64,000 nt of DNA from Siphonodentalium dalli (taxonomy: Eukaryota; Mollusca; Scaphopoda; Gadilida; Siphonodentaliidae), in assembly GCA_032622095.1 (NCBI GenBank), contig CP136064.1:195951948-196015947 (forward strand). Direction: 5' to 3'. Made by a program: the position numbers and the translations under genes. The notes under the pieces were generated by a model. The model made no database searches, was not told where the DNA came from, and saw only the letters and a list, made by a program, of their open reading frames with translations. Below are positions 1 through 64,000 of the stretch, in pieces. Each line of letters begins with the position of its first letter. Within the stretch, counting starts at the first letter, position 1.

Positions 1-345
1 ATTTTGGTGCCCCTCTCCCCTTCCGTTCATCCCTGACTCAAACGACGCCACTTTTGACATATTTAAACCACACCGTTGGATTCTTCATATCATGGGGATG
101 ATTATATGTAAGTTGCGTGGAAATCGGCGACAGAAAAAAAATCTGCCCCCCCCCCCCTTCCGGGCACCGCTGACGCGAACGGCGCTACTTTTGCCATATT
201 TAAACCACGCCATTATATTCCTCATATTATGGGGATGATTATATATAAGTTTGGTGGCAATCAGCGACAAATTTTTGTTCTGCCCCTCCCCCTTTTCTGC
301 CCCTGACAACAACGGCGTCACATTAGAAAATTCTAACCCCGACCA
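1..345. repeat. Edge of a ~140-bp diverged tandem repeat array
   Basis: Two to three diverged units share the landmark TTTAAACCACACC...TTAGATTCCTC, then an ATATGGGGATGATTATAT-like stretch, a GGAAATCGGCG stretch and a C-rich run. The landmark recurs about 138 bp apart here and again between 2.3 and 3.3 kb, so the array probably continues upstream of the window. No coding signal was seen. Confidence 0.75.
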
Positions 346-560
346 TTATCTTTCTCGTAAAAAGGTACTCCTAGTAGACCCCTTTGGCATCATCTAGATG
401 GTACCCTGTGAATTTCTATAGAACCCAGACAGACAGACAGACAGACATTCGCAAATATAGATATAGATGCTGTATGATATGACACCATACTGCTGGGTGA
501 CTGATATGAGTCTATGCACCTCTTAGCCCTTAACTGTCCCATGTGATGATGCCAGCTGGA
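346..560. repeat. Repeat tail with (AGAC)n microsatellite
   Basis: Follows the tandem array and contains CATTATCTTTCTCG, GGTACCCTGTGAA and a perfect (AGAC)n run at about 430-447. A diverged second copy of the same order lies at about 1990-2140, so this is the tail of the interspersed repeat that carries the array. Confidence 0.6.
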
Positions 561-1235
561 TCTGGACAACACGACGATCAGTGGTACATTGCAGTCATTC
601 TTTATATATGTAAATAATGACTGCATGATCGTGTGGGCTATTAGCCAGGAACTTCAATTACCAATGCAACATGGAGATTCCAGCTGGGGCTCAACCATGT
701 ATGGTACACATAATGCCGATGGCCAGTTCAATCACTGTTCATATGCATATACCATACATATTATGCTGACGTCTGGATCAACCGTTGTTTGTCTGTCCAT
801 CTGTCAGTCAGACTGTCCATTGATATGCTAGCCGACATTATTTTACAAATAACGATCCATTATGTCTACCCATACCATGTATGGTACATATAATGCTTAT
901 GTCCGGATCAACTGTCGTTCTTATATCCATCCGTCTGTCCATAGATATGCTATCCGACACAATAACTGAAGTATATATCCAGATTTCTCTCACAGACTGC
1001 TGATCCGGTAGCTGGCTATATAGACTATCCACCATAGCTAGCTGTATTGATCATTAATAATGCCTAGATATACTTTATAACAGAAATGACTAGCTATAGT
1101 AACTAATACAACTGACTAGATAGATTTAGCACCCTGGTTAGCTATGGTTAATATTCTTACTAGCTGGCTATATAGACTATCCATCATAGATAGCTATATT
1201 GAACAACTAGCCGGGTTAACCGGCGTGGCCAGGGT
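561..1235. repeat. Diverged inverted and direct repeats, no gene seen
   Basis: Contains a short hairpin (GCAGTCATT...AATGACTGC, about 592-624). Two diverged copies of a CATGTATGGTACATATAATGC segment lie near 696 and 878, each followed by GTCTGTCCAT-type pyrimidine-rich sequence. A later portion repeats CTGGCTATATAGACTATCC (about 1012 and 1164). No plausible exon was seen. Confidence 0.45.
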
Positions 1236-1985
1236 TAAAGTGATGAGAAACCCTCTGCATATTGTGGATAAAGGATGGGAATAGAGGATACTCTTGTTCA
1301 AAGAGTTACACATCTTCTCATAAATTATATATCCAAATAGCATCACAAAACATGATTCTTACACCCGAATATAAGTAGTAGCTCACCTTGTCGGATCGGA
1401 GCGATTGTCATTTTGTTTATCGCAATTAATCCGTCCCACAATAAAGAACTATTTATTTATTTACAACTGCGTATACTTCAGACGTTATAACATGAACATC
1501 ATAAACACATTAGTTCGCAAAAATAAAAGACGACAATCGGGTTTTACACAGAGATGTATCAATCAATCTAGTGGGTTTGACTAAGATTTTTAGGACACCT
1601 GCTTATCATATCTCCATGAAGATACAGATGTTTCAGAGAAATGCCCAGGTGCTCCTCTGTTCATGGTGCTATATACTGGCTAATTATTATCAGTTTAAAA
1701 GAAATGTTGCTATGCAACAGAGCGATATTTTAGTTGTTTATGTTAGGCAATGAGTCTGTTCTAAAACATGAAATATATCCACTGTATATTGGGCAGATAT
1801 AACCTTGTCAGATGTCAGAATTGGATGATCCTGAAAAGTCATGTGCCACTGACTCAGTTTTCGTTTATCTCAGAAGAAATTATATTTACGGCACACTGTG
1901 ACCACTATTGTTGAAGAGACCTTCTATACATTTACATATCTCTTGTAACTTTTTTGTGAAATCTATATTGAATGGGGCAAACTCA
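1236..1985. other. Intergenic, nothing recognised beyond a repeat fragment
   Basis: Begins with GGTTAAAGTGATGAGAAACC, which resembles the TTAAAGTGATGTGAAACAC terminus of MITE family C, so it is probably a decayed fragment. The rest is AT-rich with no supported exon, RNA gene or repeat. Confidence 0.4.
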
Positions 1986-3300
1986 ATTGTGTTATAATAT
2001 TAACATGAGTTATTCTAATATTTTAACATGCACCATTATCTTCCTAGTCAAAGGTTACCACTGTTAGAACGCCTTGGTGCCATCTCGATTGTACCCCGTG
2101 AAGTTATACATAGAACACATACAGACAGGCATATATTTGCAAATATATCGAGGCACCAAATGTGACGTTTTTAACACGCACGATTTAATTCCTCATATCA
2201 TTTGAGAAGAACCTGTATGAATTTGATGTTAGTTGGCACTAAACATATTTCTGTCAGTTTTGGTGAACCACCCGTCCTATTTCGAACTCAAGCGGCGCCA
2301 CATTTGACATCATTAAACCACAAACATAGACTCATTATGGAGATGAATATATATAAAAATGTTGAAAATTGGCGAGTATACAAATTCGTATCCAATTTAG
2401 GATCCCCATATCTCTCACCCAAACGGCACACATTTGGCGTATTTAAACCACACGATTAGATTCCTCGAATCAAGAAGAAGAATATGTATAAGTCTGGTGG
2501 AAATCGGAGCTAAAAAATATTGTTTATAAATGTTTGTGTCTCTCCGAGTCTCATCCTCTGTGGACCCCTGTCTCGAATGGCACCACGTTTGACATCTTTT
2601 AACCACACAATTAGACTCCTAATATCATGTAGATGATTATTTATAAGTTTGGTGCTAATCGGCGACTAAACAATTTATCCACACCCACACCATCTATCAC
2701 ATAAACAGCACCAACGTAGAGTCTTTAAATCACATGATTTGACTCGTATCATGGATAAGAATGAGTATCAATTTGGTGAAAATTGGCGCTAAAATTATTG
2801 TGTATCAATTATGGTGCCCCTCTCATTTTCAGTGCACCCCTGACTCGAATAACGCCACTTTTAACAGTTTTAAGCCACACCATTAGACTCCTCATACCAT
2901 GTGGATGGTTTTGTATGTTTGCAATCAATCGGTGACTAAACCAATTCTTATCAAATTTTGTGCCTACCCCCCCCCCCCAATCTCACATCCAAACGACACC
3001 AATATGGCGTCTTTAAATCACACAATTAGATTCCTTGTATGATGTAGAAGAATGTGCATCAATTTTGTGGAAATCGGCGCTAAAATTAATTTGATCAATT
3101 TTGGTGCCCCTCTCCAATTCCGCACATCCCTGACGCGAATGGCGCCACGTTTGACATATTTAATCAACACCATTAGATTCCTCATATCATGCGATTGATT
3201 ATATAAAGTTTTCGTGGCTATCGGCGGCAAACATTTTTTCTGACCCTCCCCTTTTCTGTCCCTGACAACAGGGTCACTTTAGAAATTTCTAACCCGCACC
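1986..3300. repeat. Diverged ~145-bp tandem array, second block
   Basis: About seven or eight copies of the unit seen at 1-345. The landmark TTTAAACCACA...TTAGATTCCTC recurs near 2446, 2597, 2722, 2868, 3012 and 3158, at spacings of about 125-160 bp. Flanking 1986-2150 and 3265-3320 match the tail at 305-450. Unit divergence is high and indels are common, so the array is old. Confidence 0.75.
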
Positions 3301-3330
3301 ATTATATTTCTGAGAAGGATATATAATAAC

Positions 3331-3565
3331 TCTATATCTTAGTTTTAATTGTGTTGAATTCTGGGAGCGAGACGGGGAAAATGTTTCTATGATTTTCAGC
3401 TATTTTCTATAACTCTATGGGCACTCTATGAGACATAGACGTTCCAAACGGTGATCAATTATAGTATTTTAATCATATTTTATGTCATAGATTGTTATTA
3501 AAACCGTATATCAAGGCACTATAAAATAAACCTAAGTAGTGACTCGAAAATTAAATCGGCCTTAA
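3331..3565. mobile_element. MITE family A, partial copy (right half)
   Basis: Matches the right half of the full copy at 16568-17015: TTGAATTCTGGGAGC, the CTATGGGCA segment, ATTATAGTATTTTAATCATA, then GACTCGAAAATTAAAT and a degraded CGGCCTTAA terminus. The left terminus is missing. It is a nonautonomous DNA transposon relic with no coding capacity. Confidence 0.7.
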
Positions 3566-4500
3566 TGGGCTCGTTTGAACTTTCAAATCATGTGTGCGCT
3601 ATTATATATATAGGTGAGATAAGATAGTTCGATAAATTCACAAATTATCGATCTATATGCTTTATATGATCTTTGTCGAAGTCATAGTATTTTCCCAGCT
3701 GTTTTCAATTGTTCACACAGAAGTGAGACACACTCTCATAATTCACCATATCAGGAATGGACGAATACCTAACGCTCTTTATTGTTCCATGATGAGGAAG
3801 GCCAATACTTATATTTTTCTAAATTCCATCGCTTGATTATCTTTCTGTGAGATGTAAAGTCAGTATAAAAGTATTAACCGCATTTTTATAGACCTAGTTT
3901 GAAAAAACAAGCATAACTAGAGGTCAGATTCCATGGAATCAGATATACTTCCATGGTATCCCATTCCATGTGTGTGCTATGCGTATAGGTGTATTCCTCT
4001 TCACGCGAATGCATATTGGTGCTTTGTGATCCGATGATGGACTTGCATTAACATTTCTAAATAAGATATATATTCCAAAGGTTTGTCATTTGGTTCGACC
4101 CAGCGTGGATGATTAATGACAGTCTAATGCATCATGGTCCTGACCAACCATTCACCCCAGCCAATCAGTTTTAGAATTAATTATAACCCCTCCACAGGAC
4201 GCCCAAATCCTGTTCAACGGTCACGAAATTTGGCGTGTCTGATTATATCGTAATCGACATGTAGAACAAGGGGTGTAAAGCATATTAATGTACCATAACT
4301 CTGTTATTTCGCATTTATTGGATAGTTCTTTCAGTTTCGGATTTAGAATCTTTTAGTTTTAATGGCGGAGGAAAGACCTTTTAGTTAATTAATTAGTATT
4401 TCAGTGCGTCATCGCTACACTATAGTCATTAACGTCTTTGTAATAGAGTTAAATGTAATCGAGAGATAACTATATCACAATCGATAATGCTATAGCTGAG
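3566..4500. repeat. Fragments of the ACGCTCTTTAT repeat, otherwise unannotated
   Basis: Near 3690-3800 lie CAGCTGTTTTCAATTGTTC, CACAGAAGTGAGACA and AACGCTCTTTATTGTTCC. This is the same order as at 15000-15110 and 62830-62930. The remainder shows no gene or structured repeat I can support. Confidence 0.5.
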
Positions 4501-5103
4501 TGCCTACCCGTCCGCTCTAAAACTAATGTTGTCCGTATATACTACCAAACACATGCAGTGTTCAAAATATAAAACACTGGATTCGCGATTTTCCATTTTG
4601 TTTCCTTTTTAAGAGTTTCGGTGGAATTTGCCAAAAGCCTCTACCCTTCCCGGGGCGTCCGTGTGCTCTCCGTTGGGCAGGTTACTTTCATAGTAGAACG
4701 GGCATACCTATAGTATTTCGGTGAACATATTCATGCATTAGCCTTGCTCCTTGGTAAGACCGTTTGAATTTGCGTCAGGAAGAGTGGGTGTGAATTTGAG
4801 TAATATATATCACCAGTTAACAACGTTACACGCTACCAGGGTCAAACGGTCCACTCTAAAACTTTGAAAATCGTAATTATCTTGCGTGTGGATACTACTA
4901 ACCACATCCACTCGTCGAAAAGATTTTATCTCAATATCTGATTTTTTGAGTAATTTTCCCCATTTGATTTTCGCCAATTTTTCGGTGTGGTCAAATTTTG
5001 AAGGCGTACCTACAGTATACTGCCGAACATGCTCCTGCATTAAACTCGCTCCTTCTTTGGCTCGTTTGGATTTGGGGCTAAAAATAGGTTAGCGATAGAT
5101 TAC
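4501..5103. repeat. Two diverged copies of a ~300-bp repeat
   Basis: The block (T/C)GGGCATACCTATAGTAT...GCATTAGCCTTGCTCCTTGG...CCGTTTGAATTTG (about 4695-4775) is repeated as GGCGTACCTACAGTAT...GCATTAAACTCGCTCC...CGTTTGGATTTGG (about 5004-5080), and again at about 5845-5920. A third copy beyond the MITE at 5104-5605 suggests that the MITE split an older tandem array. Confidence 0.55.
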
Positions 5104-5605
5104 TTAAAGGCACGTGAGGCCTTAGTTGTCGAAAATTTTCATATTTGTTCTAATCACCGTAAACAGAAAAACATTAAAGCGCATACAGTTTCGTTCATAT
5201 ATACCACGACCTTCGCGTAAATAGCATGTTATCATAAAGACCTACTATATTTTACCTAAGCAAGAGCCTGATTGTGTTACAGAAGACAGCACAATGCTAC
5301 TGGCTAATCACACACAAATGGCATAAACGCTCTTTATTAGTTCCATATCAGGAATTCACCAACAAAGAACGCTCTTTATGTTTACCATCATAATATAAAC
5401 AAACACCAGAAAAGTAACTTTTTATGTTTTTGTTTACATAACAATGGTCAAACATTTGACAATAACATTATGTTTATGCGATATTTCTTATTTGTGTACG
5501 GACAAAGTCTGTCTACATTTTGATGTTCTTTCTGTTTGTGGCGGTTTTTGACGGGTGGAAATATTTTCACAGGATACCCACCGCCAAGGCCAACCGTACC
5601 TTTAA
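5104..5605. mobile_element. MITE family B (T2/Kolobok-like), copy 1
   Basis: A 502-bp noncoding element. The left end is TTAAAGGCACGTGAGGCC and the inverse of the right end is TTAAAGGTACGGTTGGCC, giving imperfect terminal inverted repeats flanked by TTAA. A second copy at 22184-22706 aligns along its length (TCACACACAAATG, ATAAACGCTCTTTAT, TTGTTTACATAACA, GACAATAACAT, GTTTATGGCGG). T2-type MITEs of Xenopus share TTAAAGGRR ends and TTAA targets; assignment here rests on the termini alone. Confidence 0.75.
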
Positions 5606-6759
5606 GAATACGCATTTATTTTATATAGCGTTGTCACGAGTAAACTGTTCCCTCTGAAAATTAGAAAATCGCACTCTAGATGAGCGTGAACACTACCCAT
5701 CAGATGTACCTGTAAAAATAAAATTATCTCGATGTTTGAATTTTGCCCCTTTGCGATTTTCGTGGAATTTTACAAAAGTCTCAACCCACCGACACGCATT
5801 CTCCGTTGGGCAGGTTACTTTTAAAGTATAGTGGTCAAACTTTGGGGGCATACGTACAGTATGCCAACGTACCTGCTACGTGAATACCTTGCTCTTTAAT
5901 TTGCCCGTTTGGATTTGGCGGGGAAAATATGTTCAATATTTCCGTTCTCCTTAAAGCGGAAATAGTATAAGCATCAACGCATAAATATCATTGCGAAAAA
6001 ATCGAAAGAAAGCTTACATGGCTATCCATTGCAGTCATGAGTAATACATTTCGAAAGTACATAGTATGTTTGTCCCAGAGAGACAAACGATAAGTGATGC
6101 AATGTCGAACATGTTGCAATTTTTCAAATCTCGGTCGCCATCTTGGTCGCCATATTGGATTTTGGTGCCGGATTTATGAGTAATTTGCAAGCGTGGTATA
6201 TTACCACAATGAACCCCACTTACAGTATACCGTGGTAAATCCTGATGTATTACCATTACATACAAACATTAACAACATGGGGAGAATATATGTGCCCGCA
6301 ATTTTTAGATTTATTGGACTCCAACTTGCAGAAATGTTAACAATTTGGACTTACATATACAAAAACCCAGCCCTCCTAAACTATGTTCCATGGTTGAAAT
6401 ACGTATTGTAGGATCGTTAATGTAAGTCTGAACTGCTCCAATGATAACATACCAGACTTTAGTCTAAATATAGGACTAAGATTCATACTATCATTCCTCT
6501 TCTATTACTCGTATACTGGGGACTATAGAATTCAGTTATTCACAAAACCCATCTCTGACTGGAACCAATCCATATAAAAAGCACCACGGTTGTAGTGCCA
6601 CGTTTTGAAGTAACTGATGACTTTTGAAGGAAAGTGATTTTAAGAGCGTTTTTTTTTTCCTCGAAGAAATATTTATTGACTGAATAACGGATGTATTCAG
6701 AAATGAAAAAAATAATACACACATTTAAATAGCGTTTTAAAGAGACTGTTTCTAGAAGA
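5606..6759. other. No gene recognised; contains old repeat copy
   Basis: The first 330 bp carry the third copy of the diverged repeat described for 4501-5103. From about 5950 to 6759 nothing convincing was seen. Small open frames there are short, lack splice context and resemble no known family. Confidence 0.4.
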
Positions 6760-7235
6760 AGAGATTTACTACATTATGTTCTGATTTGCATGGGTTTTAC
6801 CAGTGTATGTCCTGTTTTACCTGAAGTTTACGAGAGTAAAGTGTGGTACACAATGCCTTTACTTGGACGTGCATTGCTTTTAACAGAGTATATCATTGTT
6901 GACCTGACTTTACCATGATTTATACTTAGAATTTACAAGGCTATTACCGTTTTACATGTGGATTACATGGCTTTTACCAGATTATATCATTGTTAACCTG
7001 ACTTTACAATGATTTACTTAGAATTTACAGGGGTGTGTCCTTTTTACATGGCTTTTACTAAAGCATATCATTGTTAATCTGACTTAACCATGCATTTACT
7101 TGGAATTTACAAGGACGTCCCTTTTACATGTACGTGTGTTTTACGTGGCTTTTACCATTGTTATAGCCTGACTTTACCACATTTTATCAGAGTATAGATC
7201 CTGGTAAACCATGGTTTACCGAGCTTTTATCAGAG
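6760..7235. repeat. Tandem repeat of TTTTAC-rich ~110-bp units
   Basis: Units contain CATGGCTTTTACCAG, ATATCATTGTTAACCTGAC, TTTACCATGATTTACTTAGA and AATTTACAAGG. At least three recognisable units occur (from about 6885, 6970 and 7050), with degraded edges. No coding potential. Confidence 0.7.
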
Positions 7236-7534
7236 TACTTCTGTTATAAGGAATATCAACAAAATGGCCGCCATGGTGGACGCCATCTTGTCTGGAGTCT
7301 CTGCTGCCACTTTTTTGTTCTTGTTGAGAATTATTGAAAAGAATTAGAGACATTAGGGAAGAAAATTTGTTGGGTGAATTTGAGTCCTGGTGGTGCAAAG
7401 GTAGAATAATATCTCCTAGACTACAATGAACGCTCTTTATTGTTCCATGCATTTTGTTTTTCTTCTACACGTCGTCTGCTTAAATATCATGAACATCCCT
7501 ATAAGATTAATAATAGACCATTCCATCGTATAGC

Positions 7535-7735
7535 TTAAAGGTCCACTTAATTTTCGAATCACCGGATCACATTATGTACAACATATTCCATATTCTATAC
7601 CAATTGAAAGAGTAAGCTCCAAAGAATTGTATTATCAACTGATCCGGTCGAAGAACCTGTGAACATGTTGTTTTTGTCGAGGTACCGAGGTGTGTTATGT
7701 GCTTAATTTTGATCCGGACTGTACTATAAAGTATA

Positions 7736-7831
<96 letters not shown>

Positions 7832-7965
7832 ACTTGGTGGACACTACTAGGCCCCGTATTCTGGTGGAATATATAAAATGTTGGTTCCTCTTCCAAATGG
7901 TATGTACTGTGGAATATGTTGCGTATAATGTTATATGGGCATTCTAAAATTAAGTGGGCCTTTAA
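7535..7965. mobile_element. MITE family A carrying a long (CT)n microsatellite
   Basis: Termini are TTAAAGGTCCACTTAATTTT and the inverse AAATTAAGTGGGCCTTTAA, sharing TTAA flanks. The internal GAAAGAG...AAGCTCCAAAGAATTGT and GAACATGTTGTTTTTGT match the other A copies, but the right half is replaced. An almost uninterrupted (CT)n tract occupies 7737-7824. Open frames over the tract encode Ser-Leu or Arg-Glu runs and are not genes. Confidence 0.85.
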
Positions 7966-9060
7966 TAACTGAATACTTATTGAAATGCTTGCTCTGTGCC
8001 ACCGTCCGGCCCCTTCGTGGAATCATAATAGGTAAACATTGGAAAAACAGCTGGGAAATGCTATGATAAGTTTTGTGTAGACCATGCGAGGTCTATATAC
8101 GGTTATTTCGTTTATTTGTTATTGTCGATCTAGATTGTTCAAGTTCTACCAAATGAAGCATATAAATAATTGTTGAAGTTGGAATGAACCATGCCCGTTT
8201 AATTTGTGTATGACTTGCACCTGAAGCTTGGCTTGACATTACATCATGGCATGCATCCCGTTCAACAATATGCACTCGATCACCAAGAGTTGATCAACCA
8301 GATCTGCCGGGAGCTATTGTCAATGTTACGCAAAAGAAAAACAAAATCTTCTGCCATTTCGATAATATATTCCTCATTACGGAGAGCGATAATACAATGT
8401 AACATACGCGAAATAGTTTTATTTACTGGATAAATATCTTAAATAGATTCACGAAATATCGCTGTACCGACTGTGCACTTGTTCTTATTTATGTTTCACT
8501 TGATCCCATTTGCGATGAACCACAACTAAAAGTTAATCACCTTTCCATGTGGGACAGAGCTCCAATTCCCCCAAGCCATTTATATGGCACCGTTTTACAA
8601 GATTTTATCCCGGATTATACTGTTTATTCAACTGCAAAAACAGATTTTTGTTTTTGAATATGGTGCACAATTAGGATTTATAGGTTTTTAATATGTGTGA
8701 TTTAGTTAGATATGCGAAAAAGTGTAAGTTCCATGGGAGACATTGTACTAAGTTGCCCATAATGACAGGGGAGTGAATTATGATGTTTTTATTGTCTGGT
8801 ATATTAACGGTGTATTCAGTTTCCTGACAGTTTTTATGCGGATTGACATATTTCTTTTGGCTTGAGTTTTTTTCACGCACACTAATCCCACAATTAATTG
8901 ACATCAAATAGATTTAGCATTTATAAATTATTTTGGGTGTTGTGGCTATAAACATTTTAGTGTTATTTTTTACATTTTGATTTCCATGGGACAATTACGC
9001 TGAGAGTGTAAAATGATAGGAGTGGGAATATTCTATCATCGCCCCAAATGACCCCAGCGC
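7966..9060. other. No gene or repeat recognised
   Basis: AT-rich sequence with scattered short open frames. I found no splice-bounded exon, RNA gene or repeat shared with the rest of the window apart from a short segment near 8035-8085 (AAACAGCTGGGAAATGC) that recalls the ACGCTCTTTAT repeat flank. Confidence 0.35.
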
Positions 9061-9390
9061 GGACTACGTTTTGAGCAACGGGTACTGTTATTCTTTTGAA
9101 TTCTTTGGCAGCGTTGTTGCCGACCTTCTGTTCTTTTGGAGGGCATTCGGCGCAAAGAATCCAATTAATCCTTGTCTAAACGGAGTTTCCCATTCACTTA
9201 TAAAAGTGTGTGTATTGGAATGGTATATTATTCATTTGCAGGGATGCTCTTGACATACAAGCAGACGACAGATAATATAGTGTAGCAGGAATCCTATTCA
9301 TTGGTGGGGAAGAAATGTTCTGATAATAATTTCAATAAGTGGCCGTTTGTTTAACTTATTATCTGAACATTTCATAAGCGAACTATACTC
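9061..9390. repeat. Interspersed repeat B (TTATTATCTGAACATTTC), copy
   Basis: Contains TATTGGAATGGTATATTATTC, TTTGCAGGGATG, an ACAGATAATATA stretch, CAGGAATCCTATTCATTG and the end block TTTAACTTATTATCTGAACA. The same order occurs at 17500-17760, 29573-29800 and 52840-53110, and inverted at about 36290-36500. Function and class are unknown. Confidence 0.6.
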
Positions 9391-10238
9391 GTATTTGAAT
9401 TAGAGCAGTATTATATTTATTACATATCGAGTGTGATAATTCGTCAAAATCCAGACACTCATGCGGTTCTATTTTTATTACATATCTCCGTATCATAGTA
9501 AATTGACTCACAATCGTAAATCTCCGGTACAGAAAATGTGAATTTAATTGAGTTTTAACACTGAATGAAATAGTTCCGTCGACAAGGTCTGGGTGGGTAG
9601 GTGTATCTGAGCGCCGGTCGTGCAGATTTTTCCAATGCCACGTAAAAACTAAATTTCCTAATCCATGTTTCAAGATAAATTGTGACTACTAAAATATTTT
9701 AAATGTTCAGACTTATAAACTGGACCAAATATAGAGCATTAATCAAACGAGGGCTCCTTGTTTCAATATTTATCCAATATTTGTTTTTTTGGGTGGGTCT
9801 CGCTTTTTATGAGGAAAAAGTTGCACTGAAAAAAAATCAATTCCATCAGTTCTTACAGGTTTTCATTGTTGTTTTTGACCTTCAATTATCCTCCCCGCGA
9901 TGCCAATGTTAGCTCATTTGATTCTTCTGGTGCTTTAACTGGTATGAATATAGACAGATATACATATTTAATGTATGATAGTGTATGATGCTCAACATTT
10001 GGTAGATGGAACCATGGATTTCGTTGGACCTATATATATATACTGATTCAACGAAAAACTGAGTAATTGAACATATGTTATAATTGTTACAAAACAACTA
10101 TACATCTTATTTCGGGATTATCATTTAGGTACGGCGCATAATGGCAGGATGGGGTGGGGATGGCGGAGCACCAAGTGTATTCAAGCCCCTGTGTTTCCTC
10201 CACTTGCAAAGTATACATGTATTTTGTCAGCGCGTTCT
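9391..10238. other. No gene or repeat recognised
   Basis: AT-rich sequence between repeat B and a foldback. Open frames under 100 codons lack supporting splice or start context and resemble nothing I recognise. Confidence 0.35.
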
Positions 10239-10480
10239 TCAATACGCCCTGTCACTAACTCGCGGCCATATTGGATCCACCGGGTCCGATTGAGTGGTTT
10301 CATAGATTCATCCAGCTCCGGTTCCGTGGTATTAGTGCTACAGGTCAAAGTTTTGGAATGGCATTTCCATGTATTGAGCTTTTGAATTATTCATGACTTC
10401 CATATATGGAAAGCAAAGTAAAACCACGGAACCGACCTGGTGGATCAAATATGGCCGCGAGTTGGTGACAGGGCATATTA
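10239..10480. mobile_element. Foldback element, ~240 bp
   Basis: Left arm from 10241 (AATACGCCCTGTCACTAACT, GCGGCCATATTGGATCCACC, CGGTTCCGTGGT) is the reverse complement of the right arm ending near 10480 (ACCACGGAACC, GGTGGATCAAATATGGCCGC, GTTGGTGACAGGGC). The arms are about 100 bp at high identity around a short loop. A related single arm is visible near 42625-42680 (TCGCGGCCGTATT, CCGTTCCGTGG). Confidence 0.8.
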
Positions 10481-12399
10481 CTTGTTATCGGTTAATGGTA
10501 CAGACTGCAGATGGAAAATTATATAATTAAAACAGAGACTGGGCGACTATTTTGGTCATCAAGCCGGAGTCATGTAGACCGTGGTCATGCACCAAGTAAA
10601 AGAACACGCTGCTCTCAACACTTCTTTGATGCATATATACGCATGTACTGGTTCGGGTAACCTATGGGTATGGATGCATGCTGAACATTTTTAACAAGTT
10701 TAGTTAATGAGTGCTTTGTGATTTTATGAGATTTCTTTTATATGATATTTCTATGTGCTTTTCATTGAGCTTACATGATTGGCATTTCATCCGGATGGTT
10801 AGTTGAAATATTTCACACCCTTTGTTTGTCTTATCCTATTTTTCAGCGTTTTTCATCAAACTTTGGGGTTGGTTCTCATTTGCCATTGGAACTTGTGATG
10901 AAGGGTGGGTTTCCGAGATCGGACAGGAAAAAAACTTGCGTTTCCGGGGTAGTGGGTCCCAAAAATAAAAAAAACAAATTTCATACTTGTACTCCTGGAG
11001 TTTTTTTTCTGTTTTTTCTTGTGCATGTATTTTAAATGCATAATTAACTCAGAATGTTTTAGCACGGTGTCATCCGAGGATTGCGAATACGAAGACGTGC
11101 TTTCGTGAACCTTCAGTCTGGATTGTGAGTATTTCTTAGAACCATTTCAACATAAAAGATCTAACCATGATTTATCGCTCTACGTGTACAAATGAATAAT
11201 GCTGTTGAGATTGGCTGCCCGCATGTAAATATAAATTGTTATTATCAAGCCTTCCTTTCCTATTTGTTAAGAATTAAAACCAAGTAAAGTATAGTAAATA
11301 AAGGGTTAACATATGAAACAGCAGGGGTGCTATTCACCAAGCGAGACTATTTTATAAACCAGGTAGTTTATATGGTAGCGGCTGAACGCAAAGGTATCTT
11401 TGCTTTAGCGCAAACGACACACGCTGTCGATGGTGTGATTGATCCAATCTATCAGATTTGTCACCTGTCAATTGACGCCGTCTTACGACTAATTCACGAA
11501 CACTCACCGGCCACAATCGGCATGTATAGCGGTATAATTTTTGGGTATAATTGTGTGGAGACTCATGCTTGAGTTTCATGCAGAATGAGTTTCAATGATA
11601 TTAATGAGGTTTTTTTTAATTAGAACAGTGTGAAAATGAAGAGCCAAGAATATAACGTCTCAGAAGAATTTTGTTTGTGTTTTGGTTCTGTTTGGATATT
11701 TCCCTGCTATTTCCAAATAAATTTCTTTCCATGCATCATTTTTCCGGCGCTGGTGAATGGTGCCGGTTTCTTTGTTCTTTAATATTTTGATTCTTCTCTC
11801 CAAAATGCCCAAAAAAGTGTTACGCTCGTCGGCAGTGGGGGGGGGGGGTCTGGAAAACAATTGCACATATATAGGGCCCAAAAAGTTTTTTTCCGACCCC
11901 GAGGGACCCACCACCCCATTTGTGCAAATTTGTTCCTCCAAATGTTAGGGACCCACCCCCTTTTTCATGCTTTTATAAAAATTTCAGAGTTTTTTAGCCG
12001 TTCTTCAATGTTAACTGCCTTTCAATCCCATTCCACTATCCTTTTTTGGTGCAAAGTGTGTAAAATTAAGACTCAAGCAATAACATCCTTAATCGGTAAA
12101 GCACAGGTCAGAAAAACGAAAAATAAACTATGTTTCCTGGTGTTTCCAGTATCTAACAACAATAATAAAGCATTGTGTATATAGGTACACTGTATGTCAC
12201 AAATTGCCCTAGACCGCATTATAGCCTTAATATATCGAGCGTGTTTAGTCTGACAGAGAACACTGGCCAGTGTAAATAGTAGTAAACAGGTCAGGGGTTC
12301 TACAATTATTTGTGCATGATCAAAGAACTCTTTAGTCTTATTCACCAGGGTGGGTGAGTAGGGAAATTGTGTTGGTTAGGTATACACATAGATATATGG
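10481..12399. other. Intergenic, weak repeat similarities only
   Basis: Two short stretches with the theme GGGACCCA plus A/T runs (about 10945-11015 and 11870-11965) are loosely related to one near 13610-13720. No exon, RNA gene or complete transposon was seen. Open frames up to 107 codons here are low-complexity or unremarkable. Confidence 0.35.
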
Positions 12400-12865
12400 T
12401 TATTATACCCCCGATATTAGTCGGCGGGTATATAGTTGACGTCTCGAGCCGTCCGTGTGTCCGTCCGTACAAACATTTTGCATCATAACTCAAGAGTCGG
12501 TTGTCATATTTTGATGCTCTATGACATGTGACGGACCAGAAATGGGGAACGAATATGCATAATATCACGGATTGTGAGTACCAATGCCTACCAGAGTTAT
12601 CCATGGGCCCTGTTTATGAAATTTAATCCGTACAAAGTTTTTGCCATATAAGTTGAAGTGTCGGTTGTCGAATTTTGAAGTGGTTTGGTATGGTGATAGA
12701 CCTGAATGATACGGGAATGATGTGTGCAGATATTACTGCATATCACAGGTTTTGCCTGTCGATGCATACCAGAGCTACCGACTTGGTTCCATCCGTAAAC
12801 ACATTTTGCATTATTATAACTCAACCATTTGTATGTATATTGTGCACTAGAGTCTGCAGTATAGT
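12400..12865. repeat. Diverged ~160-bp tandem repeats (GTCCGTACAAACATTTTG)
   Basis: A GTCCGTACAAACATTTTGCATCATAACTC-like segment followed by CGGTTGTCATATTTTGA and CATACCAGAGTTATCC recurs at about 12465, 12630 and 12790, with an ATACCAGAGCTACC copy near 12767. A related fragment occurs near 27060-27130. Such CCGTCCGT/'TACCAGAGTTA' repeats are noncoding. Confidence 0.55.
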
Positions 12866-14980
12866 CTCAGTCAGATTTTATTCTTGATTTTAGTTTGAAC
12901 TTTGAAGACATTGAAGAATGTCATTTCTCAAAGCATCTGAATGCATCACATTATTTCAGTTCATATATTTGTAAGCGATAACAGTATACAATTAGTATTG
13001 TAGTTTAGTCTTGTTGAGCTGTATTTAAGCTTCAAGATGAAGTTCGTAAATTCAAGGAGAATAGCGTCACCTTCAGTTGGGATTGTCTGAACAATAAACA
13101 GTAACGGCCATTCATCATAACCAATTCAGTTTTATTTGGATAAGTGCTGCAAATTAACATTACTTGCATGGAATCATTAAAAAGATGATAAATAACCAGA
13201 AGGAATGAAATTGATTGCATGCCAGAACAAGACAGTATTTCAGACATTAGAAATTTATGAGATACCCTTTTCAATTTCATGTTATGCAACAATCGGGTCA
13301 ATGATATCTAGTCATCATTGAGTATTCACCATGTAGTATTTGTGATACAGTTTATTTTATTTTATTACTTTTATGCGGGTAATACAACTGGGTAATACAT
13401 TAATTTTTTTGACTAAATTACGGTTTTCCACTGAGAAGTGGGACGGGATCCTGTGAAATCCAGAATGTTGCTAAATCTGAGGCTAAATAGTCACTATAGA
13501 TGTCTATATAGCCATATGCCAACACACATGATACTAACATGCTTACAAACAACATTACATGGTCAGTACTTGTAAATTGTTTGAAAAAAAAACCATTTTG
13601 GAGAAAAAAATTACAAGCACGATTGTTTCGGCCTATGGACCACCCACCCACCCCGGCCCTATATACGGATTTTTTTTGTAGACCCCCTCATGTCGTCGGT
13701 GGTATATTTTGCCCCACGTCCTTTTCCTCGGTTGCTCGTTGTTGAAATGTGTACAAACGTGTACTGTTACACACAGCATGTTTATGTGACCGGTGGTCAA
13801 TCTATGATTGACGCCAATCACCATGATTGGATAATCCTATATGGCGCGGCGATGTCTTCCCATCGATATGTCCACCGATAGCTTCGCATTGAGTGTCGCC
13901 TCGTAAAACTACCTGGACTATATTATAAACCCAGCCGGTGAATATCACCCCAGGGGTCCGGGGATTCAGTTTCAACTCTTTCCGCCGCGCGGCGGCTGTA
14001 CTGATGCCATGTGTGTGGGCCCTGCTGATTTACCTATAATATTGGAAGGACAATTCGATGCTTCAACAATAAAAACCGTTTTCACAATTATATGTGTACG
14101 AACTAACTTAAGGCAAAAATAAACAATTCGAACAAGCTACACATCACACTATAGATCCCAGGAAATTGAGTTTGTAAACAAAACTATCTGTGTCACCATG
14201 CTCGAGTAAATCATTGTTTAAAATAGTTTTGGCATGTCGTGATGGCGAGGTATTTGCAGGTGCGCAGACTTATACAATGTCATATTGTTGGCAGTTGTAT
14301 TGTATTTCTAGTCCCAGACTGCATCGATTTTTTTTTTTATAAAACAGAGTTATCAGATCACTTGCATTGAATAACTGCACTTCAAGGCATATTTTTTCAA
14401 TTGTATTCACCGGACAGGTCTATTATCTATTCGAAAATGTCACTGACAAAGACCGAGTTCTGTAAAAGAATGGTTAATCATTGTTTGACAAATACCATAC
14501 CACAATATAGTAACACTTCAAGTATAACGAGTGGCAATGTGCTCCTATGTTTAACTCCTATATATATATATGTTATCCTCCGGCAAATATAGCATATCAT
14601 TGCGGGGTAAGGTGGTTGAAGCCATACATTTCCCCCCAACAACTTCTTTTTTTTTAATCATAGAAATGCATAAAGCTGTCCTTCTGGGATCCAACATCAA
14701 GTTGATAACGGTTTAATTATATATAGTTCGCATGTATACGCGTATGCCAGAGCCGTGGCTTCGCTAAGTCCAAATTGTGTATTTGTGCGAACTCCAAGTT
14801 TATCAAGAAAACACAAAGTGCACTGTTGGTTATTTGAAGAACCAACGGCGTCGAATGTATGCTAGATAGTACTACAATAACTATTATAATGCAATGATAA
14901 CAGCCATGAAATGTAAGTTTTCGTTCAGGCTTGCTAAATCTTATTGGCCACGGTTCTGGAGTGCGTAGCCTCTTCTAGAG
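12866..14980. other. No gene recognised
   Basis: Contains a poly-T/poly-A rich stretch, a GC-rich patch near 13980-14000 (CCGCCGCGCGGCGG, itself a small palindrome) and short open frames. Nothing supports an exon or RNA gene. Confidence 0.35.
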
Positions 14981-15380
14981 ACCGATTGTCATGAAATCAC
15001 AGCCATTTTCCAGCTGATTTCAATTGTTCGCACAGAAGCGAAACAAACGCTCTTTATTTCTACCTTATCGGGAATAAACTAACACGGAACGCTCTTTTCT
15101 GTTCCATGCCGTGCACATGATTGTTGTCTGTTTCGGACTAAAACGTGCACATTGTTCAGTTGTATTTTTTATGACTCCAATCAGCTGCTCTAATGCGTCT
15201 TTCTGTGACATATAATGCCCATGCATAGAAGGGTAGTTCAAGTGTATGTATTGACCTATTAGATATATACCGGGAGAAAATCAAAAGCGAATATTATGAG
15301 GGGTATTAGGGAGCGCAGACAGCCATGTGGCTTTAAGAAAACAAAACTTGTGTTTTTAAATGAATATATATGCCAAAACT
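14981..15380. repeat. Interspersed ACGCTCTTTAT repeat, long copy
   Basis: Shows in order CATTTTCCAGCTGATTTC, GTTCGCACAGAAGCGAAAC, AAACGCTCTTTATTTCTACC, GGAACGCTCTTTTCTGTTCC, GCGTCTTTCTGTGACAT and AAAAGCGAATATTATGAG. The copy at 62660-63135 has the same order and shorter copies lie at 3690-3800 and 27181-27445. No terminal repeats or coding region are visible, so the class is unknown. Confidence 0.65.
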
Positions 15381-15465
15381 ATAGGTTGTTTGTCATGTGG
15401 GAGTGTGTACATTTATGTAACGACATGGGCCTATATTATTCACGCCCGCTTAAGTTATAGAGGAT

Positions 15466-15592
15466 CTACAACGAGTCCCCAGTTTATAGCGGAATTTACA
15501 AAACGAGTCCAGTAAATTAGGTCTGGACCGAGCCTTTGGCAAAGTGAACGAGTTTTGTAAATTTCGCTACATGAACTGGGGACGAGTTGTAT
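15466..15592. repeat. Foldback, ~127 bp
   Basis: Left arm CTACAACGAGTCCCCAGTT plus GCGGAATTTACAAAACGAG pairs with right arm CTCGTTTTGTAAATTTCGC-type sequence and AACTGGGGACGAGTTGTA. It is probably a small MITE or foldback; no target duplication was resolved. Confidence 0.7.
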
Positions 15593-16567
15593 ATATATTC
15601 TATTTATTACATGATCTAAAACATCGATAAAACATACTTTAAATCAACAAATGGGACGTGAAACTAAGATCGGCTTCTATGAGGCCTGCGATGACGTTTG
15701 ACGTAACTATGCCCTGTTTGCCCTCGTAAAGAAATAGTCCCATATAAATAAAGACTCTTGGCGTATTTAATGGCGTTTATATAATTAAATAACCTTTCAA
15801 ACTCTTCATTCATTAGATTTTGATGGACAAATATTGGTAGCCATAGCCCATAGTATCTTGAGACATAGCGTACGGAATGTAAGTAGACGACAAACAGGAA
15901 GTCAAATGTCACCTGGCACTATTTCCTGTTATGGAACGAACGTTGCATTTGACAATTTATAACATGGGATTATTGAATGGAACAAGGGCAGGTATATGTA
16001 TAGGTTCTACCGGATCCGTGTTCGAATGAAGTTGAACCCTCCTTTCTATTAATGTTTCTACTCGTAGATGCAGTATGCCCGTATCGGGCGGATCTTAGGT
16101 CTTAGGTCTTTAGTTATGGGCTTATATTAATTGCGGCGACATGCAATGTTATAACACTCAATGCATAGTATGCTTTGTTATATGCTAGACATGCATTATC
16201 AAAGGTCGATGTCTAATCCAAACAGACATATCGAAGCCTATTCTCGCATCCAAAACGATCTACAAGATTAATCAAGCAGTCGCTTCGTTACCATGAATAA
16301 CGCCTAAATGGGCATACGTGTATGTGTTAATTAATGACTATTTACATGATCCTTCGCAGGGTTCTTCCCTTTAACACCACACCGGGACACTCTTATGTGC
16401 CGTGCATATGATCATATTGTAAATGTCTATTTCCATTCGTTATCACGCATCTGCGGTCCAGGGGCAATTACTCTAAGGTGCCGCAAATTTGATTTTCCTG
16501 AGACGATGTTTGGCTCATACCAGTCCTGCTTGGGTTCGACATTTTTGCAATACATTCTGAATGTGTA
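15593..16567. other. No gene recognised
   Basis: A single 82-codon open frame on the minus strand (15664-15912) has no recognised motif. No repeats shared with other parts of the window were seen. Confidence 0.35.
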
Positions 16568-17015
16568 TTAAAGGCCTACTTAATTTTCGAAACCCAGATT
16601 ATTATATATAAAATATATGCCATATATACCATTTGAAAGAGGAAGCTCCAAAACATTGTATTATCAACTTATTCGGTGCAATAAACTGTGAACATGTTGT
16701 TTTTGTTGAAATACCGACTTGTTTTCTATGCTAAAGTTTCATTATTTTCAATGGAAGGTAGAGAGTTATTCCCCTTCCATTGAAATACATTTTGTTTTAA
16801 TTATGTTGCATTCTGGGAGCCATAACGGGGGAAATCTTTCTAAGATTTCAACTGTTTTCTATTTCTCTATGGGCATCTTCTGAGACACAGATGTTGCAAA
16901 TGATGATGTATTATAGTATTTTAATCATATTTTAAGGCATAGATTGTTATTAAAACCATATATCAAGGCACTATAAAAAAATAATCGGTGACTTGAAAAT
17001 TAAGTGGGCCTTTAA
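16568..17015. mobile_element. MITE family A (T2/Kolobok-like), full copy
   Basis: A 448-bp noncoding element bounded by TTAA. The left end is TTAAAGGCCTACTTAATTTT and the inverse of the right end is TTAAAGGCCCACTTAATTTT, so the terminal inverted repeats are about 24 bp with few mismatches. It is the best reference copy in the window and shows the uninterrupted junction AAACTGTGAACATGTTGTTT that is split by another transposon in the copy at 24082-26888. Confidence 0.88.
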
Positions 17016-17438
17016 GTAATTAATTATACGTGCCAGTAATTAATATTAAAATCAGGGACGGAAGCTCGTTGCATATTTTCATTCGACTAGAAAATAATCG
17101 GACCAATTTGGTCTTATGAAAGCTACATAACAGCAAAAATATAGAATACCAGTTACGTGAATCCCGAAGGGGGGGGGGTAGAGCACTCTCTGTTATAGCA
17201 ATTTGATTATATATCCAAAATAGTTCAGTGTCTTATCATACATGGACACAGTGATCGAATATACTTTAATTCAGTGAAATGTGCACATGTAAATAATAAT
17301 GAGAATAAACAACATGATAAATACATCTATAGGAGACACACATACCCATACGTATAACAGAGATACATATATAATATAGGGTCCCGAACTCCGCGATTAC
17401 AGTGACCCATAACCTTCTAGCCTCACATTAAAGATACA
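17016..17438. other. Possible 3' UTR of EF-hand gene 1
   Basis: Lies downstream of the candidate last exon of gene 1 (minus strand). An ATTAAA hexamer (minus strand, plus 17265-17270) lies about 170 bp beyond the proposed stop. No canonical AATAAA is closer. This is conditional on the weakly supported exon at 17439-17482. Confidence 0.25.
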
Positions 17439-17482
17439 CTAGTCTAATTTCCTATTTAGGCGAACCAAGCAACAGAAGAATT
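17439..17482 (-). CDS. Candidate last exon of EF-hand gene 1
   Basis: On the minus strand a pyrimidine-rich acceptor CCCTCTTTTCTACAG is followed by an open stretch that joins in frame to the donor of the exon at 23194-23433. It supplies the position-12 Glu and the next Phe of EF-loop 4 (EEF) and ends with a short tail containing two Cys and a TAG stop. Vertebrate calmodulin genes have a comparably small last coding exon starting at the same phase. Against it: 5.7 kb separate it from the preceding exon, the tail resembles no family I know, and a 44-bp exon can arise by chance. If correct, the protein is 153 residues against 149 for calmodulin. Confidence 0.38.
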
Positions 17483-17489
17483 CTGTAGA

Positions 17490-17770
17490 AAAGAGGGATT
17501 CTTTAATCTTGCTGATAATCTCTCTTTAACCATTTCTATAATAAATGGATTATCCCAGTCAGTTAAAAAGTGTACATCGGAATAGTCTATTATTGATTTG
17601 GATGGATGTTAAGGTGATAAAAGCAGACATGCAACATATAAATAGAGTGCAGAAGGCGCCCTATTTATTGAGGGAAACGTTTGTTGAACTTTTTATCTGA
17701 ACATTTATTATTGGATAACCACTCATCAATGATGATTTATAGTATAGCAAGGGTTAATATGTTTATTCGA
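17490..17770. repeat. Interspersed repeat B, copy
   Basis: Shows TTAACCATTTCTATAATAAA, TGGATTATCCCAGTCA, AGTGTACATCGGAATAG, a CCTATTTATTGAGGGAAA block and CTTTTTATCTGAACATTTA. This is the same order as 52840-53110. No coding frame or terminal repeat was defined. Confidence 0.65.
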
Positions 17771-18040
17771 GTCATATCCGAGTCATGTAGTATGTTCGTT
17801 TGTATGTCATGTATTTATGGTGCTATATTGATACAATGGACACAATTCAATACTATATGTTTAGTTTGAGGCCTGTACTTTACGAGTCTCTTTAAAGATG
17901 GTGTGTGTCAACATATCTTGTTATAAAACCCGATTTCAAGACTACAAATATCCTTTTCTGTTAACAAAACAGACAAAACACTGGACAAAACTGAAGAAAA
18001 AAATTATATTATATTATATGAAGCCACAATAAAGTGGTTT

Positions 18041-18502
18041 GTTCTAGATAATGCATGCCATGAACCTCTATTTGGCTAACGCCCGTAGAGATCATATTCC
18101 ACCACTATAAAACCTTGGAACTTTTTAAAGTTTTGACAGGGAACCTTATACAGTCGAAAAAATAACGCGGGGAACAGATTTCTTAGTTATTATCAGTCTG
18201 TTCTTAATAATGTACTTCACTGTATATGCGAAGGTCTCAATTCTAAATTTCACGATTTAAGTGAACAATTTTGCTTTGCGTCGCATACAATTATGGAATT
18301 TATCCTGCGTAATTATATATTTCGGTGTTTATTGCGAATTATTAAGAAACAGATAACAACTAAGAAATATATTCCCGGCGTTATTTTTTCGACTTTATAA
18401 TGTTCCCTGTCAAAACTTCAAAAAGTTCCAGGGTTTTGTACTGGTGGAATATGATTTCTACGGGCGTTAGCCAGAGTAGTGATTCATGGCATGATCTAGG
18501 TT
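18041..18502. mobile_element. Near-complete ~460-bp palindrome (foldback MITE)
   Basis: The left arm (TTCTAGATAATGCATGCCATG, GGCTAACGCCCGTAGAG, ATCATATTCCACC, TTTTGACAGGGAAC, CGAAAAAATAACGC) pairs with the right arm in reverse order over about 145 bp. Homology continues inward (GTTATTATCAGTCTGTTCTT), leaving a short centre. A solo, diverged right arm lies at about 45050-45130. It has no coding capacity. Confidence 0.85.
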
Positions 18503-19549
18503 TATTCCTGAAAAATATCTAAATCGAAATGACGTTTTGTCCTTGATGGAGAGCGCTAGAGGATTGAATTCCCATTCTTCCTACCCTGCGAATGCGCCTA
18601 AAGTTTCTGATGTAACAATAGCTCATAAAAAACTGACCCGAAAGGTTGCATGTATTATACCAGCAAAATTCGAAATAAAATCAATATTAATTAATATAAG
18701 TGCTTCCGGACAGGCGCCTTCGTTTCATATTTATTATTTTATACCCCGCAAGCTACATCAAACTTGTCAGGAAGAAATAGACCATCTCTAAAATATCGGA
18801 GCATGTAAATTCCGCGTGATGTACCTCGTGTATTTGTCTTTGACCCACGGAACGTGCTAAACAGGAGATCATCGGGCTTAGTACGGGACTGGATGATTTA
18901 TGAGTTGATTCAAAGATCCACTGTCCGATTCGACACAATAAAACTATCATGAGGTATACGTATCGTCTCAGTAATATAGATTTTTAGATTTTTTTGTCGC
19001 GTTATACACTGTTAGAAACGGAACAAAGAAAAATTGCTGCCGATACTATGTATACTGTAAGGTTACGGAACATTTTATCATTTCATTACGGCAATATGTT
19101 CTGTACGGTTATGGAACAATGTTCCATAATCATATGGGACATTAGGACCGTGACAATGTACAATGAGTGTTGTCTTTACGATAGTATGTGGCGGCAGCAA
19201 TTTCCCGAGACTTTGTACCGTTTGAGCATGTACACGTTTTAACAATGTAGCAAAACTTCCAATGATCGTCTCTGATAAAGAGCGTCTATGATTTAGTTTC
19301 TCAAAAGTAGTATAATGTATAATAAAGAACATTATGAACAATTATGATTATTTGCGCTTGTTTTCAACGTAAAACCGGTGTATGTTTTGCATAGGATTAC
19401 CCCACTATAACATCAAGCACTAGTCGATCAATTGTAGGGACCCTGTTTTATACAGAATTCATTAAAATTCATTTCTTCGGACAACACTTGGTATATGTGT
19501 TTGTCGCGTATCACGATTAACATCACCATTTGGGGCCAATATAATTCGA
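18503..19549. other. No gene recognised (intron of gene 1 if the distal exon is real)
   Basis: Short open frames only (up to 87 codons). GTTACGGAACATT, TCATTACGGC and GTTATGGAACAATGTTCCATAA near 19060-19130 form small inverted repeats. No supported feature. Confidence 0.35.
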
Positions 19550-19830
19550 CAAGCTACACGGACCGAGGCCTATTATCTCGATATGACATGTTAAGATGAA
19601 TTGAAGTCGGCTGGTGGTACACAATGCCGAGTCTCTCGATATGATATGTTAAGATGAAGGGAGGAGGTCGGCCCGGTACATGCATTATGAGTTCAAGTCT
19701 GGTAAGATCAATAAAAGTCGATCCGATACACGAGGTCGAGTATCTCGTTAACTTATGACATGGTAAGATCAATAGAAGTCAGTCTCATACACGAGGCCGA
19801 GGCCGAGTCTCTCGATATGACATGCTATCA
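19550..19830. repeat. Imperfect tandem repeat (CGAGTCTCTCGATATGACATG)
   Basis: About four diverged units share CGAG(T/A)CTCTCGATATGA, CATG(T/G)TAAGAT and a GAAGTCGG/GTCGATC segment, from roughly 19575, 19630, 19690 and 19740. Noncoding. Confidence 0.6.
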
Positions 19831-19979
19831 CAATTCCAAGCGTTACTTCATGGTCTTCATCATCTGTTGGAATTCTGAAAAAGAGAATAGAGAAAATACC
19901 GTTACCGCCATGCAAGAAACTAGTAATTCAATTAGTCATTTTCAATTTCATGATACAATAATCATACCCATCTACTATA

Positions 19980-20525
19980 TATTTAGGGACTTCTGTCTGC
20001 CTGCGTGTCTTCTGTCTGTCTGTTTGTTTGTTAGCAATGGCCGGGAAAACTGCCGGACGGATTTCGACGAAATTTGATACCTAGGAGTACTTTTGTCCGG
20101 GGAGTGTTTTGGACGGGTCAAATCGTGATCCCGACCTGACATTGACCTTCAAAATGGTCAATCCAAGGTTAAATCGAGCCTTTCGAACGGATTTCGACGA
20201 AATTTGATACATATGGGTACTTTTGTCCGGGTCAAATCGTGACCCTGACCTTCAAAATTGTCAACTCAAGGTCAAATCGCACCTTTCGAAGGGATTTCAA
20301 CGAAATTTGATACCTAGGGGTACTTTTGTCCTGGGAGTGTTTTGGACGGGTCGAATCGTGACCCCGACCTGACCTTGATCTTCAAAATGGTCAAATCGCG
20401 CCTTTCGACGGATTTCGATGTTAGATCCACGGAGGTTTTCAAAACCAGCTATTTGAAAATTGGTATCTGAAGTCCGGATGAAAGCAGAGGGGAAACAGCC
20501 CGGACGAAGTCGGGTTACCCTGCTA
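19980..20525. repeat. ~120-bp tandem repeats (GGATTTCGACGAAATTTGATAC)
   Basis: After a CTGTCTGT-rich lead-in, three to four units start CGGATTTCGACGAAATTTGA, then CTAGGGGTACTTTTGTCC, GGGAGTGTTTTGGACGGG and GACCTTCAAAATGGTCAA (about 20055, 20188, 20292 and a partial at 20408). Spacing is about 105-135 bp. A (TA)n tract closes the block at about 20526-20545. Confidence 0.7.
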
Positions 20526-20559
20526 GTATATATATATATATATATCAGCCCAAAGAAAA

Positions 20560-20790
20560 TAAATGTTGACAACTTGATATGCAGTCTCGTCCACCCAAGT
20601 GGAGAGCAAATCAACCGAATATAGGCCACAGTATTTATAGATATAGTGGTCAACTGGGATTTGAATATGGACCTATATATGACCTAGAACTCCTCTCAGC
20701 CCAATTCATTACTAAACATATTAGAACAATATTTAAGACATTAATGTAATGGGGTTCTCACTAAATGTGCCCCAACGACAATAGCGCCGT
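20560..20790. repeat. Interspersed repeat E, left part
   Basis: Matches 32225-32450: CAGCCCAA, GTTGATATGCA, CACTCAAG/CACCCAAG with GGAGAGCAA, TATTTATAGATATAGTGGT, CTCAGCCCAATT. The continuation of this repeat (CGGTTCTTAAACATTGTTTC, CGCTTGTACCAAATTTC, AACGTGCGTCTGACC) appears only at about 22030-22180, after the TRIM array. Confidence 0.6.
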
Positions 20791-21116
20791 ATCCCACGAT
20801 AACGCGCACACCCACTACATTCATTTCTTATATTTATATAGCTTTTTGATGATTTATTCTGATAAAAATTCTCTGAGTGTATTCTCATTTATGTTCACAA
20901 AATCTGCCCGATAATTTGAGACAAGCGCATGCAGCACATTAAGTCAGCGCAATATAATATTTCCAAACACTTAGCAACGGTAATGTGATCGATATAAATA
21001 ACTGGCTTTAGATGCAATTCGGCTGAACTTTGAAAAGCACGCCCAATTATCTACAATCGGTCTGTGCTATGGGGTATGGAACGGGTGACCCAATTGGCAG
21101 TTGACCAATCACCAAT
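20791..21116. other. No gene recognised
   Basis: Sequence between the left part of repeat E and the truncated distal LTR of the TRIM array. A TTGGCAG at about 21093-21100 resembles the sequence that follows the 5S-like core in the intact LTRs, hinting at a small rearrangement there. Confidence 0.3.
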
Positions 21117-21188
21117 CACCCGGAATCCCAAGCCGGTCACCCACCCAAGGACTAACCGAGCTCGACGTTGCTTAATTTCGGTGATCAC
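21117..21188 (-). other. 5S rRNA-derived domain in LTR 3
   Basis: Reads CACCGAAATTAAGCAACGTC through GGGATTCCGGGTG. It ends exactly at the truncation point of LTR 3. It is neither a full 5S gene nor a standard tandem 5S array. Confidence 0.8.
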
Positions 21189-21284
21189 ACAAAGCGTCTA
21201 ACGACCGTGACCAAGAGATCTAGAGACTAGACCTCTCGATCAGAGAAGTCATCGGTCTTCCATATTTACAACACGACCGCTACA
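21117..21284 (-). repeat. TRIM LTR 3 (3' LTR, truncated), ~168 bp
   Basis: Starts TGTAGCGGTCGTG like the others and continues through the 5S-like core. Similarity stops at about 21117, immediately after the 5S end CCGGGTG, so the (CT)n part and the TGTTACA end are missing. The distal target-site duplication therefore cannot be read. Confidence 0.75.
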
Positions 21285-21388
21285 CTACTCCCCCCTCGTT
21301 CTTTTTGAGATTCACCTAATCTCACCCGGGTCCTCCCCCAGAGCGGCCGCATCATGACACAGACTCGGTGGAGCGGACGAGCCCCTAG

Positions 21389-21661
21389 TGTAACAGATCG
21401 AGAGAGAGGGAGAGAGAGAGACAGAGAGAGAGACAGAGAGAGACAGGGAGAGAGAGAAGTGCAACTATCGCACCGAAAGTTGGCAGCACCCGGAATCCCA
21501 AGCCGGTCACCCACCCAAGGACTAACCGAGCTCGACGTTGCTTCACTTCGGTGATCACACAAAGCGTCTAAGGACCGTGACCATGCAAGAGATCTGGACC
21601 TCTCGAGCAGAGAAGTCACCGGCCTTCAGCCGCCTTCTATATTTACAACGCGACCGCTACA
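21389..21661 (-). repeat. TRIM LTR 2 (middle), 273 bp
   Basis: Same organisation as LTR 1. It differs by substitutions, microsatellite length and a short indel in the CTTCAGCCGCC region. The 5S-like core is at 21483-21558 and the (CT)n tract at about 21401-21456. It serves as 3' LTR of one unit and 5' LTR of the next. Confidence 0.8.
21483..21558 (-). other. 5S rRNA-derived domain in LTR 2
   Basis: Same segment as in LTR 1 with CCGAAGTGAAGCAACGTC at box A and TTGGGTGGGTGACCGG at box C. It lies at the same distance from the LTR ends, so it is a fixed part of the element, not a separate 5S insertion. Confidence 0.85.
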
Positions 21662-21681
21662 CTATTCCCCCGTTCTTTTTG
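21662..21681 (-). promoter_or_regulatory. Polypurine tract of the TRIM
   Basis: Minus strand AAAAAGAACGGGGGAATAG directly abuts the TGTAGCGG start of LTR 2. The equivalent at 21285-21306 abuts LTR 3. Position and purine content fit the plus-strand primer of LTR elements. Confidence 0.65.
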
Positions 21682-21750
21682 AGATTCACCAAATCTCACC
21701 CGAGTCCTCCTCCAGAGCGGTCGCATCAGGACACAGACTCCGCTGTGCGA

Positions 21751-21768
21751 GGAGCGGACGAGACCCCA
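21751..21768 (-). promoter_or_regulatory. Primer-binding site of the TRIM (tRNA-Pro-like)
   Basis: One base after the 5' LTR end. Reads TGGGGTCTCGTCCGCTCC, with 13 of the first 14 bases as in the canonical retroviral tRNA-Pro site and a divergent last four. The second unit has the equivalent site at about 21370-21387 with a different single mismatch, so the consensus matches 14 of 14 over that stretch. The priming tRNA is inferred. Confidence 0.7.
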
Positions 21769-21769
21769 G

Positions 21770-22025
21770 TGTAACAGAACGAGAGAGAGAGAGAGACAGA
21801 GAGAGAGAGACAGAGAGAGAGAGAGAGAAGTGCAACTATCGCACCGAAAGTTGGCAGCACCCGGAATCCCAAGCCGGTCACCCATCCAAGGACTAACCGA
21901 GCTCGACGTTGCTTAATTTCGGTGATCAGACAAAGCGTCTGACGACCATGACCAGGATATCTAGAGACGAGACCTCTCGATCAGAGAAGTCATCGGTCTT
22001 CCATATTTACAACACGACCGCTACA
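21770..22025 (-). repeat. TRIM LTR 1 (5' LTR), 256 bp
   Basis: Starts TGTAGCGGTCGTGTTGTAAA and ends CTGTTACA on the minus strand. Order within: unique 5' segment with GAGACCTCT-type sequence, 5S-like core (21855-21930), AACTTTCGGTGCGATAGTTG, then a (CT)n tract (21780-21829 on plus) and the TGTTACA end. TG...CA ends are typical of LTRs. Confidence 0.8.
21855..21930 (-). other. 5S rRNA-derived domain in LTR 1
   Basis: The minus strand reads TGATCACCGAAATTAAGCAA, then CGTCGAGCTCGGTTAG, TCCTTGGATGGGTGACCGG and CTTGGGATTCCGGGTGCTG. This is the 3' two-thirds of metazoan 5S rRNA with few changes, including the internal control region: box A (about 21905-21919), intermediate element GGTTAG (21893-21898) and box C (21873-21889). 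The 5' third of 5S is not convincingly present, and no T-run terminator follows. Pol III activity is possible but unproven. Confidence 0.85.
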
Positions 22026-22029
22026 TATA

Positions 22030-22183
22030 TATAAATTGTACTTTTGAAAACGTTCGATTTTGGTACATGAAAACAGTGACGGTTCTTAAACATTGTTTCA
22101 CAATATTCGCTTGTACCAAATTTCAAAAAGAAATTCCAGGGAGATTTTGAGAAAATCCAGTTTGGCAAAACGTGCGTCTGACC
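22030..22183. repeat. Interspersed repeat E, right part
   Basis: GACGGTTCTTAAACATTG, TTCGCTTGTACCAAATTTC, GATTTTGAGAAAATCCA and AACGTGCGTCTGACC match 32655-32790. In that copy only about 190 bp separate the two parts, against more than 1.2 kb here, where the TRIM array intervenes. Confidence 0.6.
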
Positions 22184-22706
22184 TTAAAGGCACGGGCGGT
22201 GTTGTTTGCAGAAATATTCGTATTTGTTCAAATCGCCATCAACGGAAGGAATATTAAAATATATATAGTTTTGTTCATATGCCAAACATAATCTGCGCAT
22301 AAATAGTATATCGTCGTCAAGACGTATGGTGGTGTACGTAAACAAGAAGCTGCTCATGTTACAGAAGTTTTGCTTCTGTTTACATAACACAGCGCAATTA
22401 TATTGGTTAATCACACACAAATGATATAAACGCTCTTTATTATTTCCATATCAGGAAAACAGTAACAAACAATGCTCTTTATGTTTACCATATCCGGATC
22501 TAAACAAAAGCTAGGTTCTGTAACGTTTTTTGCTTTTGTTTACATAACAAAGTAAAAACATTTGACAATAACATACTGTTTATGCCATATTTCTGATTGG
22601 TATAAGAACAAGGTCTGTCTATATTTGACTATTCTTTCTGTTTATGGCGGTCTTTGACGGAGCTGCATATTTTAACAGCATACCCACCGCCAACGCCGCC
22701 CGTAGA
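22184..22706. mobile_element. MITE family B, copy 2
   Basis: Left end TTAAAGGCACGGGCGGTG; right end CCACCGCCAACGCCGCCCG, forming an imperfect terminal inverted repeat. The right TTAA is eroded. Internal order matches 5104-5605. It inserted directly after the ACGTGCGTCTGACC end of repeat E. Noncoding. Confidence 0.72.
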
Positions 22707-23193
22707 ACATCTAATCATGCCACCGTAGAGATGCATCTATAATAATCTATGGTTTCCTTGATGGCAATCGATGGCATGACTTGCCAGACCGAGCATATTC
22801 ATGTGTATAATTCTCATCTACTTTCCTATCTACTTCTCTACCTCCATCTCTGTCTTTCGTTGTCTTATTTATCTCCTGTTATCTTACTATAGTAGCTTAA
22901 GCAATTTGACAGTCCCGTTGAGGGATGAGGGTGTGATAGCACGGATTGATGATCATGTTTCTATATAAGGTATGAGCATTCACTATATTGTCCCTCTGCA
23001 GAACTGTCAAGCTGCCATGCTGTTATATTTATATATCTATATGTTTATATCAATACAAAATGAATGTCACACTCTATGTTGCTCTTTTGTATATGTGCTT
23101 ATCTCACCTGTCTACGTGCTATGCATCTATTAGCCATTAAAAAGTATCTATTTATCTATCTATATATCTATCTATTTTCAGTTGAGATCCCAC
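22707..23193. other. Intron of gene 1 (if the distal exon is real), no feature seen
   Basis: Begins after MITE B and ends at the donor of the 240-bp exon. Contains TATC/ATCT microsatellite-like sequence at about 23145-23175. No alternative last exon with the required phase (first two bases completing a Glu codon) was found here. Confidence 0.4.
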
Positions 23194-23433
23194 CTTCGAA
23201 ATTGACTTGTCCATCACCGTCTATGTCCGCCGCTTTAATCATATCATCCACCTCCTGATCCGTCACGTCCTCGCCCAATGAGCACATTGCCTTGAATAGT
23301 TCATCACGAGTTATCCGTCCATTTCCATCCTCGTCGAAGTGTTTGAAGGCTTGAATCATTTCACAATTTCCAACGTCCATTACCCTTCCTTCAATCATAC
23401 CCATAAACTCAACAAAATCGATCACACCATTGC
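23194..23433 (-). CDS. EF-hand gene 1, exon 4 (EF2 end, EF3, EF4)
   Basis: A 240-bp exon with acceptor TGGTCTTTGCAG and donor GTGGGATC. Together with the preceding exon it completes EF-loop 2 ([12 protein letters not shown]). It then encodes loop 3 ([12 protein letters not shown]) and most of loop 4 ([11 protein letters not shown], whose final Glu needs the next exon). All Ca2+-ligand positions 1, 3, 5 and 12 are acidic or Asn as in working loops. The spacing is that of calmodulin. Relative to vertebrate CALM genes this exon equals the 107- and 136-bp exons fused, minus one codon. A T2-like MITE begins 15 bp upstream of the acceptor. Confidence 0.92.
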
Positions 23434-23448
23434 CTGCAAAGACCAACA

Positions 23449-23806
23449 TTAAAGTGATGTGAAACACTCCAGTATGGTGATCAAATACAAATGGAGAAAT
23501 AATCTTGTTCAAAGTAGTATTTTTTACAAATAGTATATTCAAATATATTCAAATTGACATTATATATTAATTAAAGTGACTCTTGATGGCGAAATCATTT
23601 TCGCTATTTTATCACCGATAGATGCGTTCCGAATCGAGTAATAAATATGTATAATATTGAGCGTAGTTATGACGATGTTTTCTATGGACTGGTATGGTCG
23701 ATTTGCTTCAAATTTTCGACGATGTTACATTCCTACAGTTATCATAGCGCCTGAATACTAACTTATCACTTTCACGCACCCGAACGAGTACATAATATGT
23801 ATTTAA
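23449..23806. mobile_element. MITE family C (T2-like), copy abutting a splice acceptor
   Basis: TTAAAGTGATGTGAAACACT at 23449 and TTTAA at about 23802-23806 bound a 358-bp element matching 29021-29395 (TGGCGAAATCATTT, GGTATGGTCGATTTG, TTTCACGCACCCGAAC). Only 15 intronic bases separate its TTAA edge from exon 4 of gene 1, so the branch region of that intron lies in the element. Confidence 0.8.
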
Positions 23807-24081
23807 ATAATAACAGAAGTGCGGCGCCAATCGTGCTGTAATAATAACAGAAGTGCGGCGCCAAGTTCCGTAACTTGTATGAGTTTATCCTTTCACTCAC
23901 ATTGTTATATCACTATACCAACAGATATTCAAATCAACTTGAACTCGTTTGTAGTGAGTAACAATTCTAAATTTGTGGAAAATAGCTTCGCAGCGAGGGC
24001 CGTAACTCAATGAGAATGAATGGACGAATCCCTTTGTTGGAAAATGCCCCCCCCCCCCACATGACCGGGCTATCACCATTG

Positions 24082-26888
24082 TTAAAGGCCCACTTAATTT
24101 TCAAACCCCCAGATTACATTATATAAAATATATGCCATGGTGTTTACCATTTGAAAGAGGACGCTCCAAAACATTGTATTATCAACATATCCGGTGTAAT
24201 AAACTGTAGACCTGCAGTCAGATGCTCGTATCCCGTTTATATATAACCATGGGTATATGCCAGATATAACTGTACAAAAAAAACGCCGTTCTTTTTACCG
24301 TGTATTTATCCATGGTGTGCGTGCCTGTGGTTGTCCGTAACATGGTGCCAGTTTTTTTATTGCTTTGAAAGGTAATCATGTTCGACTGGTGTCGTCAGAT
24401 TGGTAATATGAGATTAGCGGTTTCTATGTCTTGTCTGGTCACATTTACAGTTTGAACTTTGTCTGAAATAGACGCACTTTTTATACTAGAATTTGCGCCA
24501 CCGGAGCGCAGGGAAATCGCACGTCGAGTTGGGTTAAGGGTTTTTAGAAAAAGTATTTTTTGATATAGATAGAGACGTGGCGACAGGGGGTTGGGGTGTC
24601 TCACCCCCCCCCCCCAACTTTGTTTGTCAAAATGTTCAACAGTTGGAAATTTCATACCTGCCAAAACATTAGTTGGAAATTTCACACCAACATTAAGTTG
24701 AAAAAGTTCTTGTAGTTTGATTTTCAAACAATTTATTTGCATATTAAATATTTTGGACTGAAATGGTCATCAGTCGGAAATTGCCAACCTTAGGAGGGTG
24801 ACAGGGTGAAAATTTCCAACACTTGAGCAGTTTGTGTCCTGGTCCCTCCCCCGTGGCCAGTCAAAAAACTGCTAGTTAATTTAAGAAAACAATATTGTCA
24901 TGCATTTGGTCAACATTGACATTGGAATTGTCATCAGTTGAAATTTTCCAACCTAAGTGGGGGTGTCAGGTTTGAAATGTCCAACTGTAGAAAGGTTTGA
25001 GGCTAGTCTAGATGCTAGGATTTTGAGATTTTCTTGTTCAGATTAAAAAAAAATTGCACACCGGGCCTATCGTTCTCATTGTCCCTTCCCCCGTGGCCAA
25101 TACAAAACTGCTAATTAGTTTAACAAAACAATATTTTACTTCATTTGGTCAAACTTGTGGACTGAAATAGTCATCAGTTGGAGTGTTTTCCAACCTGAGG
25201 GGGAGTATGAGGTTTGAAATTTCCAACACCAGGAAAGGTTCAGTTGAGGCCAGTCTAGATGCATGCTAGGATTTAATATGTTCTTTTATAGTTTTAAAAT
25301 TTTTCTCACACCGGGCCGAAGAACCATGGTCAACCCGGTTTGTCCCCGCCTCTTGCCCGTAGTCGTGGGCATTTGTCTGGAGTTAGACCATTAGATGTTA
25401 TGATTTATGCAATTGTTCAGGTTAAACTATCTGAATTTTCAAACCTGGAATATAGAACCATGTTTTTAAAAATATATATATAGGATATGTATAGGATAGT
25501 AGGCGTGAGCACTGATGTACAATGGGGATGGTGCAAATGGAATTTGTGTTTGGGGTTATTCTGATTCAAGGGGGTGCAGTTGGAATTTCCAATGGTGGAC
25601 ACCCCCTAACGGAAACCATATAGCCACGTCCCTAGATATAGAGAGGCAAACAGAACAATGCCATATATATACAATATGCGGTTGCATCTATTGGGATGTC
25701 TTTAGTGCACGTTTGTGGTTACGAGAGCTCATTTCCCCCTGATTTTTGCTCAATATGTGGTCTTCTTCTTTAAAAGTTTTATATGATTTCAAACAGGGGT
25801 GGCACCAGGATATCCCCGACAGGGGGCGGGCTTTAGCTGACGGGTTGACCATTACATCACTCACCGACGGGGGTGGCTATGACTCCCCGACAGAAATTAA
25901 GAAATGATAGATCGGGGTGTAAATTTGTGTGGTGTTATATCACTAGATGTTAAGATGTTTTAATCTCATACTGGGCCGAACCATCTTTTTCACCCCCCCC
26001 CCCCCGCACGACAAGTGGCCACTATATTACTGTGGAATAGTCTACCATCTGGTAGTCTGTGATGGAACATTTGGGAAAAAGCAATGGGGGGGGTGCAAAT
26101 TGATTTACGCAAACTTATGAGTTTGGTGTGGTTCAATGGAGTGGGGTGCAGTTGGAAATTCCAAGATGGAGACCACCCCAACGAAAACCATCTAACCAAG
26201 TCTCGAGTGCCAAATATCCAACACTCAACCAGGGGTGCCTCTCGCAACTTTAGTTTCTGCCCTCGGCATAGGCCTATTTGTTTCTTATCCGAGAATACAC
26301 TTCACCGGCGGCAATGTATTAACCATACTCTGAAAGAAAACGCTTCAGTGACGATCACACGATAAAGTCGTGCTGCAAGTAAGACGATAATTGTGTTGTA
26401 GAAATGATACGGAAGACCGATTGTCAAAAAAATCAACATCAAAATACACATGGCAAAACTTATCGATCCAAACTGTGGAGTGTGTTTTCGTTGTGTATTT
26501 TTCGCATATACCCATGGTTATATATAAACGGGCTACGAGCATCTGACTGCTGTTGTTTTTGTTGAGTTGCCAACGCGTTTTGTTATCAAGATTGAAGTAA
26601 AAATAAAAATTATTTTCAATGCAGGGGGAATAACTCTATATATTAAAGATAGAGTTCTTCCCCTTTCATTGAAAACGTTTGAATTCTGTTGCATTCTGAG
26701 TGCCAGAGGGGGGAAGTCATTCTATGATTTCTATTTCACTGGTGACATCTTCTGAGACACAGATGTTTCAAATAGTGATGAATTATAGTATTTTAATCAT
26801 ATTTTATGGCATAGATTGTTATTAAAACCGTATATCAAGTCACTATAAAAAATATAATCGGAGACTCGAAAATTAAGTGTGCCTTTAA
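24082..26888. mobile_element. MITE family A split by a nested 2.3-kb transposon
   Basis: Left end TTAAAGGCCCACTTAATTTT at 24082; right end ATTAAGTGTGCCTTTAA at 26888. Left (24082-24214) and right (26550-26888) parts together match the 448-bp copy at 16568-17015. The break falls at the sequence that reads GTGAACATGTTGTTT in intact copies. Orientation is the same as the 16.5-kb copy. Confidence 0.88.
24215..26549. mobile_element. TIR DNA transposon, nonautonomous, 2335 bp, nested
   Basis: The ends CAGTCAGATGCTCGTA...and the inverse TACGAGCATCTGACTG extend to about 45-bp terminal inverted repeats (through CCCGTTTATATATAACCATG). The flanks show CTG on both sides (24212-24214 and 26550-26552), a likely 3-bp target duplication. 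The interior has repeated subterminal-like motifs (GTCATCAGTTGGAA, GAAATTTCCAAC, CCAACCTGAGGGGG) and no recognisable transposase. CAGT-type ends plus 3-bp duplication recall CACTA/EnSpm elements, but the superfamily is not established. Confidence 0.8.
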
Positions 26889-27180
26889 TAAAGCACTATA
26901 TCAAACCCGATGAACCACACCAATTTACAAGGCGGACACAAAATACACACATTTCCAAGTCCAACAAGGGAACACTGGTTACAACTCTGGTAAACAAAAT
27001 AAATGGACAAACCCAGTATAGTATGTTAGTATCCCTTAAGCAACTGGACTATCACCATGCCAACAGCACAACATGTCCGCTGATGCACACCAGAGTTACA
27101 GGGATAAAAGTTAGACAAACTATCTTTATTTTTACTAAATCAGATATAGACTAAACTATATAAACGCTTTTTATTCTTCA
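26889..27180. repeat. Diverged fragment of the 12.4-kb repeat
   Basis: ATGCACACCAGAGTTACAGGG with ACAAACTATCTTTAT (about 27080-27130) resembles the ACCAGAGTTA units at 12.4-12.9 kb. A 91-codon open frame covers it but shows no family features. Confidence 0.35.
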
Positions 27181-27800
27181 ATGTTTATTAACGGACATGG
27201 CTCATTCGAAACTCCAAATTTTGCCTGCGTTATTGGTAGGGACGGATACTATATAGGTCGATATATACAGGAAATATTGATACACGTCATCATATGCTCT
27301 GAAATACAATTGCTAAAGTCACATTCATTTTCCAGCCGTTTTGAATGTTTCGCCATAATTCAGAAAAACGCTCTTTATATTTACCATATCAAGAATAGAC
27401 TAACTGGGAACACTCTTTTATGCAAAATACTGCCTACTATATGAAAAGATTTACCGAAGTCATTGACATTTATCAGATATGTTCAACACACATATATACC
27501 CGATACACACAAACGCCCTTTATATTTACCATATCATGAAATGACAATCTTTAATGTTCCACTGCAAAGAAATGTGAATCCTAGTTTTCTTCGCAGGCGA
27601 TATATTGTATGAGTTTTGTCAGCCGAAGATAAATGTAAAATATACATATAATACTGACGTCACATCCTGAAAAGACTTAGGCAAATGATTGGCGACTGTC
27701 CACTCAAAGGTGAAGTAAACGCTCTATACTTCTACCATGTATATATAAGAGATGAACTATCAAAAAACGCTTTTTGTAGTGTAACTTGTTGTAGGAATGT
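27181..27800. repeat. Interspersed ACGCTCTTTAT repeat, copy with internal redundancy
   Basis: TTAACGGACATGGCTCATTC and CGTCATCATATGCTCTG match 62690-62800. CATTTTCCAGCCGTTTTGAA and AAACGCTCTTTATATTTACC follow, and a second CGCCCTTTATATTTACC lies at 27512. It is one of the longer copies of this unclassified family. Confidence 0.55.
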
Positions 27801-28086
27801 GACGTTAAAAGCTGATTATACTTAAGAAATAAACGAAGGCTTCAACTGAATGTGGACATGAGATTTTGACCGCGAGCAAAAGTTCAGCAAATTGCTGGGG
27901 TTTGTGCTGAGTTTGCTGACAAACCCATCTCTACCCGGCGTCCCTGTGTGTATGTAAATATATTCATATGATTTCACAAGGTCGTTCTCGGGCATGTTAC
28001 GTTCGCGTGTAAGTAGTTTGCGTAATCATCGGTCAATTAAATATTCATCTCCGGGACACGATAACAGCGAGAATAAATAAAATATC

Positions 28087-28383
28087 TTAAAAGGGGGACT
28101 GTTCACTAAATCCGGCCATTTATGGGACCATCTCCTATTATACCCAACATAATATATGCAACTAATGAATACATTCATTAACTCATATCCATTATAATTA
28201 CCATGTTGTTTACATCGTTAATAGAGCAAATGAGTGTATGTTTTTTACATCGTTAATAGAGCAAATGAGTGTATATTGCACTCATTCATGGCTCAAATGC
28301 ATTCATTAGTTGCATATATTAAGAATAATAGGATCTAGATGGTCCCATAAATGACCGGATTTAGTGTATAGTACCCCTTTAGT
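28087..28383. mobile_element. MITE family E (TTAAAGGGG), copy 1
   Basis: The left end TTAAAAGGGGGACTG, with TTCACTAAATCCGGCCATTT, is inverted at the right end (AAATGACCGGATTTAGTG, TAGTACCCCTTTA). The terminal inverted repeats run about 50 bp, through TATGGGACCATCTCCTATTA. Internal ACTAATGAATACATTCATTA is also palindromic. Noncoding, about 297 bp. Confidence 0.82.
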
Positions 28384-29020
28384 TTAAAGATATTTTATGT
28401 AACCAAAGTATTCTACAAACTTTTCGGTACGATGATGGAATATTGGGCCCCTTTAATTTGAGGCTTGAAGATTGTGAGTCATTTTAACGTCGACAAAAGT
28501 CACGCATAACAAATTAGCCGGCGGTAAAGAGTATACTTTTTACTTCCTAATTGACATTTTATGTCGATTGTGTGCAATGTTATTTCTCCACCTGCCTGTC
28601 GTATAATAATGTCGTATAATAAGTTATTATGAAGAGAGGGGAGCTTCTAGTTCTTTGTACTTTATTCGTGCATTGATATAAATTATCATCTGATTCTTAA
28701 ACATGTCCAATCTAAACTAAAGCCGAAAATTGCTCTTTTATCTTTCTATACATGTACCCGCAAATAATGAGCCCGTTCGTGTGAAGTTTACACTTTAGAC
28801 GAGTTTCAAATTCAAAAGAAGTATTTTAGGTTTTGAATTTGTTGCATTGGCATGAAACCAAACTGGTCGCTTATTCAAAGGATGTTTAATATTTTATTCT
28901 AATGTGATAGCTAACAATAAGCGACAATTACCGATTGTGTGTTTTCTGGATATTTTCGTTTGGTTAATTTTTATACGTTTCGTGTTTTTGTGTTAAGCAT
29001 GTGCGTTATGGACGCTGTTT
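28384..29020. other. Intron of gene 1, no feature recognised
   Basis: AT-rich sequence between two MITEs. No exon consistent with EF-hand coding was seen. Confidence 0.4.
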
Positions 29021-29395
29021 GTTGATGTGAAACACTCCGGTTGGGTGATCAAATAGAAGTGGAGAACAATCTTGCTCAAAGTAGTTATTTTAAGGAATAT
29101 TAATCCAAATTTACAGCACACACAATGTCGTTCTTATATATTTATTAAATGTTGTAACTCTCGATGGCGAAATCATTTGCGTTACTTTATCGCCGATTGT
29201 TGCGTCCCGAATCGAGATGTAAATGTTTACAATTAAGCGCAGTTCAGACGGTGATATCTATGGAGTGGTATGGTCGATTTATTTGAGATTTTCGACGATG
29301 TTAGTATAATGCTACATTTCCACAGTTGCCATAGCACCTGGGTACTATAACTTATCAGTTTCACGCACCCGAACAAGTCCATAACATGTCTTTAA
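29021..29395. mobile_element. MITE family C, undisrupted copy
   Basis: GATGTGAAACACTCCGG at the left and ACATGTCTTTAA at the right; 375 bp. The segment GTAGTTATTTTAAGGAATAT preserves the empty TTAA site that is occupied by a piggyBac-like MITE in the copy at 31012-31729. The left TTAAAG terminus is degraded. Confidence 0.75.
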
Positions 29396-29572
29396 AAGTA
29401 ATTGTCAATCGTTTGTTTCAGATCGAGTTATAGGTAAAATTGCACACAACAGTTGAATTGAGATCTGTATGTCAAGTATGATTGCGCATCATTATAAAGA
29501 AACTGTTTTGTACATAACCCATACAATGCACAATCAGTCTGGTAATCAAGATGTAGAATCATTGAAAACTGA

Positions 29573-29800
29573 GTGCCATGTATGCCGTTGTGGGAGAAGA
29601 TCATATGTTTAACCTTTTATTTACTCAATGCATTCTCCCATCAATTATACAAGTATACATTGGAATGGTCTATTATTCATCTGGAGGGGTGTTCAGGAAA
29701 TATAAATAGACGGCAATCAGACGATCACATAATAAAAAGCCGTCTGTTGAAATTATTATCTGAATATGTCATATGGTAACTACTCGTCAATGTGTATTTA
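29573..29800. repeat. Interspersed repeat B, copy
   Basis: ATACATTGGAATGGTCTATT, ATCTGGAGGGGTG, AATAGACGGCAATCAGACGA and GAAATTATTATCTGAATATG follow the same order as at 9210-9370. A 68-codon open frame within it is coincidental. Confidence 0.6.
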
Positions 29801-30166
29801 GTAAAGAAATTGTTTAACGGACACGACTCATTTTAACATCTCAATTAGGTATATCTAATCACCCTGGTTAAGTGGTCCTGCTAATTTGCTATGGTTTTGC
29901 TGGTGGGTCATGCTATATTTATATGATGCTGGTAGGCCAAAATCGATGATGTTACGAAATATTACGGTTATTTTTCATAAAGTTGTCATTTTTGCGGTGT
30001 TTGGCTAATCCAAGCGATTTGAGCAAAAGCCAGTTTCTGTATGAAACAATCAAGAACATATCTATTTTAAATATTTTAATAATAATGCCGCTGGTGTCTG
30101 TAAAACGACAGTGCGTAGATAGCTATTTTGATTATGATTGGCCTGCAACAACCAAAGTGTCATTAT

Positions 30167-30642
30167 TTAAAAGTACTCAATCCGATCAGACGCTCCGAAA
30201 TTACTATTACTTTGGCTTCGGGGGTAACAAATATTTTATTCGAGTCGAGGAACCTACCCATCAAAGCTCAAGAGTGATCAGATATCGATTTTTGAAGTTT
30301 TTTCATTCTCGAGATGTGTAAGAATGTGGCCCAGAAACACGTGGTCAAAGGGAGGGTATCGGACAAAATTGCGGATGAATATGGATAACTCTAAAGTCAA
30401 GTGGTAATACGGTCAAATTTCGTGATACTATAGTGATAATACGGCCATATTTTGTTGAACAAAATGTTGATAAATAACAAGTTTTGGGAAATTTGATACC
30501 ATAGTTGACAGTACGTGGCTAGCATTATTTAAATCGATTCTGATAACTAAAGCGTATTTTGAAGAAATGTTGTTGTCGTTGTTGTTGTTGTTGTTGTATC
30601 TTGATGGTATGGGGACCATCTGATCGGATTGAGTACCTTTAA
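30167..30642. mobile_element. MITE family D, copy 1
   Basis: Bounded by TTAA. The left end TTAAAAGTACTCAATCCGAT and the inverse of the right end, TTAAAGGTACTCAATCCGAT, agree over about 20 bp. Internal CTTTGGCTTCGGGGGTAA, AAGCTCAAGAGTGATCAGAT and a (GTT)n run at about 30573-30598 recur in the copies at 38828 and 52387. It is T2-like by terminus and target; noncoding. Confidence 0.85.
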
Positions 30643-31011
30643 ATATCTTACAATATCTGTGTATTTGAATGTTTTATAAACATATTGTTTTTCCTCTATT
30701 CCTTTAGATTAGCCAAAGGCCGTGAAAATGGCAGCTTAAAATAATAACGGTACATTTCCTTAACAGCAGGACCAGCCAGCATCATGTCAAATTATCAGGA
30801 CCACATAACCACGAGTGGTAATTTTGAAGGAATGGTGAGATAGGTCAATAGATACACGTAATACCGATCATCAGCCCCTGAATTTACTCGAAAACTTGCC
30901 AGAGTGATATCGATTCTTCAACGGCTTTCAATTTTTAGCACAGAAGTGAGACAAAAGCACTTTAGTTTTACCAAAACAGGAATAGTCTAGTAAACCACAC
31001 TTTAAAGACAT
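30643..31011. repeat. Intron; fragment of the ACGCTCTTTAT repeat
   Basis: TCTTCAACGGCTTTCAATTT, TAGCACAGAAGTGAGACAAA and AGCACTTTAGTTTTACCAAA (about 30910-30975) are a decayed copy of the family seen at 14981-15380. Confidence 0.5.
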
Positions 31012-31729
31012 ATAAGGACTTGTTCGAGTTCGTGAAACTGATTATCTAGTATTCGGGCGTCATGCCAACCTGGAGAATGTAGCATTCTACTAACATCGCC
31101 GAAAATTTCAAAAAAATCGACCATACCAGGCACTCAATAGAAAACATCGTCAAAAACTAATCTCAATTGTAAGTATTTACATCTGGATTCGAGACGCAAC
31201 AATCGGCTACTAACAAACACAAATGATTTCGCCATCCAGAGTCAGTGCATTCTATTAAGATATCAGAATGACTGTGTGTGTTGGCAATTTGGATTAATAT
31301 TCGTTAACCCTTTACCCAACAGAACGGCCTTGTGCCAATGCATTCTCTTATATATGCGAGTCGACCATAGGTCGCCTCGCATATATAAGAGAATGCATTG
31401 GCTTAACACATATTAAAAATGATAAAACTTGTTTTAGGCCAATGTATTCTCTTATATATGCAAGGCGACCTATGGCGACTCGCATATATAAGAGAATGCA
31501 TTGGCACAGGGCATAACTGTAACCATCATAATGTGGTCATTGAACCGGTTCCAATGATAGCCATATTTGGGTGGTGTTATTGAGACAGACCGAAGAATTT
31601 TAGGCTGTTGAAGCTTTATTTGGGCGTTTTTGGCCGTTTTGTTGGGTAAAGGGTTAAAAGAACAATTTGAGTAAGAATATTCTCCATTTCTATTGGATCA
31701 CTCTACCGGAGTCTATCACATCACTTTAA
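31012..31729. mobile_element. MITE family C (inverted) containing a nested MITE
   Basis: Starts TTAAAGACATATAAGGAC and ends ATCACTTTAA, the inverse orientation of 29021-29395. Removing the nested 344-bp element (31314-31657, counting one TTAA) leaves about 374 bp, the size of the undisrupted copy. Confidence 0.85.
31314..31657. mobile_element. piggyBac-like MITE with two internal 69-bp hairpins
   Basis: Ends TTAACCCTTTACCCAACAGA and the inverse TTTTGTTGGGTAAAGGGTTAA form terminal inverted repeats of about 26 bp (through ACGGCC) with TTAA on each side. CCCTTT starts and TTAA targets are the hallmark of the piggyBac superfamily. Two near-perfect hairpins lie inside (31334-31402 and 31438-31505). 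No transposase. Confidence 0.85.
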
Positions 31730-32224
31730 TTATTCCATGCTGAAGATAAATCGGGACCCAAATGCTCTTATATATAGTTCTATTGAGTTATGTTTTTCTG
31801 TGGCAAAATAATATCGGTATAAAAGTATTTAAGATGGAGACGCACGTTTTGCATAAATACAGCCAAATATGGCAAGATATTTTCAACAAAGTATTTCTCT
31901 GGATCTATCTGGCGAAAAATCTTGAATTTCACATATCATCACTTTCATTGTATGTATAATCAGAGCAGTTATTAAGAGACAACACAAACAATGGATTTTA
32001 ATACATTTGAGAGGTTGAAAATATTATTTTCTTTGTTGTCCCTTTATGTACCAAGAACTGATAGAATAATTAATAATTTCACACAAAACTCCAATCATCA
32101 AACAGCTTATTGTCTTGGCTCTATGAGAGGAGGCTTCATTTGTATCATAATGTGGAGTTAGATTATTAATTGCATAATATAGTGTCATACCCCCATATAT
32201 CATAATGAAGAATAAAGCAGTCGG
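31730..32224. other. Intron of gene 1, nothing recognised
   Basis: Short open frames without support; no repeat matches noticed. Confidence 0.35.
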
Positions 32225-32795
32225 AAATATTCCAGCCCAATGAAAACAACTGTTGATATGCAATGTGGTCCACTCAAGCAGGGAGCAATCAACATAAATT
32301 ATGTCACAGTGTTAAGAGATATGGTGTTCAGCTTTAACTTGGTCATGAAGCCATGACCCAGAACTAATCTCAGCCCAATTTTTCATTGAACAACATGAAT
32401 GACATGAGAATTCTCAAATTTAGAAAATTATTTGTGGGTAGTTGTCTTTCTAAGTGAAAATAATCATCAAATTTCATGAATCAAGAAAATTTAAGTCTCC
32501 TCTCATGGTCTTCAGATATGATATCATGGATATATGATCTGCAATTTTGAAACAAATATAATTTACGGAAGTTCTTGGTACCTGAATACGGTAAAAAAAT
32601 TAATATTTTTCATGTCATAAAAGTGAAGTAAATGAGTTTATAATAACTAATTGTTCGATGGTTCTTAAATATTGTATCACAATAATCGCTTGTACCAAAT
32701 TTCACAAATAAATTCCTGACAGATTTTGAGAAAATCTATTTAGAAATACCAGGAAATTTTGGCCAAACGTGCATCTGACCCTTAACGTAATTATT
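32225..32795. repeat. Interspersed repeat E, continuous copy
   Basis: TTCCAGCCCAATG, GTTGATATGCAATG, CACTCAAGCAGGGAGCAA, TAAGAGATATGGTG and TCTCAGCCCAATTT are followed 190 bp later by GATGGTTCTTAAATATTG, AATCGCTTGTACCAAATTTC and AAACGTGCATCTGACCC. This is the reference for the disrupted copy at 20560-22183. Confidence 0.6.
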
Positions 32796-34789
32796 GTCCC
32801 AGCCTAACACCCGCCCCAAATAACCAGAACAGGATGTAACAAACGCAAGCAATGTTTGAATATATTTACTGTGACCCACATATACAAAGACATTTACATG
32901 GCATTGTATTGGGTGTTGATAGAGAATTGTGTGAGTGCACATGGGGTCGGGGTACAAGTTACTAAACTTATTTACCGTCATCTTCCCTGACATTTAGCTA
33001 CCGTATGTTGTATGCCGATAAGAATATATATGGTGGAGGTGATGACCACTTTAAGTTAATATATTCGTGTCCACGTACGTTTTCTTGTGTATGTGTACAG
33101 GGGACATTTAAAGAAAAAGTAACTTGCATCTTCACATGGGTTACCATGCACAAGAGCAACTTGACCTTGCTGAGAATTAATATTAATTTTTTTAAAGTTT
33201 AGCACACTAATCGGCGCAGATAGTATAAATACGTAGCTACGTCTCGTGGGCATTGAGGGACAATAACAATTGAATTGGTATGTTTTCCATAAAATTAATT
33301 ACGCATAAATCGCCAGATATTATAAACAGTTGGACACTTAGTGATATATCCCAGAAGGATCCATAAATTCAAATTAATCCTTGTCTTTTGACCCATAAAT
33401 TTGAATAAGTTATGTTATTGTGTACATTTATGTGTGTACTACATTAGCTCCTGGCAGTATACTTATAATTCCACATCAAATCTCTAGATTATGATTTCGA
33501 TCATAGAAATTTACTATCGTCAAGGGATGGGTTAAACATCTGCCGATCGTAATTGGCCTCTCGTTTTTAATTTACAATTAAAACACGTTGTGTATAAATG
33601 GTGTTATGACTGAAATATATCCGTCGTATGACGTGCAAGGTTCATATTGGACCTTCTTATACCAATACTGAATACCATTGAAAACAAATAATTAAACATT
33701 ATTATGCAGACAATTGCAGAAAGTTGCACACACGATATACATATGTTACAAACCAAGCTCCATGCAGAGTTCAGTCCCCTGTGCAGGACTTGCCACTGCC
33801 CGCACCTACATGTACACCTAATGTGAAGAAATTTCACATTTATTTATATCAGACTTTTGTAGGTTCCAATTCATTCTGCATTATTCTGAGAAACGGAACT
33901 GTATATATTCATTTGAAAATTGTCTAGATCAAGCCAGAATTGTAACTGACAAAACACTTCAATAAAAAGTGTTAGATTTAATTCAGAAAATACACATGCC
34001 GGCAGCGGTCAGACATAGCATAGTGATGGGACTGAACTCTGGTTTGCAGCTTGTTTACAAACACGTGTGTGTACTAAGCTCTAAAGTTCAAATATCCAGT
34101 CTTTACTGTATTGACAATTTCCTCTCGGAAATATGTTCCTCCGACTCGACAAGCATACCCTTATGTGGCCAACAGTCTGCATGTTGTCAATTTCCTTTGC
34201 ACGGCCAACGCTTGTTAGTTTCACATGCATGCTAATGTTCTTGAAATTAACGCGTGTATACTCATTTAAAACAAAACCGAACATACTCTACTTCGAAATT
34301 GCTTTACCCCTCTTTCCGTGCACCGATTCACACCATCACACGGCACATGCGTTTTGACGATTCAGCGGCTTGATAACCACGGTGCAACGGCATTCGAACG
34401 ATTCAGCGATCATATTATACACGATAGTTTATGATAAACTTAGATAAAGGGGCTTTTTACTGAATTTGGACGATAAAAGATGGCTTATTCTTGTGTTCAT
34501 TGTATAGAGTAGCTTTGCAAGTCCACCAGGTTGACTCACGGAATACATACGGGGATGAGATCTATACATAACATGAGTCACAATCGACTTGGTCAAATCT
34601 GGACCATCAGCTCAAACCGCGAACCGTTTGCAAAAAGTCAATTCTTGGGCTACAATGGGACAATAACAATTCGAAAATTAACATCCAACGTAAGCTTTGA
34701 TATGTATAAATGTAGGATTTGTCCAATTCGTACCTCTGTTAAGATTTTTCTGATATTCTTTGTGTAATATGTCGTTTATACAGATTCTG
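32796..34789. other. Intron of gene 1, no feature recognised
   Basis: About 2 kb without recognised repeats or exons. Several open frames of 60-90 codons occur on both strands, all unsupported. Confidence 0.35.
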
Positions 34790-35000
34790 ATAAGTTCATA
34801 CCTTCAGTAAAGAAATTTGTTCTTGGACTGAAATGCCCAACAGTTAGATAATATCCAAACATATATGGGTGCCAAATTCAAATGTTCCAATGATTGAACA
34901 AGGTTAAGATATTCATTTGGAAATTCCAACCAAAGGGTGTGCACTTGGAGTGTCTCAGGGTTGCGAATTCAATAATATATTATAAGTTAGACACGATAGA
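34790..35000. repeat. Fragment related to the nested 2.3-kb transposon interior
   Basis: GGACTGAAATGCCCAACAG, CATTTGGAAATTCCAACC and GAGTGTCTCAGGGTT resemble the interior motifs of 24215-26549 (GACTGAAATGGTCATCAG, GGAATTTCCAA). It may be a decayed relative. Confidence 0.35.
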
Positions 35001-35030
35001 GAAATAAAAACTGTGTATAAATTAACTTAC

Positions 35031-35174
35031 GATCCGCATCGACTTCGTTTATCATTTTCTCCAAATCATCTTCTGTAGCGTCTATACTTATATTCGCCAA
35101 TAAAGATTTCAATTCTTTCGAATCTATTTTCCCGTCTTGGTTCTTGTCGATAAAGTTGAACATCTCCCGTAACT
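35031..35174 (-). CDS. EF-hand gene 1, exon 3 (EF1 and start of EF2)
   Basis: A 144-bp exon, acceptor TTTTCTATTCAG and donor GTAAGTTAA, phase 1 at both ends. It encodes ELREMFNFI, loop 1 DKNQDGKIDSKE, helix KSLLANISIDATEDDLEKMI and the first part of loop 2 (NEVDAD). Length and phases equal those of the corresponding exon in vertebrate CALM genes (144 bp) and of the paralogous exon at 53785-53928. The product is a cytosolic or nuclear Ca2+ sensor by family; the target is unknown. Divergence from calmodulin is too large to call it CaM itself. Confidence 0.93.
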
Positions 35175-35865
35175 CTGAATAGAAAACGACAACATTTCAG
35201 TGTTCATGTTTAACTCGAATGGCCTAAAAAAAGAATTTGTATTTACTATACAAAATTTACGAGGACTGTATATAGCGTGGCCATAGTATAAACAGAGTTA
35301 CTAAATATATCAGGGGGTGTCAAACGTTTCAGAGCACGTATGACGGGGCGGGTGGGTGGTCATGGGGACCCAAAAGCATTTTTTTTCCGGAACTAAAAAT
35401 ATATTTTCCTCTTTCATTTTACTATTTTTTGTCTTAAAACTTAAGAATAAAGTTAGTTGACATCCGTAGTACTTGCAAACAGTCAGTCCTGAGTATCTTG
35501 TTGTAAATTAATGTCACTATAAGTCCATTCACACTTAAAACTCATGGACAAAATCAGCATATGCAATCACTGCCATAATTATGTGACTGAACAAATCACA
35601 TATGCAACCTGTAATCGAAGATAGGAACAGTTACCTATCTGAATATTACAGGAGGTTGTAATTGATTAGTTCAAAACAATAACAAAAGAGAGGGAATTAT
35701 AATATTCCATAATATAGCATTACAGGTATACAATAGGCGAATATATCTATAAAAAAACGCACATTGATTGGTGTGCGTTATTGCACACGTTTGTTGTAGC
35801 ACAACACAATAGCCTAACACTGCTTTCACATGCAGACCTGCGGTTGACGCATGCGGCCAATGCAT
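35175..35865. other. Intron 2 of gene 1, no feature recognised
   Basis: Sequence between exon 3 and a foldback. A poly-T/poly-A patch and short inverted motifs occur (CACACAATAGCC near 35810 anticipates the foldback arm). Confidence 0.4.
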
Positions 35866-36045
35866 GCGGCTATCGTGTTATAGGAGCAACGTTTCAAACC
35901 ATACACATATCACTGGGGTTGCGGCTGACGCAGTTAAACGTATCCGATTTCAAAAAGTTTTCAAATCGGTTGCGTTCAACTGCGTCAGCCGCAACCCAGT
36001 GATATATGTATGGTTTGAAACGTTGAGCGTATAACACAATAGCCA
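35866..36045. repeat. Foldback, ~180 bp
   Basis: Left arm GGCTATCGTGTTATAGGAGC, AACGTTTCAAACCATACACA, CTGGGGTTGCGGCTGACGC and AACG pairs with right arm CAACTGCGTCAGCCGCAAC, TGGTTTGAAACGTTGAGCG and ATAACACAATAGCC. The inner part (CCGATTT...AAATCGG) is also paired. Arms of about 80 bp at high identity. Confidence 0.8.
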
Positions 36046-36279
36046 CACGCGTCAATTTATGTGATGAAGTGGTAAACATTCCGGACATTTCACATTTACA
36101 ATGTGGATGATCAACGTCACTTTAAACCATGATATTGAGAAGAAAAAAAATTTATATACAAATATATGACAAAACCACATTGAGCAGGCGCATTGAGTAT
36201 ATTTTAAAGGCATCTGAAAATGAGAGATGTTTGAAACAATGTTGTAAAGAGTTTCACGGTTAACCATTTTTATAAATAC

Positions 36280-36505
36280 TCATTGGCGAGTAGTTCCCAA
36301 GGGAGATGTTCAGATAATAAGATCAATAGACGGTCGTTTGTTGAACTTATTATCTGAACATTTCCAACCAATGAATATGATTCTTTGTGTATCATCTGTT
36401 CGTCTGTCTGTCGACTGCTTTTATTACATCAACATCCCATCACATGCATAATAGACCATTCCAATCTATACTTTTATATAGCTTAAGGGGATAATCCATT
36501 CAGTA
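36280..36505. repeat. Interspersed repeat B, inverted copy with hairpin end
   Basis: GTTCAGATAATAAGATCAAT...TTGAACTTATTATCTGAACA is a terminal hairpin (about 36308-36362). It is followed by TAGACCATTCCAATCTATAC and GGGGATAATCCATTCAG, the inverse of TATTGGAATGGTATATTATT and TGGATTATCCCCGTCA in other copies. Confidence 0.6.
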
Positions 36506-36522
36506 TAGAAGGGGCTAACAAA

Positions 36523-36879
36523 TTAAAGGGGAATGGGTAATGTACACTAAATCCGGCCATTTATGGGACCATATCATGTTATACTCAACACAGTATATGC
36601 AACAAATGAATGAATTTGAGCCATGGATTAGTGCAAAATACACTTATGTGCTCTATGAACGATGCAATCAGCATGGTAATTGTGAAAAGGAATTTATGAC
36701 TCCAGCCATTTATTAATTTTCATTATAATTAACACATTGTTTGGATCGTTCCTACGGCACAAGATTGTATTTTGTACTAATCCATGGGTCAAATTCATTC
36801 ATCTGTTGCCTATTTTCTGTTGAGTATAAAAGGAGATGATCCCATAAATGGCCGGATTTAGTGTACAGTACCCCGTTAA
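36523..36879. mobile_element. MITE family E (TTAAAGGGG), copy 2
   Basis: TTAAAGGGGAATGGGTAATG and GTACACTAAATCCGGCCATT at the left; ATGGCCGGATTTAGTGTACA and GTACCCCGTTAA at the right; 357 bp with TTAA edges. Same terminal inverted repeat as 28087-28383. It lies 100 bp downstream of exon 2 of gene 1, in intron 2. Confidence 0.85.
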
Positions 36880-36978
36880 TATAGAAAACCCGATAAAAGT
36901 GTGTAGTATTGCCTTGTATATAAATGCGCTCGAATAGACACATGGCAACGTTTTACATTCATAGACTAACTAACGTAC

Positions 36979-37009
36979 CTTCTCGCTCTTTCTCTGATAA
37001 TTCTGAAGA
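36979..37009 (-). CDS. EF-hand gene 1, exon 2 (31 bp)
   Basis: Acceptor ATATTTCCAG and donor GTACGTTAG bound a 31-bp exon reading SSELSEKERE plus one base, which joins exon 3 as E-ELREMF. Entry phase 0 and exit phase 1 and the exact 31-bp length match exon 2 of vertebrate CALM genes, where it encodes the segment before EF-hand 1. That exact match supports the model despite the small size. Confidence 0.88.
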
Positions 37010-38827
37010 CTGGAAATATAAGATAATTATTCAATAAACATTATATGCAATTTTCAGACAGTAGCCAGGTTCAGCAACACGTGCGTGCAACTTGTAGCGT
37101 GTGTTACAGTGGTATTGCTATGGAGATGTACTTGATGGTAAAAGCCACATAAAACTTCTAAACGGAATGACCGTGTACGTGCAGGCCAAATGGTTCGTGA
37201 GTCAAATGAGTTTCGTTGCCAATGGCAACACACTTTAAAAGTTACATTTTTGAACATGGCCATATAATAGTCAGGTTGCGAACTGCAAGCTCCAGTTCAA
37301 ACGGCTATGTCAAGTTGTAAATTGGGCTAAAACGTCACTATTTTTTTTATTTCAGGCCAGCACCTAATGCGCATAAGTTTGACCATTAATAAATGGACAA
37401 TCCGTACATAAATTTTCATCAATTAATGGTCAATCTTGCAACACCTGGCACGGGAGCTTGGGAGCTAAATCACGACATATATAGGTAATACTGAAGGGTA
37501 ATAACTCTATAAAGAATGTACCTTTACTAAATAACGGCGATTTGTATGAGAAATTACAACACCAAAATAGATCAACTCAGGTGAAATATAAGTCAAATTC
37601 TTCTATTGGGTGGGTGGGCTTGGGTGAGGTTGCGATTGACCATATATTAATGGCCTTTTTGGGTTCCGTTTGTTGATTTATAAATGGCCAATCCTTAAAG
37701 AATTGCCTGATTTCAGTCAGTGTCTCGCGGTTTGCGTTCGACATACAGTTGCATTAATTTTGGAATGCGGATACGGGTAACTGAGTCACATGACACGGAT
37801 AGTGTATGGCAAGATTATATGCGATATATAATAAGTGCAAATGGCGGCCTGTCGTATTCAATCGAAATTCGAATGGTTTTATTGCATGGTTAATTTGTTT
37901 GATGAAGAAGGCCTACTTTATATGTTTGGAGAAGAAGATCTGCTATTTATTTTGTGTATTGTGTATACAGAACCTGCCACGATATGGTGCGTGAACAAAT
38001 CAAAAACAATTTCGATCTTCCGTATATTTTCATTGAGTATTATATAATATCGCCTGGCACAATATAACGTGTCAACCAACATTAGGGCGCTTAAATGGTA
38101 AAGCTATAGTATGCTCGCAATTATTACAATATTTAAGACACATACTATATTTCCCATTTATTTTATTAACTGACAATTGGGACATAAAGGTTACTCGTTT
38201 GAAACTTGCAGTATAAAGTCAACACGGACGCCAAGATAAATCCTCTCTCGACATCATAACAAACAAAATGCCGTGACGTGCATGGGTGTTTATATGCGAG
38301 TGGGCGATCTGGCCTGGTTAACCGGGCTGGTTCGTCAATCCGGGCAAGCCGGGTCTCCTATACTGGCGCATGTTAGCCTACAAGTTGTAGTAGGGCGCGA
38401 AGCGCCCAGGGTGGTCGAAAAGATCGAGAGATCTTCTCCATCACCCCCAATTTGTTGTTTTGATGATATCTTGCAAACCAAAGATCATCAAAAGTCCTCA
38501 TGTCTGACCGTGGCAAAGTTTGATTGGATCTTTAATACGAGCTTTAATGTGGGGTAGGTGTCCCTTTGAAGTTGATGTTGTTGGTGGCGCATGTTAAATA
38601 TCGTTTGCGTTTATATTAGGCGAACCCTCCCAAACATGTACAAATAAGAGGAATAAGATTCTTGTAAATTGGAGAAAATACGTCTTCAATAACAATTTTG
38701 TCGCCGACAATACAGACTGGTCACAAAATACCACAATCGTGTTCAAACCGGTCCATAAATAAATATTAGTTTTCCCAAAAATTGTCAGATTTTGGTTGTC
38801 AGATTTTGGTGGAACTATTTTGTCCAC
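37010..38827. other. Intron 1 of gene 1, no repeat recognised
   Basis: Includes a GC-rich patch with the small palindrome GGGCGCGAAGCGCCC (about 38394-38408) and an open frame of 94 codons around it. Neither resembles a known gene. Confidence 0.35.
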
Positions 38828-39299
38828 TTAAAGATGCATAATCCGAATTAACGCTCCCAAATTACTATTTCTTTGGCTTCGGGGGTAAAAATTATTTGAT
38901 TCTAGTCGAGGAACACACTCATCAAAGCTCAGAGTGATCAGATATCGATTTTTGAATTTTTTTATTTCTCGAAATTCTACTTAATTGTGGCCAAGAAAAA
39001 AGTCGTCAAACGGAGGGTCTCGGACAAAATAGCTGATGAAGATGCATAACTCTAAAATCAAGTGGTAATACGGCCAAATTTCGTGATACTCAAGTGATAA
39101 TATTGCTATATTTCGTTGAACAACATGTTGATAAATAACACATTTTGGGAACTTTTATACCATAGTTGACAGCGGTTAGCATTATTTTGTTGCAATTAAT
39201 CGATTCTGATAACCAAAGCGTATTTTGAAGAAATGTTGTTGTTGTTGTTGTTGTAACTTGATGATATGGGGACCGTCTGCTCGGATTGAGTACCTTTAA
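38828..39299. mobile_element. MITE family D, copy 2
   Basis: TTAAAGATGCATAATCCGAA at the left and GGATTGAGTACCTTTAA at the right with TTAA edges; 472 bp. CTTTGGCTTCGGGGGTAAA and a (GTT)n run near 39236-39254 match the copies at 30167 and 52387. Confidence 0.85.
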
Positions 39300-39403
39300 T
39301 TAAACCGTAGTATTATATATACTATTGAATGACACGTTCCACCAAGACAACTGATGCACCGCATTGTGTTATACGATATATACAAGTTTCATGTTTTCGC
39401 GCA

Positions 39404-39876
39404 TTAAAGGCCCACTTAATTTTCGAGTCGCCGATTATTTTTTTTATAGCGACTTGATATACGGTTTTAATAACAATCTATGCCATAAAATATGATTAGA
39501 ATACTATAATTCATCACTATTTGAAACAGCTGTGTCTCAGAAAATGCCCACAGAGAAATAGAAAACTGCTGAAGACTTCCCCCCTCTGGCACCCAGAATT
39601 CAACAGAATTCAAACTTTTTCAATGAAAGGGGAAGAAGTCTATCTTTAATATATAGAGTTATGCCCCCTGCATTGAAAATAATACTGATTTTTTACTTCA
39701 ATCAAGATGACAAAACGCATTGGCAACTCAACAAAAAACAACATGCCCACAGTTTATTACACCGGATAAGTTGATAATACAATGTTTTGGAGCTTCCTCT
39801 TTCAAATGGTATGACGGTAGTATCATATATTTTATATAAAGTAATCTGGGGGTTCGAAAATTAAGTGGGCCTTTAA
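39404..39876. mobile_element. MITE family A, full copy (inverted)
   Basis: TTAAAGGCCCACTTAATTTT at 39404 and AAATTAAGTGGGCCTTTAA at 39876, TTAA edges, 473 bp. Interior runs opposite to the 16.5-kb copy: GACTTGATATACGG, CTATAATTCATCACTATTTG, AACATGCCCACAGTTTATTA. Noncoding. Confidence 0.88.
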
Positions 39877-40400
39877 CTCGGTGCTATTATTAGACTAACT
39901 TCATAGTTGAAGGAAATTTAATCCGTATGGAACAGATGTGTTTGTCGGTAAGATAAAGACAACACTGGTAGAGGTTGGAACCCAAACTCCATGCAGAGCC
40001 CTCTACGTTATCACTGCGATATGGCACTGCCACAAGGATGGTACTTTTTTTTACACATCGTCGGAACTATATTTAGTCACATATTATGACCACCACAAGT
40101 TTGCAATAATGGTAATTTTTTCGGTATTGATAAGAACAATATAGACTGAGCCAGACATATAGACAATTTTAATCCTAAAACATAAGAACTAAGAACACGT
40201 AAGAAATCCTTACCAAATGTCCTTATGGCAATGATATACATATGCAAGATGGCATGCATCTCAACTGATTCGAAATGCGATAAGGAAACATGTCATTTGG
40301 GTATACATGTATACTCTTCGAACAAATGTGTTCAATCTACACAATTTTATCTTAAACAAACTTGTGTAGTAATGACATATGTATATATGTCGCACACATT

Positions 40401-40683
40401 GAATATGAGTGAATATGTGAGTATATCATAGTTAGTAGATGAGTTATGTTCTATTTGAGAGACAAACCTCGTAACAGCTACCATATTAAAAATCTGGCAG
40501 CAGCTTTAAAACTCTGTGCTGCACAATTATGTGCTGTTCAGTTTTGACACAAACAAATTTATAACAAATTTTAAAGCTGCTACCAATTTTGTGTTCTGTG
40601 GAAGCCTTTACGGGGTTTGTGTCTCAATAGAACATGCACATCTCATCTAATAACTATGATATATTCATATGCACTCATATCCA
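40401..40683. repeat. Foldback, ~280 bp
   Basis: Left arm GAGTGAATATGTGAGTATAT, CATAGTTAGTAGATGAGTTA and TGTTCTATTTGAGAGACAAA pairs with right arm TTTGTGTCTCAATAGAACAT, ATCTCATCTAATAACTATGA and TATTCATATGCACTCATATC. An inner arm AGCTACCA...GCTGCTACCA is less regular. Probably a foldback MITE in intron 1 of gene 1. Confidence 0.75.
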
Positions 40684-41465
40684 ACGTTGAGGAAATTCCA
40701 CCGACACATATACGTGTTGGGAGAGTGGCTTTATAAGTTGCAAAAACTTGTACCCTATATCATGCAAATAAATTATGTTTCAAGTGTATATACATAACCG
40801 CCCCTTGTATATAATTGTGTATATGTGTATCGCTGATAATCCACGCAACGGCGAAACCCCTATAACCGCGAATCTGTGATCCATCCAGAGGGAGGGTAAC
40901 CCGATTCGTGTATCTTGGCAAGTTTTTTCAATTGTTTGCGAGAGAGAGATCGATTGTTCATATGTACAGTTTATTGATTTTCACAGTGAAATTAACAATC
41001 TGCGTGGTATTTCCTCCACCAATGAAACTGGTAATGTCGCGATATGGCTCCAATGACGATACCACACAACAAACCAACACACTAATTATCGACCTAATGA
41101 ACACGTTCATTCCAATGAAACTCCTACCTTGGTTTCTGAATAAATGAGAATACATGTTCTAGTATTTATAGTCACAATGATCTTCCTTGTTTAATTGCAT
41201 GCCACAAATATACAAGGACACTTTTACCTACAGAAAGGTAGGGGGAATTTTGAAAATTACACATTGTTTGACAACCGTTACGAACATAAGGTACTGCGTT
41301 GTACATCTTTTTTTTAATCCCAAATATACCTGGAAATACTACATTTTAATATAAAATACTATATATAGCTAAAAATATACAATGATTGCATGGGAGCATT
41401 GTCATTATCAGATCAGCAACTGACCAGAACACATGGAGAAGAAAGCCGTATGTCCTCCGTGTAAG
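40684..41465. other. Intron 1 of gene 1, nothing recognised
   Basis: AT-rich; open frames under 80 codons; no repeat match noticed. Confidence 0.35.
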
Positions 41466-41576
41466 AATACACTAACCCTAACTCTAACCCTAACCCTAGC
41501 ACTAACCCCAGCCCTAACCCTAGCCCTAACCCAAACCCTAGCGCTAATCCTAGCCCTGACCCTAACCCTAACCCAT
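41466..41576. repeat. Degenerate interstitial telomere-type repeat (CCCTAA)n
   Basis: About 18 hexamers in the CCCTAA register with variants such as CTAACT, CTAGCC, CTAGCA and CCCAAA. This is the C-rich strand on plus, so TTAGGG reads on minus. Degeneracy and location inside an intron indicate an old interstitial array, not a chromosome end. Confidence 0.9.
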
Positions 41577-42113
41577 ATGGAGAATGGAAGGGGTGCGTGT
41601 TATCGTGTATTATTACATGAAGGATATGACGAAAATTCCATCGTGTGTTGGTCATTTTACACGTATATAACTCCTGTTTGCCGGAATGGATCTACATGTA
41701 TATGATCTGAACCACGTCATCGGCAGCTGTATGAGAGTATTATAGATCTTATAGTATACGAGAGTAGAGTGTCCTAGATTACATGGAATTGTGACGACAT
41801 AAATATAATGTGAACCGGATGATCTCAACAACAATACATGTATGATGCTCAAAATTGAAGATAGTTGGTGTGGGCGACTCACACCGACAATCAACACATA
41901 CCTCATTTGTTTAACGTGCTATTCGATGTGTAAAATGAATACATTTCAATCCTGAACAAACGTTGGTATTGTGGGTGCCTGCCACCACCATGCACGTAGG
42001 CTATATGGCATGATTTGTTCACATATTTGTATTCTATATATCTTCAACAATTAATCAACAGGTAGACGGAGAAAAGTAAACATGTGTTTAAATGATGATA
42101 TAAATGTACTCAC

Positions 42114-42116
42114 CAT
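42114..42116 (-). CDS. EF-hand gene 1, exon 1 coding part (ATG only)
   Basis: The minus strand reads AACAACAGCCATG followed directly by the donor GTGAGTAC, so only the initiator Met is encoded before intron 1. Vertebrate CALM genes have an intron at exactly this place. The -3 G gives a reasonable initiation context after splicing. Joining ATG to the 31-bp exon gives M-SSELSEKERE. About 5 kb separate the two exons. A TATA-like box lies about 120 bp upstream. Confidence 0.72.
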
Positions 42117-42206
42117 GGCTGTTGTTGATGATGATGTTGTCGCGTGTTTTGTTCCCAGTGGTAAACACTACAGCTTCCTTGTTTGACCTTCCTTAAATTA
42201 TGTCGC
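42117..42206 (-). other. Probable 5' UTR of gene 1
   Basis: Sequence between the inferred start site, about 30 bp from the TATA-like box, and the ATG. It contains an ACAACATCATCATCAACAAC stretch just before the start codon and no upstream ATG that is obviously in frame. The boundary at the 5' end is inferred from TATA spacing. Confidence 0.4.
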
Positions 42207-42235
42207 TCGCCGTATTTCCAAAAGCAGCAATCGCA

Positions 42236-42241
42236 TTTATA
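42236..42241 (-). promoter_or_regulatory. TATA-like box of gene 1
   Basis: TATAAA in the minus-strand context GCTTTATAAATGCG, about 120 bp before the ATG in a short GC-richer patch (CGCGC). Position is plausible for a core promoter; chance TATA matches are common in AT-rich DNA. Confidence 0.45.
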
Positions 42242-42249
42242 AAGCGCGG

Positions 42250-42710
42250 CTATTGTAGGTAAATAAAAAGCGAACACTCATTCTCTTTGTGCGGCGGGGC
42301 GACTTGGTTTGCTTTAAATGTCTTCACGGTCCCGCACAGATCAGCTACAGATACAGGCCTACACGGTTGAATAGGATCAGGTCATAAATATACCTTATGT
42401 GAGGCAGGCTGAGGACTCGTGATAATGTTGAACTAGTGAATCAGCATTCAGACAATTGTGTGCGCTACATGCAATTAACGTAAACGCATATATAATGCAT
42501 GCGCTTGGTCGAATGTATATGGTGTGGGCTAATGTTTGTTTTTGGGGTTAATTAAAAGTCGGCACACGCATTCATATATAAGTTACGTATATGTGTCTTG
42601 TGTGGAATGCCAATAAGCACTGAGTCGCGGCCGTATTCAGGTATTGGATTCGTCCAGCTCCGTTCCGTGGTTTCAGAGAATTAACCATCCCCGGATCCGT
42701 GATTTTATTG
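42250..42710. other. Upstream region of gene 1
   Basis: Contains a GCGGCGGGGCG patch at about 42291 that could be promoter-proximal, and a single arm of the 10.2-kb foldback near 42625-42680. No specific regulatory site is claimed. Confidence 0.35.
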
Positions 42711-42945
42711 CTAGGGACAATCCGGACCAAGAGACAATCCGGACCCATGCAGGGACAACCCGGACCCATGCATGGACAACCCGGAACAATACAGGGACAA
42801 GCTGGACCCATGTAGAGACAAACAACCCTGACCCATGCAGAGACAACCCGGACCCATGCATGGACAACCCGGAGCCATACAGGGACAACCCGGTCCCATG
42901 TAGGGACAACCCGGAACCATGCATGCAGGGACAACCCGGCCCAAA
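42711..42945. repeat. Minisatellite, ~21-bp units (GGGACAACCCGGACCCATGCA)
   Basis: About eleven units with the core GACAACCCGGACCCATG and length variants (CATGCATGCA, TACAGG). It gives overlapping open frames on both strands rich in Pro-Gly-Cys or Asn-Pro-Asp; these are by-products. A short related inverted block, GGTTGTC with CCGGGTTGTCC, lies at about 43300-43342. Confidence 0.88.
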
Positions 42946-43107
42946 TAAATAGATTGAACACAACGCGCAAAATCGGGGTGGGGAAGCACGTGGTTTCGAG
43001 TTGATGAGTATCACTCATTCAACATGGCTGAGGCGATCGCAAACGCGACCAGAAACGTGGAAAAGGGTAATAAACGAGGATATTACATAGTATTTTGGCA
43101 GCTAGGA

Positions 43108-43110
<3 letters not shown>

Positions 43111-43150
<40 letters not shown>
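43111..43150. repeat. (TA)n microsatellite
   Basis: About 20 uninterrupted TA dinucleotides following GGAGCA. Confidence 0.95.
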
Positions 43151-43151
<1 letters not shown>

Positions 43152-43390
43152 CTGGCAACTTTGGTCAGAATGTTATAGAAAATTACTGAATATTTCTGAA
43201 CAAATAAGGTATCAACATGTTTTTAAAATAATCTAGCGTATGCTCGTAACAGTCAAAATGTTACCTTTTGTCCCTGGGGTCCGTGTTGTATGTCCATGGG
43301 TCGGGTTGTCTATGGGCCGGGTTGTCCTGGTTCGGGTTGTGCCTCGGTCATTTTGAATGCGTGGTACTCACCAACATCGAAACCACGTGA

Positions 43391-43860
43391 TTCCCCACAG
43401 TGATAATAATCGAGAATCTGTTATTGAATGAGTTGCGGACGGCGCAAGCAATAATCTTACGAAAGCGGAGCTTGAGTGAAATGTGACTATATATAGATGC
43501 GCCGTCCGCAACGAGTTCTATAAATATTCTAGATTATGATGAAAGTTATGTTCTGTATTTATTCCACACCATAGCGTCAGATACGTTTAATCCATTGATA
43601 CTATAACAACCATCATTGTGATCTAAGTCTGATGAAAAACCGGTACTTATCGGTACATCACCCGAAGTAAAGCGGACCATTGGCGTTATGTACGTCATCG
43701 TTGGAAACAAGGTCAAATCGGAGTAGTTCCGGCTTATATTCTACGTATAGGGTATACAACACTATGTATCCAATGGCTGGTATTACGTTGAATACATGTG
43801 TCTCATTTAACCGGTGTGGAATAATTAAAGAATAAAACATAACTTATAGTCATATAATTG
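43391..43860. repeat. Hairpin-containing repeat F, copy 1
   Basis: TGAGTTGCGGACGGCGCAA and GCGCCGTCCGCAACGAGTTC form a hairpin around 43430-43520. It is followed by GATTATGATGAAAGTTATG, TTCTGTATTTATTCCACACC and AGTTCCGGCTTATATTCTA. The inverted copy at about 47180-47640 has the same order. Confidence 0.7.
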
Positions 43861-44067
43861 TCTTGATTGCCCTTCTGCGTGACTGTATTTTCCCATATTT
43901 ATACATTGATTATTCTATATGCACTTCTTTCTCTATTTATGCACAGTTCCTGTGAACACTGTTTATAAAATTAATCAATTTGATTAATAAATGTAACAAA
44001 AGTATTACCTTGCAAATATATAAACCCTTTTTACGTATTATACGAAACACCAGTTTGGCAACACTGA

Positions 44068-45937
44068 GGCCGGATTCGTCATCTCCGGTTTAAACCTCCG
44101 AGTTTAAACCTGGTTTAAACCTACATTGGCGGTCCAGCCAAACCGGGTATAAGGGGGGCGTTTTTGTCGTTCAGTCGCCAGCTAATTGACAACTCGATTC
44201 GGTGATATCATTATGCAACCAAACTACCCTCTTACCAATCAGACCAAAAGATAGGCCGATATAATGGTTATTGACAAGTCATAAATTGTCGTGACCGAGT
44301 GCACGCTCAATGGATTTATTCTTTGAGAAACAAGTATAGCTCATTGACTATTAATCCGATCTCATTCTGTGTTTAAATCAATTTAACAAATGGCATGTCT
44401 CTCAACACGAGTTTCACGCTCTGTTCATCACTTTGTTTGTGATAGATTTATCCAAGATGTTTCACCCGCAAAGAAAAAAATTGGTGTATTTACAGGTATA
44501 TCTGTATATATTTAAGGGTATAGAAGCTGTCTATCTGTATGTCCGTTTGTCTGTTCCCAACTGTTCTACAATACCCCCTGGACCGATTTCAATCAAATTA
44601 GGTGTGGTGATTCGTGTGATATAACGGCGTTAGGTTTAAAAAAAATTGATTTAAAAATAAGAAAAATATAACTTTAAAAAAAATGAAAAAATTGTGTTAA
44701 ATTGTGTAAGGAGACAGGAGTTGAATCTAAAAAGAAACAAAATTAAAAATTATTTGTTTGTTTTAAATTTAATTAATTTTTTTTTTAATAAAAATGTTCA
44801 AATGATAAAAATGTGCGCAAAGCCCCTCTGGCGCTTAATAAAGTCTCCAGAATCATCGAGTGAATCCTGGACCAAGAGGCCAGTCAAGTAAAGGCAATTT
44901 TCTTATGAGTGCACACCATAAGCGGTATCTGAACTGTTGGAAGTGGGCAACCATGCAGAGTATAGATTTTAATAAAGAAATATATTACATGCGTTGATTT
45001 TTTTTCAATGTCATAAATGACCCGTCCCGTCATGCAGAAAATCAGAAAGGTTCCCAGGTTTTGAACTGGTAGAATATTATGGGAATTTATGGGCATAGCC
45101 AGAGTAGAGCTTTGTGGCATGATCTACATCAAAATAAGTTATCAAATTTGACTCATATAGCAATATAAGTTTAGGATTGCAAACTGTGTGTATAGCATAT
45201 CTGGTCATGCAGTAGCATCGTTTTGGTGTCAAAATTAAAACGTTGAAGCCTTCAAATGGATTCGTAGAAAACACCAGTATTTGTGATTGCCACAAGCCAA
45301 AAAAAACACAAGATAGTTGTGAAAATCATATATTTAGGAACATTTCCATATATAAGCAAAGCTCGCGTGCGAATGAACTGTGACATGATAACACCAGTCG
45401 GTAGTCGCCATTTAGACACGCCCTCACTCGAGATTATTTACAGCTCCACCCTTTGACTGATTGTTTGACAATTCTAAACCGCGATGAAGAAAAGACGGAT
45501 TCGTCATATCAAGTTTAGCCTCGATAAAGCTGGTTTAGCTGGACCGCCGAATTAGATGGTTTAGTTGCCGCTTTAAGCTTATAAAACGCAAATATAATAT
45601 TGAAATTGACAAAAACTTATCCCCATTCGCTTTATACGTGTTACTGCTTCTCGCTTATAAATTTCCAATCAAAATATGACCGCTGTCGTAATTATTGATT
45701 TTCGCAATCAATAAAACGAGGCGGTCCGCATTAGGCAAGTACGTTTAATTATCTCGACGACACAGAGACACAACTGCTAAACCACTGGTCTGGCTGGACC
45801 AGGTTTAAACCAGAGATGACGAATGCGTCACTTAGGCCTGTGGTCTCGGGTTTAAACCACGGATTTTGCTGACTCACGGCGGTTTAAACTTAGAGGTTTA
45901 CGTAGACCAGGTTTAAACCTGAGATGACGAATCCGGC
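44068..45937. mobile_element. TIR element, 1870 bp, GTTTAAAC-rich ends
   Basis: The left end GGCCGGATTCGTCATCTC is exactly inverted at the right end (GAGATGACGAATCCGGCC). TGA flanks both ends (44065-44067, 45938-45940), a likely target duplication. Subterminal GGTTTAAACC motifs are repeated near both ends. An inner derivative with the same type of ends lies at about 45495-45830 (GACGGATTCGTCAT...ATGACGAATGCGTC). No transposase is seen; superfamily unknown. A diverged solo arm of the 18-kb palindrome (about 45050-45130) sits inside it. Confidence 0.72.
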
Positions 45938-45940
45938 CTG

Positions 45941-46853
45941 AAGATTTCCTCACGTTTCATGCTTGGTGACACTTGTGCACATGCAATCCTTGGTGATGTC
46001 ACACTTTTTTTTAGAGGAAGTGGACAAGATGTATCCTCATCAGTTAATGTTGATGTCGCATGCAACACCAACATTTTTTTTTTCAATTGTGCTTTTTTAT
46101 TTTTTCATTGTTTTGTGATGTTCCCCTCAAAAACCTCTGACATCACCAGGGATTTCAGAGGTGCTATATATACCAAGAATGAAATGTGGTAAAACCTTCC
46201 TGTCTTGTTTGTGATTTATTATAAAAAGGATTTATATATTTATACGGTAATGTTTAGTTGTTATCTTTAATTAATTGGACTGTGAGTTAGGTCGCCAAAT
46301 AGGCCCAAATAAATAATGTTGAAAAACCTTGGTATTGATGAATCCGGCCAAACTCGGGGATATCAAAATGCACCTCAAAACTGCGGGTTCGAGCGGTCAT
46401 TTACATGTTAAAATATGAACTTTCCAATTCGAATTAAATATGAGACAAAATTGTGAATACGAAAACAAATATTTAATCTAAATATGGGACAACCCGAACC
46501 GGATAATCAGGACAACCAGAACCAAAATACGTCCGGTCTGGGTTATTCCTAGTCTGTTGGTTTCGCTTCCGGATCAGGTGGGCCAATGAATTCACTGAAT
46601 ATCCATCTACAGCCATAGCTTCGTATACTCTGGGGAAAAACTGTCCTAAGTCCAGCTGTATATTCGCACAGAAGTGGGACACACTGTCGTCGTTATGTCA
46701 TATCGCAGATAGACTAGAATGGACGTTCATTATTTATGTGCCGAAGAAAACTGGTGCCCGTTCGATTAAATTCTATGACTAAGTAATCTCGTACGTTATT
46801 GTTTCACACTGATGAAAAGTCGAAACCCGATATTTCTAAATTCTATGACTTGA
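45941..46853. other. Intergenic, no feature recognised
   Basis: Contains poly-T runs, a decayed copy of the CACAGAAGTG...GACGTTCATTATT repeat near 46660-46740 and no supported exon. Confidence 0.35.
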
Positions 46854-47178
46854 TTAAAGACATATTATGGACTTGTTTGGGTGCGTGAAATTGATAAGTT
46901 GGTACTCAGGTGCTATGCCAACCTGGAGAATGTAGCATTCTACTAACATTGCCGAAAATTTCAAAGAAATCGACCATACCACTCCGTAGAAAACATCGTC
47001 TGAACTTCGCTCAAATATTTACATCTCGATTCGGGACGCAACTATCGGCGATAAACTAACTCTCAAGTCATCGAGCCATCGAGAGTCATTGCATTCCGTT
47101 TAATATTCGTAAAAAAATAACTACTTAAGAGCAAGATTATTCTCAATTTTTATTCCACACCCAATTGACGTGAGTCAC
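46854..47178. mobile_element. MITE family C, inverted partial copy
   Basis: TTAAAGACATATTATGGAC start, then GAAATTGATAAGTTGG, ACATTGCCGAAAATTTC, GACCATACCACTCCG and TCGATTCGGGACGCAAC. The far end is eroded into ATTGACGTGAGTCACATG. It matches 31012-31729 without the nested element. Confidence 0.7.
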
Positions 47179-47645
47179 ATGTATTCAACGGAATCCCAGC
47201 CATTGAATAAATATTAGTGTATACCTCTAGTGGATACAAGCCGGAACTATTCTTGTTGACGTTGTCGACAAGAAAGATGACGTACATTACGTCGATCATC
47301 CGCTTCCGGTGATCCCCCCATAATTACTGGTTATTTCTCAGACTTAAATCACAATAAAGGTAGCTATGTATAGTTACAATGAAGGTGACATTCATGGATT
47401 GAACTTATCTGACTGAACGGTGTAGAATAAATACAGAACACAACTGGCATCATAATCTCGAATATTTTATCGAACTCGTTGCGGACGGCGCAATGTTATA
47501 TTTCGCTCGAGCTACGCTCTCGCGAAATATATCATTGCGCCATCCTCAACTCATTCGATAAAAGAGTCTCGATTATGATGCGCGTTGTGTTCTGTCTATA
47601 TATTTGATCACCATGTCTGAGTGTTTCACACCACTTTAAGCCTTT
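47179..47645. repeat. Hairpin-containing repeat F, copy 2 (inverted)
   Basis: CCGGAACTATTCTTGTTGAC, GAATAAATACAGAACACAAC and CATAATCTCGAATATTTTAT precede a hairpin (ACTCGTTGCGGACGGCGCAA...TTGCGCCATCCTCAACTCAT, about 47470-47560). The block ends TGTTTCACACCACTTTAA, the inverse of the family C terminus, so repeat F may be a composite of family C. Confidence 0.65.
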
Positions 47646-47699
47646 CTGTGGCATATAACGTCCATATTATTTTTAAAGTATTTCACGTGTGTATCGTTC

Positions 47700-48031
47700 C
47701 TGTGAAATTCCCAGAACCTGTCCGGGGTCACATGGGCTTGTAACGCGCTCCGTTGTCCCACCCCGCCGCACTGCCCTTATGCACCGCCCATATATATACG
47801 AGCCCGCTTTACGTCATGGTGGCTCTACATATAGTTAGTATACAGCCACGTCGTAAATCAGGCTCGTATAAATAGAGACGGAGCATAAGGGTGGTGTGGT
47901 GGGGACACCATGACCTAAATCAAGTGCGTATATATAGGGATAGCGCATAGGGGCAGTGTAGATGGAGAGCAGCGGAGTGCGTTTCAAGCCCTTGTGCCGG
48001 GGTGTAAGAAAATCGAGAAAATTCCAAGGAT
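47700..48031. repeat. Foldback, ~330 bp
   Basis: Left arm GGGCTTGTAACGCGCTCCG, CGCACTGCCCTTATGCACCG and ATATATACGAGCCCGCTTTA pairs with right arm inverse GGGCTTGAAACGCACTCCG, CACTGCCCCTATGCGCTAT and ATATATACGCACTTGATTTA. ACGTCATGGTG...CACCATGAC is inner. Arms of about 120 bp are imperfect. Confidence 0.7.
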
Positions 48032-50347
48032 TTAAAACACCCCCGCACATAATGGTTCTATAATCACATACCGATACCATATCGATAACGAGTTCTTTCG
48101 TGGGCGCAATACACATACATGTATGTTGTTATGGTGTATCTTGTAAACAGACAGTCCCACTTAACTACCACTTTAAAAAGTTTCCAGATTATTAGAGCCG
48201 TATATGTTTATGACTTTAATTCAAGCAGCTTTTCCCTCTTAACTCTTATCTCTTAAAATACTTAATAAGTAGGCCTTGCTATGTAAAATAGATATATATT
48301 GTTGACATACCGACATATTTTCTTTAATGAGACACGGTTCACTTTCGCTTCACATGGTAGGCCTATATGTGTAATTTAGGATTCAACATATAAGTATACG
48401 ACGAAGATTTAAACTAATCTTGTCAACGATCTCCTTAAAGTACTTTGTGGAGCATTACGCCTACTTTATAAATATGGTGCATGGTTTCCATTTATTGCTT
48501 TGTCTACGTGTGTTATAATTTGATATCAACCGCCACGAAATATAGAGCTATTATTATATGTTGGTAGTTTGAGATATTATGTCGAGGTCTCGGCATCATT
48601 TATTTCCAGATGGGACATCATGATCTTGAAATAAAATATTGTTCTGCAGTAGAAGTCAAGTTTCGCTGAAGTGAGTTATGCTGTATAGTGGAACGTATGA
48701 CTGCATTTATAATTATAGAGGAATCAGGAATTCTCTATAATATTTTTAGTTAGCAGTCTTAGTAGTTGTGACTGGATTTACAATCCTCATGAAGTAATTT
48801 TGCGTCTGATTCGGCAAATCTTAACTGTGAATAAGTGAATAAATAGAATAAAAACTGCCCGCTAACCATTAAAAGTTTCTGACAATCGAAGTATGCTGTG
48901 GACTTTCATAGAAAAATATATAGTTCTTCCTGCGTGATATAGACTTTTAGGGTATTACACCTTCGGTGATGGATCCCTCAGTATTAGACGTTCGGAGTAT
49001 TGAACCCTCCAAGATTTGAAACGCGTGACTCCATTGGAATTGACCAATCACCGAACATGATTTAGTGAAACACACATAGGCTATGTATAAATATAATTTA
49101 ATACCAGTAATGTTACGTCAACTGGCCAAGTGGAAGTTGCCGCTTATCCTGACCTCCATGTAACCATGCAATATGGCCAAGTAATTGGAGATATTGTCAA
49201 CCATGCAACAATTAATCGAATATTGTTCAAATAATATAGACGTTGCTTATCAACTGCGCCTTTGTTGAAATATTAGTTGCCTGTTTATCTGTTCCCATCA
49301 TTTTTTCCTTTTGTGAATTTGATAACTCACGGGTCTCCGATTGTGAATGCTTGCCAGTAAGTTCTATATAAAAAAAACAGCTTGGCGCGTTATATCTTAG
49401 CAACCGATATATATACCAAGTATCTCTGGCGACACCAAGGGCAAATTTAATAAACGGTTAGTCAATTTGCTTTCGCGAGTGCTCAACTTACTGACATATG
49501 GCGTTAAATTTCAGAGGATACTCAAGGAGAACTTTTTCTACAACGTTCATGTTATCAGAAAAGAACAACTCTGCTATACATGCATGCATGATTATCGGCG
49601 TGATGGTGCCTGTTATTCTCGTTGGAGAACTACACGGCAATAATGAACACAGTTCCATCAAACAAAATTAAATAGAATGCACAAATCGACGAGGACATTC
49701 TCCAATACAAATCACCTATTCTTATTCAGCTTCGTGACATCTTCTGGGAAATGGGAAATGCATTCGGGATCCATGTGTATGCGTCCCTGCAAGCTATCCC
49801 ACCAAAACGCCTATAGTTGCTATGTTACTGGGAAGCACCAGAAACTGCGCCTGTTTGGACGTGATCATGCATGCAATAGTTTTGGCAACTAAATATACTA
49901 AGTGATGCATGTGTTCTTGTTACAATATTGAAGCGCGACAAAGGGAACCCGTTACCCGTGCCCGCTGACACTACCTGCGCATGCATCATACATGCAGCCT
50001 GCAGGAAACGTAAATTTATTGTGATCCATATGTGTTACTTCGGGTGCGAATAGCACTAAACGAACACCAGTGTGCAACTGTGCATATAACCTGTATTTTA
50101 TCACCTACAATTCACATATGTACAAATATTAAATGTATTTTGCTGTATAATTATACTGTCTCTAGAACGGACGTAATAAATCAATTATTTACGTTTGACA
50201 CAAACATGGCGTTGTAATATGAACCACGTTGATGATGGTCTTATCAAGTCAAGTCTGCTATAGCTCCATACAAGGAGATGTGCAACAAAGCATAGTGCAA
50301 CACGTCAAACACTTTTCAAAATATAGGAAACCGTAACATGATTACGA
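48032..50347. other. Intergenic, no gene recognised
   Basis: AT-rich, about 2.3 kb between foldback and MITE. Open frames reach 93 codons without motifs. No RNA gene or shared repeat was noticed. Confidence 0.35.
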
Positions 50348-50597
50348 TTAACCCTTTGAGTGCCAGGGGCCGATCTCATCGGCCCTAAACCTACAAAATA
50401 AGTCTGTTAAAGAATATAAGAATAAATTATTAAATTGTAAAAATATTATAAAAAAAAAATTAAAAAAAAATTGTTAGGCCAATGCATTCTCTTATATATG
50501 CGAGGCGACCTATGGTCGACTCGCATATATAAGAGAATGCATTGGCACAGGGTATATGGGTTGATACACAAATCGGACCTGGCACTCAAAGGGTTAA
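50348..50597. mobile_element. piggyBac-like MITE with one 69-bp hairpin
   Basis: TTAACCCTTTGAGTGCCAGG and the exact inverse CCTGGCACTCAAAGGGTTAA bound 250 bp with TTAA edges. CCCTTTGAGTGCC is a typical piggyBac-type terminus. It contains the hairpin 50478-50546, also present twice in the MITE at 31314-31657 whose outer termini differ. Noncoding. Confidence 0.88.
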
Positions 50598-50626
50598 AGG
50601 GACTAAAGGCCTATAAAAGTGGGTTC

Positions 50627-50890
50627 ATGCGTAATTACATGAAAGTCTGTAAAACAACTATCATCAACAAGTATTATTTTACTTTGTTCGTCTTTTCATT
50701 ATTAATAACTCTCCAAGAATTCGTATGTCAAAACCATTGTTACGTACACATTACTGTGGAATTGCCGATAAAAATCCAATTAGTCCAAAATATACCAAAG
50801 TTTAATCAAACCTTGACGGTAAGTATTGAACAAAATCAAAGAACTGAAAATGTTCTGACTAAAATATTTGATCTTATACTAAATGTTTAG
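50627..50890 (+). CDS. Hypothetical small secreted-type open frame
   Basis: An 87-codon open frame from an internal ATG. It begins basic (MRNYMKVCK), then a hydrophobic stretch YYFTLFVFSLLITL followed by a polar stretch with two Cys and an N-Q-T sequon, so it looks like a signal peptide plus short ectodomain. No family is recognised, no promoter or neighbouring exon is evident, and AT-rich DNA makes such frames by chance. It starts 29 bp after a MITE. Treat as speculative. Confidence 0.15.
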   Translation: MRNYMKVCKTTIINKYYFTLFVFSLLITLQEFVCQNHCYVHITVELPIKIQLVQNIPKFNQTLTVSIEQNQRTENVLTKIFDLILNV

Positions 50891-51282
50891 CGATGTTTGT
50901 TGACAAATCATTGTGACAGTTTTGTTTACATAACAAAGGTTTCTTTTATATATTTCTCCATGTTCTTCTTGGAGGTGCTGTTTTTACAGACTTTTATATG
51001 TTAGCGCATGTCCCACTGAGACTGCATTGGGTTCATTTAACATTCTGTTATTGGAATAATTATACCACAAATGATCAGAGCACACGTGTTGGCACTTAGG
51101 TATTGCTCCTCTCACCCAAAGGTAGCATGGCCTCATATAATGAGATTTGTGTCACGTGCACATCACCAATATGGTTTCATTTTTGTCAGGCCAACCTGAC
51201 ATAGCACCAAATTGATTCCGACCGAAATGCATTTTGCGAAATGCGGATATTTCACCTATATATCACAACGTATTTGCTGATT

Positions 51283-51407
51283 TCACGTTTTGGGTTTAGA
51301 AGGGCGCCTTTCCGCTTGCGCTTTAATCGACTGTCTTCGCTCTTCTTGTAATGAACTCCTGCGTTGTTGTGCCTCTACTTTCGTTTTCTGAATGATTGTC
51401 TTGAACT
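51283..51407 (-). CDS. EF-hand gene 2, last exon (basic tail)
   Basis: Acceptor ATTCTCCTTTACAG, first two bases completing the position-12 Glu of EF-loop 4, then Phe (EEF as in calmodulin), ending in TGA. It encodes a 39-residue tail after the EEF, rich in Arg, Lys, Gln and Glu with RRSSLQEERRQS, far longer than calmodulin's VQMMTAK. The tail is probably helical and basic; possible roles are partner binding or phosphorylation at Ser residues near Arg. The frame join to the exon at 52122 is exact. Confidence 0.9.
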
Positions 51408-52121
51408 CTGTAAAGGAGAATAAGCTTTCAGAAACTTCGCAACAGTATTTATTCCACGAATAATATAACAATAATAAGTTCAACAATAAGTTTATGTTCA
51501 TCATGGACCGGATACGACGTCAGGCTTACGTTAGTCGTTTCCGGGAATCGTTTTATATCCACCACACTTTGCGAGATCGTGGTTATCTTCTTAACCTGTC
51601 GTACGATATACTATTTGAATGTCGTTTAGTGTGAGCCAAGCTTGGGCGTGTGACACCTCTTTTCTGGGACTCTTGTCACTTGAAGTGGTACGCAGGGTTT
51701 ATATACAGTCATGTTAACTGGAACACAACAGAAATGATGGAACGCAGCTTTTATATATCATACATTGTTCAAATTTTTACTATTTCTTAGATCAAATGAC
51801 AAATTCTGATGTAATTCAGTCCCATACAACTGTATTTACTAAATGTATAAGGACATAACTTCAGCAAATGTTAGAATATTATCGTGAAATTAAAATTTAC
51901 TGGATCCTATTCTTATCTGGTATACACAGGATTCGCCGCTTTTTCACCTGGTATTCTGGATTAAGGAGGTATATGGGCCGGGTGACATCCTCACATTTAT
52001 TCGTGTGAAGACGTCAATTTGTGGTGGAGATCAGTCCCTTGTATACTTCTTATCACCAAAGGTCGAGCATCTTTCACAACCGAAGAGAATGATCTCTCCA
52101 GCAACATACATCTATGCTCAC

Positions 52122-52361
52122 CTTCGAAGCTGACTTCTCCGTCACCATCCGAGTCGGCCGCTAGTATCATGTTCCTGATGTCGTCTGGTGTGACATCCGA
52201 ACCGAGGTTTGTCATGGCTATGGATAGTTCTTCAAACGTTACAGATCCGTTGTTGTCCTTGTCGAACTCACGAAAGGCTATCCTCATCTCCTCTTCTTCT
52301 ACGTCCCGTATTTTTCGACCCATCATTGAGAGAAACTCGGGGAAATCGATTTTGCCATTTT
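52122..52361 (-). CDS. EF-hand gene 2, exon for EF2 end, EF3, EF4
   Basis: A 240-bp exon, acceptor TCTATTGGCAG, donor GTGAGCATAG, phase 1 at both ends like its paralogue at 23194-23433. Loops: [12 protein letters not shown] (completed from the upstream exon), [12 protein letters not shown] and [11 protein letters not shown] plus E from the last exon. All four ligand-bearing positions are retained. Between loops it has [14 protein letters not shown], closer to calmodulin than gene 1. A MITE D copy begins 25 bp upstream of the acceptor. Confidence 0.94.
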
Positions 52362-52386
52362 CTGCCAATAGAATTTTAACTAAACG

Positions 52387-52829
52387 TTAAAGATGCATAA
52401 TCTTATTAATTAGCTCCCCTCAATTACTATTTATATGGTTTCGGGGGTAAAAAATATCTGATTCTAGTCGAGGAACCCACCTATCAAAGCTCAGAGTTAT
52501 TAGATATCGATTTTTGAAATCTATTATTTTTACCATCGAGACTTTTAGTGGTCCAGTAAAAGGTCGACGAGCCGACGGCCCAGGACCAAGTTGCGGATGA
52601 AGATGGACAACTCTAAAATCAAGATATTTTGTGTTGATAATAAGGCCAAATTTCGTTGAACAACATCTTTATAAATAACACGTTTCGGGCAATTTTATAC
52701 TACAGTTGACAGTGGTTAGCATTATTTTGGGCAATTAAACGATTCTGATAATTGAAGCGACATTTCGAAAAATGTTGTTGTTGGAATCTGATTATATGGG
52801 GACCATCGAATCGAATTGAGTATCTTTAA
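52387..52829. mobile_element. MITE family D, copy 3, abutting a splice acceptor
   Basis: TTAAAGATGCATAATC at 52387 and GAATTGAGTATCTTTAA ending 52829; 443 bp; matches 38828-39299 with the (GTT)n reduced. Only 25 intronic bases remain between it and the 240-bp exon of gene 2, so the upstream part of the acceptor region derives from the element. Confidence 0.82.
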
Positions 52830-52839
52830 CGGAGGACTG

Positions 52840-53110
52840 CGTGAATGTCCATGCAGTAAATCAGGAATGTGTTTAATCTGCGGTAATATTTTAACCTTTT
52901 CTATACTAAATGGATTATCCCCGTCATTTAAAAATGTACATCGCAATGGCATATTATTTATTTGCAGGGATGTACAGGTCAGTAGACAACAGATAAATAA
53001 ATGTACAGCAGGAGTCCTATTTATCGAGGGAAATTGTTTTTTGAACTTATTATCTGAACATTTCCTATGGGATAACTATTCATCAATTATTCTTTAGCAT
53101 AACAAGGGTT
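52840..53110. repeat. Interspersed repeat B, copy in gene 2 intron
   Basis: TTTTCTATACTAAATGGATT, TCCCCGTCATTTAAAAATGT, TTGCAGGGATGTACAGG, GCAGGAGTCCTATTTATCGA and GAACTTATTATCTGAACATT, then CATAACAAGGGTTAA. It is the fullest copy of the family. Confidence 0.65.
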
Positions 53111-53784
53111 AAAACGAAATTGATCGATATACGCCTAATATTGAATATATATTGAGTATATATGAATGAAATGGACCTCGCTTTTGCTGAAAAATAGCTT
53201 CTTCAGACCGCTAGTTTAATAGTGTTCAATTGTAGTGAGGCCCAATTTGGGGGTGGGATTTCAACACGGAGAACATGCGATAGCTCGAATACATACCGAG
53301 GCCTGGCAATATTCGAATTGGAAACCATCTGACAAATATAGGTCCAGGGGACAAAAGGCTATATTTGTAAAAATTTCCTTCGAACATGATACATGCCTTC
53401 ACACGTAAAAATGAAAAAAATACGTGGATGTTGGGTTCTCGTATATGTGTTGCATATATACTCTTAGTTTGATAACACATATAAGGAAGATTTAGATTGA
53501 AAACTTCTAACTTCGCCCCTCAGTAAATATCAGACTATACTATTCGTTACGGTGTTGGGAGATCGTGTCAAATCGTAGAACAATTATATAGTATGTTGAT
53601 AAATTGCACATAAAACCGATTGTGAATTGTTACGCAAGATTAAGTAGCATGTATTGCCGACTTAAGCCTGGCATGTTTCGTGTCTCGTTGATAACTATAA
53701 TGAAATGTCTGTGTTATCTTATGCCTGACGGACGAATTTGGAAGTTTTCAACATAAATTAAGTTCCTTATACCTCTATACGTAC
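53111..53784. other. Gene 2 intron, nothing recognised
   Basis: AT-rich intron sequence between repeat B and the 144-bp exon. Confidence 0.45.
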
Positions 53785-53928
53785 CATTGGCGTCAACCGT
53801 TTTAATCATCTCGCGAAGTTCCTCCTCTGTGGGGTTGAAATCCATCTCCCTCATGACGAATCCCAGTTCATGCGAGCTGATCTGACCGTCATGGTTTCGA
53901 TCAAAAGAATCGAATATCTGTCTGAACT
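53785..53928 (-). CDS. EF-hand gene 2, exon for EF1 and start of EF2
   Basis: A 144-bp exon, acceptor TTTTCGTTACAG and donor GTACGTATAG, phase 1 at both ends. It encodes EFRQIFDSF, loop 1 DRNHDGQISSHE, helix LGFVMREMDFNPTEEELREM and the start of loop 2 (KTVDAN). Same size, phases and layout as gene 1 exon 3. The preceding exons, expected to be a 31-bp exon and an ATG exon by analogy, were not found up to the window end. Confidence 0.94.
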
Positions 53929-54208
53929 CTGTAACGAAAACGTGATACATTTATTTTAATGTCGGAAGATACTCTGATATATATACGTTACTATGGTGAC
54001 TATTATACATAATCCAGAAATATTACACCACCATAGGTTGTGCCTATATGTATATGCATACACATTACAGACAAAAAATTGAATGTCATTTTGTGACAGG
54101 ATGAGCGTTGAGTTGGACGCTAAATAGGACTGACAAAATTAGGTATATTTCTGTCGACAAATTTGAAAAATGTTGATAACTCTTCTAAGATAGTGTTCTG
54201 ACAGACCA

Positions 54209-54478
54209 CATAACATCAGGTATGGTTTGGATTGTTGATCACATAACATCAGGTATGGTTTGGATTGTTGACCACATAATATCAGGTATGGTTTGGATTG
54301 TTGATCACATGGCATCAGGTATGGTTTGGATTGTTGATCACATAACATCAGGTATGGTTTAGATTGTTGATCACATAACATGGGGAATGGTTTGGATTGT
54401 TGATTACATAACATCAGGTATGGTTTGGATTGTTGATCACATTAACACCAGGTGTGGTTTGGATTGTTGGGTTTATCG
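54209..54478. repeat. Minisatellite, 33-bp units
   Basis: Eight to nine units of TGGTTTGGATTGTTGATC plus ACATAACATCAGGTA, spaced 33 bp. Because 33 is divisible by three, the minus strand stays open as an 11-residue repeat (CDQQSKPYLML). It starts just beyond the truncated LINE end. Confidence 0.88.
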
Positions 54479-54599
54479 TCGTTTAAAGATCCAGGGTCCT
54501 AGATGACACCAAATAATCAAAAGATTCCAGAACTGATTATCCGCTTAGCGACCAAAAGTAAATGAAATGATAGTGTCAATGACACTGTGGACACTGTGA

Positions 54600-57290
54600 T
54601 TAATAGGTTAATATTGGTAGTATCATTTGATCGAAAAGTTTCAATGAACATTTGATTGATAAGTTATTTCTTCTGCTCATCTTGATAAGCTCATACATAG
54701 CTGTAACAGCTTTATTTGAAGCATATTTTTTCATCGCTTTGAAAGACCCTGTTCTACCGAAAAGGACGCCGAGATAATTGAATGTATCAACGTAGTCTAA
54801 GGCAATACCTAGGTACCGTATCATTGGATAGTTCTTCGGTTTCCTTTTTGCGAAACATACAAGTTTGGGTTTTGGGATGTTTACTTTCAGTTTCAAAATG
54901 TCACAATAATCGGAAAATAGATCAAGTGAATACTGTAAATCTTGTGGTGATTCTGACAACAAAACTGTGTCGTCGGCATAAAGGATTATAAATAATTTCA
55001 AAAAAACTCCGAGTTGCTCAAGATCCTGAGATGCATCAGTAAGACCCTCCACATTTGCGTCAGAGAGAAAACATTCGAGATCGTTAACATACAGCGAGAA
55101 TAAAAATGTCGAGAGGTTTACCCCTTGTCTCACTCCGACATTAGACAAAAAAGTTCCGGACACCTGGCCGTTTAAGACCACTTTGGATTTAATCCCGCGG
55201 TAAATATTTGTAATAATATTTAGCATCTTGCAATTAATTCCAGATATTCTCATTTTATACCATAGACCTTCCCTCCACACGGAATCGAAAGCTTTTTCCT
55301 GGTCAACAAAAGCGCAATATAAACGTTTTTTGTAGTGTAATCGTGCTAAATCAATCAAAGAATTGAGGAAAAATAGATTGTCGGTTGTAGAATATCCTGT
55401 TCTGAATCCACTCTGAAATTTTGAGATCAAATTTCCTGACTGAGAAAAAGAATTAAGCCTGAGATTAAGAACAGAGGTAGAGGTAAATAGCTTCCCAAAG
55501 CAACAAAGAATAGTTGTGCCACGATAATTCCCCGGTTCACGTTTTGACCCTTTTTTCTTATATATCGGGATTATATTACCCACCAACCAACTATCAGGCA
55601 CAAAACCAGAGTCAAATATTAGATTAAAAAGTTTTACATAGATTGGCATCATAATATCCACTGAACTTTTCAAATATTCATTTCTGATAAGATCATCGGA
55701 AGTGGCTTTATTATTTTTCAGGTTAGCTATACAGTTTCTTATTTCATCTTCGGTAATTTTTGTATTTAGTTCATATTCAACATCAATATTGATTTCCGGT
55801 ACTAAGAGCGGAATCTCAGTATTGTTATTCTCACCACGATTTAATTCTTGAAAATGACTATAAAGAGCGTCGAGAGATATATTTTTGTCCACATTCCGGT
55901 TATTTTCCTTTCGGAGTAATCTCCAGAATTGTCTGGAATCATTGTGACTCAAAAGTGTCATTTTCTCGCGTATCCGCGTCTTGTGTTGTTTTATAGCGGT
56001 GTTCAACGATCGCTTATAAGCCTTTTCTGCGTTTTTCAAATGATTTTTATTTGCATTAGAGGGGTTGTGCTTACACCATCGCTTTGCCTTCCTATATTGT
56101 GTACGACTTTCTCTGCAATTTTTGTTAAACCAGGGGTTATTTATTTTACTTCCAGTTTGGTCATGAATGTTGGACTTTCGCGTACCGAACGTTTCCCGAG
56201 CAGCGACAGTGAGCGTATCAGATATCATTTCTACAACATTGTTTACTTTGTTATGATCGATCGTACTTTCGTCTAAGTCTCTTAAAATAATGGATATTTC
56301 TTCCACATTGCTTCTGTTGATGTTTCTCAAATAAGTATTTATTTCGCTCGGGTCCCAGTTACGTGGTGCTGCAGTATTCTGATTATTTTCTGATACCGTG
56401 CTAGTAAAATATTGAGGTGATATTCGTTTTCCCAAAACAAGTTTAAGATATATTGGTGAGTGCACGTCCGAAAAAAGGGAATTAAATTTATGTACCTCAA
56501 ATCCTCCAATAAATTTGGCTGCAGAGTTCGAGCTTAATACATAATCGACAACAGATAACCCTCGACATATAAATTCACCGACCCCTTTATCCACACCGAC
56601 CCTACCATTGACGACAAACAGACCGTTTGATTTACATAGTTCTAATAATGATCTTCCAAAACTATTAAGTTTGTTGTCAAGACTATACATCTCTATTGGG
56701 AACCCATTTTCGATCAGTGTAGTTTCAGTATTATCATTGAACTCATATGTTGTTTCAAACGGGTTTAGATCAGTATCTGTATAATTCAAATCACTAACAG
56801 TTGACGTACGTGCATTAAAATCTCCAACGAGATATACATTTTTGAACTCACTAGAGATACTGAGATATTCACAGAGCAACTGCGTGTATGGATCATTTAT
56901 CGAGTACGAGGTGGGATATAAACAATGCCTATTATGAGATCATCAGCTATATTAGCTGCTCGGTGATTGATTTTCAGCCACAATATATATTTACAATCTG
57001 TTTTGATGGTGTCGATAGCCCCACCCAAACCTTGTTTATATCCCACCACGATTCCACCCGACTTTCGGTTTGAAAATTTAGTGCGGTTTTTCATAATAAA
57101 ATCATAACCATGAAGTACGGGTGTATCACAATCATCTGTTTTGGATTCTTGTATACAAATAAAATCGTAATTGCTACAGAGTTCCTGAAATTATGGATAT
57201 TTAAGCCTCGTCATCAACCCACACACATTGATCGACAGAACATTTAAAATGCTGAAATTTGAGTAATAGTTAGTATTGTCTCTCTCTATG
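54600..57290 (-). pseudogene. LINE ORF2 (endonuclease plus reverse transcriptase), broken and 3'-truncated
   Basis: The endonuclease part begins about 57290 with LSINVCGL, CIQESKTD and later YLVGDFNARTS, the usual APE-type blocks. An in-frame TAA at 57191-57193 and a frameshift near 56893 break it. The RT part runs continuously from about 56879: IPIYKKKGSKREPGNYRGT, SGFRTGYST, FVDQEKAFDSVW, GVRQGVNLSTFLFSLYVND and LYADDTVLL. RQGVNLST deviates from the usual RQG(D/E)NLSP. The frame ends at LPILTY with a stop, where relatives continue with a GxEVW block, so the 3' end is missing. The RT resembles the jockey/CR1-related group common in marine invertebrates; clade not fixed. Confidence 0.88.
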
Positions 57291-57331
57291 TGAGGTTTTG
57301 AGTCTGGCACTACATGATCTCCTGGCTGATC

Positions 57332-58342
57332 CTATGTCGGTGATGGCCCTGTACGTCCGCGTTTCGACTGGCGTCTACCATCTGACATTGGTGTATGAAG
57401 ATTTTGCTGTTGTTGTTGTTGTTGTGGTGGTTTCGGTCTATGGAGAACCCCATCAATATATAGACTGTCACGAACCATTTTGACTTTCTTGCCCTGTTGT
57501 CGGGCATCTCTCTTAACGGGGTATAACTCTCGTCTACGCTCCTCGATCTCTTTAGGAAATTGTTCACTAATTCTGTAAGGCTTAGATTTCAGCATGCTTA
57601 CGCACGATAACACTCGGGTGAACTCTTTCCTAAAGATGAATCGCGCAATTATTGGTCTATATCCGTGGTTCACGTTGGCATCCGCTGGTTCCGCCGTGGC
57701 AGCATCAGTTTTGAATTTGCCCATTCTATGCACATTTCCTATCTTGAATTCTGCTGCGTTATTAATTATGAGTTTCTCCTTCAGGAATGTTTTCAATACT
57801 TCTTCACAATCTTCATAGGGATTTTCATCTATTCCACTGAAGACTAAATTATTGTTCATCGACCTACACCTGAGATCTAGCACAGAATCATTCAGTTCAG
57901 CATTATTATCAGTAAGCTGCTGGATCTGTGACGTTTTGGAATTATTGGATATTTGCAGATCATGCATTTCGGCTTGCATCCTGGTCATTCGTGACTCCAG
58001 GTCATTGACAGTTTTCCCTAATGAATCCCTTGACGATTTAAGGTCGTCGATCGCCTTATCTGAAGACTGCCCAGTTGTCTCAACTGCAGAACATCTCTGA
58101 TCGATCTCAACGACCTTTTGACCTATCGACGTTACATCAGTTGCCAGCTTACCAACGGATTGAGCCAATGTATCATAATTTTTAACACTGTCTTCTATTG
58201 ATGACAGTCGAGAATCCATCCGTCGGAGAACGTCCATACATGTAAGTGTAATCGACTCAGCGTTGTTGGCATCGGTGACACTCAAACCGTCGATCGCGTG
58301 ACGACTATTTTCCATTATGGATACAGTTTCACCTAGAGACAT
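57332..58342 (-). CDS. LINE ORF1, L1-type RNA-binding protein, intact frame
   Basis: A 336-codon frame with no internal stop. A long coiled coil (about residues 30-160, with SVGKLATDVTSIGQKVVEID-type heptads) precedes an RRM-like start SMNNNLVFSGI (about 185-195), a C-terminal region with KPYRISEQFPKEIEERRREL, and a basic tail with a seven-Gln run (the GTT-rich tract near 57405-57425). This is the domain order of L1-like (Transposase_22) ORF1 proteins, which bind RNA as trimers. It lies just upstream of ORF2 on the same strand, with about 40 bp between them. Confidence 0.85.
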   Translation of the reverse strand: MSLGETVSIMENSRHAIDGLSVTDANNAESITLTCMDVLRRMDSRLSSIEDSVKNYDTLAQSVGKLATDVTSIGQKVVEIDQRCSAVETTGQSSDKAIDDLKSSRDSLGKTVNDLESRMTRMQAEMHDLQISNNSKTSQIQQLTDNNAELNDSVLDLRCRSMNNNLVFSGIDENPYEDCEEVLKTFLKEKLIINNAAEFKIGNVHRMGKFKTDAATAEPADANVNHGYRPIIARFIFRKEFTRVLSCVSMLKSKPYRISEQFPKEIEERRRELYPVKRDARQQGKKVKMVRDSLYIDGVLHRPKPPQQQQQQQNLHTPMSDGRRQSKRGRTGPSPT

Positions 58343-58897
58343 AGCTATTCAATGCGTCGCAATGTCTCGAAATATATGTCAACGTGTACTGGTGTAAACA
58401 AACGCAAAGTTCAGAAGTAAGTCACTGACCATATACCATATCGTGTCGGCTGAACGGTAATCAAGACGCAGGCTGATGATTGGTGTTCAGTCTTCCTTCA
58501 CCTTTAGATACTGCATACCAATAATAATTGGCGTTATACTCATCCGTGACGGTGTGTACGCACTGAAGGTCAGTGTGGTATCTCATTGGAAGTCCTCGCT
58601 ATGAATAATAATAAGGCAATAACGACATCGTATATTGACCTGTGATTGGTGGGAAATCTGCATGAATATGTATGATGCGTCGAATTTCGAAATAAGATGA
58701 CATTGGCTGACAAATTTCAGACCGAAATACTCACAAACTGGCAGAATAGTCCATATATTTCCAACAACGAGAATAGCCAGAATAGTTAGCTAATAGGATG
58801 TGCGCGGACCATTATCCTTTACTAAAACAGGAACAACACATATTTAGGAAAATATCACCACCTGTCAGAGCGTCAACCTGCTTGAAACAACTCCTAT
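58343..58897 (-). other. Probable LINE 5' region, boundary unknown
   Basis: Sequence upstream of ORF1 on the minus strand. It probably includes the element's 5' UTR. No flanking target duplication could be located because the 3' end of the LINE is missing. Confidence 0.3.
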
Positions 58898-60300
58898 TTA
58901 ACATAGATAGACAGTTTGACAGGAAATATTTTCAAAAAAACACACTGCATTATCTAGACAATGAACCCAACTAGGATATACGCTCAGTCTACCGTCTGAA
59001 ATCATGACTGTCGGCGAGAAAATAAATGAAACATTTTTCATTTCATATTTTAGTTTTTTGGCAGCCATTTGCAGAACTAATTTTTTTATCGGACAAGGAG
59101 CAAAACAACATAAATAAAAGGTCAGTTGACCACAGTGTCCCCCGAAAACGTGGCAAGTCGATGCCGCTTTGTTAAAGAAATTAAAATAAATGTTGAAATT
59201 TTTTAAGTCGAAAAGGGTTAATAAACTCCCTAAAAAAACAATTCCGTCATCTATATACATGTTGCACATCTTCAATATATGGGCAACAATATTCTGAAGT
59301 TTCAAACCTCTGGGGTGAAATCTGTAGGAGGAGATGATTATACCATGAAGGTACTCAAAAGTGTGACGGACGGACGGACGGACGGACGGAGCCCGTTTCT
59401 ATAGTCCCCCAAAAATAATTTTTTCGGGGAACAACCAACATAAATATTATTCAACCAATTTCCAATAATCTGGCAGACATAAATACTCAATAATGATTCA
59501 TCTTTTCAGACATGTAGTTTTGTCGGGGGGGCTGGTGGAAAAAAGTTCCGGACACATCGGCGCTTTTTTTCATTTTGACCTATCTTGGCACCCACAACTC
59601 CCATTTTTTTTCTTCAAATTTTTGTTCCGGTGTATTTTCAGAGACCAGCCCCCTTTTTCGAAGATTTGTGACAAATATCTACACGAGAACATAACCCTAC
59701 AATGAATCACATATGTATTCGTTATTGATACTGTGCAATGCTTTGTTACACAATTTGAGACACACTCAATTTGTTTTTTTTATTTTTAAATGCATTTTGT
59801 TTATGTTTTAAGTGTTTCATTTTTATCAACTTGTTCGATACTTTAAATGCCCTCCTTTACTTTCCTACTGGTACTGATTGCGACCCAGATATGTACTGAT
59901 ATCACAGTCATTGCGCATTTTAAAATGTTCTTAATGTCCTCAATTGTCTTACCTAATCGTCAAGTCACGAAAAACACATCCTTTGAGTAAAATAGAATGA
60001 AATGTAACTCTTGGCTAATATATATTATCACATTTACTCAGCCTTTGATATGAACTTAGTGTCCTTGTGTGGCCTCGTTCTCTGCATGTTGAGGAACATC
60101 ATCAACGAAGATGCGCTAGAACATCATGCAAGTTGATAGAATGGAATACACGAGTCTGTTATCCATATGTCAGGCAAGATCGATCTTTTAGTTTCCAGTT
60201 TTCTTTCGATTAGCGCAATGTGATATGATGTACCTAGTTTTATATTTATTGTTTTCAATTATTTTTTGCAAAGTTTTTTTTATGATACGCAGCAGGTAAA
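58898..60300. other. No gene recognised; (GGAC)n microsatellite
   Basis: A minus-strand open frame of 135 codons (58898-59305) is AT-rich and resembles no family. A GGAC tetranucleotide run lies at about 59366-59390. Poly-T and poly-A runs are frequent to 60300. Confidence 0.35.
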
Positions 60301-60301
60301 A

Positions 60302-60665
60302 TATTATATATGCCAAATATTTTTTCAGGTCACAATCTGGAACAGTGGTGAATGCTATGCATCCAGCAGAGGTGTTGAATATGGGTTCTGAAGTGATATC
60401 CCACTCCTAGATAACACTATACATGTTGACATATGGTATTATGAGTAGTATACACTTCAGTGTATATACAATGTTTATTGCTAATATTATATATATGCCA
60501 AATATTTTTTCGGGTCACAATCTGGAACAGTGGTGAATGCTATGCATCCAACAGAGGTGTTGAATATGGGTTCTGAAGTGATATTCCACTCCTAGATAAC
60601 ACTATACATGTTGACATATGACATTATGAGTAGTACACACTTCAGTATACAATGTTTATTGCTAA
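60302..60665. repeat. Recent ~182-bp tandem duplication
   Basis: Two adjacent units (about 60302-60484 and 60485-60665). Both contain TATATGCCAAATATTTTTTC, GTCACAATCTGGAACAGTGG, TGTTGAATATGGGTTCTGAA and ACATGTTGACATATG. Only a handful of differences separate them, so the duplication is young compared with other repeats here. Confidence 0.92.
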
Positions 60666-61471
60666 TTCTGGGTCAAAATTAATGATATAATTTGAAAAAT
60701 AATGATATATTTTGAAAAATAGGCATAAGGAAAAACATGTTCAGCTTGTGGAAATACGGATTTTTGAGCTCATGATGACCCACCACCCCGCCTACGTGTC
60801 TGGACCGCCCCCCCCCCTTGCGAATTTCGGGGGGGGGGGCGATGGCGCCTATTCTAGAAGTCACCCTGAAGATCCACATAAAGTTTGTTTATGATCTTTA
60901 TGTGGAATGTGTCTTGTAGGGTGTGCCAAAGGATATAGTCATACAGAGAGGAAAATTCAAGTTGTCTTCCGGCGGCCACGTTTTTCAACGGAATTCGATG
61001 GCTCTCATCTAGAGGAGAAATATATGAAGTTTGTTAATAATCGGTGAGGGGTGTGGCCTGTATGTTGTGTCAAATGAAATTGTTGGTGGGCAGACCCACG
61101 CCCCCACGGACGACGGACGCCAATCCATGTCAAGTTGAGCTAAAATGAATGGACGAATCCCGTAGTTGTTGTGTACCCCCCTCCCCAAGCTGCATGTGCT
61201 AACACCATTCCAAATCAAAACCAAATCCGATGACCAATGCCCGAGTTATAAGATTAAATGGAGACAAAATTCATAAGTTTCCAAGGCAAAAAAGGGTCGT
61301 AACTCTGTCAAAACTAACTGCTATAACCATGCCAAAGGACAATGGAATCCGATTAATTAATACCCGATTTACATGATGATATGTTCGAACGTACACGAAG
61401 AAGGCCGGAGACTTCGACTATATGTCCCGCACCAGCATAACATAAGAACTTTATATTGTTCCATAATCGGC
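60666..61471. other. Intergenic, C-runs and a decayed repeat
   Basis: Contains C9 and G10 runs at about 60809-60839, forming a potential short hairpin (CCCCCCCCTTGCGAATTTCG then GGGGGGG). From about 61190 it shows a CCGATGACCAATGCCCGAG-type segment of the 12.4-kb repeat style. No gene. Confidence 0.35.
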
Positions 61472-62526
61472 ATCTATGGAGCCCCGGAGGTGACATCCGA
61501 ATTTTTTATTTTAAGTCGTGGCCACGAGAATAAAGTCGTGGCCACGAGAATATGAAGTCGTGGCCACGAGCATATGAAGTCGTGGCCACGAGAATATGAA
61601 GTCGTGGCCACGAGACTATGAAGTCGTGGCCACGAGAATAAGGTCGTGGCCACGAGAATAAAGTCGTGGCCACGAGAATAGAGTCGTGGGCACGAGAATA
61701 ATGTCGTGGCCACGAGAATAAAGTCGTGGCCACGAGCATGAAGTCGTGGCCACGAGAATTATGTCGTGGGCACGAGAATATGGAGTCGTGGCCACGAGAA
61801 TAATGTCGTGGCCACGAGAATATGGTCGTGGCCACGAGAATATAGTCGTGGCCACGAGAATATGAAGTCGTGGCCACGAGAATATGAAGTCGTGGCCACG
61901 AGACTATGAAGTCGTGGCCACGAGAATAAGGTCGTGGCCACGAGAATAAAGTCGTGGCCACGAGAATAGAGTCGTGGGCACGAGAATAATGTCGTGGCCA
62001 CGAGAATAAAGTCGTGGCCACGAGCATGAAGTCGTGGCCACGAGAATAATGTCGTGGGCACGAGAATATGGAGTCGTGGCCACGAGAATAATGTCGTGGC
62101 CACGAGAATATGGTCGTGGCCACGAGAATATAGTCGTGGCCACGAGAATATGAAGTCGTGGCCACGAGAATATGAAGTCGTGGCCACGACTTTATTCTCG
62201 TGGCCACGACCATATTCTCGTGGCCACGACTTCGTTGTCTCGTGGCCACGACTTCATATTCTCGTGGCCACGACTTCATATTCTCGTGGCCACGACTATA
62301 TTCTCGTGGCCACGACATTATTCTCGTGCCCACGACTTTATTCTCGTGGCCACGACTTTATTCTCGTGCCCACGACTTCGTAGTCTCGTGGCCACGACCT
62401 CATATTCTCGTGGCCACGACTTGATATGCTCGTGGCCACGACTTCATATTCTCGTGGCCACGACTTTATTCTCGTGGCCACGACTTAAAAAAAAAATTCG
62501 GATGTCACCTCCGGGGCTCCATAGAT
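61472..62526. mobile_element. Foldback element built from a CGTGGCCACG minisatellite
   Basis: Unique ends ATCTATGGAGCCCCGGAGG, TGACATCCGAATTTTTTA are exactly inverted at the right (TCGGATGTCACCTCCGGGG, CTCCATAGAT). Inside, the left arm (about 61513-62187) is some 33 units of GTCGTGGCCACGAGAATA with 0-5 extra bases; the right arm (about 62188-62486) is some 15 units in inverse orientation. A TA flanks TGGAGCCCC on both sides, a possible TA target duplication. Each unit carries the self-complementary core CGTGGCCACG. Long open frames over it (up to 275 codons, SWPRLYSRGHD repeats) are by-products. Confidence 0.88.
61613..62188. repeat. Higher-order duplication (~288 bp) in the foldback left arm
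   Basis: The irregular unit order (AGACTATGAAG, AGAATAAGG, AGAATAGAGTCGTGGGC, AGCATGAAG, TATGGAG) is repeated with period about 288 bp: AGACTATG at 61613 recurs at 61901. This accounts for the left arm being about twice as long as the right. Confidence 0.82.
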
Positions 62527-62659
62527 TCTTGACTGAAGTTACTTTGATATTATATACCACACACATTTAAGGACAGGACCCTCACATATTTTCCACCCGC
62601 GCATCCTCGTGGCTTAGCCTTGACTGGTTTTGATAACACTAGCCCGTTTGTATTTTAGG

Positions 62660-63135
62660 CGCTTTTGGGGATTTATTAGTTTATTGATAAACAGACATGG
62701 CTCATTCGAGCTTCAAATTTTGTCTGCGTAATTTGCAAGGAGGTACAATAAAGGTTGATAAATACATGAAATAATGATACACCGGCCTTATGTGTTCCGA
62801 AAAATTCTTGCCATGGTCACAACAATTTTCCACCTGGTTTAACATTTCGCACAGAAGTTAAACAAACGCTCTTTATTTCTACAATATCAGGAATATACTA
62901 ACACGGAACGCTCTTTTCGGCTCCATGCAATACAAATGGCTGTTTTTGTTTGGGACCCAAACACCGTGTTCAAAGTTGTATTTGTTATGACTTCAAGGCG
63001 TCTTTCTGTGACATGTAATGCTCGTAAATATAAGTAGTTCAATGATCGACATATTTCGAAACTGAGAGAAATTGAAAAGCGAATAATAGTAGGTGTATTT
63101 TGGAGCGCAAAGCGCCATGTATCTTAAATTAAGAA
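62660..63135. repeat. Interspersed ACGCTCTTTAT repeat, longest copy
   Basis: TGATAAACAGACATGGCTC, TTTGTCTGCGTAATTTG, TTCCACCTGGTTTAACATTT, CGCACAGAAGTTAAACAAAC, GCTCTTTATTTCTACAATAT, GGAACGCTCTTTTCGGCTCC, GGCGTCTTTCTGTGACATG and AAAAGCGAATAATAG. It ends next to the palindrome at 63136. Confidence 0.65.
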
Positions 63136-63275
63136 ATGAATACACGCCGTGTAGAGGTGTGTATGGTCAAGTTGTACCACAAAAAAACTGATTGTAGGAC
63201 GACGCGTAGCGGAGTCCTACAATCAGTTTTTTGTGTGGTACAACTTGACCATACACACCGATACACCGTGTATTT
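63136..63275. repeat. Near-perfect 140-bp palindrome
   Basis: ATACACGCCGTGTAGAGGTG, TGTATGGTCAAGTTGTACCA and CTGATTGTAGGACGACGC on the left are inverted on the right (GGAGTCCTACAATCAG, TGGTACAACTTGACCATACA, CACCGATACACCGTGTAT). Very few mismatches. Overlapping open frames on both strands follow from the symmetry and are not genes. Confidence 0.9.
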
Positions 63276-64000
63276 ATCAGGTGAGAAAACATTTCGTGGT
63301 GTAATTCGTATTGGGCGTACTCGATTTCTTTGCATGGAGTACTCTGGTCATTTGTTTGCGTAAATAATCGTTGTGATTGGCTAAAAAACGATGTGTTTTC
63401 AGCGGCGCCCGTGCCTTTCATTTAAATTGTACAGGAAATACGATTGCGGTCATTTCTGTGTTGAACGTTGTTGGGACTACACTAATCTTATTCCCCTTCT
63501 GTACTGGTGAACAAACGCTTTCATTTTCAACTTGATTCCGAAATATCGAATATGATCGAGATTCGAATCGACGAATGCACAGCCCGGCCCCATGGATTTA
63601 TTTTGTCATTTAATATACTTATTATAAGTAACTTTCTTTGGTCGTAACATATATCAATATACCATAACATCATTTGGACCATATTCATTGGCAACCAAAC
63701 TGGTTTCAAGCGACAAATCACAAGAAAATTCGCAAGATTGTCAAGATGTAGCAAAACTCAAAGGGTTACGGGTGCGGGTGTACTCCGTTGATGTCCCGTT
63801 TGCGCGGAGTTAGAAAAGACGGGAAAAGTCGCGTGCGGCGATCTGAATAAACCGATTTCTTTCGTGGTACAATTGGAAAAAGTAGAATTGTACCACAAAA
63901 CTGGAACGAGATAGCCATGGTAACTCGGGCCACTGGCCAATCAGGACATGGCTTTTAAGCATAGTTAGGCAGGGTCGTATTACAATATATCTTATCATTA
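63276..64000. other. No gene recognised; small hairpin
   Basis: A hairpin GTGGTACAATT...AATTGTACCAC lies at about 63865-63897 and its arm motif TGGTACAA also occurs in the palindrome at 63136. Short open frames are unsupported. Confidence 0.4.

Follow-up and report, generated by a model that had tools for sequence, protein, structure and literature searches.

Is the repeat at positions 21117-22025 of the window, by which we mean the whole 64,000-nucleotide stretch of Siphonodentalium dalli DNA analysed here, a mobile element that carries part of the 5S rRNA gene in its long terminal repeats (LTRs), or is it a piece of ordinary 5S rDNA? An earlier note on this DNA had favoured the first reading, likening the locus to the Cassandra TRIMs of plants. 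We address the question from the architecture of the window copy, from its relatives across the genome and in the literature, and from what its sequence suggests about transcription and mobilisation.

Architecture of the window copy

Tandem Repeats Finder, run on the full 64-kb window, delimits an array at exactly 21117-22025, with a period of 371 and 2.5 copies. Read on the minus strand, on which all of the following features lie, this array has the order LTR-internal-LTR-internal-LTR. The 5'-most LTR (LTR1, 21770..22025, 256 bp) is complete, running from TGTAGCGG to TGTTACA. It carries a TATA-like motif (TAAATATG, 22002..22009), with the equivalent of 5S +1 lying about 30 bp downstream of it, and a segment derived from 5S nt 37-113 that includes box A, the intermediate element (IE) and box C (21855..21931). 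LTR2 (21389..21661, 273 bp) is likewise complete, is the most diverged of the three, and holds 5S nt 37-113 at 21484..21560. LTR3 (21117..21284, 168 bp) is truncated inside its 5S segment (21117..21190, 5S nt 37-110) and has neither the TC run nor the TGTTACA end. The three tandem LTRs of about 256-273 bp described in the earlier note are, therefore, two full LTRs of 256 and 273 bp and a third that is incomplete.

Between the LTRs lie internal domains of 108 bp (21662..21769) and 104 bp (21285..21388), close to the 105 bp first proposed. One base past LTR1 and LTR2, respectively, stand the 14-mers TGGGGTCTCGTCCG (21755..21768) and TAGGGGCTCGTCCG (21374..21387), each a primer binding site (PBS)-like sequence of tRNA-Pro type with 13/14 matches, given the tRNA-Pro 3' end that we assume for this assignment. 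A polypurine tract (PPT) directly precedes LTR2 (21662..21680) and another precedes LTR3 (21285..21306), and both kinds of site are found where the earlier note had placed them. Two stop-to-stop frames run across the LTR-internal borders (119 aa, minus strand, 21266-21625; 113 aa, plus strand, 21555-21896), and we take these as chance.

For the window LTRs, the reference was human 5S, with box A, IE and box C at their usual positions. Aligned in sense and without gaps, LTR1, LTR2 and LTR3 are identical to it at 62/77 (nt 37-113), 60/77 (nt 37-113) and 57/74 (nt 37-110) positions. Their Smith-Waterman scores of 79, 69 and 63 lie far above the best of 500 dinucleotide shuffles each (30, 31 and 24), and antisense scores are 13-17. 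Box A is matched at 11/15 positions in all three LTRs, IE at 4/6 and box C at 14-15/18, and the presence of all three promoter elements in each LTR, as first claimed, is thereby borne out. Rfam 5S matches in the window copies reach 20.5-26.6 bits, the gathering score being 38, and at the gathering threshold no 5S was found in the window copy. Because of these weak scores, we regard the 5S sequence in the window copies as partial and non-canonical.

Elsewhere, the window contains tandem repeats of a ~20-bp unit (GTCGTGGCCACGAGAATAT-like), which also form a large inverted repeat (61513-62486), an interstitial telomere-like (CTAACC)n tract (41472-41575) and, on the minus strand, two calmodulin-like EF-hand pieces (23168-23548 and 51997-52386). 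A probable non-LTR retrotransposon occupies 54600-58348 on the minus strand, with a reverse transcriptase frame (RVT_1, E 1.7e-29) preceded by a frame whose matches are of coiled-coil type. Among the matches listed for the protein of this LINE, an organism is named for 9/120, namely four bivalves, four metagenome-assembled genomes (MAGs) of lucinid-clam symbionts and one Sedimenticola MAG; we take lucinid clams to be the hosts of Thiodiazotropha.

A dispersed TRIM family and its 5S-derived segment

Our search of the genome (2.23 Gb, 9 contigs) returned at least 56 matches to the element, and every one of the 9 contigs has some; of 2789 first-look candidates, 40 were scored. Forty loci (L001-L040) were examined, a sample that is biased, as it was drawn from a search with the tandem query. 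The usual copy consists of a ~213-bp LTR, a ~100-bp internal part and a second ~213-bp LTR, for about 525 bp overall. Among 20 two-LTR copies, 15 measure 508-607 bp and the other five 472-744 bp, all within the TRIM limit of <1000 bp, and the ends are TG...CA.

Exact 4-bp target site duplications (TSDs) flank 16 of the 23 loci whose outer ends could both be placed, the remaining 17 of the 40 having been set aside; L035, wrongly delimited, and L012, with a doubtful 3' end, are counted here as misses. The 16 include two pairs, L009/L013 and L036/L038, with common flanks that look like duplicated DNA, which leaves 14 independent cases. For the first 30 loci, 19 of them two-ended, 4-bp duplications occur in 13 and 5-bp duplications in none, whereas chance predicts 1.4 of 19 and the maximum in 20,000 random re-pairings of flanks was 7. 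The TRIM reading had been staked in the earlier note on dispersed copies with target duplications, as opposed to tandem parts of the true 5S rDNA cluster, and copies of precisely this kind were found.

The exact junction of LTR end and PBS has 140 matches in the genome, and a reversed-pattern control has none. Four of these matches were opened: L051, L052 and L054 are TRIM copies, and the fourth is L053, so the 140 mix the TRIM with other elements. The three TRIM copies are only 76-81% similar to the reference LTR, and more distant subfamilies therefore exist. A TSD was set by script in 0/3 of these copies, their ends being poorly set, and by eye L054 has CATG on both sides. The PBS matches the tRNA-Pro complement at 14/14 positions in 22 of 45 sites, at >=12/14 in 44/45 and at 18/18 in two (both in L005), counts that favour matches because the sites had been selected for resembling that junction. 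Pattern scans of the viral contigs and genome contigs collections gave 0 matches.

The true 5S genes that were scored lie elsewhere. There are at least 47 of them, at 104-118 bits (95,474 first-look candidates), and none stands at a TRIM place; they are located on contig C2 at ~177.89 and 200.2-200.35 Mb, on C9 at 133.54-133.60 and 179.08 Mb, and on C6 at 231.75-231.85 Mb. The genome has several types of true 5S gene, with differing spacers and spacings (~193 bp on C2, ~1.36 kb on C9). Ten 5S loci compared with the element have the 5S core alone in common with it, and no spacer. Host 5S nt 1-40, used as a query, found all 10 of 10 5S loci and, across the 40 TRIM loci, one 11-letter match (L006, E 0.75). 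A non-mobile, degenerate 5S rDNA array or 5S-derived satellite, as the head-to-tail 371-bp units of the window copy with a 5S part in each might suggest, is thus scarcely credible for the family, being ruled out by dispersal over 9 contigs, 4-bp TSDs, PBS and PPT, and by the absence of a full, clustered gene of ~120 nt with a shared spacer.

SINE3 elements are moved by LINEs and are not known to have LTRs, a PBS or a PPT. Like the present family, they carry a 5S-derived promoter segment, as described for SINE3 families in the accessible portion of Kojima (2024; PMC10886601), and a 5S-headed SINE mobilised by a LINE could account for that one feature. It is, nevertheless, a very improbable identity for the family, ruled out by direct terminal repeats, PBS, PPT and 4-bp TSDs. 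A SINE3 may instead have brought the 5S piece into the LTR, as the same portion of that paper proposes for Ajax (PMC10886601). Given the dispersal, the 4-bp TSDs and the location of the 47 scored 5S genes elsewhere, with no spacer shared by the ten compared, we conclude that the element is a dispersed TRIM: the family has partial 5S sequence in its LTRs, a tRNA-Pro-type PBS and a PPT, and it includes tandem derivatives.

The window copy is one such derivative, and its form suggests a recombination that placed a second unit within the internal domain of an existing copy. We infer this because LTR1 and LTR3 (95.8% identity) are closer to one another than either is to LTR2 (87.2% for LTR1-LTR2, 89.7% for LTR2-LTR3); unequal crossing-over between the LTRs of a single copy would not be expected to yield such a pattern. 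The 3' end of the tandem would have been lost later, and with that end missing the window copy has no target duplication. In an empty-site test, the flanks of the window copy matched 32227-32380 and 32657-32736 of the window, and the alignment at the gap was too unclean for an empty site to be called. Two or more internal parts are present in 8/30 loci (L001-L006, L016 and L023), the query itself being tandem. Cassandra, too, has been found as short arrays of about three LTRs, according to the part of that study available (PMC7215508).

What the LTRs have retained of the 5S gene is best seen in the well-kept copy L008, in which LTR positions 93-165 are identical to host 5S genes (L041-L044) at 69/73 positions, the first 53 letters being unchanged; the LTRs of L009 reach at best 92-93% over 69-73 bases. 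Rfam recognised 5S in 5/14 loci tested from the first 30, at 25.7-32.2 bits, every score being below the gathering value of 38. In L008, 212 nt made up of 26 internal bases plus the first 186 of the 3' LTR fold no more stably than shuffles (z -0.87), and together with the weak Rfam scores this leaves the suggestion of a 5S-like RNA structure unsupported. With 5S nt 1-40 missing, Rfam scores below gathering and an unremarkable fold, the segment is, judged by its sequence, the 5S promoter core and not a 5S gene. Five loci (L033, L034, L036, L038 and L040) lack part or all of the 5S region in the 5' LTR and keep it in the 3' LTR, and L037 and L039 are without the start of the 5' LTR as well as part or all of its 5S region; we read the gaps in the 5' LTRs of L033, L034 and L036-L040 as probable later deletions.

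Relatives of the family

The earlier note knew of no widely described animal counterpart, a view overtaken by Ajax (Ajax-1_NGe and Ajax-1_LiLo), a TRIM already published from two nemerteans and placed in TRIMp3 together with Cassandra and Helenus (Kojima, 2024; PMC10886601, in the part available). The hallmark of TRIMp3, a Pol III promoter sequence derived from a small-RNA gene and situated in the LTR, is present here by sequence, as the 69/73 match of L008 to host 5S indicates. Since Ajax came first, the present family is less surprising than it would otherwise be.

The resemblance to Ajax is close. Both are animal TRIMs with PBS and PPT and with a partial 5S in the LTR that comprises box A, IE and box C only, and the predicted fold of Ajax is unlike that of 5S rRNA, as it is here. 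The two differ in target duplication (5 bp in Ajax, 4 bp here), primer (tRNA-Leu in Ajax, tRNA-Pro type here) and length (421-434 bp in Ajax, ~525 bp here), as far as the accessible description of Ajax extends (PMC10886601). Their common design could reflect common descent, the family being a branch of Ajax with no separate origin, but we consider this improbable in view of those same differences in TSD, PBS and length, which set the family apart from Ajax as described. It is probably a further TRIM of the Cassandra/Ajax design with an origin of its own. Kojima regards the origins of Cassandra and Ajax as independent (PMC10886601, same portion).

Cassandra's design was said to be matched exactly. 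The match is good in that both are TRIMs with a 5S-derived promoter in the LTR, Cassandra being without a coding region (PMC10853983, PMC7215508); it fails at the primer, which is tRNA-Met in Cassandra, a plant element, and of tRNA-Pro type here (PMC10853983; both papers within the parts available). Animal Helenus elements have 4-bp TSDs, and some bivalve families use tRNA-Pro, two features shared with the present family, but the small-RNA part of the Helenus LTR is tRNA-derived and not 5S. For LTR-11_DR, tandem arrays have been reported, and Gypsy-13_CGi also uses tRNA-Pro (these points from the available portion of PMC10886601). Another molluscan TRIM, the biv-TRIM of bivalves, has no unambiguous PBS, and the accessible portion of its account describes no 5S promoter (PMC6934838).

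Among open-access papers, judged by title and the start of the abstract, we found no animal TRIM with 5S in its LTR other than Ajax, and no report of the combination of a 5S LTR, a 4-bp TSD and a tRNA-Pro primer. The single pieces of that combination are already known, since animal Helenus has the 4-bp TSD and some bivalve families have the tRNA-Pro primer.

Transcription and a candidate partner

By alignment, position 53 of the LTR corresponds to 5S +1. The TATA-like box, TAAATATA, occupies LTR positions 17-24, 29-36 bp upstream of that point, and is exact in 62/73 near-complete LTRs. A T4 run is present in 13/73 LTRs, and neither a T4 run nor AATAAA/ATTAAA was seen in any of six elements examined (6/6). 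The 5S part is conserved among copies at 0.92, compared with 0.90-0.92 for the LTR upstream of it, and thus shows no added conservation.

These features suggest a model in which TFIIIA and TFIIIC would bind the 5S part of the LTR and Pol III would start near LTR position 53, ~30 bp downstream of the TATA-like box. The RNA would extend past the PBS and the internal domain, enter the 3' LTR and, the element being mostly without a T4 stop, would end at a flanking T run. tRNA-Pro would then prime reverse transcription, and an LTR element encoding gag/pol, with the same LTR end and a tRNA-Pro PBS, would package, reverse-transcribe and integrate the TRIM RNA; L053 is the candidate for this role. Taken as a whole, we consider it likely that the family is a non-autonomous TRIM with a captured internal control region (5S nt ~41-113), a putative Pol III start and partner-driven mobilisation, of which the window holds a tandem copy.

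The use of Pol III by the element is read here from promoter sequence, and several observations count against it: the TATA-like box would suit Pol II too, the 5S part has no extra conservation, and the six elements have no terminator. Perhaps, then, Pol II transcribes the element, starting from the TATA-like box as in ordinary TRIMs, and the 5S piece captured in the LTR is a passenger or an enhancer. The frequency of the box and the unexceptional conservation of the 5S part would both fit, and Cassandra-related TRIMs of Asteraceae are described, in the part of the report available, as having TATA boxes and no 5S (PMC10853983). We nevertheless judge Pol II transcription unlikely. What the LTRs have kept is the promoter core of 5S, in sense, with its +1 equivalent ~30 bp past the box, and the six elements are without AATAAA/ATTAAA. 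Host 5S genes, moreover, are AT-rich near -30 when inspected by eye, so the TATA-like box may serve Pol III too.

The proposed mobilisation through Pol III transcripts and a partner element leads back to L053. This locus (L053:1500-2771) has an LTR end ...CCTGTTACA, with the TGTTACA of the TRIM, a C, the full 18-nt tRNA-Pro PBS TGGGGGCTCGTCCGGGAT and then two stop-to-stop frames, one of 196 aa and one of 224 aa. Two PBS sites of the TRIM locus L005 likewise have all 18 nt of this PBS. Against Pfam, the 224-aa frame gave Retrotrans_gag at E 0.0061 (below the cut-off), LRR_14 at E 0.022 and PNMA at E 0.054, and the 196-aa frame gave no match. Neither the TRIM LTR, including its 5S part, nor the internal part matches L053. 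We put L053 forward as a candidate autonomous partner, and as a lead only, because it is a single locus with a weak domain match. For Cassandra, there is no indication of an autonomous partner, according to the accessible portion of Kojima (2024; PMC10886601).

It is tempting to go one step further and to suppose that this is a separately evolved animal 5S-LTR element, after Cassandra and Ajax, which has joined a TATA-like box to the 5S internal promoter and depends on an L053-type retrotransposon for its machinery, a proposal that we offer tentatively and that may well prove wrong in one part or another. If miniature LTR elements have indeed captured 5S promoters repeatedly and independently, a Pol III promoter would appear to be favoured for LTR retrotransposons that have no genes of their own. 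If, in addition, the partner element resides in the same genome, trans-mobilisation would become testable. The copies also scatter partial 5S sequences across the genome.
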